The notes under the pieces: generated by a model
Database searches by the model: none
Told to the model about the DNA's origin: nothing
The model's input: only the letters and a program-made list of their open reading frames with translations
Translations under genes and position numbers: made by a program
In this document: positions 1-64,000 of the stretch, one piece after another
Position numbering within the stretch: the first letter of the stretch is position 1
Layout of the letters: every line of letters starts with the position of its first letter
Assembly (NCBI RefSeq): GCF_038396675.1
Contig: NC_088933.1
Span: 37,971,001-38,035,000, forward strand
Origin: Hydra vulgaris
Lineage: Eukaryota > Cnidaria > Hydrozoa > Anthoathecata > Hydridae
Direction of reading: 5' to 3'
Length of the DNA stretch: 64,000 nucleotides

Positions 1-734
1 ACCAATTGCTATCTGGAAACCCATCCACCAAAGTGTGAAAACATAGATGTTAAACTTTTAAAAATAAATAAAACATTCTTTCATAATTCATACTTATTAC
101 TATAATTTAAATATTCATGTTTAGCTTCACACACAAAATAAAATAAACAAGAATTTAATTTAAAATATTTACATGATTTCAATAATTAAGTTCAAAAAAA
201 ATAGAAACTATGTAATAACTAAAAATAAACCTAAAATACAATTAGTAAATTTTATTTGAAAAACTTATAACTTTACTTATTACTTTTTAACTTATAAACT
301 TTTTTTTTATTTTGATTGCACCCATAAAACTTTTATTTAAAAAACTAAACTTTTATATAAAAAAAAAACAGGTTGGAATCCTGTAATTATTATTAACAAT
401 TAGTAATTATAAGTAATTATTACTAATAATTAGTAAATATTACTGTAAGCTAAATGTCATATTGCACTAAATAGGTAAAAAGATTTTTTCTTCTGGAACT
501 CTACTAAAATATGCAAAATACTTTTTGGCTTCTTTCTTCGGATCCCTACATGTCTGGTTACTTTGAAAAGTATTCAATTGATATAATTATTAAAACTGTA
601 TTCATAAATGAGTTTTTAACTTTATGAAAATCCCGGAAATTTATTTTTATGAAAATCCCGAAAAATTTTATGGTTAACAAGTTAATAAAGGTATGTGGGT
701 AAATTTTGGAACATTAGTAATGGGATAAATAAAG
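1..734. other. AT-rich intergenic DNA
   Basis: Very AT-rich sequence with poly-A and poly-T runs and no reading frame that resembles a protein. Nothing beyond low-complexity DNA is visible. Confidence 0.5.
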
Positions 735-3290
735 TGGGGGAGATGGGGGCGCATTGATCGCCATAGCAGTATTTTGTAAAATGCAAACAATCCGATATAG
801 ATATAAAAACTTATTAATTATTAAACTAGAACAATCTTTAAGTAAAAATAAATGTCTTAATAAAAAAAATTGTTGAACATGATATATTTCAACATTACAA
901 CAACCCTTGCAAAAGATCAATGTACCTCATGCAACGGGGTACTATGATCTCTGACTTAGAGCGCTTTGATCTTATGAATAACATTATTTACATGTTTAAT
1001 ACTGCTATACCTAAGTGCTGCAAATGCTTTAGTTGAAGGGTATTAGTGTATATTATATAATATATATAAAAAAAAAGTAAAATTATAAAAAAATATATAT
1101 CATTACAACCTAATACACACCAGTGCATAAAGTTTTCATTAGAATAAATTTTCATTAGAAGAATGACCACAATTGTAGGAAAATAAGCCTGTTATATACC
1201 ACCAACATATATATGTGCAAAGTTTTACAAAACTTGAAGCAATAAGTCTATAAGAATATAGTATTTTAGGTTTACAAAGAGTATATAAGATTCATGCAAG
1301 ACTTTTATTAAGACTAAAGTTTACAAGATAGTCTTTTTATATTATCATCAATTGTTAAAGTCAAGTCGTGAAGCTGCTTCTACTTTACATTGTTTTTCAT
1401 TCCTAAGCAAGTAGTTTTTAACTTCTCCCCTTTTTTTACCTTTTGTGATGAGTTTCTTTAGTTGATTTGTTTGTTTTAGGGTTTTCTTTTCTTCTGGCAA
1501 ACAAATTTCATTCCTGATTGGAGTATCAGTTAAGATGTTTTTAGTCACCTACTTTTAACAATTCTCTTTCTAGCAGATGCTTTCGGGTAAGGTTTCAAGA
1601 CTTCAGGTGAGAGTAATGAAACAATGCTTGGTGAAACTTTGTTCAAAAAACTTGTTTCATGATGTACTACAGGTATTTCAGGTTTCACAAGAATCGTGTT
1701 TTTACTACATCTGTAACTGATTATTGTAAATATTCATCATCTTCAAAAATTTCAGGATTAAAGGTTTAATGCCAGTTACTTTAAATCTTTTCTGTATATT
1801 AGAAGGTGAGAAAGCTTTTGTGTATGGTTGTCCAGAAGTAACAAAACTGGAGATTTATGAGAACAGTTTGAATACCTCACAAAATGTTTTATCCATTCTA
1901 TTAAAATTCATCAAACCAGAAGGATTTACAAATCCCACGCATCCAGGAGGAACTTCCTTTATCATGTAATCATGAAATTTGACCCTAGGAAAAACAAATA
2001 GTGGATGAATAGTTTCGAATTGCATTTAAAGCACAACATACAGTTATTAATGTTCTTCGTTCTGCAGATGTGACTCTTCCTACTTGTTTACTTCCTTTAC
2101 CTGCTAACACTTTTACTGGCTTTTGTACCATTGTTAAATTAGTTTCATCAACGTTATATATGCAATAAGGGTCAAATTTATATCGATTTTTAACTGTTTT
2201 TAGATTTTGAAAAAATTATCTTACAGTGTGTCGATTAAAGGCAGTTGATTGAGCAAAGCTAGTTGCTTCAGGTGTTTGTAGTGACAACTCTGGTCATCTT
2301 TTCATAAAATCTTGAAACTAATCAATCCTTGCAATTTTATTTTTGATCCATGATGATGAGATCTTATTATTTACAGCAAACTCATATGCCAATAATCGTG
2401 TTGACTTAGTTGAAAGTCCATAGTTCATTTTTGATGCAAGTAGTAAATAACTTGATAAACTTTTTTCATCTTCGGAAGTATTAACTTGTTTATTGTTGTA
2501 ACTAGGCTTAAAAGATTCATTTGGATTGAGCTTCTTTTTATGACAATATCATTTTAAAGTCATTTGATCTATGCTAAACTACATGTGAGTTACAACATTA
2601 ACTGGTCTGCCCTCTAAAACTTCATTAACAACTGCTTTCATTGTATCACATGATATAGCAACTCATTAAAAAAATCAATTAAAAAAAAAAAAGTTTAAAA
2701 TATTTGCTTAAAAAAAGTATTTTACCTACTAATGTTGTGTATACTAATTGTAAATTTATGTAAAACTAAAAACTAATATTATTAATATTAAATTTTTAAC
2801 ACTATTACATTATAAAAATGAAATGTTAAAAATTATATAAATTTTTTTATTTTTCATAAGTACATGTCACTTTGATCCTCTGATCAATGAGCCCCACATA
2901 GTCAAGGATCAATGTGACCCAATAGGTACAGTTGATATATTGATGCCAATAACTTCGGTAAATATTGTAACCAACTCAAAAAAACAAATTTATTATTCAC
3001 TTACACATGTGAGTTTAAAATAAAATGGTTGTAAAGTCATACGGAAATCTAACTAAAAATTTATTTGAATTTGTTTACTACTTTCAAAAAATCACTTTTC
3101 ATGATGAAAAACTGTATTTTCTATTTTCTTAACGCAGAATTTGATCTTATCAAAAATATTACTATGAAACAATAAAGGGTAGTATAATGGTTAATTAAAT
3201 AGTTATCTCTGTCAAAATAAGGCAAAAATAAACAAGTAAAAGCTAAAAGATCATACTGTCCCGGCAATCAATGCGCTCCCATCTCTTCTA
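735..3290 (-). mobile_element. pogo/Tigger-like DNA transposon remnant
   Basis: Terminal inverted repeats are visible: positions 741-762 and the reverse complement of 3263-3284 agree at 20 of 22 bases (agatgggRgcgcattgat then YGCC). They bracket a minus-strand pogo-like transposase pseudogene. The 5' leader at 2760-2955 recurs with few changes at 40378-40640, which marks it as a repeated family. Exact ends and a TA duplication could not be fixed. Confidence 0.6.
1348..2650 (-). pseudogene. pogo/Tigger-like transposase (CENP-B-type HTH plus DDE), internally deleted
   Basis: Read on the minus strand in several frames, this gives a transposase of the pogo/Tigger/jerky type. In order it shows a helix-turn-helix region near 2640-2450 (EVLEGRPVNVV, then SYLLLASKMNYGL), a stretch with the first catalytic aspartate near 2140 (YNVDETNLT), then GKGSKQVGRVTSAERR, VPPGCVGFVNPSG, and a C-terminal GIKPLNPEIFEDDE-like motif near 1750. 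The stretch that normally carries the second and third acidic residues (a DNHESH-like motif and the following PPHTSH...QPLD region) is absent: the reading jumps from the SG-M region straight to the C-terminal part around 1850. Stops and frameshifts add to this, so the copy is dead. Assignment rests on remembered family motifs, not on a search. Confidence 0.65.
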
Positions 3291-4329
3291 ACTAAAAACT
3301 CCTGAACTATTATGCTTCTCTAAAATTTTAAAGTAATATAAAATATTTTTTACACTTAAAATCTTCTGCCCACCAATATAATGATGCTTAGTAATAGACC
3401 ACCTGCCCTCCCCCATCTCATATACACCATTTGCAGACCCCTTTTCCCTCATCTGAGCATACATACTTTATGGACGATCCCTTATACGAAGCAGTTTTTC
3501 TAAACAATTTCAAATTTTTGAAAACACAATGATCTTTACATCTTTAAAACTTACAATAGGTGTAGGCTATACTCCATTTGTGAAAGTACTGCCAATATGC
3601 ACGTTATCCGGAGTGCCATATGGCTATATAAATGTATCTATTTATTTTAAATTAGTAAAAAATGACGGCGATATAGCTTTGTTTGACTTCTTTCTTTGTT
3701 GAATTAATCATCAATTAACTTCTTTCAAAATGGAATTTCTAATATTCGAAAAAGTTAATTTTAATGAATTTAAAAGCAAAACAATTATTGCAGAAATTGA
3801 TCTTGTGAAAATTTCAGTTAAAGAAAACATATTTGTTTAAATGCAAACTTTGTCATACTTAAAATTTTTTAATTTTTTCACAAACTAATAACATCCGGGA
3901 ATTTCCGGAAACTTAAAGGAATTTTAAGTAAATTTCAGGAAAAAACTCATCTATGTGTATTACAGATTTTTCATAAATTAAAACATTTCTAAACTTCTAA
4001 ATTTCATATTAAATTTAGAAATTTAGAAATATTTATTTTTAATTGATTTTAAACTGTGGTAATAGTGTCAGTCCACCCAATCTGTCAAAAAGTTAGTTTA
4101 TTACTCAATTAGCTGTCAATTGTTGAAAAGTGTGGTTGGAGTAAGTTCAAAATCGATTTCAATTATTTTTTTTTGAAACAATTTTTTGCAAGTTTTTCGA
4201 GTTCAGAACTATTGAAACCTTAGTATTGGTTAATAGTGCAACTAGTTATAGTTAATAATTCATTATTTTTGCTAATTTTAATGGATAAATCCTGACTTGT
4301 AGCCATTCTCACCTCTCATTGATTTTTTA
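3291..4329. other. AT-rich intergenic DNA
   Basis: No convincing coding sequence or repeat structure. The stretch 4060-4330 may hold the decayed left part of the Tc1-like element that follows, but no left terminal repeat matching the right one was found. Confidence 0.4.
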
Positions 4330-5291
4330 ATGGGTCGTTGTCCAAACAAAAACCATGTTTAACTGAAGCCATGAAAAAAAAAGCGACTGGAATGGGTTAG
4401 AAAACACCAGCATATGACTATTGAAGCCTCGAGTAGAGTAAATATAATTTATAATATTGTAAGAAACCAGAAAAATTTATAGCTAATAATTTAAAATATC
4501 TTTCAAATGTTTTACATGTCTGCTTCTAGGAGGAATCGGCATTTCAAATTTTGATGGACAAAAGCTCATTTGGTCAATGACGCCCAGGAGAAAAATTCCA
4601 CCATAACTGCGTTTTGGAAAAGGTTAAACATCCTGTAAGTGTAATGGTGTGGTTTGTGATCTCAGCCAAGGGTATGGGCTGCCTTTACATTGAAGAAGGG
4701 ACCATGAGGCAGGACCAGTACAAGCGAGTACTCCCAGATCTATGAATGGTTCCCTGGTAATGACGAGTATATGTTCATACATGACTCAGCACCGTGGTAT
4801 AAAGCTATGAATGTTACAGCATTTTTAACTGAAAAAAAAGTGCGTGTTTTGCCATGGTCAGGGAATTTGCCTGATATGAACTCCATAGAAAATCTACGGG
4901 AGTTCACAAAACACGAAATTGACAAAGAAATCATGACTACCAAGCAGCAATTGATAGAATCCCTTATAAGAGAGTGGCATAGCAACACTAGTCTTCAACA
5001 CAATGCAAAAGTCTGCATAGAAAGCATGCCCCGACTTATGAAAGCTGTTATTGTAGCAAAGGGTGGCATTACAAAATATTAAGATTATTACCTTATTTGT
5101 TATGTTAAAACTTTTTATAAAAAAATAGTTATGAATAAGTAATTATGTTGTTATATATTCTAAATAAAGCTCTCTAACAATAAAAAAAATAAAAAAAATA
5201 ACATCAAGATACGTATTTATTCATTAAAGTAGTTTATACTTTAAAATTACTTAAAAAGTAAAGTGTCCCTAATAATTTGGCAACCCACTGT
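4330..5291 (+). pseudogene. Tc1-like transposase (DD34E), decayed
   Basis: Fragments of a Tc1-family transposase run left to right: a KKKRLEWVRKHQHMT motif at 4370-4420, a segment at 4600-4740 with VMVWFVISAKGMG, and a 103-residue open stretch at 4771-5082 holding HDSAPWYKA (second catalytic aspartate) and LPDMNSIENL (catalytic glutamate), with 34 residues between the two. Stops and shifts before 4771 break the frame. At 5262-5291 the sequence ends in aataatttggcaacccactg followed by TA, a typical Tc1-type right terminus at a TA target. A matching left end is not visible, so the left part is lost or heavily mutated. Confidence 0.75.
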
Positions 5292-5929
5292 ACATTTGCA
5301 CTTCAAGAACTGTAAAATAAAAATTAGTACAACAGAAAAAAAACACAAAAAACTTTTGTTCTAATTGTATTAATAAGGTTAATAAATTCACAACAATTTA
5401 AAAATCCACTGTTATTCAGGGTGGTACCCCTCTTACTACAAATTAATATTATGATAATGGCAAAAGAAAAAGAATTTGAGCGCAATCTAATTTCCACGGA
5501 AAAAACCAATCAACATATGCTATTTAGGAAAAATAAAATTGATGATTACAGAAACAAAGTTTTTGTTATTCAAACAAGAAAAATAGGAATGTTTTAAACG
5601 GGAAACAAATAAAGTACTCAACTAGCCCTTTCAATTTGTTATCCGAAAGAGGGAGACACAAATGCATCAACACACAAAAAAAAAAACTAATCTCAAGGGT
5701 ACGAGAAAAACGCCTTCAGCAACCAGAAAGAAGCTTGCACAGCTGAAGGGCTGTCACATGTTATAAACAATTAGCAAATCAACCTGCACATACATCAGCA
5801 TCAAACAAAAATAATTTTTATCAGAATAAATCAACATTTCTCCATTGCTTCTACACTAATATAACTTCACTCAATAAACCAAAAATTACTGAACTGCAAC
5901 TAATAGCCAAAGATAACAAATACAATCTA
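5292..5929. other. AT-rich intergenic DNA, possible LINE 5' remnant
   Basis: No confident open frame. It may include decayed 5' sequence of the LINE that becomes recognisable at 5930. Confidence 0.3.
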
Positions 5930-7544
5930 AATTTCCATTACTGAAACTTGGTTCGACTCTATTTCTGCCTCGCCAATCAATAACAATAGGCTATTTAGGA
6001 AATCAGGTATGGAGGTGGTGAAGAAATTAATGTTTAAAACAGTATGATAACTAGGAAATTTACAGCTAAATAAAAATTTTAAATGCAAAGTATCTGAACA
6101 ACTAAGTGTAATAAAATTATCATTAGAAAACTTCTACTTGGTTGTATCTATTGCCCTGAGAGCAATTTTTCAACTGCTTCAGTACAATTAAATGAAATAA
6201 TTTGTATTCTTGGTTATGCAAGATACTTAGCATATAATGGTTAAATTGCGAAAGGTGGCTTTAACTTTCCAGACGCAACTTGGTTACCTGACTGGAATAC
6301 CACATCTAATAATGAAAATAGTCTTGAATACAGGTACAATGAAGTTCTCAGTAACAATCACCTCTAACAGCATGTTAAATGCATAACTTTCAAAAAAACT
6401 GATGGAAAATTAACCAATACACTTGATATAATTATATCAGAATAGATAAAATTAAAAATTTGAAAGAATCTTGTCTTGATATAGCCTTTCAAGGACATAT
6501 ATCTCTAAGGTAGCAGCATAATTTAAGCAGTAGTAATCAAATAGTTTTAAAAGCAAAAAAATTCCTTTATAACCAAGATAAATAAGATGAATTTAAATAC
6601 ATTTATAAATAACATAAATTGGCAAGTTAGGTTTATGGATCACAATGTTCAAAAATGTTATTCCATATGATCTATTTTCTATAATGAGATGTGAAACTAT
6701 TTTTTTCAAAGACATCAAATCAACCACCAAAAAAAAGACAATCCTGGAACATAGATAAGTTAATGAAGCTAATTAGACTTAAAAAAGTGCTTTGGTACAA
6801 ATATGCAATGTGGAAAAATGTACCGCACATTAAGGAGTATACATTTAATATAGGAGTATATATTTAATGTCAAAAATAAGGTGGAAAAAAACAGCAAACA
6901 AGCATTACGTGAAATAATAAGTCAAAGCTAGCTAACAACAAGCATTATCTCAAAAGATTTTTTGCATATATAGTAAATGATAATAGTAAATGGATAGTGA
7001 GCAATCAAATAATAATCATCCAAATCCTTCAAATCAAATGGGCAGCAATGCAGTAACAAAAGCAAACATTCTGAACAATCTACTTCAATCAGTTTTTACA
7101 AAGAAACCTTTGGTTCAGCCACTAAAACCTTTTGCATCCGAAACTTCGGATATAATGATTGATCAAAATATTGTTCTCAAACACCTAAAAACACTTGATG
7201 AAAATAAATTAATGGCAATGTGAACATAAGTTTGTTTGTTTTAAAAACATGTGCCACATCAATGATAGTTCCACTAACTTTGATTGTCTAACTTTCAATA
7301 AAATCTGACAGTCACTAATTCTTGGCTCACAGCTAATGCTACACCTATTTATAAAAAAGGCAGCAGAACTGTTGCAGGTCTGTTTCAGACATGAAACAGT
7401 TTGTTTTTCTGTTCCATACAAATTAATGAAAAAAATAGTTACACAACTTATAATTGACCATTTGATAAATAACAAATTGCTTTCCAAAATTCAACATGGT
7501 TTTATTTCAAAAAAGACTTGTGTCACAAACCATTAAGAAAAAAT

Positions 7545-8015
7545 CCAATGATCCCCTTTCTCTTTTATACAAAATGCAAAAAGGAATTGTAAACATAGTC
7601 GGACCTGCTTTTGCGGCCAACCTCCAACCATTATCGCACTGTCATAATGTTGCTTCTCTTTCTCTTTTCTACAAATACTATAATGGGCACTGCTCTAAAG
7701 AGTTAGCATCTCTTGTGCCATCTACTAAAAATTCTCGTGTTACTTGTCATTCAATTAAGTCTCATCCTTTTACTGACTGTTTGTAAGTGCTCCAAAAATT
7801 CTTATTCTTCTTGTTTTTTTTCTTCAAACATCAGCTCTTTGGAATTTGCTTCATTCATCTTGATTTCCTGATTCATATAATTTGCAATCTTTTAAGTCGT
7901 CTGTCAATTGTTACCTTGCTCTACAAACTTCATCTTTTTATTTCCAGTAACTTCCAACTCTAATAAAGGTTACTTGTAGCCTTGTTGGAAGTGAAAAATG
8001 TTTAAAAAAAAAAAT
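7545..8015 (+). mobile_element. 3' fragment of a Jockey/Daphne-like LINE, nested
   Basis: The plus strand reads NDPLSLLYKMQKGIVNIVG and SLFYKYYNGHCSKELASLV, the same C-terminal protein seen in the copies at 13090-13830, 14980-17345 and 19935-23700, followed by the family's 3' end (ccttgttggaagtgaa) and a poly-A run at 8000-8012. It is 5' truncated and inserted into the reverse transcriptase region of a different LINE, so it is the younger of the two. Confidence 0.8.
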
Positions 8016-8701
8016 TTACTTTTTTACTAACAATTTTTGACTCACATCAATCAGAGAAACCAGTCAACCTAATTTTACTTGACTTTGCAAGGGTGTTTGA
8101 TAAATTTTTACTGTTAGACTGCTGCAAAATCTTGAAATGTATGATGTAAATGGCAATTTTCTAAATTTATAATAATTGGATGAATGCCTTCCTAAAAAAA
8201 TGCAAGCAGAGTATTATATTTAGAGATACAATTTCTGACTGGATCGACATAACCAGCAGTGTTCTGTCTTAGGGCTGACGCTTTTTGTTATATTTGTTAA
8301 TGACAAGCCAATTCATGTCAAATCAGTCATTTGCAAATTGTAAGCAGATGACACAAAGCTCAAGAAAGTTGTCAAAAAAGATAAAGACAGAGCAAGTTTG
8401 CAATCTTATCTGGACAAGATTGTTAAAGGGATGCAACCTTGGCTAATCGAGTTGACTGTAAAAAAAGTCATGCATATTAACTTTGGAACAATAAAATTTT
8501 ATTGCTTTATGGACAAAATCAAAGACCACAGCAGGAACAACAGAGTAGGTTTTGAAGTCACAAATTCCTAATAAGATCTTGTAATTCTAATCTCTAAGAA
8601 TCTTAAATATGCTCAGTAGTGGAATATAGCCAACTAAGCAAATAGCATGCTTTGAATTCTAAAACACACATTTCTTTCAAAAGACACTGACATATGGAAA
8701 A

Positions 8702-8705
<4 letters not shown>

Positions 8706-8780
<75 letters not shown>
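8706..8780. repeat. (TA)n microsatellite
   Basis: About 37 uninterrupted TA units. They lie within the decayed LINE and produce artificial Tyr-Ile polypeptides in four frames. Confidence 0.98.
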
Positions 8781-8781
<1 letters not shown>

Positions 8782-9320
8782 CATATATTAGACCACATCT
8801 GGAGTTTGCCATACAAGCTTGGAACCCTTAACTTGTTTGTAAGGTGAAAAAATACGACACAAAGTCTCAAAAGCTCCTCAGAGTTTAAAAAGTCAAGACT
8901 GCAAAACTTGATGCAAAATGATGAACTACATTTGAAGACAGAAGGCAAAGAGGCAATCTTATACAACAATATAAACTTCTGAACGATTTAAATTTAATTG
9001 ACTGACAGGTTAAGTCTTGCAGCAGCACCCAGAGCTGGACATTGAATTGGATTTTATCGCAAGATCATCAGGAACTGCAAAGTTAAACAATTTTTCAACA
9101 ACCAAAAAAGACTGGAATGCTTTGCCAGATAATATTATCAACACAATATCAGGTGAAAAATTTAAACAACTACAAGAAAAATTTTGATGGTAGTTACTAC
9201 AGCTCATCATTTACTGTAAATGACACACAAAAGTAGCTGACATACCAGTTGGGTATAAATGCATATACTCAGCTGATGATGGGCTTAACAAGGCTGTGGC
9301 TTTGTGTAACTTGACTATTT

Positions 9321-10669
9321 TTTTTATACTTTTTATTTAAAATATTTTATTTCAAAAAATATCCATAAAAAAAAAGACAAAAAATTGAAAATTTATTTAG
9401 CTAATTAATAATTATAGCTTATTTCTTTTTAATATAAATTTTATCAAACAACTTATAATCATACATAGCAGGAGTTAAAAACATTAAAGAAAATTATTGT
9501 GACATCTGACCTTACACATTCCCCATTGCTATTCTCTGCACATGATAAACAAAACACATGTTTACATGGACTCTAAAAAAAAAGTAAATAACTTCATCTC
9601 ACAGAAGCCAATAAAATGTAAATAGATCAATTATTATTTTTACATCATCACTTAGATAATCATTACGTCCGTTGTCATCATTTGTATCGCTATTCATCAA
9701 AAAACATCATCCAATATCATCATTTGTATTAACATTTATCAAAAAAATATTATCAATGTTATTATTTGTATCACCATACATTGCATCATCATCAGTTTAA
9801 TTAGTCTTAATAGAGTTTTTTATTTTATTTTCCAAATTGAATACTAAAGTTGTAAATAAAGTTGCCTTATAAAAATTATTTTAGCTTTGTCTTTTAAAAA
9901 ACTATTCACACACTGAAAAAATTATAATTTATTATTAAATACTTTAAATAATTTGCAAATAATTCAAACTTGAGTTTTATTTTTATGAATTGATTTTAAA
10001 ATAAAAATTTTTTATTGCATTAGAAACAATTTGAGAAATGTTTGGATAAGTTCATGTTTGGAACTGTTACTAAAGTTTTAAGTATTTTATTCTTAGCAAG
10101 CTCATTTCTATTTCAAATAAAAAATGAAACAATAATCAATACTTTAATCATGTGTTTATCTTGTTAAAGCAATTAAAAATTAAAAACAACACAACCTGGT
10201 TATATTACCTTTTGCTATCAAAATTTTTATTTTACACAGTATTTAATCAATAAAAGCTGATCAGAAATGAACGCTCAAATAAATAAGTTTCAATTTATAA
10301 CAAAAATTATATTACAGGAAATCGTAAATGCCTTTACTACTGTAATATTTCAAACCTAATTGGAATTTTATACATTTGTGGAATATTTGTTAACATTATA
10401 AAAAGATTTTTCTGCTTTTTTAATATATTTTCAAAGGGAATTCTTTTATTATAATTTTACTTATTTTTGAAATGTTCCAAGAGAAACTTATTTCTTTTTC
10501 TCCATTTAAACATCAATTCTGATTTAATAAACTTTGTGCAATTTCATATTTTCCTAGTAGGCATAATATACATTTTTTGGAATGTTATGTAAATGTTTGA
10601 GTGCGGCATTAGAATTGAAACATCTCCATAATAGAAGCTTTGCCTTTGCACAATAAAAGTGAAAAATGT
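9321..10669. other. AT-rich intergenic DNA
   Basis: No coding similarity was recognised. At 9640-9800 there is a loose, imperfect repetition of atcatcattTgtat units. The right part may contain decayed upstream sequence of the BEL/Pao element. Confidence 0.4.
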
Positions 10670-11995
10670 TATATTTTGGTCAGATAGTGTAAATGTTATC
10701 CAGGATTAAAAATCCAAGTAGAAGATACAAGAACTTCATTGCAAACAGAATTGGCAAAGTTCAGTCTCATTCAAATCCAAAACAATAGCATTACGTACTG
10801 ACAGGGAAAAACCTTGCAGATTTTTCATCTAGAGAGGTAAAAATAAGCAATTTACAAAACAGTAATTTGTGGACCTGATTTCATCCAACAAGAGGAATCC
10901 CAATGATCAACCAATCAATTTTAAAGGAATTGAAAATAAAACAATACTTTAAGTAAAGAATACTTATTACTTTTGCTATTAAATCCAAAGATAACACAGA
11001 TGAATGGCGTTTAGAATTCACTATTCAAGTTGAAGAGGGTTAACACAAGTCTTAGTCTGGGTACAAAGTTTTCAAAACAACTGTAATGAAAAATGTTCAG
11101 CATCAGGGAACACTCTCAATGGAGGAAATTAATGATGAAAAAACAAAGTTAATCATAAATGCTCAAAAGAAATCATAGGCGGAAGAGTACAAATGATTAA
11201 AAAATAACAAAGGAATATTCAAAACTAGTTTTTTATTAAAACTATCGCCTCAAATAGATAAACCAAAAAAAGGTTAAGATGCAACAGAAAGGGAAGTGGA
11301 GTGTTCCGAGCGCAAGCAAAGAAAAGCAAAGTCAGCAATGCAAATTAATGGCACCATTACCAACGAAACATTTGTAGATGAGCATGAAGGTATTCAAAAG
11401 GTACTAAAGGAAAAATAACTACTCAAGAAAGAGGTCAAAAACAAGATAATGTTAGTTTACTAGCTTGTCTTCACAAGCACCTTGAAGTAGTGTTACCTTG
11501 AAGTAGTGTTACCTTGAAGTAGTGTTACCTTGAAGTAGTGTTACCTTGAAGCAGTGTTACCTTGAAGTAGTGTTACCTTGAAGTAGTGTTACCTTGAAGT
11601 AGTGTTACCTTGAAGTAGTGTTACCTTGAAGTAGTGTTACCTTGAAGTAGTGTTACCTTGAAGTAGTGTTACCTTGAAGCAGTGTTACCTTGAAGTAGTG
11701 TTACCTTGAAGTAGTGTTACCTTGAAGTAGTGTTACCTTGAAGTAGTGTTACCTTGAAGTAGTGTTACCTTGAAGTAGTGTTACCTTGAAGTAGTGTTAC
11801 CTTGAAGTAGTGTTACCTTGAAGTAGTGTTACCTTGAAGTAGTGTTACCTTGAAGTAGTGTTACCTTGAAGTAGTGTTTGGATTTGACGACAACTTTTTT
11901 CTAAAATTTTTAGGATAAACAATCAAAGAAGAACACCAAAAGAAATTTTATCAGATAGTGGAGGCAACCTTGTATTAGCAAACAAAGAGCTATGA
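10670..11995 (+). pseudogene. BEL/Pao-type retrotransposon pol fragment
   Basis: Broken plus-strand frames carry pieces typical of BEL/Pao polyproteins. An RNase H end is at 10690-10900 (IKNPSRRYKNFIANRIGKVQ, then GKNLADFSSREV and NSNLWT). A linker region follows at 10990-11290 (DNTDEWRL, TLSMEEINDEKTKLI). An integrase motif lies at 11920-11985 (RRTPKEILSDSGGNLVLANK), where the aspartate of SDSGGN corresponds to the second catalytic position. No long terminal repeats were found, so only an internal pol piece remains. A 400 bp minisatellite sits between the linker and the integrase motif. Assignment is by remembered motifs. Confidence 0.65.
11479..11878 (+). repeat. Minisatellite, 25 copies of a 16 bp unit
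   Basis: The unit accttgaagtagtgtt repeats head to tail for exactly 400 bp. Two units carry a T-to-C change (gaagcagtg) at 11552 and 11680, which are 128 bp or eight units apart, so at least one block of eight units was copied as a whole. Otherwise the units are nearly identical, which points to recent expansion. The 16 bp period is not a multiple of three. Confidence 0.97.
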
Positions 11996-12574
11996 AAGTT
12001 CACTAATTACAAAGGGAAAAATAATAATTTGTATAAAAACATTTTACATTTTCTGGCATAAAACCTCTGGTTTTTTTTAACTAAAAATAAAAAAAAAAAG
12101 TTTTAATAGTCAATAGTAATAATAATTTTTTTAATTTTTTTTTTATAAAAAAGTAATTATTATTTTTGAAATTTTTATTTAATTTCGCTTCTTTTAAGTA
12201 CCAGATTGACATATTTTTGAAGCTTTTTTTTAAATAATATGAGGGACCCGCCTGATGTTTAAGGGTCTTGAGCAACTGCTTTAAATATTTTTTTTTAATT
12301 TTTAAATCTAGTGTTTTTGATTTATATAGAACACATTTAGAAGGTAGGAGCAAATTATTTTCAAAAATCTTGTTTTAAAGATCACCCTAATATACATTAT
12401 TGGGATATTCAAGGTTAGAAAAAATAATTTCTCATAATGGATCATTTAATGCTTCAATTATAATATTGAGAAATTACAAGCACCCAATTTTATTTGTTGT
12501 GAATCATAAAACTTTAAAAATTAAGAATAAAAATTTATAGTTACTAAACTCTTTAAATTAAAAGAACTCCTCAC
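11996..12574. other. AT-rich intron or intergenic DNA
   Basis: Poly-A and poly-T rich. Open stretches here are lysine-rich translations of low-complexity DNA. If the Hakai-like gene model is right, this lies in an intron of that gene. Confidence 0.4.
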
Positions 12575-12661
12575 CAGTCTGCCATAAATAAGAATCGGCA
12601 TAGTGCACCTCTCACAAACATGAATAACAGGATTCTGTATCTTTTCACCAACAGACATAAT
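12575..12661 (-). CDS. CBLL1: Hakai/CBLL1-like E3 ubiquitin ligase, exon with start of the RING
   Basis: On the minus strand an acceptor (long pyrimidine tract ending in atgttttag) precedes an 87 bp exon ending at a GT donor (CTG then gtgagga). It encodes 29 residues including MSVGEKIQNPV and VCERCTMPILIYGRL. In Hakai (CBLL1) the matching region has a GEK motif, then the first RING cysteine pair, then LPI-x-x-YGR just before the IPC that opens the next part of the RING, so the exon should be followed by an IPC-starting exon. None was found down to position 1. Known role of the family: a RING E3 ligase of adherens-junction proteins and a member of the m6A writer complex. The exon joins in phase 0 to the exon at 24591-24694. 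Long introns full of transposons separate the exons. Confidence 0.75.
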
Positions 12662-13089
12662 CTAAAACATAAAAAAAAAAAAAAAAAAAAGGGTCTTGAA
12701 TTATGATATAAAATCTAATTATAAAACCATGTTATTACAAATATTTTTATTATTAATAAAAATTACGTTTTAAACTTTAATACTTAATTCATTTTATAAA
12801 TCATGAGATAAAACTAGAAAAATAAAGCATAAAGTATGATGTAATATTAAAAAACAACTTCAAATCACAACAATCTAAGGGAATTTAGCGATGATCAAAT
12901 ATTTTAAATATAAGAAATTGGGAAATAATATATAAAATACTTTTATATCTTATTTAAATTTCATGCAATATTTTTCTATGAATTATATGCTCGTTAGTAA
13001 ATCTTTAGCAGATATGTATACAAACTTAAAGGCAGAGGAGTTTAAAAATATATAAAATCAAATTTGAACTTTTTTATGAATTTTTTTTT

Positions 13090-13830
13090 TTTCAACATCT
13101 TCACTTCCAACAAGGTTGCAAGCAACCACTATAAGAGTTCAATGTTACTGGAAGAGAAAAGATGGAGTTTATAGAGCAAGATAACGATTGACAGACAACT
13201 TAAAAGATTGCAAATTTCATAAATCAGGAAAACAAGACAAAGGAAGCAAACTCTAAAGAACTGATGTTCGAGAAAAAAAACTAGATGAATATGAGATTTT
13301 GGAGCACTTAGGAACAGTCACAGAAAAAGGATGAGACTTATCTGAATGACGAGTAACATGAGAATGAATTTTAGCAGATGGCACAAGAGACGCTAGCATT
13401 TTAGAGCAGTGCCCATTATAGTATTTGTAGAAAAGAGAATGAAAAGCAACATTACGACAATGTGATAATGGTTGGACGTTGGCTGCAAGAGCAGTTCTAA
13501 CTATGTTTACAATGCATTTTTGCACCTTGTCTAAAAGAGAAAGGGCATCATTAGAAGATCCGCCCCAAATATGGCAACAGTATTCCATACAAGGACGATT
13601 TTGAGATTTATAGAGATAAAGAATAGAATCCAGAGCAAGGAAGTGTCAAGCATAATAAAGAGATACAACCTTAGCAGATGCTAATTTTGCAATCGATTTG
13701 ATATATGGTTTCCAAGAAAGATCGGAAGTAAGAGTTAATTCAAGAAGATGAAGAGTAGATGACTTATAGAGAACATTACTTTTCATAAATATATGAAGAT
13801 CTAAATTATTGCGATAACGATTGGCTGAAA
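13090..13830 (-). mobile_element. 5'-truncated LINE copy (Jockey/Daphne-like), antisense
   Basis: Poly-T at 13079-13093 marks the 3' tail on the minus strand. The reading from 13588 to 13253 gives MEYCCHIWGGSSNDALSL, then FYKYYNGHCSKMLASLVPS and the C-terminal KCSKISYSSSFF. Upstream sequence continues to about 13830, where the family's NRYRNN region ends abruptly. It is nearly identical to the copies at 14980-17345 and 19935-23700 but covers only the last 740 bp or so. Confidence 0.85.
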
Positions 13831-14832
13831 AAAATTTTCATTCATTTTAAAACAAAACAAAAAACTCTAATATTTTATTTTAAAACATATCCTTTTTATT
13901 ACTATTTTTGTTATCAATTAATTAATTTCTAGTTTAAAACATTTAAATTGTTAAATGAATAATTCCTCAAAGTTTCCCTAAAAATTTTTTCGAAACAGAA
14001 ATTTAATGTTTCATGCAACGAGCAAATAGCTTCAGTATAATTTCTTATTAGTCGAATTTTTAAATAACAATGCAAAATATTTGAACCTTTAGTTTTTTCT
14101 TTAAAATAACTAAAGGTTCAAAATAACTTTTTTTTTTTACAATCTTTAAACCACCTGGTTTTGAACCACCTACCTGGTTTTAAATCACCACAAACAATGA
14201 TTTAAAGTATGTAAGTTTTGACTAATATTATTTTTGCAGTAGCAGAGGCGGACTTAAACCATGTCAAGTGCTGCAACTAACAGGGTAAACAAATAAGTAT
14301 AAATATTGATATTAAGTCGTCTACCATCCGTTAAATATAAGACTGCCAATTTTTTATATTTTGTTAAAATATATATATTGAAAAAGTTTACAGTGAAAAC
14401 TATGCAGAGGATGAAAAAATTATTTTACAAAAACCTAATGTAAATCATACTTTGCAGAAAATGAGAAAATTAGAACAGGTAATTAGTTACTCACTACTAA
14501 AAGTAGCAATCTGATTGGTTTAAAAATAAACTCTGCAGTGTAAACTATACTTTACAGCATCTGCAGCAGTTATTTGATTGGTTGCAAATGTACGCCGTTG
14601 TATCAGGATTTAACTAAAGTATTCTCAAAAAAGAATATTATTGCTAAATCATGATATGTAGAGTAAAATATAAAACGCATTTTTAATTTTAACATCAAAG
14701 CATAGCTCAAAATTTGATTGAAAATGTTCTGAAAATGTTCTTGAAATTGTTTTGTTAATTCAAAACATAACAGCAATGTTTTACCAATTCGATGCAAAAG
14801 TAGCATAACCTATATGAAAAACAATAAGAAAT
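13831..14832. other. AT-rich intergenic DNA with a small hairpin
   Basis: No gene recognised. Around 14087-14123 a short inverted repeat (tttgaacctttagtt with its complement) is followed by a repeated ACCACCTGGTTTT-like motif at 14150-14190. Confidence 0.4.
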
Positions 14833-14838
14833 AATATA

Positions 14839-14915
<77 letters not shown>

Positions 14916-14958
14916 GTACATATATATATGTACATATATATATATACATACATATATA
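14833..14958. repeat. Compound (TA)n / TATG microsatellite
   Basis: A pure TA tract is followed by interspersed TATGTACA units. Long Tyr-Ile open frames overlapping it on both strands are artefacts of the repeat. Confidence 0.95.
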
Positions 14959-14979
14959 AATATATTTTCTGTTTATTTA

Positions 14980-17345
14980 TTTTTTTTTTTTTACATCTTT
15001 GCTTCCAACAAGGTTGCATGCAACCACTCATTAGAGTTGGAAGTTATTGGAAGAGAAAAGGTGAAGATTGTAGAGCAAGATAACGATTGACAAACGACTT
15101 TAAAGATGGCAAATTATATGAATCGGGAAAGCAAGATAAAGGAAGCGAATTCCAAAAAACTGATGTTTGAAGAAAAAAACTGGAGGAATAAGAGTTTTTG
15201 GAGCACTTAGGAACAGTCACAGAAAAAGGATGAGACTTAATTTGAATGATTAAATTGAATGACAAGTAACATAAGAATAAATTTTAGTAGATGGCATAAG
15301 AGACGCTAACTCTTTAGAGCAGTGTCCATTATAGTAATTGTAGAAAAGAGAAAGAAGCAACATTACGAAAATGTGATAATGGTTGAAGGTTTCTGCAAGA
15401 GCAGGTCTAACTATGTTTGCAATGCGTTTTTGCACTTTTTTTTTTTGTTAATTCCCCTCCTCAAGGCCGAGAAGGCCACTACAGACGAAGAGGCTACTTA
15501 TTTGTAGTATAACATTCTCTAAACTCTAAAACACTGAAACACGAACCTTGACGAACAAGGCCACTGCGCGGAGAAACGAGAAGGCATCATTAGATGATCC
15601 GCCCCAGATATGGCAACAGTATTCCATACAAGGCCAGATTTGAGATTTAAAAAGATAGAGAATAGAATCTGGAGTAATAAAATGTCGAGCTCGATAAAGA
15701 GATGTAACCTTAGCAGATGCTAATTGTGCAATTGATTTGATATATGGTTTCCAAAAAAGATTGGAAGTAAGAGTTAATCCTTGAAGAAAGATAGGTGACT
15801 CATCCAGTATATTACCGTTCATAAATATAGAAAGCTCTAAATTATTGCGATAACAATTGGCTAAAAAAATTGAGTTTTATCTGATTATTGGCTAAAAAAA
15901 TTGAGTTTTATCAGAGAGTGTTGGTTTCTTATCATGACAAGAATAAATGGTAGTACCATCAGCGAACAATGCCACCTTATATGTGAGAATATCTGGAAGA
16001 TCATTAATGTAAATTAAAAAGAATATAGGGCTAAGGATAGAACCTTGAGGAACCCCTGAAGTTACAGAATATGAAGAAGAGTGCTGTCCATCAAGGATAA
16101 CTTTTATACTATGATAGGAAAGGAAGGATTCAATAATCTTAAAAATGTTACCAGATACACCGTAAGAAGAAAGCTTATGGAGAAAACCAGCATGCCAAAC
16201 TTTATCATAAGCTTTAGAAATATCAAAACAGCCTTAACCTCTCCATCTCTATCTAATGCATGATAAAACCTATCAGTTATTACTGTTAGCAAATCAGCTG
16301 TAGAACGAGAAGATCGAAACCTTTATTAATGATCAGAAAGTAAGTTATTAGATTCAATATGAGAGATTAAGTGTTTTTTAATTAAAGATTCAAAAACCTT
16401 GCTTATGATAGGAAGAAGACTAATGGGACGGTAGTTAGACAAATCAGATTGCTCTACAGAATTTTTGAAAAAAGGGATAACAGATGCTGCTTTCCAGAAG
16501 GCTAGAAAACAAGACTCTGATAAACACTTGTTGAATAGTTTTGAAAGTACAGATGACAGCTCTGGAGAACACTTCTGCAAGACTATAACAGGTATGTTGT
16601 CTGGGCCACAAGCTGTAGTAGAAGTCTAAGTAGGAAATCACTTTAGATACAGAAGCTAGAGTGATACGAATGTCAAGCAATGAATCAACCTGTTTGACAG
16701 CTAAACCAGGTAGAATGCAACTAGAGGAATCAAGAGATGATATTGATGAAAAGTTCTTAGCAAACAATTCAACTTTGTCTTTATGTGAGGTGACAAAGTC
16801 GAAACCATACAAAAGAGGTGGAATAACAAATTTTCCTTCACTATTGATACTATTAAAGATTCTCCAGAAGTCATGAGAGCCTAATTTTAGTGATGAAATA
16901 GAGATTTCATGACCTGAGAATAGCAGGCTTTGGTGTTAGACAAAAACTTTTTACAATGGTTTCTAGCAGTAATAAACAGACACCTGTTGTTTTTTTGGAG
17001 AACTGTTTTGCTGATAGATATGGAAGCAACAGTTTCGATTGGAAATTGCAGAACGTAATGTGAGGAAAATCATGGAGAAGAATAAGGCTTGACCTGGGAT
17101 TGTCGAGAGTGAATAAAAGATTCCATGCCAGCCTGAATCCACGAAGTTATGTAAGAAGCACATTTGTCAGCAGGAAGACAAAAGATTTCTACTCAAGAGC
17201 TATAATGAAGAAAATCACGGAAAGAGTCCCAGTCAACTTTGAGGTAGTTGTAAGAGATACAATGATAGGGGGATTCAGATAATGAAGAAGAATGAGATAA
17301 TAGATTTTGAGAGATCAAACTGTGATCTGACTGAAAAAAGACCAA
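14980..17345 (-). pseudogene. LINE copy (Jockey/Daphne-like), antisense, 5' truncated, with SINE insertion
   Basis: Poly-T at 14980-14992 marks the 3' end of a minus-strand LINE. Going up the element are the C-terminal HPFSVTVPKCSKNS (15220), SLFYNYYNGHCSKELASL (15330), the RPCMEYCCHIWGG region (15600), and the palm, where GVPQGS and an FADGTTIYS-like box (FADD in the 20-23 kb copy) fall at 15950-16060. Then come the fingers LSNYRPISLLPIISKVFE (16380-16440) and the end of the endonuclease at 17100-17280. Stops and shifts break it into pieces. A SINE interrupts it at 15437-15585. Compared with the copy at 19935-23700 the endonuclease N-terminus and 5' leader are missing. Confidence 0.85.
15437..15585 (-). 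mobile_element. tRNA-derived SINE, 5' truncated, inside a LINE
   Basis: On the minus strand this matches the body of the SINE at 59712-59960: the gttcgtcaaggttcgtgttt region, the titular ggccttctcggccttgagg tail motif, and a terminal poly-T/poly-A. The tRNA-like head is absent. It replaced about 17 bp of LINE sequence that is still present in the copy at 13540-13560. Confidence 0.8.
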
Positions 17346-18184
17346 AATTTATCAAGTCAGGCTCTTATTTGGTTTTTTTTTTGTTTCTTTATTTTTACCA
17401 TACTTAAGGATCATATTAGTTAAAATGCTAAAAACAACCTTACAACTAGTTAACTTTGTTTTAAATCGTGTTCGCACAAAGACAAGGAAAACAAAGATAT
17501 TAGTTTCTCTCTTAAATCACAAAAATTGTTACTTACTCCCTCCCTCCTTTATCCTTTAAATTTTGTTTGTTTGCACACTGGGTGTAGTTAGGTCACTTAC
17601 AACATGGCGTATGGTGCCATTTTATTGACCAGGTAAACTAAAAACCTGCATCCACCCCTGAGTAGTAAATATTGTTTTTCTATTTTTTCATTAATTTTTG
17701 CAATACAATAAAATGACCATTTTATTAAGACAGTGTTGACAGTTTTTAATAAACCGAGAATTTGATAATAAGAAATATTTTCAGATATTGCAACTCACGA
17801 TAATTTAACTCGATCCTTGATCTCGATTTATGCTCTACATGTACAAATCACCTTAATCTTCCTTGACACACCCTATCAAATACTCTCACTCTCCCCTGTT
17901 TGTCTAGAAACAGCACTCCTTCTTTTATCTTATATAAAATATATAAATTATATAACTCATTAATTGATTGCAATCATTTTTTTGTGTGTGTTATTTATTT
18001 TGGTGTTGCAGAAAGTCCTAATGGCCTTATTAAAGAGCAACACATACCATAAAACTCTAACTACTACAGCTTTTTTTTCTTCTGTCACTTTTCCATGTTG
18101 CCTAATTAAAGAAGGTCTTAGAAAACCATTGTTTAATGTTGCACTTGTGTGATATGCCTTCCACAACAACACAACAACAGCCTA
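17346..18184. other. AT-rich intergenic DNA
   Basis: No recognisable gene. The last bases (aacaacagccta) form the left side of the target of the neighbouring elements. Confidence 0.4.
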
Positions 18185-19491
18185 ACGGGTGATGTGGAAG
18201 TTATCGGACAAATCCTAATTTCATTATTTGAGCATAATAATTAGTTTTTGTGGTTTTATGCGTAGGCATAAACGTTCTATAAAATATAAACTTTATTATT
18301 TGAAACACAATTATTTAAAATGAGGTTAAATACAGCTGAACAAGAATCTTTTCGAAAGCAACTAAAAATGTTTTTTGCAAATAAACCTAACATTAAAAAA
18401 AAAAAAATCGTAAATCATTTGGAAAAGGAAGGATTTGCTCGAAGTACAATATATGATAACCTAAAAAGACTTGAAACTGTTCAATCATTTTCTGATAGAA
18501 AGCACCCTGGTCGTCCGACATCCTGGACTAGAGAAAAGAAAGCCGAATTAACGAGACTTGTCAACATTTGAAAAGGGATCAGTCAGAGAAAAATAGGTAT
18601 TAAATTCGGTGAAAATCAATCGACAATTGGTCGTCAGTTAAAAAAAATGAATATTAAATATAGAAAAAGTGAAAAGACTCCAAAATACACTATAGAACAA
18701 CAAATAAAGGCAAAGAAAAGAAGCAGGAAACTAGTCAACCAACTCTATAACACAAAATCGCTTCTAGTCATCGATGACGAAAAATACTTTTGTTTTGCAG
18801 GGGACAATATGCCTGGAAATTTTGGATACTACACAAACAACAAAAAGACATGCCCAGAAAGTGTTCGTTTTATAGGAAAAGAGAAATTTCCAAAAAAATT
18901 ATTAATGTGGATAGCCATATCTGACCCTGGTATGTCCGAGCCATTGTTTCGCACTTCCAAGGCTGTAGCGATCAATTCATCAATCTATATTAATGAATGT
19001 TTAGAAAAACAACTTCTTCCATTTATTCACAAGTATCATGGAGACTTTAACTATTTATTTTGGCCAGATTTAGCAAGTTCTCATTATTCTAAGGATTCTC
19101 TAAATTGGATGGACCAATATGTCTATTACGTTGATAAAGAATCCAATCCCCCAAATGTGCCTCAAGCACGACCAATTGAAAATTTTTGGGGACATTTGGC
19201 ACAGAAGGTTTATGAGGGAGATTGGCAAGCTTCAACAGAGCAAGTTTTGATTGATCACATCAAACTAAAACTACAAGAAATTGATTTAAACTTATTACAG
19301 TCGCATATGAAAGGCGTCTGAACAAAACTGAGATCAATTGCAGATGGTGGTGTTTTTTCATATAAAAAATAATATATTTTTATTAAAAGATAAATGCTTT
19401 ATTTTAAAAAAATATAATAGTAGTTTGTTTTTTTATTTATAAATAAGTTATTGACGTTTTTATTTTGTCCGATAACTTCCGCATCACCCGT
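18185..19491 (+). mobile_element. Tc1/mariner-superfamily transposon, structurally complete
   Basis: The ends are 28 bp inverted repeats (18185-18212 and 19464-19491, starting acgggtgatgYggaagttat) with a single mismatch. TA lies on both sides (18183-18184 and 19492-19493). The 1307 bp element contains one transposase frame of family length. High terminal identity and the near-intact frame indicate a recent insertion. Confidence 0.95.
18320..19321 (+). pseudogene. Tc1/mariner-like transposase with one internal stop
   Basis: From the ATG at 18320, about 110 bp inside the left terminal repeat, the frame runs 334 codons to the TGA at 19319-19321 and is interrupted only by a TGA at 18569-18571. 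The N-terminal 80 residues look like a paired-type helix-turn-helix (FARSTIYDNLKRLE) followed by a GRPTSW motif. A second HTH-like part (SQRKIGIKFGENQSTIGRQL) spans the stop. The catalytic part shows LVIDDEKYF (first D), LFWPDLASSHYS (second D) and QARPIENFWG (E). There are 36 residues between second D and E, unlike the 34 of classic Tc1 or mariner D34D. All three acidic residues are present, so a single nonsense change may be the only inactivating lesion. Confidence 0.9.
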
Positions 19492-19934
19492 TACAGGCCT
19501 TGTTAAGAAAAATTACGCAGCTCGCATTTTGCTTGCGAAAAGGCAATTTGCCTATGCGTTCAGCACTTTTGTGTTACGCAAAAACTTTTATCTTTTAGAA
19601 TATTTAAATTATCTTTTGATAACGTGACATTTATTCAGAAGAAATAAAGTCGTAAGTAAAAGCATTTAACCGCAAACTAATATATTTTTGTAAACTAATA
19701 GATTTTTTGCTAAAGAAACAGTTTGTATAATTTTTTTGTTATTGTTAAAAATTAGTTAAAGAAAATAAAGTGTTTTAAGTTTTATCTTAAGGAATTAAAT
19801 ATATAAATTCCTTTTAAATATATAAATTATTTTTTGTCATAATAGTTTAAAAAATCTATTTTGATGTAAATATATTATTAATAAGATATTTTATTTTAAG
19901 TTTATTGTCAATTCAGGTTTATAGTCAGATTCAA

Positions 19935-22900
19935 GTTCAAAGTCAGATCAGGTTATCCTGCTACTGGTAAAATGTAACCCAGTACAATCTGCTTCATGTC
20001 CTGCTGCCTTGTAGGATACGCCTTTTTAGGCAAAGGCTAGGAGATGCCAACTCCGACTTAAAACACCCCCGCCTAAGGGCTCTTGGTTGAGAAAAGGCTA
20101 GAGATGGTGTCTCGATAAGAATACCCATCTAGGTTACTGTCTTGTAGAAGGCCTCCTAGGCAAAGAGTTAAGGGGTAAACAGATTCTATCTGTTGACCAG
20201 CCTCCCACCCCTTCTTCATCTATTAGGCTGGTGCAGATATATTTTTAGTACATTGTTTCCAGTTTAGGATGTTGAATGGTGGATCTTCTTGACTCAATGC
20301 ATGGGTATTGCTTGTGTCTCTGTTTTTATGACTAGGCAACTCATTCTATTATTTCCTAATGAGGGTACAGCTGTAAAACTCAGTTTTATGGTTCTGAGGC
20401 CAGCTGGTAATCAGGTTACCCAAACTCTGTGTTAGCTCTCAGAGAGGCTGATTCCATAAACAGCTGAAAAATATCAAAGTATTAACAGTGCCATGTTGCG
20501 CATGGATGGTGTCCCTGTTTGTACTTTTGGTGTGCATTGCGGAGGCCACATTTGGAGCCCTTTGTTGCGGCTTAGGGTTTATTAGTAGTAATGAGTCAAT
20601 TGCTTGGGCTATTAAACAGTGTTCTGAGTACTATCTATTCTTTGAGTCAAGTTCTTCAATCTAATTTAAAAATGAATAAAGTCACAAAAACTATAAAACA
20701 CAAAAAACCATCATCATCACCAAGTTCTCTAAACGTATCATTCACTAATGTTCGAGGTCTTCGAAGTAACTTTTCTTCTGTTGAGTCTTATCTCTTGCAA
20801 AGTTCACCAGACCTACTCTTTGTGAGACTGATTTGAGTTCAGCTGTCTCATCTTGTGATCTTAGTATTGATAGTTATCTTCCTTTAATTCGTAAAGACTC
20901 CAATAGACACATGCATGGCCTGGGCATTTACATTCGTAAGAATTCACCCTTTTATCGTGAAACTAGGTTTGAATCCACAGACTATTCTTTCATGTGCTTT
21001 CGCATAGCACCACTTCACTCTATTGCCTTTCTCTTTGTTCTATATCGCTCTTCTTCATCTCAAGATTGCACTCTTTTTGACATTATTTTTGATCGTATTG
21101 ACCAAGCCCTCTCTCTTTATCCATCAGCTAATATAGTTGTTGTCGCTGACGTTAATGCTCACCACTCTGAATGGCTTGGCTTTAGTGTCACTGATTCTGC
21201 AGGCATTAAAGCCCACAACTTTTGCCTTTCTCAATCCCTAATTCAAATAGTCAACTTTCCAACTCGCTTTTCTGACAACCGAAATAATTTACCTTCTCTA
21301 CTTGACTTATGTCTTGTTTCTGATCATAGTCAGTGCTCAGTTTCTCCACATTCACCCTTAGGTGCTTCTGATCTTAGTTTGATCTCATTAAAACTATTAT
21401 CTCATTTTTCTTCATCACCTGAATCCCCCTATTATCGAACCTCTTACAACTGCAGTAAAGCTGACTGGGATTCTTTCTGTGATTTTCTTTGTGATGGCCC
21501 TTGGGCAGAAATCTTTTGTCTTCCTGTCGACAAATGTGCTTTTTACATAACTTCGTGGATTCAGGCTGGCATTGAATTTTTTGTTCCCTCTCGACAATTC
21601 TAGGTCAAGCCTCACTCTCCTTCATGGTTTTTCTCACACTGTGCTGCTGCGATTGCCAATCGAAACCGTTACTTTCATATTTATCAGCAAAACAATTCTC
21701 CAAAAAACAGACGTCTGTTTATTACTGCTAGAAACAACTGTAAAAAGGTTTTGTCTGATGCCAAAACCAGCTATTCTCAGGTCATGAAATCTCGTATCTC
21801 ATCTCAAAAACTAGGCTCTCGTGACTTCTGAAGAATCTTTAATAATATCAATAATAAGGGCAAATCTTTAACTCTACCTCTCTTGTATGGTTCAGACTTT
21901 GTCATCTCACCTAAAGACAAAGCTGAATTGTTTGCTAAAAACTTTTCATCAATATCATTTCTTGATTCCACTAGTTGCATTCTACCTGATATTGCCAACA
22001 AACAGATTGATCCATTGCTTGACATTCACATAACTCCAGCATCTGTATCTAAAGTGATTTCTTGCCTAGACTCTTCTACAGCTTGTGGCCCAGACAACAT
22101 ACCTTTTATTGTCTTGCAGAAGTGTTCCCCGGAGCTGTCGTCTATACTCTCAAAACTATTCAACAAGTGCTTATCAGAATCTTGTTTTCCAGCCTGCTGG
22201 AAAGCTGCATCTGTTATCCCTATCTTCAAAAATTCTGGAGAGCGATCTGATTTGTTTAACTACCGTCCTATTAGTCTTCTTGCTATCATAAGCAAGGTTT
22301 TTGAGTCTTTAATTAACAAACACTTAATTTCTTATCTTGAATCTAATAACTTACTTTCTGACCATCAATATGGATTTCGATCTTCTCATTCTACAGCTGA
22401 TTTGCTAACAGTAATAACTGATAGGTTTTATCGTGCATTAGATAAAGGTGGAGAGGTTAAGGCCATCGCTCTTGACATTTCATAAGCTTTTGATAAAGTT
22501 TGGCATGCTGGTCTTCTCCATAAGCTTTCTTCTTATGGTGTATCCGGCAGCATCTTTAAGATTATTGAATCCTTTCTTTCCAATCGTAGTATAAAAGTTG
22601 TCCTCAATGGACAGCACTCTTCTTCTTATTCTGTAACTTCAGGGGTTCCTCAAGGTTCTATCCTTGGCCCTATACTCTTTTTAATTTACATTAACGATCT
22701 TCCAGATATTCTCACATCTAAGGTGGCATTGTTTGCTGATGATACTACCATTTATTCTTGTCATGATAAGAAACCAACACTCTTTGATTGCTTGGAGGGG
22801 GCATTTGAGCTTGAAAAAGATCTCACTTCTGCTACGGAGCTCACAGTGGCTGGTGAACTTTAATACAGATAAAACTCAATTTTTTTCAGCCAATCGTTAT

Positions 22901-23700
22901 CGCAATAATTAAGATCTTCCTATATTTATGAACAGTGATGTACTCGATGAGTCATCTACTCTTCATCTTCTAGGATTAACTCTTACTTCCAATCTTCCTT
23001 AGAAACCATATATCAAATCAGTTGCAAAATTAGCATCTGCTAAGGTTGCATATCTTTATCGAGCTCGTCACTTTCTTACTTCAGATTATATTCTCTATCT
23101 CTATAAATCTCAAATCCGGCCTTGTATGGAATACTGTTGCCATATATGGGGCGGTTCTTCTAATGATGCCCTTTCTCTTTTATACAAGGTGCAAAAACGC
23201 ATTGTAAACACAGTTGGACCTGGTCTTGCAGCCAACCTCAAGTCATCCTTTTTCTGTGACTGTTCCCAAGTGCTCCAAAAACGCTTATTTATCTAGTTTT
23301 TTTCCTTGAACATTAGCTCTTTGGAATTCGCTTCCTTCATTTTGCTTTCCTGATTCATATAATTTGCAATCCTTTAAGTCGTCCATCAATCATTATCTTG
23401 CTCTACAATCTTCATCTTTTCTCTTTAAGTAACTTCCAACTTTAATTAGTGGCTGCCTGCAGCCTTTTTTTTTTTTTTTTTTTTTTTTGTTAGTTCGCCT
23501 CCCCAAGGCCCAGAAGGCCACTACAGACGAGGAGGCTACTTTATTTGTGGTTATAACCCTCTCTCAACTCTATAATTCCGAAACACGAACCTTGACAAAG
23601 AAGGCCGCTGCGCGGAGGAACAAGTTGAGCGCGGTACTACCAGGGACGTGGTGGGGAAGCCTTGTTGGAAGCGAAGATGTTTAAAAAAAAAAATTCAATA
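19935..23700 (+). pseudogene. Nearly full-length LINE (Jockey/Daphne-like): endonuclease and reverse transcriptase
   Basis: A GC-richer 5' leader (about 19935-20590) precedes the protein part. The endonuclease runs 20670-21600: FTNVRGLRSNFSS (N-terminal Asn motif), VVADVNAHHSEW (catalytic D and H region), NNLPSLLDLCLVSDHSQ. The reverse transcriptase runs 21880-23250: ACGPDNIP, NYRPISLLAIISKVFE, ALDIS, GVPQGSILGPILFLIYINDL and the catalytic FADDTTIYS near 22735. It ends with RPCMEYCCHIWGGSSND and a C-terminal domain shared with the truncated copies. Breaks are a frameshift near 20825 and stops at 21601, about 21828, 22483 and further on. The end is a poly-A at 23683-23692. A SINE sits in the 3' region. 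A possible 6 bp aattca duplication flanks it but is weak evidence. Confidence 0.85.
23464..23668 (-). mobile_element. tRNA-derived SINE, inside the LINE 3' region
   Basis: The plus strand shows a long poly-T (23466-23488) followed by the complement of the SINE body seen at 59712-59960 (aaggcccagaaggccactac, then gtactaccagggac). It ends at the position of the B box, so most of the tRNA-like head is missing. LINE sequence (gccttgttggaagcg) resumes directly after it. Confidence 0.85.
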
Positions 23701-24590
23701 ACGTAAAGTTTTAATGACGTTCGTTTAATTTATGAAAATAAATTATGATCATGAATATGTTATCGGTAACTGATAAAACTCTTTACTGTTTAAAAGCACT
23801 ATTAAAAAGAGTTCGCAAAATAAATAAGAAAAAAAATTATTAACAGTTAATAAAATAACCAAAAAGTAACTGCAAAATTTTAAGAAAGTAAATAAATATT
23901 ACGTTTTATGAAAAAAAATATATTTTTCAAAATAAAATTTAGTTCATATTTGAAAAAAATGATAAAAATAATTTTTGAAATAAGAACTAAGATTTTATTG
24001 TAACTTTTGTTATAGTGAGAAGAAAAAAACTGTCTGTATGATTTTTAACACGTTAATAAAATAACTTTAATTACAATGCGGTACTTTAAAATATGCTAGT
24101 GATGCAATATAACTTCTTACAGTACAAAAAATATTTGCTGAGTTGAGTTACTATTGAGTACTTTGAAATATGTTATGCATTTTCGTTACGCAGCGAAATC
24201 TTATAACAAGGCCTGAGTCTATGTTTTTTATTTCATTTTGTCTGCTTATAAGCTTCTTGGCATACTCTGTTATAATAACAAATTTTAATGCAGTATCTTG
24301 ACTAATCAAACATAAGAATTAAAATATTTCTAAACAAAATTTGAAATAATATAGTTTATGTTTATGACTTATAAAAACAATATTAATTAATTAGGGAAAA
24401 AATTTCATTATAATTTATATGTAAATAATATTTTTGTTTTTCCTTTTTTTTTCAATATGTTTTTAAATTCTATTTTAAACTTATTTCAAATTATTCTTTT
24501 CTTTCTGAAAAACTTTATGAATGTAAGTTGGCATTTTAAAACATACACACATACAGAAATCAAACACACATATATAGAAACTTCTGTTAC

Positions 24591-24694
24591 CTTATGAGAC
24601 CAATCCAATTCTTCATTTTCTCTTTCATCTTCACTATTTTCTCTTTTTCTTTCTGACTTATTTCTTCGAGATAAATTCTTTCCCTCAAAACTTT
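24591..24694 (-). CDS. CBLL1: Hakai/CBLL1-like E3 ligase, internal exon
   Basis: Acceptor (tctttttag) and donor (AAG then gtaacag) on the minus strand bound a 104 bp exon. It starts in phase 1 and ends in phase 0, exactly as needed to join the exon at 31080-31238 to the one at 12575-12661. It encodes an acidic-basic stretch (SRRNKSERKRENSEDERENE) ending in LDWSHK. The last residues correspond in position to the FWDFQ-type motif just before the GEK motif in vertebrate Hakai. The exon is short and compositionally biased, so support comes mainly from splice sites and phase. Confidence 0.65.
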
Positions 24695-25239
24695 CTAAAA
24701 AGAATAAATACAATAGACACTATAATAAAATTAAACTTCTTTTTATGTATAAAACACTAATTTTTAGGGTATCCTAATGAAGTTGTTATATATAAATGGC
24801 CACCCCCTAGAAAGTTTCTCATAACTAGACTGATAACACATGCAAAATTCACCAGATTGAATAATATTTAGGGGTCCCCCAAGACAAATTAATTTTTCAT
24901 TTTTGGGCTTGATTTAAAGCGATTGTTGAAATGGATTTGAAGACATTATGTGAAGCAATTTTAAACATATTTGATTTATTTTTTATAAAATTGAAATTCT
25001 TTAAAAACCAAACTTAGGTACTACTCTTTTATCTTGAAAACTAGAATTTTTCATCTTTTGTTTCACATTTTCAAAAGTTCATCTATTGCCAGTGATGAAG
25101 TTTTTTCGGTGTTCTTCAACAACTTGCAATAATTACTGTTTTTGGACTTCAGCTTTCCTTGTCATGTTGAATGTTTGCATCTCCTCATACCAGTGCCACT
25201 CCTCATACCGTACAACCATTGATGCAAGCATACTGCACA
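24695..25239. other. AT-rich intron sequence
   Basis: No coding similarity. It probably includes decayed downstream sequence of the transposase fossil on its right. Confidence 0.35.
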
Positions 25240-26270
25240 ATCATTGATGCAAGCCAAGTTGTGGACAAAATGCGATGTGTCCTTCTATGACTGACATTGT
25301 GGTGTCATGGTAGCTACAAGATGTGCTTTCTCATCTTCAGTCAAGAGCTTTGAGAAAAGAGGAACTGTTGCAAGTTCCTAACTTAAGTACCAAGAGTGAA
25401 GTTGCATCATCTTGAGACAAGTGTTGCACAAATTTTCATCGCCAAACTCTTCTAGCCGTTGGATCAATCAAATAGGTATCATTGATTGGAGCATCCACAG
25501 CAGATCGAATGGTAAACCAAGACTGAACATAGATTAGAATCATAAAACGGTTGAACCGCTGAAGACCTTGAAATTCATATGATGTTAATTTCATAACATT
25601 CTCATTACCATTGAACAGGAGCTCCATCTTCAATGAGTATATGGCTTTCGCCATCCAGCAGGCTCTGTGGAGCATACCCGGTTTCCAAATTGCTAAGGAT
25701 GATTTGTGGATATCTGATTGGATATGAATGATTTCAGTGCATCAGTGATAGAAAGACAAGATGTTGTTAATTCGATAGGACTGTGTTGCTTTATCTTGGT
25801 CCAAGTTTCTCTAAATCTTTTAAAATTTTTATTTCAAGCCCAGTAGATGGTCCAAGACACACTTTGTATGCATCAGCCAACAGCACTTTATACTTGTGAT
25901 GCCAGCATACCATCCACATCAAATTTCATCCAAGTGAGAAGACTCAAGAAGACTGCAAGCTCCATTCAGTCGTCCTGTGTTGGATGCGGTGGTATCAAAA
26001 CACATAGCAACTACAAGAGAATCGGATTTTCATAACTTGAGATGACCAACTACAGCATTAGCTGCTGCCTTGCCAACCCTGATGTTAATGGAGGAACTCC
26101 TAGAAGGGTCACTCCATAAGAAATCATCCAGAGCATGACCCTTACGTCTCAGAATTTGTTCATTTTTGCCACACTTGCAGTCCATATTAAAAAAAATAAT
26201 AACTGCAAAATATTTAGTTAAAATACACATAGGTTACAGAAATATCGTCAGTTGAAATGATGCTGACTCT
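25240..26270 (-). pseudogene. Orphan transposase-like protein family, fossil
   Basis: Broken minus-strand frames give MDCKCGKNEQILRRKGHALD (from 26188), VGKAAANAVVGHL, CFDTTASNTGRLNGACSLLE (about 26020-25960), then RACWMAKAIYSLKMELLF and VDAPINDTYLI (25680-25450). This resembles a family of uncharacterised cnidarian and arthropod proteins that I believe are transposon-encoded. The DTTASNTG motif could be an RNase H-like catalytic aspartate, but I cannot name the superfamily. A matching piece in the opposite direction lies at 29215-29900. Several stops show it is dead. Confidence 0.5.
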
Positions 26271-26460
26271 TTTTAATCATTTTAGTGATTATCTGAAGCT
26301 ACTACAAAGCAACTTTGACATATAGTATCTTCATAATGGCTTGGGGAAATTTCCTAAAATTTGGTACCCCAATAAATTTTTACTTGAGGAATCCAAAAAT
26401 AGCACCCTCAAGCAATTTAAATGTTTTTTAAAACATTTATTTGAATAATACATCAAATAG

Positions 26461-27373
26461 CAGGCCTTCCCAGGAGAGGCGTGCGGTCGCACGCCTTGAG
26501 TGAACACGGATATATATTTTTTTTTTTGGATAACTCGGCCACGCTTTTTTAGCATATATTAAAAATAACGCATTTTTAAAAAGACGCTGAAAAAATCAAA
26601 TTAAATTCGTTGTATTATTTTGTAATTTTTTTAATAATTTATTCTTTTCATTAATAAGGAAATAATAACATAAAAATAATATATATATATATATTTTTTT
26701 TGAATTTTTTTTTCTTATAACAAATTTTTATTTTTTTATTCTACATTTTTTTTTTTTTAATTTTAAATTTTTTCGCATAAGTATGTCTTTTTACAAAAAA
26801 TAACTTCTAAGTTCTAGAAGAATTATTATCTACAAGGTTCTTGATAAGTATATGAATGTTTAGCTCATTCGGTTAAGACATTACAAAGCGCCGCGGAGAC
26901 CCGGGTTCGCATCCCGCGTCGGCAGAGCATATTTTTCAAAATTGATTAAAAAAGTTTTCGGTCACATTTTCTGTTTATTTTTTCGACTTGTCTCAAATAT
27001 CGTTGCTGAAAAAATCAACACCTAAAAATATATTATAAATAATTATAATATAAATAAATATAAATAAATAAATTTTTTTTTTAATGTTTACTAGACATAA
27101 AAAAAAAAATTGTAATAAGAAAAAAAAAATTTTTATAAATAAGTATAAATATATATATTTCATTTTTATGTTCATATTTTTATATTATTAATAGGAATAA
27201 ATTATGAATAAAAATAATAAAATAATACGACAATTTAGTTAGGTTTTTTCAGCGCCTTTTTAAAAATGCGTCATTAATATATGCTAAAAAACCGTGGCCA
27301 AACTCTCAAAAAATATATATATATGCGTGGTCACTCAAAGCGACCGACCGCACGCCTCTCCTGGGAAGGCCTG
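26461..27373. mobile_element. Non-autonomous element with about 130 bp inverted repeats
   Basis: The left end starts caggccttcccaggagaggc and the right end is its complement ending at 27373. Similarity continues inward for roughly 130 bp on each side through a GCGTGCGGTCG motif, an ATATAT stretch and a modulo-conserved gacgctgaaaaaat block. The 5 bp AATAG lies on both sides (26456-26460, 27374-27378). There is no protein inside; the middle holds a tRNA-like sequence. A related end with aaggcgtgcgatcgca is at 35625-35640. Confidence 0.85.
26854..26927 (+). other. tRNA-like sequence with intact A and B boxes
   Basis: TAGCTCATTCGG at 26861-26872 matches the Pol III A box consensus at 11 of 12 positions, and GGTTCGCATCC at 26904-26914 matches the B box at 10 of 11. 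Spacing is normal for a tRNA. The acceptor ends (gaatgtt and gtcggca) do not pair, so it is not a functional tRNA, but it could be a Pol III promoter. Confidence 0.7.
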
Positions 27374-27562
27374 AATAGTGTTATTTATTGACTAGTTTAG
27401 ACATTGGGCCAAGAGATAGACAGGGGGCCTCTGACCAACTATGCCCCCCCCCCCAAACTCCCTTTAATTTTTTTTGTTTTTGTTTTTTTTGTTTTTTGTT
27501 AAACATAAAATGAATTAATAATAAATTATTATTAAAATTTAATTTAAAAACATTTTTTTTTT

Positions 27563-29208
27563 CAGTTTAAGTTTGAGAAACAATTCATTTTCATTATTTC
27601 AATTCAAATCGGTGAATGCTTACCTCTTATTATTATCAAAAACAAGCAAAAGTTTTGTTTTGTTCTTTACTTGATTGTATTTTCTTAAAGAATGATTGTG
27701 AAATTTATTGTTTTTGTATTTTTTTGGCAAGTAATATAAATAATAAACATATTTAATATGGAGAAATTGTGACATTGGAAAAAATCTTAACATTCATTGC
27801 CAAAAAACTGGATTTTCTAGAAAACAAGGTTTTGTTCATTTCAAAGATCTTTCTTGTGAAAAACAAGAAGAAATAATATGGCAAGCAAATTTAAAGCAAA
27901 AATATTATTCAATAAGAATTATATGTTTTTATCTTAAGCAATTCTATGGAAATTTTTTGAGAGAAAAATTACAAAGTGTTGCAATCATTTTGGAGCACAC
28001 AAGGAAAGTAAAAAAATTGCTGTAAAAGATAATCTAACATTAACTACAACAAAATTGAAATGGAAATTAAAATAAAAACTATTTATTATTTATAAAAAAT
28101 TTTATATTTTCAATTGTTTAAAAAACTTAAAACTAAATTTGTTTCTTAGGTAATATAAAGATTTCCCTAAACTTGAATTCAAAAATTTTTTAAACATTAT
28201 CAATCTTTGTCATCTTAGTAAAGACTTTGATTTAAATGCTGAATAGGTATTTTTTGCTACCAGTTATGGTAAATCCCCCTGTGATGGTATTGGTGGGACT
28301 GTTAAAAGAGTTGTATGTCAAGAAAGTCTAAAACAAATAACTACTGGGAAGATTTTTGATATTAATTTAATGTACTCCTTATGCAAAGCCAAGATAAATG
28401 GAATTTGTTTTAAATTATTTTCTAAAGATGAAATCGACCAAACACATGCACAATTAGAAAAAAGATATTTAGGTGGAAGAATAGCTCTTGGCACAAGGAT
28501 GTATCATCATTTAATTCCAATTGCTTCAAACATTATAAGTTATAAAAAAAAACAAGTATTGATACATGTATTGAAAATATTTGATACCATTCTAAAAAGC
28601 AAACTTAATAAATAGATTTCATTAAACATTAAAAAATGAATTATTTTGCATGTTTTTATGACGGATTTTAGTTGGTAGGGATTGTTGAAGATGTAAGTGA
28701 GCTTGATATAAAAGATAGATTCATGAATCCAGATGCACCAAGTAAAAACTTTATTTGGTCAATTAGAAATGACAATGAATGTCATACATACAACATATCT
28801 GATTTAGATTTTGAAAATATAAGTAGTTGGTTACAAAAGAAAAAAATTAAATATATTTAAAATAATTTTGTTGTAATTTTATTTACCAATTTTGCATATA
28901 GAATTTGTCTTTCTTTTTTTCTTTTTTCAAATCCTTGGATGAAAGGCTTAGAAAGAGGGGGGTTAAAATAAATCCGACTGTCCACCTTATTATGTCAATG
29001 ACTATATTTGTCTTAAACTGCTAAATAATACTATAAAGATATTGATTGTTAAAATGTTATAAAAAATATTTCAATATCTTTGATTTTAAAATTTATGATT
29101 TTTAAAATCATGAAAAGATCTCAGTTTTGAGTGCTTACTTTGTAATAAGAGGTGAGTATTTATCTATTTGAAATAATGAAAATAAATTGTTTCTCAAACT
29201 TAAACTGA
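27563..29208 (+). mobile_element. DNA transposon with over 60 bp inverted repeats
   Basis: Positions 27563-27630 (cagtttaagtttgagaaaca, then cattttcattatttcaa) are matched by the complement of 29145-29208 with few differences, ending in a conserved CCTCTTATTA. Between them lies the plus-strand pseudogene 27780-28860. Short T and A runs flank the ends, so no target duplication can be read. Confidence 0.75.
27780..28860 (+). pseudogene. Orphan transposon-encoded protein with CDGIGGTVKR motif
   Basis: Pieces in order: CQKTGFSRKQGFVHFKDLSC (27800-27860), FFATSYGKSPCDGIGGTVKR (28253-28312), an open stretch at 28370-28615 ending with GTRMYHHLIPIAS, and a last exon-like piece at 28670-28860 (VGIVEDVSELDIKDRFMNP, then SKNFIWSIRNDNECHTY). 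I remember the ATxHGKSxCDGIGGxVKR motif and the final FMHPxGPxxxFxWPxxxD motif from uncharacterised transposon-like proteins of cnidarians and arthropods. A T-rich stretch and a 'tttttagttggtag' acceptor-like site before 28672 suggest an intron. No catalytic triad can be assigned. Confidence 0.55.
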
Positions 29209-29214
29209 AAAAAA

Positions 29215-29900
29215 ATGCGGAGTCAGCAATATTTCAACTGACGATATTTCTGGAACTTATGTGTATTTATAGCTAAAATTTTTGTAGTTTTTTTTTTTTT
29301 ATATGGACTGCAAGTGAGGTAAAAATGAACAAATTCTGAGATGTAAGGGTGTCAAAAATGTTTTTTTTTTTTTGAATGATTTTATATGGAATTATTTGGC
29401 TATCAACATCATTGCTAAAAAAAGAGAGATTCACAAGGGGTAACCCTTGTGAGTCTCTCTTTTTTTAGCAATGAAAAAACCGTGTAAAAAGGCTTGAAGT
29501 AAAGGATTTATGGATACAATTGTAAAAATGAACTTAGATGACTTTGTAACAAATAGATCAAAATATGTATTTGAAGTGCTTGGAATAAATTGGACATTTA
29601 TGAAGGATCATTGCCTAAACACATGGAGTACAGTAACCGAATACCAAGGGCATACAAAATTGTTAATTCTATGAAAGTTGTGAATGACACAGCCAAAAGA
29701 GGGGTGAAACTTGTTTCAGATTACATAAAAATCTTGACGAAAAATGAAACCCAATTGCAACATGTTTTACAAACTGTGGAAGAATATTGACGTTGAATTC
29801 CAGATATGCGAAAGTCCACAATTGTGAAGGCATTAATAAAAACAAGTGAACAATCAACAAGTGAAAACAAGTGAACAATTTGTATCAAAATCTGATTAAA
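29215..29900 (+). pseudogene. Second copy of the orphan transposase at 25240-26270, inverted and internally deleted
   Basis: The sequence 29221-29352 (gtcagcaatatttcaactga, then atatggactgcaagtg) is the complement of 26260-26135 with few changes, including the MDCK...KMNKF start region. After a perfect-looking hairpin (29411-29472) it continues with the family's C-terminal end: RAYKIVNSMKVVNDTAKRGV and ILTKNETQLQHVLQTVEEY (29650-29788). The whole catalytic middle is missing. Confidence 0.6.
29411..29472. repeat. Short-loop inverted repeat
   Basis: Arms of 29 bp (29411-29439 and 29444-29472) with one mismatch and a 4 nt loop. Confidence 0.95.
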
Positions 29901-31079
29901 AAAAACATTAAATTTGAATAAAAAAATTAAAACTTTGCATCCAAAAAAAATTTAAATACATTTGTTTTTATTTTCCATTGACCCTCAGATCTGATAATAT
30001 TAAGTTCATTAAGCAACCCCTAGATATCAAAATATCCTAATAATTTTTGCACAGTTTTTTTTTTTAGTTAAAAGGAACACAATAAAGGGTTGAGAGTCCA
30101 ATTTTGAACACTTTTTTTTCACACCCTAATGTACATTTATATATTCCATTTTATCAGTCAATATAATAAACTGAAAAATGAATATACTAAACTCAAATTA
30201 AAATAATTGTAAAAAAAATCAAAAAAAGATTGAAATCTTAAATATGAACCATATATATATATGCATAAACTAATTTAAAAAAGATTTTGTAATGATAATT
30301 AAATGGTATCATTACCATATCATATTTAAGTGGTATTTTGAAAACTCTTAAGAATTTTATTACAATAACACTTCTTATTCACTGTTAAGAAAATTGGATG
30401 TGATTTAAACTAAAGGAAAGATTTAGATCAAAATGAAACTTGTGTGAACCACTTTTCTATATGAAACACAGAAAAATTTTGAAAAAAAATAAGAAACAAC
30501 AAAAGAAACAATAATAAAAGATTACTTCATAAGATGCCTATTAAAGCATACAAGACCGTTTTTTTTAATTAATTTTAGAACAAATGCTTTTAACACAGTG
30601 AAACACTTTTACAATATAAAACAAATGTTTTAATACTGTGTCTTATATGTAGTTTAGCCAAAATGGTTAAAATGCATATTATCGATTTTTTTAAATTATA
30701 TGACTATATGCCTCTATTTATGAACGAATGTCGAATAGCGAATTTATCATACAAAAAATCATTCTTAAATTTTTATTTTATTTCCCCAAGGACTATAGAA
30801 AAATATTAAGTTAAGGAGATAGCTACATTTTTTAAAAAAAATTCTTTTAACCCTACTTTAACATTACAATTCAAAAACAAAAACCACGAATAAGCTTCTA
30901 TGCATAGAAACAAGTTGTGTCTAAAATTAAAAGGCGAATATCAATATTATTAACATAATCGTTAATCAATATGGGGTACCATATGGAAACCTTATGTATA
31001 TTGAATGCATTATCACACACAAACCTTTATTTAAAATATTCTAAATGTAAACACAACAACTTTAAATATTCCTTCTTAC
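29901..31079. other. AT-rich intron or intergenic DNA
   Basis: No coding similarity seen. It lies within the inferred Hakai intron between the exons at 31080 and 24694. Confidence 0.4.
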
Positions 31080-31238
31080 CTTCACTCCGGCCATCATCTC
31101 TTTCTCTTTTTGATCTTGATTTATTAGATTTAACTGATGACTTTGTTTTACTTTTTGTTTTCTTTGTTAGATTAAGGTTAATTGATTTGCGGACATTGTG
31201 AGGAGCACTTGATAAAGGATTGTCTTCAAGTTCGAGAT
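31080..31238 (-). CDS. CBLL1: Hakai/CBLL1-like E3 ligase, N-terminal exon
   Basis: On the minus strand the acceptor tctattttcag is followed by a 159 bp exon ending in GTGAAG, then the donor gtaagaag. It begins and ends in phase 1 and joins in frame to the exon at 24591-24694. The encoded 53 residues (LELEDNPLSSAPHNVRKSIN, then lysine- and serine-rich sequence) resemble the N-terminal basic segment of Hakai, where a DVRRRIPIKLISK-type motif is found (here NVRKSINLNLTKK). The upstream exon with the start codon was not found. Being strongly basic it could be nuclear-targeting, in line with nuclear speckle and m6A-writer roles of the family. Confidence 0.65.
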
Positions 31239-31960
31239 CTGAAAATAGATTTAAACGCAATCTTAGGTATTAAATTATATTTTCCACTCATTTTTTCTTT
31301 AACTTTTTCACAACTACTTTTTTAAAAACTAATTGATTCTTTTCTCTTTATTAGACTTTTTATCTATATTTTATTAACTTTTTCCTATACTCTTGTATAG
31401 CGGGTAATAAAATATGTTGTTAAAAAACCAGTACCCAGCATTGCAGTGAATGAAGAATTTTGATTGCTGTAAACTCTGGGTAACTTTAGTGCTTAGCCTA
31501 ATGAAAACTAAAACAATTTTCAGCAAAAACAACATGAAAAAAAATTTACTTTGATTTACATATATTCAAATTTAGCAATAAAAATATGGTGATTCTTTGA
31601 TGATATGAGGTTGAAACAACATCTTTACTATTAAATAAAGTAAAAATCTACCAAGTGTTAGCTTTGCAAATAAGAATTCACTTAAAAACAATGATAATAA
31701 TAGTCGGAACCTTCCTCCTGTCAATTTGGGAAAGGAAATTAATAAAGATGTTATTGTTGATCTAATGAATTTCCTTGAACTTTTATAAAAAGATTTAAAA
31801 GTTAGAGTCGAGTAAGACCTAACTTGTTTTTTTGTTGTCTGTTTGTTAGAAACCAATATGTGCAGAACAATTTTTTGATGCTAATCCATTCAACATATTT
31901 TATTATGTAGGAGGAAAAAATGTTGCAGAAATTAAAACATTAATTGCTGTCATTTTTCTA
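31239..31960. other. AT-rich DNA, nothing recognised
   Basis: Open stretches on the minus strand (31572-31856) show no family features. Confidence 0.35.
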
Positions 31961-32287
31961 ATGAGAGTTATTAGCGAACTCAACACTCATAATTTTTGTG
32001 AAGCACCCTCAAATAACACTTTCATAGATTATCTTCACGACTCAATTAAGTTTATGTTATCTTTAATAAAGCTTAATACAGTACTTGTTTTTGATAATTC
32101 TGTACACCAGCTAACTGGGAATTATTTTCCAGGAATAAAACACATGATGCAAAAAACAAGCATCTTTCTAAAGTATCCAATCACAAGGTATCCTTCAAAA
32201 CAATGGGAAACCACTAAAATTGTGCAAGTAAGCAAAAATTGCCTATCTAAGATATGGCTACATAATGAAAGCTGCTTTGAAATATAA
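31961..32287 (+). other. Unrecognised 108-codon open frame
   Basis: It encodes FCEAPSNNTFIDYLHDSIKF and KHMMQKTSIFLKYPITRYPS with ordinary amino-acid composition; the same frame continues upstream as FDANPFNIFYYVGGKNVAEI from about 31875. I do not recognise the family. It may be a decayed transposon piece, since it adjoins the piggyBac fossil. Confidence 0.25.
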
Positions 32288-32499
32288 CAGTGTTAACCCT
32301 TTAAGGTCTTAAAAAATTTTTTTTTTTGCCTATCAGGTCCAAATTTTTTTTTTACTTATTGACCTTTAATATAACAGAAAAAATATGTTTGACCCATGGC
32401 TTCTCTTTATTTTTTATAAAAAATAGGTTTTGAGTGTATCACTAAATTGTTTAATTTTTATTCTGCCATAAACACTATGACTCAAGTGCAAGCACTAAA

Positions 32500-33300
32500 C
32501 AAGAAAAAAGAAAAATATGTAAACACTTGTTTTTTATGCACAAGTAAATTACAATATTATTTTTGGATCAGAACTTGTTGCCTGTCCTGCCATGCCAAAA
32601 CCATAACATTGGAAAAGTGTACATATGCAGAAACTTTATGCTTCTTTAATTTGAGTTTTTTTTTCATCTTTAGGTAACTGTTTTCTATTTTTCATTATTG
32701 CCCCTGTAGTTTGTATGTTCATTTTGAGAAGCTCTTGTGCAAGAGAAAAACTAGTATATAATCTGTCAGTGAATAAATGATAACCACTAGCTTGGGCAGC
32801 CTCTAAAAGCTCATCACACAAATGCAACACGATTCGACTTGTAAACTGCATCATAGGTCTTGTCAAACTTTCAGTAGTGCAATTACCATAATACGGTTCA
32901 AAGAAATTAATATAACCTGTTTCACTATTGGCTAAGACAAAAACATGAATGCCCCATTTTGAGGGTTTTTGTGGATAGTAAATGCAAAATGCAACTCTAC
33001 CTTTGAATCCAATAGTACTTTCATCAATTGCAAAATTACGAGATGCGACATACTATATATAGAACAGGAACTTTTTATTTCTGATACAACACGATGCACT
33101 TTTCTTACACGTCTATTCAATTCATTAAATGGATTTGATGGTGTGGATATGTGCAGCATAAAATGTATCTGAAGAAACCAAGTTCTAGAGAAAACTGAAA
33201 AAAATGACATGTAGTTCAGCCAATCACAAGAAAAATAATGTTTTATACTTGATTTTTCATTGATTGTCAATTGCAAAAAACATTGAACATTTTGTACAAA
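32500..33300 (-). pseudogene. piggyBac-type transposase fragment
   Basis: The minus strand reads RTWFLQIHFMLHISTPSNPF, NRRVRKVHRVV (33210-33090), NFAIDESTIGFKGRVAF (33035-32985, holding a catalytic aspartate), KPSKWGIHVFVLANSETGY, EPYYGNCTTESLTRPMMQFT, CDELLEAAQASGYHLFTDRL (32830-32770, with the second aspartate in FTDR), and MKNRKQLPK. These are core motifs of the piggyBac DDD transposase (DDE_Tnp_1_7). N- and C-terminal parts and terminal repeats were not found, and one frameshift separates the two main pieces near 32930. Confidence 0.8.
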
Positions 33301-33439
33301 GCAGTTTGCAAAAAAACAGGTTACTAAGCCACTTTTTAGATGTCGAATTTCAAGTGATTATAAACTAAACAACTGTAACTTATTATGAAAAGATAAATTT
33401 CTATGTTCCTAATTTTCTTCAAGAACTTTTGCTGAACAC

Positions 33440-34150
33440 TTTAAACTGTTTTAATCAATCCAATTTGGTGTGGCGACCAAACTGGAGAACAATATTCAAA
33501 AAAATTGCTCTTATATAGGTAGTGAAAGCTCTAAGTTGGATACAAGGGTTGCGAGTTTTAAAGTATTTCAAAATTAAGTATACTCTAGAGTTAGCTTGAT
33601 GGACAATGTTAGAAATATGATTTTTATAGTTTAAGTTACAGTCAATTGTTACTTTTTTTAAGTTGGAAGACCAAGCTGAAGTACAATCACCTAACTTAGA
33701 GTTATCTTCTATACTTTTGCATGAGGAAGTTGCTCTTTGGATGAGGATAGTGCAAAACATTTACTCTTTGGATGAGAATAGTGCAAAACATTTACTCTTT
33801 GGATGAGGATAGTGCAAAACATTTACTCTTTGGATGAGGAAGTGCAAAACATTTGCTCTTTGCATGAGGAAGTGCAAAACATTTACTATTAGCAATTGTT
33901 ATTTTTGCCCAGAGTACAAGTTTATTTAGAGCAAAAACTAAATCTTGGCTTAAAACCATATCACATTACTAACTAATGACTTTAGAATAACAGCGTAAAT
34001 TTTAAAAGAACAATCAAGATTACTAGTTATGGCTGTTAAATCATTAACATATAATAGAAATGTGGGACCTATCACCCTACCCTGTGGAACACGGAACTCC
34101 ACTAATAATCCGTATTGGGTTTGATAGTGAACTACCAACCTTGACTTGTT
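33440..34150 (-). pseudogene. CR1-like LINE, reverse transcriptase C-terminal half
   Basis: The minus strand carries VPQGRVIGPTFLLYVNDLTA (34090-34030, the palm motif before the catalytic box), then after a minisatellite insertion KKVTIDCNLNYKNHISNIV, RVYLILKYFKTRN and a C-terminal stretch ending FGRHTKLD. The order and style match a CR1-type reverse transcriptase and differ from the Jockey/Daphne-like family elsewhere in the window. Confidence 0.7.
33733..33885 (+). repeat. Minisatellite, five copies of 30-31 bp
   Basis: Units of ctctttggatgaggatagtg plus caaaacattta repeat five times. The last two units lack one base and carry a few substitutions. The array lies inside the reverse transcriptase fossil. 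Confidence 0.95.
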
Positions 34151-34849
34151 GATACCTATCAGTGAGAAATGGAGAAATTCAATTCAGAATATTACTTCAT
34201 TCATAGATCATCCAGGTCATATTTTGAAAATCCGGAAAATTGTTTAGGAAATATCCGAGAAAAATCCAGAATAAATTTTCCTCTTATTTGAATTTGAAAA
34301 AACTTAGCTTTTAGCTGATTTGTTTCAAATTTTTTTACATACAAATAAACTTTCATACAAATAATATTTGTATGAGTGATGAGTAAAAAATACAAAAATA
34401 TATACCTAAACTTGTATGTATAGAAAATGTTTTGAATATCCGGAAAAACTAATAGTTAAAAGAAATATCCGGAATTTCAGAAATATCTGAAAAAAGATAA
34501 TTTCTGCTCATTAAAATTTAAAAAAAAAAAAAAAGGTTACTCTTATTTTTTTTTAATCAATATGTGTTTAAAAAAGTGCCTTCTGAGAACGAATTTTTTT
34601 AAAGCAACTTGTTTTACCCAGTGGTCCCAAGATGTGCTTTAAATATTTAAATATGATTTTGAAAATTTTAATTTACCTTTGAAAGAATATAAAATGGTTT
34701 TACAATACTTTTTAAATATATAACTATTTCCTTTATATTTGTAAACTAATTTATTACATAAAGATAGATTTAAATGTGTAAAAGCAACCATAAAACTTCA
34801 TTTTCTGATTCAAGAATAGAAACGCTTTTGTTTAAGATAATTTCTTTCA

Positions 34850-35300
34850 ATAAAGGAATTAAAACTTTTTATTTATTGTTAATTCAAAATCACTTTAATT
34901 TTGTATGACATAAGCTTTATTTATGAACACAAATTATGTTTACAAATATTTTATTGGTAACAAATCAAATATATCTATAAATTGTTTACAACCATTATTA
35001 AAAACAGTTCATTAAATACATACAAAAACAAAAACAAAAAAAACTAATTTATGATAAAACTAAAGATTTATATGTTATGTATAAATGAATGTATAATAAA
35101 ACTTATGATTTAACTAAAGATTATTATGTTATGTATAAAATAACTTTTAGAAATAAATAATCAACTATAATCTTTTTCCAATAATGAATTTAGATTACTT
35201 TATTGATTTTTGTTACAGTTATTGTTTAAAAGATTTTAACACAATTTCAATTAAATTTAATTACAACATGGTACTTTAAAATACACTAACCACGCAATTT
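34850..35300 (+). mobile_element. Degenerate copy of the CAGGCC-type element's right part
   Basis: The stretch around 35255-35310 (attacaacatggtactttaa, then aatacactaaccacgcaatt) matches 24073-24130 with scattered substitutions, and the AT-rich sequence before it also resembles 23800-24060. No termini were found. Confidence 0.4.
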
Positions 35301-35349
35301 AACTTTTAAAGAAATAAAAAACCATTTCTTAAATTCCATAAATAAAATT

Positions 35350-35381
<32 letters not shown>

Positions 35382-35418
35382 GCACACACACACGCACACA
35401 CACACACACACACACACA
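35350..35418. repeat. (TA)n-(CA)n microsatellite
   Basis: A TA tract passes into CA repeats with occasional CG, ending next to a small TIR element. Confidence 0.95.
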
Positions 35419-35420
35419 TA

Positions 35421-35592
35421 GTGCTTGAAGTGAGGCAGGATGCGGCTGGATTCCATCCCATCTTTTTTTTATAAAGTATAAACCATCCCGCCACCTTTTT
35501 ATAAATCTCTATATATAACAATAATTAGGCGGGAAGGTATTTTTAATTTACTGAATACCATCCCATTACTTTTTTTTTCCCACTTCGAGCAC
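35421..35592. mobile_element. Miniature inverted-repeat element, 172 bp
   Basis: The ends gtgcttgaagtg and cacttcgagcac are complementary except for one base and are flanked by TA on both sides (35419-35420, 35593-35594). The interior contains a partly complementary ccatccca/ggcggga segment. No coding content. Confidence 0.65.
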
Positions 35593-36049
35593 TATATATA
35601 CATATCAATTGCAGACAGGAAAGGCGTGCGATCGCACTCTATTCCTGACACACATTTGTAATTTTTTTGCAACAACTTAACCACAGCTAAAATTTTGAAA
35701 ACGTTTGAAAAATGCGCTAAATAAAGTATAAGGTAATAAAGCAAGAAATTGCTTTTAAAGATTGTTTACTATAAAAACATTTATTTAAATTATCAAAAGA
35801 TATTGTTAAAAAGTGTATTTGTTACAATGAATATAAAAGTTTTTAAAAAACTTTGTACAATAAATAAAGTAAAATAAAAAAATAAGCAACATTGATAAAG
35901 TTCACCACTATAATTATAGTTATAAAACGTAATGTACAGCTAACAAAAATGACAATTCTTTTTACGTGTTTATTTGCTTTTTTAAAATAATTTTAGACTT
36001 TATTAACATCGGAATTTATAACTTATGGAATTTTTAGATTGGGCTCTCA

Positions 36050-36360
36050 TTCCGGTCAAACAGGTTTATTGTCTGGGTATGGCACTGCATATGTTATAGA
36101 GTAGCTAAATCATCATAGCCTAATAACTTCTAATCAACATCTAAAATCTGAAAATAATTGGAACATCACACTTGATAACCACAGAATAACTGATGTTGTA
36201 TATATTGATTTCCAAAAAGCACTTGACTCTGCCTCGTATCCCAAACTATTACTTAACTTACATCGTATAATAAGAGGTAATCTTCTGAATTGCATTTTTG
36301 CATTTCTCAACAAAAGAGAAAAATTTTCACAACTGGTACTGCCCTAACTATCACTGCGTA
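36050..36360 (+). pseudogene. LINE reverse transcriptase segment, plus strand
   Basis: The plus strand reads RITDVVYIDFQKALDS and KLLLNLHRIIRGNLLNC, the YxDFxKAFDSV core of a CR1-like reverse transcriptase, preceded by a decayed GFRSGxSxxTAL-like start. It abuts a minus-strand piece that carries the part of the same protein that should come just before it. Confidence 0.6.
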
Positions 36361-36389
36361 TGACACTGATATGCATTAATCATTCTTAA

Positions 36390-38300
36390 CATGACATGAC
36401 AACAAGTGCATGTCAGTAAGATGGGTCAATAATTAATTGGATCTGCAGTAGCTTCTTTTTTTAAAACTGGAGTTACTAACGGTTGACGCCATTGGTTAGG
36501 TAAAAAAATTAACTTAAAGCTAGCATCAGATATATGAAAGTGGAACACACAATAAATGTTATGCTGACTTTAATTTCCATTAAAGATTTATTCACTGCTT
36601 TTGGTGTAAAATTTACAGTTTCAATACCTATTGATTAACTAACATAACTATTAATAAAAGGAGAATAATTTTTATCATTTGTAAAGACACTTCCAAAGTG
36701 TTCATTAAGCACGTCAGTGACTTCTTGGTTACTTGAAATAAGCATGTTATTATTGTTTTTGTCTATTAGAGGAAAATTATTTTCAAAATTTAGTTTGTTA
36801 TTAACATAATTAAAGAATTTGCTGCATTGGTATCTTTAACTAGTTTAAGCTGGACTCATTTGATAAGTAATATTTCTTTACATTTACTAACGTATTTATT
36901 ATATGCTGTTTTGTGTGTAATGCTTTTAGTAATCAACCATTTTTTCCATAAGAATACTTTAGGGTTTAAAATTTTTTCTATAAACTCCGGGTAATAACTA
37001 TTTTTTTTATTAAGGATTTTTTAAATCAGAAAAAATTGATAAATACCATTGCAAAAATGATTGGAGAAAGTCATAAGTTCAATATATGCCAAATTGAATG
37101 TGGAGTAAAAAGGTAGGCGGTAGCATGTGATTAAACCGAAATTATTGAAACTGAAACTTAAGTCTACACAAACAATGCCTGTTTAATATCCGTGTCTGTT
37201 TAATGTCTGTTGATGATATCCATGATTGTTTAAGCTATTTGTACTTGTTCCATGTTAACGTTTAATAGCTATTCTCCTGACAAACTTTATGTGATCTATA
37301 CAATAGGTTGAGTAATCTTTCAGACAAACGATAGAGTCAGATAATTTACTGGTAAAATATGTTTCTCAAATGCAAATTACAGCAGGTTTATTTGCTTTTG
37401 TAAATAAATCAAATTCAAGCTTATTTGCAAGGCTTCTTGCATTGAAAAGAAAGGCTTCTTGTATTGAAAAGACAGACAGAAATTTTAGAACAAGGAATTG
37501 AGGAAACTTGGTCTTTGATTTTAATACCACTTGATTTATCGTGATTTTTTTTCAAATGTTTTTTTGCTTTGTTTACTCGGCAACATAAATATTTTGTTTT
37601 GTTTACTCTGTAACATTAAATATAAGTGGATCACTACTATTATGTGATAAATTTGCAAGTTCCAAAACACAATGACTTCGATGATTTAACTTCCTTTTGT
37701 TAAAATAGTTACTATTTTAAAATTTTAACAACTATGCCCTTTCATACACTATAATGATATAGTAAAGATTCTAAATTTTCAAAAAAATATTTTCTCCATT
37801 TATCTTTTAACAACTTAGCTTTATCTTTCTGCCTCATTTAAATCAGGGTTAATAAAAACATTTTTAAACTCACTCAAATTTTTAAATAATTTCGCTGCTT
37901 TTAAAATAGAATTACGACTTATCTTATTATTTAAAACAATAACAAAAAGTGGCTTCCTATCTGTTCTCGATTTGAGCTTTGCTATTTGCTTAACTTCAAC
38001 TTTCAGATTAACTAAATCAAAAACTTCTTGGACTAATTTGAATTATTAGATTGGATTGAAGTATTATTACATTATTTTCACATTTCTTCCTTTTATTCAG
38101 CTGTAACAACATTTATTTGGTGTAGTTTCTGTTTTTTTTTGTTTTTTTTTTTGAGAATTTTATAGTCCTCCATAGTCGAATTGCTATGGAAACCAAATGT
38201 TATAGAAGTGTACAATCTAACTTGTTTGTTAATGTATTCTTCGTTGTTGGATCCATTCCTGCTGGATTTCTTTTTTTATAGTATTTTAATTAATGGAATC
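36390..38300 (-). pseudogene. CR1-like LINE 5' half (ORF1 end, endonuclease, RT start), antisense
   Basis: On the minus strand, in order: a remnant near 38000-37800 (QIENR, then KSSEII) that may be the end of ORF1, the endonuclease start SLFNARSLANKLEFDLFTKA (37440-37390) with AVICI-ETYF after it, a linker, and then FNYVNNKLNFENNFPLIDKN (36830-36770) and EVTDVLNEHFGSVFTNDKNY (36730-36680), the usual sequence just before the fingers of CR1-type reverse transcriptase. Stops are frequent. Together with 36050-36360 and 33440-34150 it could be one rearranged element. Confidence 0.6.
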
Positions 38301-39934
38301 AGTAATTTGAATAATTTTTTATAAAAACCTAAAACAAATAAAACCTCTAGAGGCTTTAGAATATCATTTAAAATTTGTGTACCTGTTACAAACTATAAAG
38401 ATAGAATTTTACCCTAAATATTCAAAATTGAAATCAAATTGAAAAACTTCAACCAAAATTTTGCATATAGTTAACTTATAATCATAACAATGCATTTGTC
38501 AACTTTACATGGCGTCATTTAAAATCAGATGTAATTTTGATTAGGGTACTTATCATTACAGCTGTTACATTAGAAACAGTATAAAATCTCATTAAGATTA
38601 CGATTTTCACAGTGTTCTCCAACATTTTCTTTTATAATCATACTATATTATTTGCGATATTACACAACATTTTTTGTTTTGTTTTACATTTTAGGGTAAA
38701 TTAACTACAAACGGTAATGCCACAATACTAACTAAGAAACAGAAGAGAAATTCGAACATTAAAAATAACTAACTATTATTAAATAAGCAAAATAAATATA
38801 ATCCGACGGTTCCAATATTCTAATTAAAAAGTTTAACAATATGTATTCTAATATTTCCAATAAACCTGTTACCTGTCATGTTATGGTCCATCTCTATTTT
38901 TTCACTCTAGCCCAAAAGCCGTTACCGCGCTAGCGCGGCACTTTTCAAGTAAATTTTGTTTTTAAATTTGGTATATTTAGAAAATGTCGCTGGTACCACC
39001 GACTATTACGGCATAGGCAAAAAACAAATTATAAGCAGTGTAAGTACTGAAAGCGCTGAATAACTTGAATAAAGAATATAATGTTAAGTCTTTAAGAAAA
39101 AATAATACAAAAAACTACAGTAATCTTTAAAGAAAATTCTAAATTAGCAAGACGCTGAAAAAAATCTACTTGCCATTGACAAACCTTCTTGAAACAATTT
39201 TTCTTGAAAATAACTTTGAAGTACTTTATCAAAAATGTTATTATTAAGGTTTTAAAAAATAGTGTTTAAAAAATGCGAGTACAAAACAAATCCAATTTTC
39301 TCAAAATCGCCTTTCAAACTACCTAGCACTTTGAGGTGTTTACCTAGCTTTTTTAGGTACCTGTTCATGATAACACTACCAAACTTTTATGATATTATGA
39401 CAATACGAGCACAAACACTCTTGCAATATGTACATTCTTCCTTACATTTGCAAAATGCCTCGATTTGATGTTGCTGTTTGGATTTTTTTTGCTCTTTTTT
39501 TTTTGGGCCTTTTTGGCTTTTTTTTTCTTTGATTGCTCAAACCAATTTCAATATTTTATTCCCCTCCATTGAGCCGTGAACTTGGGTAACTCTAACATTT
39601 TCTTTGTTTACTTTAGGTGTTACAGGCAACAAATTAGGAATTTCTCCAAATGATTTTGATTTATCAACTATTGTTTGACAAGCTTAAATAGTAATTTCGT
39701 ATGTATATTTCGTATGTACAATTTCATATATATTTCGTATAAAAATGTTTTAAAGATTAAATTGTTAATACTGCTGATGATTCTCAAGTATTCATTAATA
39801 CACAGTTAGGCTCATTAAAAATTTATTTTCCTGCATCCACTTAACATTGATCTTTCCACTTAAATCCCAACTTTTTTACCTGCATTTAGTATTATTTGAT
39901 TTGATGCAAATTTTGATCATACCTCTGCAAGTAT

Positions 39935-39938
<4 letters not shown>
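38301..39938. other. AT-rich intergenic DNA
   Basis: No gene recognised. A GC-rich palindrome (gcgctagcgc, near 38930) and a gacgctgaaaaaaatc motif at 39150 recall termini of the long-TIR element at 26461-27373, but no complete element can be drawn. Confidence 0.35.

Positions 39939-40020
<82 letters not shown>
39939..40020. repeat. (TA)n microsatellite
   Basis: About 38 TA units. The Tyr-Ile frame across it is an artefact. Confidence 0.97.
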
Positions 40021-40025
<5 letters not shown>

Positions 40026-40073
40026 CTGTTGGTTGTCATAAACGAAAAGTATAGTGTAGGTTTAGCACTTCAG

Positions 40074-40205
40074 AATGCAATTTCTGATTTATTTGATTAA
40101 GGAGTAAGTTTATTTGTAATATAATAAATTTGATTTGTAATGCAGTTTCTGATTTATTTGATTAAGGAGTAAGTTTATTTGTAATATAATAAATTTGGTT
40201 TGTAA
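40074..40205 (+). repeat. 65 bp tandem duplication
   Basis: The unit tgatttatttgattaaggag with the following 45 bases occurs twice with a 65 bp period and very few differences. Confidence 0.85.
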
Positions 40206-40249
40206 TATAATAAGCTCGTAATATTTGTATATTTGATTTATCTTCTTCG

Positions 40250-40640
40250 TTTTCCACAGAAGCACTTTTACCGCTCTTAGTTGATAAAGATGTACAGGCC
40301 CGACTTCAACCATTTTTACCTGCTGTTTATACACAGAGGGGTTCGGAAAACGAGTTACGAGAAACGATCCAGTCACCATATGTAAAACTAAAAACTGATA
40401 TTATTAATATTAGTTTTTAACACTATTACATTTTAAAAATAAAATGTTAAAAATTATATAAAAAATTTTTATTCGTCATAAGTACGTCATTAATTTAAAT
40501 ATATAAAATTTAAACAAAAAATGTAAGTCTTATAATATAAGGGGCATTTAGATCCTCCGATAAATGAGTCCCGCATACTCAAGGACCAATGTGCCCCAAT
40601 AGGTACAGTTGATATATTGATGCCAATATATAAATACTGT
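40250..40640 (-). mobile_element. Fragment of the pogo/Tigger-like family (5' end)
   Basis: Positions 40378-40640 match 2760-2955 closely, with an unrelated 50 bp stretch between the two blocks: gtaaaactaaaaactRatat, then gatcctcYgatMaatgag and ggtacagttgatatattgat. The adjoining minus-strand sequence with an ATG at 40377-40379 (TGSFLVTRFPNPSVYKQQ) could be the first exon, but its match to a family N-terminus is uncertain. Confidence 0.6.
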
Positions 40641-41071
40641 AAATATGTATAATATGTATAATATTGTATAATAATGATTATAATAAGTTTGTAATATTTG
40701 TTTATGATAAGTTTATTTGATCAAGGAGCTGAGTAACGCCAGTTGTATCAAGAGGAGTTCTTAACACGAAGTTTTTGGTAATCTAGCAACAGTGTTTTGA
40801 AAACTTTTAATAGTAAAAACTTTTTGCCGATATATTTTGAGCTTAGTAGAATCTTAAAAAACACCCACAATCAAAAATAACAGTTCTTTTAAAATTAATA
40901 AGAACTGCTTGTAAAACTTTTTATTTTAGGAGTAATTAATACTTTTTTTAGTCTTGCATCAACTATTACAAGCTTGGTATAATTGTCAAAATTGATTACC
41001 GGGGTCCTATTACAGACAGTTTAACAAAGTATTTTTAACATGTGTCTGTTTTTGAAAAATTTTTAAATTTA
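40641..41071. other. AT-rich intergenic DNA
   Basis: Nothing recognised. Confidence 0.4.
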
Positions 41072-41239
41072 AGGTGGAATGCAAGAAGCGAACTTGAATC
41101 AAGTTCGACTTGAACTTTACATTGTAACCAATAGCGGCAGAGTATGGGTTTTCCCCTCAAAAAAATACTCTGCCGCTAATTGTTACAATGTAAAGTTCAA
41201 GTCGAACTTGACTCAAGTTCGCTTCTTGCATTCCAACCT
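41072..41239. mobile_element. Foldback miniature transposon, 168 bp
   Basis: Two arms of about 75 bp (aggtggaatgcaagaagcga on the left, its near-perfect complement on the right) surround a loop of about 20 bp. TA lies on both sides (41070-41071, 41240-41241). It is non-coding and has only a handful of arm mismatches. Confidence 0.85.
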
Positions 41240-41910
41240 TAGTATTTGAAGATTGATTACTCTCGATAATTTAACGCAGCAGATATTAAAAATTGTTTGC
41301 TGCTCTTTTATAGTTGTTCTGATATATTATCTTTATATTATCTTTATGTTATATTATCATATGCTGATAAATTTAACGGAGATAAATATTGACATCATTC
41401 TGATAATTCAACTAAAGCTGCAGAGAATGTTTTTTGTAGTTTACTTCATTCTGTTAGACTTTTTTTTTTTTATGCCATTTTAAACCTATTGATAAAGATA
41501 GGTCTAATATGAGAAAAGACACTAAAAACCCCCAACTAAAACATGCAAGTCCGGGCAAGCAAGGTACTTTTTTAGAATTTTTCTTTCTCAAGCTACAATA
41601 TTTAAGATTTTTGGCAAAACTCATTTTAAAATACAAACGAACATATGAAGGTTTGGAGTTTACACTTTACCTGTATATTATTAAAGTCAAATTCCAAAAA
41701 GTCTTCGTATCGTCACTAAGAGAAGGTAAGTGTATAGGTGAAAGATCAGAACCTTTACCGTATACACTCAAGCAGGGTCACCAAGAGAGGGGGGGGGGGG
41801 CAAAAGAAACAGTTTGTCCCGGGCGGCAAAAAAAAAAGAGTCCTATAGATATAATATATGGAAATTTTGATGAATAATGGCGCCAATCACGATTGTTGTC
41901 GCAGGCGGCG
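41240..41910. other. AT-rich DNA ending in a GC-rich transposon-like island
   Basis: From 41773 (cagggtcaccaagaga, a run of eleven G, then cccgggcggc and gtcgcaggcggcg) the sequence is much more GC-rich and resembles the end of a hAT-type element. It continues beyond the Transib-like insertion at 45106-45148 (cggcgtggcggctctcggcg, then tgtcaccct). Confidence 0.45.
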
Positions 41911-41934
41911 CACAGTGGGACGAAATCCTGATTT
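41906..41934. repeat. Target duplication plus left RSS-like terminus of the Transib/RAG1-like element
   Basis: CGGCG (41906-41910) is followed by CACAGTGGGACGAAATCCTG and ATTT. The first seven bases equal the V(D)J signal heptamer. The first 24 bases equal the complement of 45082-45105. A CCAAAA block follows 22 bases after the heptamer. Confidence 0.9.
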
Positions 41935-42455
41935 CGTGGCCAAAAGTCAAATTTTTGAGTTTTATATTTTTGTCTTTTCACGTTCAGATCTTGTTTATAG
42001 ATAGTCCTAAAACAAAATTCCGAACAGGGCAGGTATATACCTGCTCTAGGGTGGCCTGGGCGTCAGTTGACATTTAGCCTCCGTTAGGTACGCACTAAAC
42101 AAGTGGATACGTCGAAATATTCTTGCCTGTTTTAAAATGCTGTTAAACTAAAGAAACTATTTCAATTGGAATTCGGCAAAATGGAATCACTTTCTGGAGG
42201 CATGTAGAATATATGGTTATGCACTGTTATTGCTAATTTTAATTTTTTTCATATTTAAATCGCGCGACAAATAAACATAAAAAATTGTAAATTTTTTATC
42301 TGAAATCGATTTTCTAATGTCGTTTTAAAAATTTAACCGCGGTTATCCACCTTCTTTTGACAAGGAACTGATCGTGTATAGTGTAAAATATAACATATTA
42401 AAAAACTGGCTGCCATTGAGTGCCGTTTTAATAATGAGACTAGTTTTTATGGAGG

Positions 42456-42509
42456 AATGCGTGGTGCGACATTAAACTATGTTAATAGATTAATGTCGCA
42501 CCACGCATT
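42456..42509. repeat. Perfect inverted repeat inside the Transib-like element
   Basis: Two 19 bp arms (aatgcgtggtgcgacatta and its complement) with a 16 nt loop, upstream of the transposase frame. Confidence 0.95.
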
Positions 42510-42689
42510 AATGGTCATGGAAATTAGTGAATTAACATTATTTAATAGCACTAATTACATTTTAATGCAATAATTTTTTATTTTAAATATATGCTTTAAA
42601 AGTTACTTCTCATTATGTTTTATGATAATCTCAAAGTTTTATAAAATAGTCCTCAAAGAACTTTCAGCAGTTATTACTGTATTTTTTTT

Positions 42690-44764
42690 TTGAGAGTCTT
42701 CAAAATCTTTAAATATGGAATTTTCAAGAAAAGATATATTCTTTATGGTGAAAGACAGTTTAAAAAAAATGAATATAAATTCATCACTAATGTTTTGACA
42801 GATGCAATTTTCAAAAAAACGGAACATGCGAATCAAGTAGGCGAAGATGAAATGTCATTATCACGGTTATTTTCAAATTTTTGATCGAGATGGAGAGCAG
42901 CAGGAAGATAGAAAGATTTTTTTCTGAAAAAAAAAATGAAAAGCACCGTACAATTTTCAAAAATATCCAATACTGAATGCGCAACACCTGAGAAGATTGT
43001 GAAGAGTGATAATAAAAAAGGAACATGTGGGCGACCTTCGCAATCTTTTTCTTCATCTAGTGAAAGATCAAAGAGGCGAAAGAATCAAGAAGTACGTTCT
43101 ACTTTTTCTACAGAAGAATTGGCATATGCTGCTCAAATGAGTTTAAGGACTTCTGGTCAAGTACATGCTGCTCAAGTTGTTAAAGATGCCACATTAACAA
43201 CCCCAACAAGAGCCAAAAAATATATATATCCGCTGTTAGTTCACAAAACGAAGTATCTTTAACCCCAGATGAAGCACTTTCTTTAATGATTGAGAAAGGA
43301 GAATCAAAGCACTCTTATCAACTATCAAGAAATGTAGCTAGAGCACATAAATGCAAATTATACCCATCATACCTTGAAGTAGAAAAAGCAAAAAAACGTT
43401 GTTATCCATCAGTTGTGTACACAACTGTTAGTGAGTCGTGCGCACAGATTGAACTACATGTTTTACTTGATCATACCACATCTAGAATTATACAACTTCA
43501 GGCTGATGTCATTGATACTCTAAATCCGGAAATTCTGCAAAAATTAGTAATTTACTGTAAATGGGGATGTGATGGAAGCAGCGGTCAAAGTGTTTATGAA
43601 CAAAAACCTACTGAGACTGGAAAATCTGATGAAAGCATTTTTTATACTTCTCTTGTACCTTTACAATTAATGCACAACAACCACAAGACGGGTAAAGCAA
43701 CTATTGTGTGAAAAAATCCTAGACCATCATCTCCGCGATTCTGCAGACCAATACGATTGCAGTTTGTACATGAAGATGTACAGTCAACATTGAAAGAAGT
43801 TACCGATATTGAACTGCAGATTGAGGGTCCTGCACCATGTGCTAATGAACAAAATGGAAAATCCATTTCAGTAACTTATTGTATGTCATTTACGATGATA
43901 GACGGTAAAGTCTGTAATGCAGTAACTGGTACCACTTCTACACAACGCTGCTTCCTGTGCAAAGCTTCCTCTAAAGAATTTAATGACATCAACAACATTA
44001 TAAAAATGGACATTACAACAGATAATTTAAGATTAGGCATATCTACATTGCATGCATGGATTCGTTTTTTCGAGTGCTGTTTGCATCTGTCGTATAAGCT
44101 AACAACTGAAAAGTGGCAAGCTCGTCGAGAGGAAGATAAAAAGAATGTGAAAATACGTAAGGAAGAAATACAGACTCAATTTAGGATAAAACTGGGGCTT
44201 ATCGTTGATCGACCAAAGCCAGAATATCGAAGCTCTAACGATGGAAATACAGCGCGCCGCTTTTTTCAAAATGCTGCTATATCTGCTGAAATAATAGGAG
44301 TCGATGAAAAATTAACTCACCGATTTCAAGTTATTTTGCAGATAATTTCGAGCGGGTTTGATATAGATGATGAAAAATTCAAAGACTATTGTGTAAATAC
44401 CGCCCATTTATTTGTTGCTTTATATCCGTGGTATTACATGCCTACATCTGAACATAAATTATAAGTTGACATTAAAAACTTCAGATTACATCATTCAAGA
44501 AAATGCTCAAGAGAATCGAATATGAGAGACATTTTTAATAGGCTCTTATTAACATCAGAATTATTTCTCTTGAGCATCAGGAAATTGCCCCAGAGACCGG
44601 TAAAATCTCTACATCAAGAAGCTATACAATTGTTAAAACAACCTGAAGTCACCAGACAAGAGACAAGGAACGATTTCGATTTAGATACCGGTGGTTCAAC
44701 ATCAGATTCCGAATCGAATGATTCGAACATTGATGAATATGACATACGTGATTTTTGTTACTAG
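42690..44764 (+). pseudogene. RAG1/Transib-like transposase, catalytic glutamate segment deleted
   Basis: The reading passes from a short N-terminal piece (42690-42884) to RSKRRKNQEVRSTFSTEELA and TTPTRAKKY (42936-43250). After a frameshift near 43220-43285 it continues with DEALSLMIEKG and KRCYPSVVYTT (43286-43711). A W-to-stop TGA at 43709-43711 precedes KNPRPSSPRFCRP, and the frame runs on to 44464. WGCDGSSGQS (aspartate 43571-43573) fits the first catalytic position of RAG1/Transib, and FTMIDGKVCNA (aspartate 43901-43903) may be the second. CFLC (43949-43960) matches the zinc-binding CxxC. LHAWIRFFECC, NDGNTARRFF and ALYPWYYMPT follow. The family then has a segment with the EA-x-NK-x-F catalytic glutamate. 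Here the frame meets a stop at 44462 and resumes as NFRLHHSRKCSRES (44476), so about 30 residues including the glutamate are missing. Confidence 0.8.
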
Positions 44765-45081
44765 GATTAAAGAAACAATTTTTTTACATATATGTGAGTT
44801 AATTTTTTACCAATTAAAAAAAAAAATTAAATTAAAATTTCTGTTTTTTTATTAATAGTATAAATTTGAAAATAATTTTGCAATGTTTTTGCTCTAATTT
44901 AACTCCTGAATCATTAGCAATGACCTTGAAAACTAAACTACATGAGATTTCATATTTTCAACGTATGAACAGTTTTGGCCGCCATATTAGAGCCGCCATT
45001 TTGAATTTTTTAAATCTGACCTCAGATTCCTAATCAGCGACCTCGAAAACCCTTATGTAGGTAATTTGGAAATTTTGGCCA

Positions 45082-45110
45082 AAATCAGGATTTCGTCCCA
45101 CTGTGCGGCG
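45082..45110. repeat. Right RSS-like terminus and target duplication of the Transib/RAG1-like element
   Basis: The complement reads CACAGTGGGACGAAATCCTG and ATTT; CCAAAA follows 20 bases after the heptamer. CGGCG lies directly outside at 45106-45110. Confidence 0.9.
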
Positions 45111-45566
45111 TGGCGGCTCTCGGCGGCGTTGCACTCAATTGTCACCCTAAATAGTTGCTAGGTTTTATGGAATATAAGTTGCTTGGTTTTATGAGAGCAA
45201 TATTTGCAAAATAGAGGATTAGATCAGAAATGTTGTTATTTTTTACCCAATCATTTAATGACTCTTAAAAAAGATTAAAATAATTTTAATATTTTTGCAA
45301 GTACTTTTTTCATTCTTGTAATAAACTGCAAGTATTGCAATATTTAAAAAACAAAATAAAACAAAAAAATAGAAACGAAACGCCAATATTCAACAATTCA
45401 ACACACAAAAAAGTGCCCAGACAAACTATTGCCCAGACCTTTTCTTAACTTTCTAACAATGCATTATATATTTGCACAACCACAATATTGCAAATTATGC
45501 TACATACACATTAGGGTACATGGCAAATTAATTGTGAAATTTTTTCACATGTATGAACCATACATT
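45111..45566. other. Intergenic DNA between Transib-like element and ACTR5
   Basis: The first 40 bp are the GC-rich remainder of the island that received the Transib-like insertion. The rest is AT-rich and probably includes the 3' untranslated region of the ACTR5 gene; no clear minus-strand AATAAA was found. Confidence 0.4.
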
Positions 45567-47501
45567 TTATACTGACAATGCATAAAAGTGATTTGAGCAC
45601 TTATGCTCTTTTAGGTAACCAATCCCTTTTTCTTCATAGTCTTTTCTATCTATTGCAATACTCCCGATGTTAGAGGTATTAATAAACTTTTTTGCACCAT
45701 ACCAAGCATCCTTTAAACAATCTTTAGCTTCATATATATTAAATTCAGATTGAAAAGGCAAAACAGCCATAAGATCTTGTGTCAAACGTTCTTTAAAACC
45801 CTTAAGTTTGGATATACCACCAGTAAGAAATATATTTTTTATCATTCTTTGTTGAGTTTCTTTATCATAGTTTTGCAAAACATAGCATATACTTGAGACT
45901 AATCCATCTTGTTCTATTCCAACTATACTTGGCTGAAATAATATTTCAGGTACACGTGTAAGTTCAGTTATTAATGGTAATTGCTGAAATTTTTGTCCTT
46001 TACTTACCATAAGCTTATTTAGTAATAACTGATAGTGACCAAGACTTTGTTTTATTTCTGTTAATTTCTCCTCATCCTGCTCATCTTCTGAATCATCACC
46101 ATCTTTACTTATAAATTTATAAACATCCCAATCCTCATCTTTCATTCCAAATGTATCTTCTTTTTCTATCTTTGATGAACCATTATTGGTGTTTTTACCA
46201 CTTTTTGCTAACTGGCTTAATATACGCATACGTTCTTTTGAAGCATAACTTTTGCGTTTATTAAGAGCTTGTTTTCTTAAGTTTCTGGAATATTTTCTGT
46301 CCATTATCTCTAATGACTTATTTTCTAGCTCTTCTATAAGTTTCTCCACATCCTCAATTGAAGTTGATTCATTGTTTTTTGCAACGAAACTCACTCCCTC
46401 ATTTAACTCTCGAAAATATTGTATACTTTTTTCTTCTCGCTCCAAAATTTTTTCTCGTAAACTTTGAATTACACTTGAGAGCTGTGACTCATTTTTTAAA
46501 CCTTCCTCTACTAATTTACTTTTAAAATGAGACTGACTCTCTTCAGCTAGTTTCATAATACACTCAAACTTACGCAGTTCTTCTCGTTCAACTTTAATTT
46601 TTTCTTCGCGTTTTTTTTGGTTTATATCTTTTAATCTTTGGGCTTGTATTCTACGCATCTCAAGCTCTTTTTCATTAGTTGCATTAATAACTGGAACTTG
46701 TAAGCTTACACTACTTGATTCCGCATATTGTTTATTTTGCCACATTTTAAGTTCTTCTGCATAATTACTAGCTACATATGCATGTTCAATCAAAAGATTT
46801 TGAGATCCAGAAAGATTAAATAAGGTTGATTGATTAGGGTATTTTAAATGCAGAAGTCTGTTCATATAAATCATCATGTTTAAACCACCTAAATTTAAAC
46901 GCCTGCATGCAACAGCATCAAACTTAGAGTTTAAAATAGGTAAAATATGACTAGTTTGGTATCCACATCGAATTACTAATCCATCTTGCAAATCAGGCTT
47001 ATTATAGTTAAGACTAAAAAGACAGTCAATACCATACACAATTTTAGGTACACAATAACCTTCAAATAGTAACTCTGTCATATTATGTCTAAAATTATTT
47101 GGAATACATATTGCTTCAGATATACAAATAGGATGATTCACAGCACCATTTGTGTTAATACCTAAGTGTGTAAAAAGATAGTCAAATGCAAATTCTTGAG
47201 TATCAAAATGTGCAACAACATCAGAATCAAATTGAGTGAGAATATTCCATTTAGAATCCTCAAGATCTCTGATGTCATTTCCATAAAAAGTTGAAATAAT
47301 GTCGCTTTCTTTTTTGGTTCGTAATTTTGCCATTAAGTTGCGATAAACTAATTTTGGTTGCTCATCTGTAGACCAGCCTGCTCTACAAGAATGGCTTCCA
47401 TTATCAATAATTATGCAAGCATTTGAATTATTTTGTTCCTCGTACTTCCATATTGGATCAGACTGAAACTCATGATAACAAAATTCAAACTTTTTAACCA
47501 T
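45567..47501 (-). CDS. ACTR5: Actin-related protein 5 (INO80 complex subunit)
   Basis: An uninterrupted 644-codon frame. Known role: ARP5 is a nuclear actin-fold protein that, with IES6, docks on the INO80 ATPase and is needed for nucleosome binding and sliding. The N-terminus carries the actin phosphate-loop motif IIIDNGSHSCRAGW (about residues 29-43) and KLVYRNLMAKLR, then SEAICIPNNFRHNMTELLFE and DGLVIRCGYQTSHILPI. Residues of about 280-490 form a long, charged, helix-rich insertion (EEREEKS, KRKSYASKERMRIL) typical of ARP5. The C-terminus returns to the actin fold with FLTGGISKLKGF (about 555-570) and DAWYGAKKF. Human ACTR5 is 607 residues and yeast Arp5 755, so the length fits. The start ATG follows a stop-rich AT stretch, and no intron interrupts the gene. 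Confidence 0.96.
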   Translation of the reverse strand: MVKKFEFCYHEFQSDPIWKYEEQNNSNACIIIDNGSHSCRAGWSTDEQPKLVYRNLMAKLRTKKESDIISTFYGNDIRDLEDSKWNILTQFDSDVVAHFDTQEFAFDYLFTHLGINTNGAVNHPICISEAICIPNNFRHNMTELLFEGYCVPKIVYGIDCLFSLNYNKPDLQDGLVIRCGYQTSHILPILNSKFDAVACRRLNLGGLNMMIYMNRLLHLKYPNQSTLFNLSGSQNLLIEHAYVASNYAEELKMWQNKQYAESSSVSLQVPVINATNEKELEMRRIQAQRLKDINQKKREEKIKVEREELRKFECIMKLAEESQSHFKSKLVEEGLKNESQLSSVIQSLREKILEREEKSIQYFRELNEGVSFVAKNNESTSIEDVEKLIEELENKSLEIMDRKYSRNLRKQALNKRKSYASKERMRILSQLAKSGKNTNNGSSKIEKEDTFGMKDEDWDVYKFISKDGDDSEDEQDEEKLTEIKQSLGHYQLLLNKLMVSKGQKFQQLPLITELTRVPEILFQPSIVGIEQDGLVSSICYVLQNYDKETQQRMIKNIFLTGGISKLKGFKERLTQDLMAVLPFQSEFNIYEAKDCLKDAWYGAKKFINTSNIGSIAIDRKDYEEKGIGYLKEHKCSNHFYALSV

Positions 47502-48380
47502 ATTTCATTAAAAACTGAAAAAAATATATATAATATTTCATTTATAACAATTTAATACAACAATTACAATTAACTCAAATTTTGAATAAAATAAATTAAT
47601 ATTTTAGCTAAGAAACTAATATATTCAACTTATACTTAAATATACTTTAATATAATAAAATTAGAAATCAGTTTTAAAATTCACGTCACATGTGACGTGA
47701 ATTTTGAGTATGTGCACATATCTATAATCTTTTGATAACCATTGAAATGATTGATAACCATTGAAATTCATTAAAGATTGTAACAGTTCGACAATCTAAA
47801 TTTATTCTTTGCCTAGAAGTTCAATTTTATATATTTTTAAAAATAAGTTAGCATAATACTTTATTTTTTAACTTAATATAGTATACAGAACACATTTAAA
47901 CTTCGTTTTAAAAATTGCATTTTATCTGAAATTAATAAAATAAAAAAATATGTAAAAAGTGGGCAATTATTTACGGTATGTTATGATAGGTAAACAATAT
48001 GACATTAATCTAATGTCATAATGTAAAAAATCAATGGATAAGTCAACTACACCTTTACTAGAAGTCTTTGAATTTTTAATGGCATTTTTATAAAAAATTC
48101 TAATTATCTAATATTCTCATAATTTTATCTAATTTTCTAATTATCTAGAAAATCTGACGGCGATTTTAAGTACTAGATAGTACTGCGCGGTCCAAATAGA
48201 CGTTTAAATTTATTTAAATTAATTTTTTTAGATAAATTAGTCGGCAAAAAGTATTTTTTTGACATTTGTCGGCAAAAACAGATACGTCACCCTCCTAAAA
48301 TCTCTTCGGGACGGCCCTGAGTGTTTATGCAATAAAATCTCTCTCTTTCTCAGACTGTAGAAAATATTAAGATAAGGATT
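47502..48380. other. ACTR5 upstream region
   Basis: AT-rich upstream DNA with a 30 bp perfect palindrome at 47676-47705. At 48283-48320 (ctcttcgggacggccctgag) it holds what looks like a solitary terminus of a hAT-type transposon without a partner. Confidence 0.5.
47676..47705. promoter_or_regulatory. Perfect palindrome upstream of ACTR5 with TGACG and CACATGTG sites
   Basis: The 30 bp sequence reads the same on both strands: each arm is tgtgacgtgaatttt. It contains two TGACGTG half-sites facing each other around CACATGTG, an E-box-like core. It lies about 175 bp before the ACTR5 start codon. Promoter function is an inference from position and symmetry. Confidence 0.45.
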
Positions 48381-48384
48381 TTTA

Positions 48385-48387
<3 letters not shown>

Positions 48388-48460
<73 letters not shown>
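48388..48460. repeat. (TA)n microsatellite
   Basis: About 35 TA units, next to the 3' end of the Penelope-like element. Confidence 0.97.
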
Positions 48461-48465
<5 letters not shown>

Positions 48466-48949
48466 TGTCACTGTGACCCGCAGTCACACGAATTATATAT
48501 ATGATAATGTTTATAATATAAATTTATATTTAAACTCTGAGTGTCTTGTGTTATCACAATCATCAGCCAAGTAGTAAAAGTTTAATTTTGCTACGATTTG
48601 TTTAGTGGACGTTACGGTTTATATTTGTATTTTAGATCGTTAAGGGACGGAAATTGATTAGTAGTTAGGTTAATAATATTATTAATTTGTTTTTAGTTGG
48701 CTAATAATTGTGAAATAGTTATATGTTTAATGTTGTTTAAAATATTTTTTATGTGCTCATGTGTATTATTTGTGTATTAAAAAATAATAAAATAAAAATA
48801 AGAATTAAAATTGATATAAAAGTATACATAATATTATGAAATATATTACAAAAGCTGTGCATGTGAGTAATTTATTAGTTAGCCTAGAGATATATGGAGC
48901 AGAATAGTGTAGTTATTTTTATTTATAGTTGTTTGTCAGGTTTGTAGCG

Positions 48950-50232
48950 AGCTTTGTAATTTTATAATAAGAATTTATTTTCGTGGCGGCACTTCGATAT
49001 AATTTCGGTTCTCTTATTTAACAGTTCTTCAGGTTTTGGATATGATGTAATAGTAAAAAATTCTCATACAGACATAGTGGGCATCTTTTGGAAATATTTG
49101 AGTAGGTGGGGTACTGATTTGAGAATAGACCATGTTAGCATAGGGATTTCATTAAAATTGTTTTTTAAATCCCAAACATAGTTTGATAGGGCGGTAGAAT
49201 TTTTGTATTTAATATTGTTGAATGATGATTTGTGGTTGTTGTATCTGGTTTTCCACTCACCTTAATCCTATATAAACTTTGCTGGGTTGGTTATTTGCTG
49301 CGATGATGCATTTATGTATAATATTTGTGGATTTGCACTTATCATTCAGGGGGCATTCTGCTTTGTTTCGACAGTTGCATTTTGGATCATTATTTTCAAT
49401 TCTAGGTAAGATAATTTTTTTGTTGTGGTTTTTTATAATTTTTTCTATATTTTCAGTGCAACTGTAGCTTACCTTTACAGTGTTTCTGTTTAAGATTTTG
49501 TAAAGTTTGTGTGGGAAAAATGTTCTTGTATTTACTAGAAAAAAACTTCTTAGGGAAGTTTTTTTCTAGTAAATACAAGAACATTTTTGCAATATTTGTG
49601 GAGACGTTTTTATTAAATGGGGGGTTGAACCATATGATATTGCGTTTACGATTTTTCTGGGGTATTTTTTGTTTGATCTGATATTTGAGGGAGTAGTTTT
49701 TGTATCCGCTATTTTTTAGTGCTTGTTCATATTTGTTTTTAGATTGATTAAATATAACTTCGCTGGAGGAATTTTGCGATAGTCTGTTTGATATTGAAGT
49801 AGGTAAGTGTTTAATTTATTGTGGTGGGTGATTCGAAGATATTTGGATGTATTGAAGATTATCGTTGGGTTTTTTGAAAGGCTTATGGGTGTTTTGGGCT
49901 AAGTTGAAAGTTACATCAAGGAAGTTAACTGATTTAAGATTTGTTTTTATGTCTATTTGAAATCCAACGTCTTTAAACTTTTGGATTATATTTTTTCGGA
50001 TTCGCTCCATTTCTTGGCCGTTAGAATTGCGTATTATCAACAAGCCATCATCACGGTAAAGCCCTATGTTGGTTTTTATAATTATATTAGATAATTCGTT
50101 GAGAATGTAGATTCCAACAAGTTCGCAAATTTCAGTCCCATCGTAGCTGCCCATTGTGACATCAAAACTTTCATGGTTCAGTTTTTTTATCCATGTGTTA
50201 TTGTTGTAGTAGAGAAGGGATTTTCGGCTATG
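48950..50232 (-). pseudogene. Penelope-like retroelement (reverse transcriptase plus GIY-YIG), 5' truncated
   Basis: The minus strand reads, from 50232, YYNNNTWIKKLNHESFDVTM and GSYDGTEICELVGIYILN, then IGLYRDDGLLIIRN (YRDD is the reverse transcriptase catalytic box), NLKSVNFLDVTFNL, KPNDNLQYIQISSNHPP (to 49820), NVSTNIAKMFLYLLEKNF (49600), VSYSC-TENIEKIIKNHNKKI (49470), CNCRNKAECPL and IIHKCIIAANNQPSKVYIGL (49270). KVYIGL starts a GIY-YIG nuclease domain, which continues in broken frames to about 48950. RT plus C-terminal GIY-YIG is the signature of Penelope-like elements. The fingers of the RT are missing, a hairpin interrupts the frame at 49516-49588, and stops occur in the nuclease part. 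A direct repeat (ggtacatagcc) and a hairpin mark the truncated 5' side. Confidence 0.75.
49516..49588. repeat. Perfect 34 bp inverted repeat with 5 nt loop inside Penelope-like ORF
   Basis: Arms 49516-49549 and 49555-49588 are exact complements. In the reading frame one arm encodes MFLYLLEKNF; the other has no coding sense, and the protein resumes after it with PHKLYKILNRNTVKVSYSC. Confidence 0.97.
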
Positions 50233-50255
50233 TACCAGGGATTTTTGGCTATGTA

Positions 50256-50314
50256 CTGTTACCCGCAGTACCAGGAATTAGCATTTAGCTAATTCCTGGT
50301 ACTGCGGGTAACAG
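50256..50314. repeat. Perfect 27 bp inverted repeat
   Basis: Arms ctgttacccgcagtaccagg plus aattagc and their complement enclose a 5 nt loop (attta). It lies just outside the 5' end of the Penelope-like fossil, and the core acccgcagt resembles gacccgcagtcac at 48475-48487 on its other side. Confidence 0.95.
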
Positions 50315-50423
50315 TAACATATATATTATATAGCTCTAGTTTATCTATTGAGCACTCTTCAAGTATACAATATTATACATGATAATATAAAGATATTTTC
50401 TTCATTCATATATATATACACTT

Positions 50424-50540
<117 letters not shown>

Positions 50541-50832
50541 GTATTTTCGAGTAATTTCGAATAAAGATTTTTAAAAAACCGGTAAGTGATAATAGAAAAA
50601 AGAAGAAAATAAAAAGCTTGCATGAATAGATATTAAAACGTATTCTTTTTTTTTTTTCGTTTAATTTTTTTTGTTCTTTAATCTTTACAAATTCGTAATA
50701 TATAATAGAATCTTTACAGAGTAAGTAAAATTAAAAAGAAAATCACAAAGTTACGTTATACAAAAAATATATAAAATAAAACTGTAAAGTATTAGAAATT
50801 ACTTCAAAGAACGCGGAAAACTTGCAGAAGAC

Positions 50833-50865
50833 CGACGCACAGTGAGTCAGTAAGGTAAAAAAAAA
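50833..50865 (+). repeat. Solitary RSS-like Transib terminus with 12 bp spacer
   Basis: CGACG (50833-50837) is followed by CACAGTG (50838-50844), a 12 bp spacer (agtcagtaaggt) and nine A (50857-50865). Heptamer, 12 bp spacer and A-rich nonamer-like block follow the layout of a 12-RSS. No partner end was found in the window. Confidence 0.6.
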
Positions 50866-51117
50866 CGGCAAAAATTATATAACTATCACATATAAACATG
50901 TGGTACATCAATACTGTCGTATTTTGGGTCAAAAAATTTAAATTTTTATATTAAAATAATTTTAACGCGTACCTATGACGCGTATAATTACGCGCAAAAT
51001 TTGACAAAAAAATTGGATTCCTTGATCCAAAATACCTTATAAAAGAGTACCACATATTTTTTAATGTAAATATTTCTTGTGCCTAAAGCTACACATGCGT
51101 ATACGTGTTAGAGTCTT

Positions 51118-51471
51118 TTACACAGTAAAAAGTAGATGAATTGAAGCAGATGTTTCTGTCAGAATTAAACCCTCAGGATAACATTTGTGTCTCTCATTCT
51201 TAATTTCATGAAGTGAAGGATAAATACCTGCATTGTGTATTATCGATGAATTTCTAATAATTTGATACTGTTCATCAGAAAGGTCACACTGAATTTTTAA
51301 GCTTAAGGCATCTTCTGTTTTCATTTTTATCGGAAAATTTATCTCCGTCATTTTAACTTTTTCAGAGTTTGTAGCACTTTTCATGAGAACAACGAAGACT
51401 TTTTTGTTAAGATCTCTAGTGGCTTTTTTTATTGAAGCTAATGCCAATGCTTCAGAAGGATGTTTAGCCAA
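51118..51471 (-). pseudogene. RAG1/Transib-like transposase, N-terminal fragment (second lineage)
   Basis: A 117-codon minus-strand frame. Its middle (TEDALSLKIQCDLSDEQYQI, RNSSIIHNAGIYPSLHEIKN and RHKCYPEGLILTETSASIHL) aligns by eye to 43280-43470 of the element at 41911-45105 (PDEALSLMIEKGESKHSYQL, then YPSYLEVEKAKKRCYP). Identity is low, so it is a separate family member, not a copy. The catalytic core is absent on this side. A CACAGTG terminus lies 250 bp to the left, where the 3' end of a minus-strand element would be; the core between is missing. Confidence 0.55.
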
Positions 51472-51559
51472 TTCGGCAACCTTAAAAAGGTATTATTTAA
51501 TATTTAAGCTTGTAAACTATTTTTTAACTGGGTTGAACTTAATTGATTTATCACACAAA

Positions 51560-51598
51560 AAAAGTTACTCGAAAACTAAAAGTTTTCGAGTAACTTTT
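51560..51598. repeat. Perfect 18 bp inverted repeat with 3 nt loop
   Basis: Arms aaaagttactcgaaaact and complement around aaa. Confidence 0.95.
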
Positions 51599-52034
51599 AA
51601 TTGCTAATAACAAATTTTACCAAAGAAAAGAAGAACGTCATTTTTTCGATGCATTTATGACCTGCTCTCCACTGATATAATAGACACATTTCAACTAATT
51701 CACACAAAATACTTAATAACAGGGCCGTATTTAAGGGGTGGTTCGGAGGGGCAATAGCCCCCCCTGTAATATGTCAAGGGGGCGCCAAAATTTTTACGGA
51801 GACTATAAAAAGTTTTCGGAAAAATTATAAATTATATTAATATTAAAATATAGTTTTATAATACAAAATACTAAATATTAGGTAATTGTACAATATTGTA
51901 AATTGTTATTTGTTTCCCAATCTGCGGAATATTATTTCGACCTCCGTCATAGATTAGTATAGCGGCGAGCACGTTCACGGTAAAATATATTATACTTATA
52001 TAGTTATAGTTAATATATTTATTATTGATATATA

Positions 52035-54215
52035 ATGAATCAAAAAAAAAAACTTAGCGGAGCTGCAAACAAAAAATGAAAATTGAAAATTGAAAATAAT
52101 ATTTCAAAACTTCCAAAAATATTTGATTTTTTTTCAAAACAAGAAGTAAAAGGTTTTTAGCAACTGTCGGTTATTAGTTTTATGTTTTATAATCTAGCTC
52201 TCTAGTTACATTTAAAACATTTTTAAAATAATTAATATTAATTTAGTTAAAATTACATTAATACAATAACTTCATTATACACTTTGATGGTTTAAAAAAA
52301 AATTAGGAAAATGAAGGATCACCAAGTGAAATTGAGTCTGTTGTATTGTCTAAGAAAACAAGTAGTCAAGTATCACACAACAACACTAGAAATATTAATG
52401 ATTTACATAAAGCAGGCTCCAGTGATGTTCCATTGTAAGTAGTTTCATATGTTTTAAAATATTCCTTTATAATAATAAGTTACATATTTATAAATAATGT
52501 TGGCATTTTATAATTGCTGACTGGAACCAACCTTGTATGAAAAATAAATTAAAATTCCAGTATTTTCAATTGTGCCTAATTGTTTTAAAAACTAGCCTGA
52601 GATCTATTTAAATAAATATGTTTTAGTATTTTAATAATTTAAATTTTTATTGTCGTTTTAGAAGTAACAATGAAGAAAATGAAGAGGCACTTAGTAAAAT
52701 TGAGTCTGTTATATTGTCAAAGAAAACAAGTAGTCAAGTATCACTCAATAAGACTGGAAATATTAATCTGGATATCGATGTTTTACATAAACCAGATTCC
52801 AGTGATATTTCAGGGTGAGTAATTTCACAATATTTTAAAATATTTCTTTATAATATATACAATTTGTATAAAAATGTTAGTTATTTATCTTTGTTGTTTA
52901 AATCTCCTATGTAAAATTAGTAAAATTTAAAATTAAACCTAACCAATAAATGTTGTTTAAAAAAAATAAATATCAATTAAATAGATTATTAGAGAATAAA
53001 TTACTTAAACTTGTAACATAGCCATATAAGTGAAGCAAATAGTGATTATTATTAATTGTTTTCTTTTAATTTGTGGTAATTTTAGTTCTGATCCAGGATT
53101 GTGGGATTGAGACGAGAAAACAAGAGATTATATTTGTAGAAATGGATTCAGCCAAAATATTAATGCAGATTTTACACATTCCAAAAAATCTCATTGTACA
53201 TAAATCCGGAGGTCATCGGACTCTCAAAAGATACTTAAATAAAGATTGGTTTAAAACTGTATTAGTCAATGGAGAGACATGCCAACGAGATTATTTATCC
53301 TACTCAGAAACAAATGGGTCAGTGTATTGTATCCCTTATTATTTGTTTAAAAACCAGACTGTTTTTTCTAAAAAAGGATTCTCAAATTGGAAATATCCAG
53401 AAAAATTGATAAAACATGAAAACTCAGAAGGACATAAAATTTGTGTATACAAAATGAAACAACGGGCAACTGATTTAGGCCGAATAGACACTACAATTAC
53501 TCGTCAATTAAAAATAGAGACAAATTATTGGATTAATGTGCTAACTCGAGTATGTTCTGTAGTAAAGTCATTAGCTAGTCATGGATTACCATTTAGAGGA
53601 ACTGAAGAAAAGTATGGATCTTCTGTTGCTAATAGTGGTAATTTTATTATGGCAATGAAATTAGTTGCAAAATATGATCATTTTTTGTGTCAGCATATAA
53701 GTAAATATGGGAATCCTGGTAAAGGAAATACATCATATTTATCTTTTTATACTTATGAGCAGTTCATAAGTATAATGTCAAAAAAAGTAGAAACAATAAT
53801 TAAAGAAATCAAAGCGGCAACATACTTTTCAATTAGTATTGATTCAACCCCAGATATAACTCACATTGACCAACTTTCTTTTATTATAAGGTATGTATTA
53901 CCAAATGGAGAACCAGTGGAACGTTTTATTGGGTTCATTGACGATGCTGGGCATAATTCCGAGTCGTTAACTGACGCTATATTTTCTATATTGAAAAAAT
54001 ATGACTTAAATACTTGTTTTCTTAGGGGCCAGTCTTATGATCACGCCAAAAATATGTCTGGCATATATTCCGGTGTCCAAGCAAGAATTAAAGATGTTAT
54101 TTCCTTAACTGATTTTATTCTCTGTTCTGCTCATTCGCTAAATCTCATTGGAATGTGTGCTGCTAGTTGTTGCGAAGAAGCAAAAGATTTTTATTCATTT
54201 ACGGGATGTTCAAAT
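52035..54215 (+). pseudogene. hAT transposase gene (ZMYM1/TTF-finger type), spliced, C-terminus lost
   Basis: Four exons can be placed by splice sites and phase: 52035-52145 (MNQKKKLSGAANKK, stop TGA, then PKIFDFFSKQE), 52307-52434, 52662-52814 and 53086 onward (SDPGLWD). Exons two and three are duplicates of each other. Exon four encodes a TTF-type zinc finger region (LNKDWFKTVLVNGETCQRDY, VYCIPYYLF, HENSEGH), then DUF4371-like sequence with YFSISIDSTPDITHIDQLSF (first catalytic D) and CFLRGQSYDHAKNMSG (second D), and FILCSAHSLNLIGMC. It breaks off at about 54215. The insertion domain end, the catalytic glutamate and the C-terminal hAT dimerisation domain are missing. Inactivating lesions: a stop in exon one, a stop after GLWD and a frameshift near 53205. 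Function as transposase is from family knowledge. Confidence 0.85.
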
Positions 54216-54224
54216 AATACGTGA

Positions 54225-55640
54225 TTTGAACAGCCCCTTATACGTTTTTTGTCGTTTTTCTAACACCCCCTCCCCTATGTGACATTTTGTGGCATTTTGA
54301 AGAACCCCCACCCCCCACCCTGTGTGACGTGACAAAAAAATTTTTTTATAAGTTTACATTTTAATTGTAATAGTTTGTTTTTATAAAAAAATACAATTGA
54401 TGAATATCTGTCTAAACCTAAATTTGTTCCCAAATTGGACTTTGACCTTCAAGTATTGGAGTTCCATGTTCTTCAATAATTTTTGAAGGCCAGTTGAGGT
54501 CAGAGGTATCAACATCATCTTGATCATACCACTCGATTGTTTCTTTGTCCGAATTTAAAAAGACACACATGAGTTGAGATAGACGTTGAGCAACTAAGCG
54601 TTGAGGTCTAACTTTTTGAATTTCATTCGAATATCCAATACTTGAGCAAACTGTTTTGTGTTGTTTCATTGATTTGATAGTTGCAAAATATAAACTGCAA
54701 TTGGTACAAACTCTTTTTGGTAAGGAATTTTGAATGCTTGGACATGAGTAGTCGTATGGCAATCCATTGGGATACCTTTTTGTAACTGTCGTGGGCAAAA
54801 TTGTTTTGCAAAGTGATAAGTTTAAAAAGAGAGATGCAAAGTTAATCTTTGTATTATTGCATTCAAGACCATCTTCTCCTTGGAACAAAGAAATTGGTGG
54901 TGGAAGAAAACCAGTTGGAATAAGATGAAACAGTGAGCTGCGACAATGACCACAGCATTTTTGATCATTACATTTTACAATTTGAAGGAAGTATTGACTT
55001 TCTCTGACATGTTTAGCATCCCACTCTGCTCCAAAATGTTTTAACTGTACACATTTTTCACTATTTGGTTTTATGTACTCGGCTTTAGTTTCAAATCCAT
55101 CAATGACTGTGCTAGACCAAGTTTGTGCAAGAACTTCACCTGCTTTGGCAAAGTTTGCCTTCTCCATAACTTTGTCTGTTGTTTCTCCTCTTGAATTAAG
55201 ATGGCTTCCAAAATGATCAAATGGAAATACAATTCCTGCTAGGTCATGGCTTAGCGGAGCCATTCTTCTCTCAACCCTGTTAAAGGCAATTTTTCCAGGA
55301 GCATTAGTGGCCACAAACATTGCATCAAGATCATGTTCTTTGCACAAGTCTTGGCACAATGAATTGTTTTTTCATATCTTGGATTTTCATCTGGCCCACC
55401 ATCAACAGTTATAATCATGATTGGTTTGCTAACTCCATCTTCAGTAAATAAGCTGCTTTTAAATGCAGGAAGATGGTTTATTCTGTTCATGTCTTCTAAG
55501 TGACTAAGTGCTGTTGATGAATCATGTTTTGCACTTCTGATTGCTATGTATGTTGGGCCAGAGTATGTGACTGCTTGTTTTTCCATGCAATCCTTTTTAA
55601 TTTCTATGGCTGCAATTACTGTGGTTCTATGGCTGCAATT
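54225..55640 (-). pseudogene. Orphan DDE-like transposase with C2H2 motif, fragment nested in the hAT element
   Basis: The minus strand is open from about 55740 to 55251 and, after one frameshift near 55355, from 55359 to 54418. Motifs: IITVDGGPDENPRYEKTIHC, then LDAMFVATNAPGKIAFNRVE and RRMAPLSHDLAGIVFPFDHF, YFLQIVKCNDQKCCGHCRSS, FLPPPISLFQGEDG, a CTNCSLYFATIKSMKQHKTV C2H2-like finger, and a tail ending IWEQI. DGGPDEN and APGKxxxNxVERR look like the second aspartate and the glutamate of an RNase H-type DDE recombinase (compare DNGPxF and NGxxER of integrases); this is inference. I remember similar uncharacterised cnidarian proteins. The N-terminal part is absent, so the fragment is 5' truncated. 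A 17 bp duplication (ctatggctgcaattac) sits at its right border. Confidence 0.55.
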
Positions 55641-55697
55641 ACTTAAAATTTTGTTGCCCACGGGCGCCAAAATTTTAAATACGGCCCTGCTTAATAA

Positions 55698-57162
55698 GTG
55701 CAAAAAAAAAGTTTTACAATCTGTAACCATCATCCATTTCATAAAAATATAATTTGAAACTCTATCTAAGTGACATTAACAAAAAGCGCATTGTTTAAAA
55801 AAATCAAATAAAGTAATAAAACTAATTATTAAAATTAAATATTTTAAATGCACTTTTTTAAAAGACCTATTAGTATATATTTTAAGCACCAAAAAATTAT
55901 TTTTTTATTAGCAAAAGATAGCTGCAAACCTAAATTTGAAGAACCCCTGAAAAAATTTGGAGCTTTTAACAAACTTCAGCTTTAACACTATAAAAACAAA
56001 GTAGTACTAAAAACTCGCGCAAGCGAGTTATTTTTTAAACAAAACAATTTAGGTAGGTTATAGGTTCTACATGGTTAAAGTTCAGTCCTACCCAAAAAAA
56101 ATGGATAAGATGGAACAGAGACTTTTTTATACATTGCCACCGAAAAATGTTTCATAACGCCTTTTTCATTTCTTCAAATGTCCAGTTTTGAAGCAATTCT
56201 GCCCCACCGTGGAACGTTCCTTTTTGAAGCAAGAGATCCAGGGTTCGAAACGAGCTCTGGGAATATTTCGCTTTATTGGTAAGAAAGGAGGTGTAAACTT
56301 CCTAGTTCAATTCTATTCCGCGGTGCTATGTGACAAGACCGTTATGATTTCTTGGGAAAACAAAAATTCAAATATATATATATCTTTTTCCTATTCTTTT
56401 TTTTTTATTTGGTGATTCTTTAAATTTAATATTTTTTATTTTAAATTAAAATTTTTAAAACTATTGTTTTTTAGAGCTTTATGTTTTATTTTTGCCATAT
56501 ACTCAGGTTTTGCTAAGTAAAAGATATTTTTGTCAATAGATTTTTGGATAACTTTTAGGAATCTTTTTTATAATTTGCGTTGAGATTTTGTTTTTACTTT
56601 CATTTAAATTGAAATTATCAAACTCGATCATTGTAAATTTTGAGAGATGGGCAAACCACAAGAAATTATTTAAAACAAAAAACTCGAAAATGCAACTACG
56701 CTGTCAAAATATTTACGTTTTTTCTTTTTTTATTTAATAAATAAAAAAAAACACCCAATATATATCATGGTCAATCGTTAAAAACGCTCTCTTATTCATT
56801 AACATTACAAAAAATATTTTACTATCGATAGTAAAAAGGATTTATTCTCAAAAAACAAATGTCCAAATGTATTTACGAAAACAATTTTCTGTAAGATAAC
56901 CCATTAACCAAAAGACTTATTTTTGACGTAAATTTTCTAATATAGAAATATTTTTAATAGAAAAAGATTGCAATTACAGCAATAATGAACATTTAAAAGG
57001 TTAGTAGTAAACTTCCGGTTATTTGAACCTTTATGTTTACTTTGAATAATCGAAAAATAACCAAAATAACCAAAATATTTCAAATAACTAAAAATCCACC
57101 TTAAAGAGAAGTATTTCAGATTAATAACTTCTAATAAATGCTAGTTCGATAAACAATGTGTG
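55698..57162. other. AT-rich intergenic DNA
   Basis: No gene recognised. At 56190-56280 a less AT-rich stretch holds ggttcgaaac, resembling a B box, but no A box is found in front of it. A small palindrome ttttactatcgatagtaaaa is at 56817-56836. Confidence 0.4.
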
Positions 57163-57290
<128 letters not shown>

Positions 57291-57433
57291 TAAACATATG
57301 TAAATAAATTAATATTTGAAGCTCATGAAGTGAGCATGGATTTTAAAATAATCGGAATATTTATAAATTTAGGTACGACATGCTTTTGACATCGTCAAAA
57401 TTTATTTAATATATTGTTTAATTATTAATATAA

Positions 57434-57485
57434 ATAATTAAACAATCCGACTATTGACAACGTCAATGTCGGATTGTTTAATTAT
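57434..57485. repeat. Inverted repeat with structured loop
   Basis: 18 bp arms (ataattaaacaatccgac and complement) around a 16 nt loop that is itself palindromic (attgac, aac, gtcaat). Confidence 0.9.
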
Positions 57486-57774
57486 ATATATATATAAAAA
57501 AGGAAATGAAGCGATTTAAATAAGATACAATAAGTTTATTCTAATAATTAATAGAGGTTAATGTTAATTTTTTCTTAGCGTGGAAAATTTAACTAATGAA
57601 TATAACTAAGAAATTTAACTAACGAATGCAGTGGTTTTGTTATAAGATATCTTTATTGAAAAAGTGTTAGTTAAAATTTTTGCAACTTTATCAAAGAAGA
57701 TACAGTTATGGGTGAGAGTATATCTGTGAAAACCCTGCTCATTGTAAGATTTATTTTTTATGTATTTATATGCA

Positions 57775-57793
57775 TGTAAGTATTTATGTATAA

Positions 57794-57861
<68 letters not shown>

Positions 57862-57875
57862 GCATAAATACTTAC

Positions 57876-57969
<94 letters not shown>
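57775..57969. repeat. Two (TA)n tracts with flanking inverted repeats
   Basis: The first TA tract (57799-57855) is framed by tgtaagtatttatg and its near-complement cataaatacttaca. A second TA tract (57886-57968) follows. Confidence 0.92.
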
Positions 57970-57971
<2 letters not shown>

Positions 57972-58006
57972 TAGATTATTAGTTTAATAGTATTACATCA
58001 CATTTA

Positions 58007-58102
58007 ATAATAATAATAATAATAATAACAATAATAATAATAATACTAATAATAATGATGATAATAATATTAATAATAACAACAATAGCAATAATAATAA
58101 AG
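58007..58102. repeat. (AAT)n microsatellite, interrupted
   Basis: About 30 AAT-type triplets with scattered C, G and T substitutions. Confidence 0.95.
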
Positions 58103-59711
58103 TATTTATCCAACAAATAAGCAAAAATAGAGTTAAGTGATTTAAGATAGGGGGTAAACTATTCCATTTGCTTGTGATAGATTTATGACCATATTTTACC
58201 AAACAATGCTTTGGGATAAATAATATAAGGTTACTAAAAAATCAAAGATATTAACTTTTTTTTAGTGGTAAAAGTTTGAGAATAGGAGAGATTTACTTGT
58301 TTATGATAACTGTATAAATTTATTTGATTATATAAATTGTATAAATTCATTATCATTGTAATTCTTAAAGGATCATTTAGTAGTTATGAAATTTGTTTTT
58401 TTAGAAAAGAATAATAGGAATTCAAACAAATGTTTTGTGATCTGTAATTGATACTGTAATTGAGGTTGCTTAGAATTAGATTAGGAATTTGAAAATTTGA
58501 AAAGTTGTTTTAGATTTACAAGTTATAAATGTTGGTTGAATAACCATTATGTATAACTGGTACTTTTTCAGAATAACCTGTTAATTTTCAGAATTAAATT
58601 TTTCAAGTAAAGGCAATCAGAAAAAAAAAGGGTTCATAAAAAAAAGATCAGATCAAAACAATCAGAAAAAAAATTACTTAAAACTCATCAAAGTATATAC
58701 AGCCATGATGATATTTTTCTTAAATAGATTGATGGTTTTAATAAAGGTAGATTATCCAATTCTGCAATCCCTTGATAAAATTTACAAAGTTGTTGTGATC
58801 CCAACAATAAAATTGATAAGATTGCTGCATCACTGCAGCTAACTATAATGTTTTTTGACTTCTAAATATCTGGGGGTTTCCATTTCTGTGCATGATTTTT
58901 TATTTTCTTTGTTTTAGCAATTAAAAGCTGGGACTTAGAGCAATATGCATACTGTTATGATTTTCTTAAAAAATATTTATAACAAAAATATTTTTATTAT
59001 ATTTTAGGCTAACTGAATAAATTAAATATATACTTTGATCTTTTTATTTTTTTTGCATAATAATATAGCTACAGTTTGAAAATAAACAAAATTTTTCAAA
59101 ACGCTATACTTTAGCTCGAAGTAATTGGTAACTTTCATTTCTCATTGAAAATATATTAAATATGAGTCGTAGAAGTATAATATTTTACTTAAAATACTCA
59201 CAAGCAATTTATTTTCTTAAAAATATCTACATGAAATTTACAAATTCGCAATTTCCGTGCGTGACTTCCTTGCATGATCATTCATGAGCTGCATTTAAAC
59301 AATTGCTGTGACTCTATGATTCATAGTGCAATCCTGTAATTTTTTGGAAAACTTTACTAATGTTTAAAACATTTGAAAAAGTATATAACACTGAAACTTA
59401 TATTTTTTGAGGAATTTAATTTTATTTATTTACTAAATAAAATTTGAGTTTTTTTGTTCTGTGAGTGATTCCGTTTCAAACTTAATTTATTCTATGTTAA
59501 CATTGCTATTGTATACCATTTTTTATTTACAAAATAATTATATAGGTTAGAATTAAATGAGAGTAAATTGGAGATCACCAGTTTTATTATTATGAAAATA
59601 ATAGACAAAACTAATACAAGTTTCCGTGCGTGATTTTTTGGAAACGCCTATCTGATTAATTCATATTTCATTTAATGTACAAATACATACACAACAAGCT
59701 TAAAAATGCGG
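58103..59711. other. AT-rich intergenic DNA
   Basis: No coding similarity or terminal repeats recognised. Confidence 0.4.
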
Positions 59712-59960
59712 TGTAATGTAGTGGTAGAGCGGTAGTGGTGTAGTGGTAGAGCGCTCACTTCATAAACGAGAGGTTCCGAGTTTGATTCCCACCATGTCCC
59801 TGGTAGTACCGCGCTCAACTTATTTCTCTGCGCAGCAGCCTTGTTCGTCAAGGTTCGTGTTTCGGAGTTATAGAGTTGGGAGAGGGTTATAACCACAAGT
59901 AACGTCCTCATCTGTAATGGCCTTCTTGGCCTTGGGTAGGTTAATTTAAAACAAAAAAAA
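59712..59960 (+). mobile_element. tRNA-derived SINE with duplicated A-box region
   Basis: The head resembles a tRNA: tgtagtggtagagcgctcac (A box type, as in Gly/Glu tRNAs) and gagtttgattcccacc (B box type). The A-box region is present twice in tandem (gtagtggtagagcg at about 59719-59732 and 59738-59751). A conserved body follows (tagtaccgcgctcaact, caaggttcgtgtttcgg, ggccttcttggccttggg) and then poly-A at 59948-59963. Two truncated antisense relatives lie at 15437-15585 and 23464-23668. Confidence 0.85.
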
Positions 59961-59963
59961 AAA

Positions 59964-60479
59964 ATCTTGTTACGAAAGGTATATTGTTGGAAAAGGAAGA
60001 TGCAGGTGTAAAACGATCTCAGACAGAAACAGGGTTTGACTATAAGAATTTGGCAATTGACATTGGAGAGAAATTAATAAACTAATAATTTCCTTTGCGC
60101 ACTTTCAGGAATATTTCCATCTCTGACAGTGAATGGACTTTTAGCAATTGCAAATGTTTGTCAGGTAAATTTGGAAAATGTCTAGAAATGTTTTTTTCAA
60201 GAACTTTAAAGTGTTATTTGACAAAAAGTATTGTTCTCCTCATTATTTTATGTTCAATGTACTTAAATTTTCCTTAAAGAAAGCAGTCAAGTTAGACAGT
60301 ATGTAAAAAGTTATTTTCATTCACTTTTGTTTGCCAAAGTTGGATTTTTTCTGACAAATCTAAGCATGCTGTATTTAGGCATTAAAGCAATAAATTCAAT
60401 TTGTTAAGATTTGTTGGATTTTTTTACCAAGCAAAGTGTAGTTTAGATTTTTAATTAAAAAATGATTTTAATTTAATCA
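59964..60479. other. Unassigned DNA
   Basis: Open stretch 60095-60277 shows no family features. Confidence 0.35.
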
Positions 60480-61090
60480 TGAAGATCAAACAAAACATTG
60501 GATGCATCCAACTCAATGCAAAGTTTTAAAAACAGATGGCTACTTAAAGCACAAATTTTTACAACATCCACAGCACTTACATTGTTTTTCATTATTTGTT
60601 GACATTTGTGCAGCAAAGTCTTTATTGCTAACACTTGTGGATAAACCAAACAGTGAGTTCTGATGACTTATGGTGATGCATTTATAACGGAATGTTGAAA
60701 TCTGCATCCTAACATAGCCAGAGTCCTATCTGTGAAAGTACCACAATACATTTTCCAAATGGATGTCATGGTTTTTAAAAAAGAACCAACTTTATCAAAT
60801 ACTTTTGTGCAGTAGTTATGGTTTCAAGTGGTTTGCAAAAAAGTAAACCAGTAACTGAGAGCAGTTTGCCACATCTGTTGGTTCATTAAGTTGGATGGTA
60901 AGTATTCTAAAGGGAGCAGATTCCATTTCCTGGATTACCTGCTTAAAAGTATCAGCAGTTAAGTCATCTATTCTTCTACTGACAGTGTTATCAGACAAAT
61001 TCATTGTATTCAATTTGATAACATATTCAAGCATAAATCAAACAATGGGTTTGGTTGCTGGCAACAGCAATTTTTTAGCAATGATGTAAG
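60480..61090 (-). pseudogene. hAT transposase fragment (ZBED5/FAM200-like)
   Basis: The minus strand reads IAKKLLLPATKPIV then YVIKLNTMNLSDNTVSRRID and FRILTIQLNEPTDVANCSQL, matching the region of ZBED5/FAM200/SCAND3-type hAT proteins that runs from the NLS-x-NTVxRRIDDL motif to the LDESTDV catalytic aspartate. Here the expected D-E is N-E (LNEPTDV), though the following D is kept. Further down, broken frames give weak downstream similarity. No termini were found. Confidence 0.65.
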
Positions 61091-61871
61091 GTTTTTTAAA
61101 ACAACAGCAATAAATATTCCCAATATCGCAAAAACGCGGTAAAAAATAAATTCCTGTGATTTTAATAAAACTATTTATAGTAAAACAAAAAGCAATCAAA
61201 ATAAAATGCAAATGTTCTTATTGACTTAGTATTGAAGAATAAATCAGCAATCTAATTTTTTGCCTGTTTTGATATATTTAATAATATTACTCTGTTAGCT
61301 TAATTAAGAAATGGTTAACGATTTTTGTATTTCTTTACATTTTTTTTAATTATTAAAATGAATTTTTCAAAAATAAGTTGATGTTTCTATAGTGTGTCCT
61401 CTTTTTCGCTTTTGAAACTGAATGCTGCTAATTTATCAGTAATGTCTTCTTTGGCACTGTCTATTTCATTGTCATTTAATTTAAGATAAATGGTACTTAG
61501 TAAAAAACCTATACCATATAAAAATCAAGTTTAAAAAGTTTCTATTATGAATATTTATTTTTATTATTAAGGATATGTGGTATGTTACAAACATTAAATC
61601 AAATAAAATTTAATTTATGTTTTTACAAAATTAAAAATATTCTGAAGTTTTAATTTTTATAGTTTATAGTAGTTTTCTGTAGTAACTTTCTATTTACATT
61701 GCATTTGTATAGTAATTTTCTATTTGTATTTCATTTGTGCATGATTCTATTCAAATTGCGTTTCCATGTGCACTTGGTAAAAATAGTTAACATTCCATTC
61801 TAAGAATTAGCTGTAACAACTTCAAACTGTTTATTCATTATATAAGCACAAAATAGAAAAACAAAATAGAA

Positions 61872-61875
<4 letters not shown>
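61091..61875. other. AT-rich intergenic DNA
   Basis: Nothing recognised. Confidence 0.4.

Positions 61876-61939
<64 letters not shown>
61876..61939. repeat. (TA)n microsatellite
   Basis: About 32 TA units. Confidence 0.97.
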
Positions 61940-61947
<8 letters not shown>

Positions 61948-62672
61948 GGCTATTTCCACGATGGAAGAGATAAATTTCGTGTTTAAAAATTTCTTTTTTC
62001 AAAAGGTTTTATTTCTTTAATTATAGTTTAAACACCTTAAAATTATTGTTAAAATAAATTTTGAGTAGAAAATGTTTGAACCGAGTAGATAAATTTGATG
62101 AATGTTAGCAACTGTTTGTTCTTTTTATTATTCGAAAAAGTGAGTAAAATTTGAGGGCGAGTTATTGCAATATTTTAAACAAACATATCCATATTTTTGT
62201 TTAGAAAGAATCTTTGAGATTACATATGTCTTGAGTAAAAATTCAAGTGTTTTTTTGTCACATACACATCTGAAAAAATTACGTTGCGTCACTGAACTAA
62301 AAGCTAAAAAAGTTTAATTATCACATTGAAATTATGCTTTATGGCGAGGTTTTTTTAGAAATTATATATTTTAATGTAAACTTTTAATCATTACTAAAAA
62401 AAAAATTGGTCAAAAAGCATTGTATTAACATATAGTTATAGTTTAAAAGCTGTTGCGTCACTGAACCCATCGACAGGATAATTAGCGTTTTATAAAATAG
62501 CGCTGTAAGTCAAAATATCATCCAAAAGTTCAGATTTCGTTGTGGGTTTTTAAAATTTTCAAATTCGAATAAATTTTTGCATTTTAGTATTGTGAAGGGC
62601 TATTAGTAAATATTAGTAAACTTTTGGATTTATGTTAACAATTTCTTATAAAGTTGTAAATTTTTAAGAAAT
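61940..62672. other. AT-rich DNA, possible leader of the transposon that follows
   Basis: A 15 bp motif gttgcgtcactgaac occurs twice in the same direction (62283-62297 and 62452-62466). Such repeats are common near the ends of DNA transposons, but the matching end would be outside the window. Confidence 0.4.
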
Positions 62673-64000
62673 GGAATCAAAATTAGAAGTAAAAAAAAAA
62701 ATGTTATGCATAATACCAAGCTAATTATGTTTCTCGGAATGCTGATAAAAAGAAAGAAATGTCCAGAGTTAGATCTAAGAGATATCGAGAAAAATTGAAA
62801 GCCTATCCTAATAAAAAAGCAGCTTGTGCTGCTAAAGCAAAATTAAGAGTTTTAAAAGTCGCGCTTTAAAAAGAAAACTTTTAAATCAATATCAAAGACC
62901 AAGCTCATCTTTTAAAAACGTTCAACAAAGAGGAAAAGCATTGAAAAAAGTTTTAAAAGCACTACCAACTTCAAAGGAGAAATAATCTGAAATTCTTTCT
63001 ATTCTTTCAAATAGCTCTGCTTGTAAAGATAATTCGGGTCTACCTCCAGCATGTTCAAAGCTGTATGGTCTTTTTGAAAGCGATGTTTTAGCAGTTGTAA
63101 ACTTTTATAATGAAGATGAAGTTTCCCAAATATCACCAAACAAAAAAGATGTCACTCGAATTCAATTATCTGACGGAAAAGCAAACAATATTTAGATACG
63201 TCATTTATATTATATGCTAAAAGAAGATTTCGAGTTATTCAATGAAAAGCATCTGCACATAAAAATTGGACTCAGCAAATTTTGCGACCTTCGTCCACGC
63301 AATGTAAAATCAGTTACAAAATTTCCGCATAATGTTTGTGTTTGTAGTTTGCATGAAAATATGCGATTTGCCTTAAATGCATTAACAAAATCAATTCAAG
63401 CGCCTTCAATCAAAGTTGGATCTGAAATGATAAATAACTTTGTTTGTGAACCGTACACATACGATTGCGCCTATGACAAATGCGTTGCATGCAAAGGTAT
63501 GAAACAGTTCGATAAACACTTGCAAACTGTTAATACATTTGGTTTTGAAGTATCCTTAGACGAGTGGAGAAAGCCTGAAACTAAAACATATGCAAACATT
63601 GAAAAAATTTCAAAAAAGTCTACTGTAACAGAACTCATCCAACACATATCAGCGATGCGTGAGTTAAACACGCATTTGTAAAGAAAAACCAATCAACAAT
63701 TTTTAATAAACTGAAGGAGGTTTCGATGAGCGTTAATTCTGAAATTGCGGTAATCCAAGTTGACTGGGCTGAAAGCGCTAGGTGTTTATCAAAATGAGCC
63801 ACAAGCAGCTCATTTTGGTCAAAATCAAGTTTCTATCATGACCCTAGCAGTCTGGAACATTGAGTTAAAAACATTTGCCATAGTTTCAGATTCAACTGAT
63901 CATACTAAGTCTTCCGTTATACCATACATTGACAAAATCCTTCACTTTATTCCTGATCAAGTCAAAGAAGTACACATGTTTAGCAATAATGCCACTTCTC
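62673..64000 (+). pseudogene. Orphan transposon-encoded protein, cut by the window edge
   Basis: Starting near an ATG at 62671, broken frames give RSKRYREKLKAYPNKKAACA (a basic N-terminal region, 62770), SSFKNVQQRGKALKKVLKAL (62910), SNSSACKDNSGLPPACSKLYGL (63015) and LSDGKANNI. Then comes an open 155-codon piece (63214-63681) with GLSKFCDLRPRNVKSVTKFP, NVCVCSLHENM, CVACKG and ELIQHISAMRELNTHL. After 63681 it continues as EIAVIQVDWAE, a frameshift, and PQAAHFGQNQVSIMTLAVWN, IVSDSTDHTKSSVIPYIDKI. VQVDWAE and VSDSTDH look like paired acidic motifs of a DDE-type enzyme, and I remember a similar uncharacterised family in cnidarians and insects. Stops in the first third and shifts later mean it is inactive. 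Confidence 0.5.

Follow-up and report, generated by a model that had tools for sequence, protein, structure and literature searches.

A decayed Transib transposon in the Hydra genome

The stretch of Hydra DNA analysed here (64,000 bp, hereafter the window; contig 14) contains a 3,195-bp DNA transposon at 41911-45105, with CACAGTG at its termini and CGGCG on either side, which is almost certainly a non-functional, autonomous-length copy of a member of the Transib superfamily. This superfamily and the enzyme responsible for shuffling antibody genes have a common ancestor. The 24-bp terminal inverted repeat (TIR) that the initial annotation had read from CACAGTG inwards is indeed identical at the two ends, the heptamer also stands at both ends of a consensus of 52 copies, and the 5-bp CGGCG duplication claimed with it was found in place (Table 1). 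TIRs and duplication are enclosed by a 29-nt inverted repeat that is 97% complementary. With up to three mismatches allowed, the TIR 17-mer CACAGTGGGACGAAATC was found within the window at both element ends only, the average in shuffled sequence being 0.08.

Table 1. Coordinates of the element and its parts in the window.
Feature	Position	Strand	Remarks
Left target-site duplication CGGCG	41906..41910	.	exact 5-bp duplication in 37/52 paired copies
5' TIR	41911..41946	+	heptamer CACAGTG 41911-41917, CCAAAA block 41940-41945, 22 bp between; 52-copy consensus
Palindrome with 25-bp arms	42456..42509	.	5' of the coding part of the window copy
Broken transposase gene	42715..44764	+	several frame changes; start set by eye against relative P0002
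Upstream frame	42912..43262	+	contains GRPSQSF..SSERSKRRK
First catalytic Asp (WGCDG)	43571..43573	+	aligns to D126 of HzTransib, counted by hand
Second catalytic Asp (MIDGK)	43901..43903	+	aligns to D225 of HzTransib, counted by hand
84-bp deletion and 6-bp insertion	44461..44468	+	takes out the catalytic-Glu stretch (E436 of HzTransib, counted by hand)
3' TIR	45070..45105	-	heptamer 45099-45105, CCAAAA block 45073-45078, 20 bp between (family 22)
Right target-site duplication CGGCG	45106..45110	.

Assignment to the Transib superfamily

In PDB the read-through protein of the window copy had a single match at E≤10, to the 6pqn transposase (E = 7.2e-92), which we take to be HzTransib of Helicoverpa zea, presumably with five sister entries. 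A family profile of 24 rows, consisting of the window copy and 23 of the 120 relatives listed among 1338, matched 6pqn at 8.6e-166 (556 bits), and 13 of these rows also matched Pfam RAG1. The search against RAG1 and Transib profiles proposed in the initial annotation was positive for 6pqn, RAG1L and RAG1 by way of the family profile, but the read-through protein of the window copy by itself had no match to Pfam RAG1, and the window pieces compared with Pfam gave nothing below E = 0.01, with weak unrelated matches only (E = 0.012 or worse). Transposase remains were present in all 52 paired copies described below; together with the two 6pqn matches and the GC-rich 5-bp duplications they uphold the superfamily membership that had been suggested for the element.

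Two other classifications were weighed. The family profile also reached RAG1L of 6b40 (1.2e-11) and RAG1 chains (from 2e-6), as might be expected if the element were RAG-like (RAGL, ProtoRAG or TransibSU) or a domesticated RAG1-like gene and not a plain Transib; yet this profile scored 556 bits against 6pqn and 47 bits against RAG1L, and the window copy by itself gave no match to any RAG1 chain at E≤10. Moreover, the family measures approximately 3.3 kb, the window copy's frames of at least 60 residues include no recognised second gene, and the copies are numerous and decayed. A RAG1L and RAG2L pair was not found in the 3.2-kb element, which shows transposase pieces only, as judged from its reading frames. 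We consider a RAG-like origin highly improbable, and give practically no credence to a CACTA/EnSpm or Chapaev element carrying the heptamer by accident. The latter could draw on the Hydra genome paper, which files Transib under CMC (PMC12220107), and on the placement of Chapaev in the superfamily of Transib in PMC4411706, but is opposed by the 5-bp duplications and by the transposase match to 6pqn in PDB.

The broken transposase gene of the window copy

The main transposase frame of this Transib copy (43184-44764, plus strand) carries stops at 43709 and 44462, and one of the frame changes of the gene lies between 43184 and 43262, the latter being the last position of the upstream frame. The motif order noticed in the initial annotation, WGCDGSSG, a second acidic motif (MIDGK), CFLC and NDGNTARRFF, holds within a single frame read across the TGA at 43709. 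The family-profile counterpart of the GRPSQSF frame aligned very weakly, at 0.5 bits, with a GRP stretch of RAG1, which we take to be the nonamer-binding domain.

The catalytic triad of HzTransib is given as D126, D225 and E436 (PMC6941560) and was placed by a constant offset of 17 along the alignment of the profile with 6pqn, the third residue being the Glu of a QESRNK-like motif. The window copy is a net 26 residues shorter than its relatives in the interval from HKL to DIKNF, the Glu being among the residues lost; residues 587-613 were likewise unmatched in the window copy in a genome search with P0002, and the DNA alignment of copies located the 6-bp insertion at 44462-44467 within the 84-bp deletion. 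A complete DDE triad is thus absent from the window copy, its Glu stretch having been deleted, and because of this deletion, together with the stops and frame changes, the copy is non-functional. We do not doubt that it descends from a Transib.

Copies across the genome

Exact matches to the 17-bp end numbered 121 across the 911.5 Mb and 15 contigs searched, and the reversed control gave none. We analysed 61 loci, namely the window and 60 fetched from 100 places listed, leaving out 14 listed single ends and the unlisted places; the sample therefore favours copies in which one end or both are perfect, and CACAGTG was itself a selection criterion. Paired ends more than 1.5 kb apart were found in 52 of the 61 loci, and at the other nine the fetched stretch contained no second end at the mismatch limits used. 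One locus had more than one possible pair, and picking by end quality alone, with the flanks ignored, left the count of exact duplications given below unchanged.

An exact 5-bp duplication flanked 37 of the 52 paired copies, compared with 162 of 2652 (6.1%) when the 5 bp of different copies were set against each other, and duplications of exactly 3, 6, 7, 8 or 9 bp were found in none of the 52. The 5-bp length expected of other copies in the initial annotation was recovered in this majority, with CACAGTG at the consensus ends of a sample chosen by that end. Among the 15 paired copies without an exact 5-bp duplication, five matched at four of the five positions and ten at three or fewer, two of these ten being one inverted duplicate (L057/L058) with a 4-bp AGAC match. 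The two copies of that inverted duplicate lie approximately 20 kb apart on contig 4. From the window copy alone a duplication of 2 bp could not be told from one of 5 bp, and since CGNCG has CG at both its ends a 2-bp duplication was considered; the other copies decided for 5 bp, as 2-bp identity accompanied a 5-bp match in 23 copies and occurred without it in three, while 14 copies with exact 5-bp duplications had no 2-bp identity. At positions 1, 2, 4 and 5 of the 37 exact duplications we counted C 32, G 34, C 33 and G 30 times, respectively, with the centre free, and over these sites the CGNCG motif was confined to the 5 bp, positions outside holding at most 0.28 bits each.

Only one of the 52 paired copies retained an open frame of at least 600 residues, and this one lacked the exact Glu pattern. 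The exact pattern of the first Asp was present in 36 copies, that of the second Asp in 36 and that of the Glu in 31. The genome search with P0002 scored 63 of 8574 candidates and listed 74 rows; stop-free cover of residues 1-710 was found neither in the 52 copies nor in the 74 rows listed, two of which were free of stops over residues 62-710 and 64-710. When one of L057/L058 was dropped, the median pairwise difference among the remaining 51 copies was 4.5%. Their median distance to the column majority was 2.2%, with single values between 1.4 and 8.2% and the window copy at 2.4%. Because most copies are about equally distant from each other, these values suggest that the family spread in one main wave, with a few older copies.

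The palindrome at 42456-42509 is near-perfect and, by eye, is present in full in 43 of the 51 aligned copies and in a shorter form in six; it looks as if the shorter form was later extended by copying of one arm. We also noted a rearranged transposon end at positions 200-480 of locus L034, with several inverted TIR pieces and including a 36-bp palindrome running from TIR to TIR. In locus L016 (approximately positions 250-270) the sequence CACTGTG CGACG CACAGTG places a second heptamer back to back with the first across the duplication, and the sequence past this second heptamer differs from the end of the window-copy family.

A second Transib family

An end of a second family, CACAGTGAGTCAGTAAGG, lies at position 50838 of the window, preceded by CGACG, and a piece of the N-terminal part of a transposase was found at 51118-51492 on the minus strand, matching 6pqn weakly (0.0079) and P0002 with 37% identity over 63 residues. 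With at most one mismatch, this end occurs 90 times and its partner end 142 times genome-wide, with none in the controls. Copy L096 has both ends of the second family, one of them reading CAGAGTG instead of CACAGTG, as well as an N-terminal piece that is very similar by eye to 51118-51492 and a frame of 392 residues, which has a 6pqn match at 3.8e-72 and is 40% identical to P0002. Exact 5-bp duplications flanked 12 of 17 end pairs of this family; two of the other five were off by one base, two were mismatched and the last could not be judged, its flank being too short. In two of the 17 pairs the ends are 11 and 16 kb apart. A CGNCG-like target is common to both Hydra Transib families.

The consensus ends of the second family, CACAGTGAGTCA and AAAAAACGGCAAAAA, are bipartite in their likeness, agreeing at positions 1-12, 14-15 and 21-35 but differing at 13 and 16-20; an asymmetric pair of ends was rejected once the partner end had been read. 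In four end comparisons between the two families, the heptamer and seven of the eight bases at positions 28-35, GGC[CA]AAAA, were common to all. The background for a 7/8 window anywhere in the 31 bases outside the heptamer is 1.5% per single comparison, the four comparisons being mutually dependent. Identities outside the heptamer came to 17/31 in two of the four (background 0.2%) and to 14 and 16 in the others.

Bipartite ends and their likeness to V(D)J signals

It is accepted that Transib ends are related to V(D)J signals. At both ends the 52-copy consensus of the window-copy family reads CACAGTG, 22 bp and CCAAAA, and the two ends agree at 35 of their outermost 38 positions but no longer further in. 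The spacings of 22 and 20 bp reported initially are true of the window copy, but the family has 22 bp at each end and the 20 bp is a private 2-bp loss; similarly, the near-23 layout proposed for both ends stands in the consensus, with the difference between the two ends explained by the indel. A 12/23 asymmetry was not found at the family ends, both of which have 22 bp to CCAAAA. A symmetric layout of 20-22 bp was already known, as PMC8355894 describes it for Transib ends. The best match to the nonamer ACAAAAACC was 6/9, at spacer 22, a weak likeness.

It is nearly an even matter whether CCAAAA is unrelated to the nonamer and simply belongs to a long TIR of an element rich in A, so that the likeness to V(D)J signals past the heptamer would be due to chance. 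The 6/9 match at spacer 22 is equalled at 1.9% of positions inside elements, and A-runs in the second family give 6 or 7/9 at spacers 11-12 and 21-23, so that one spacing cannot be singled out. The ends of HzTransib are described in PMC8289069 as having little or no likeness to the nonamer, and identity inside one family reflects descent only. Against chance, the second family, with a transposase only 40% identical, has GGC[CA]AAAA at offset 28-35 with 7/8 identities in all four end comparisons, and the two ends of the window-copy family are alike over approximately 38 bp and not further. The two families, long diverged yet resident in one cnidarian, have in common the exact heptamer, the GGC[CA]AAAA block 20 bp inward of it and a CGNCG-like target. 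From these sequence comparisons we tentatively raise the possibility, which we rate at about one in three, that a bipartite 23-like signal is ancient at Transib ends and has been kept by selection; common descent accounts for the likeness between the two families as well as selection does. If such a signal were real, the Transibs of Hydra, being of autonomous length and in unusually many copies, would lend themselves well to testing the origin of the heptamer and nonamer.

Comparison with known elements

The transposase is homologous to that of HzTransib over most of its length, with both Asp residues aligned. HzTransib measures 3518 bp and is flanked by a 5-bp duplication, GCTCG (PMC1852546); in contrast, the window copy has no Glu stretch and the target is CGNCG-like. 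Drosophila hopper and transib2 likewise duplicate 5 bp that lie within a palindromic motif whose centre is free, but their target is given as CCANTGG in PMC3276498, as opposed to CGNCG in the Hydra family. The likeness to V(D)J signals, RAG1 and ProtoRAG comprises the exact consensus heptamer, an A-rich block near 23 spacing and a homologous catalytic core, whereas the Hydra ends are alike (no 12/23 pairing), no RAG2 was recognised and the nonamer match is 6/9.

Earlier reports of Transib from Hydra, to which the initial annotation had referred, do exist (PMC9435367, Hvu; PMC12220107, CMC-Transib), and Hydra is among the species of the superfamily tree in PMC4411706. According to PMC12220107, CMC-Transib is one of 14 putatively active Hydra families, outside the most expressed. 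The family of the window copy may be one of these published Transibs. PMC9435367 distinguishes subgroup I (CTT1 and alpha11-12) from subgroup II (CTT2), and symmetric ends would exclude subgroup I as described there. Neither the ends of the window-copy family nor the CGNCG motif was found in the passages of openly available papers that were searched. For autonomous Transibs a single copy, or a few at the most, is typical according to PMC4411706, and by that account the copy number in Hydra is unusual. The 121 exact ends and the 90 and 142 ends of the second family provide statistics on which end and target bases matter.

Proposed transposition and spread

In intact relatives, the transposase would bind the ends over approximately 35 bp, as that of HzTransib does, and would cut at the CACAGTG border, forming hairpins on the flanking DNA; the freed ends would then be joined to the two strands of a new target at points 5 bp apart, giving CGNCG-like duplications. 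Hairpin cutting is reported for HzTransib (PMC6941560), and by analogy we infer that the chemistry of the Hydra family is probably the same. The family probably spread mainly in a single wave.

Of the 34 rows placed in a tree, P0001 was the immediate partner of the window copy (support 100/99), and P0002 and P0003 joined these two at the next level (100/100). HzTransib was distant from the Hydra family, on a long branch of 1.62, and those rows around the Hydra set that bear organism names come from insects. Organism names were attached to 11 of the 120 rows listed (of 1338 relatives), all of which we take to be insects. Horizontal spread of the family, for example from insects, was considered as one possible reading of this placement, and horizontal transfer has been proposed for Transibs in PMC9435367. 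In viral contigs the TIR 17-mer had seven matches, approximately the number due to chance by a rough estimate, and a protein-alignment scan of such contigs gave 13 pattern matches and no confirmed relatives.

Surroundings of the element in the window

Five further frames in the window looked like mobile elements by eye (4708-5082, 18572-19321, 20785-22863, 32636-33357 and 54418-55775), comprising two Tc1/mariner-like frames, a LINE reverse transcriptase-like frame, a piggyBac-like frame and one of unknown type; Pfam gave no match for 54418-55775. A protein with Pfam DUF4371 (E = 1e-21), presumably hAT-related, is encoded at 53070-54224 on the plus strand. Approximately 460 bp from the element lies a single open frame on the minus strand (45567-47504). 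Going by how its relatives are named, its protein is ARP5-like; apart from the self-match, the nearest of them shares 59% identity with it.
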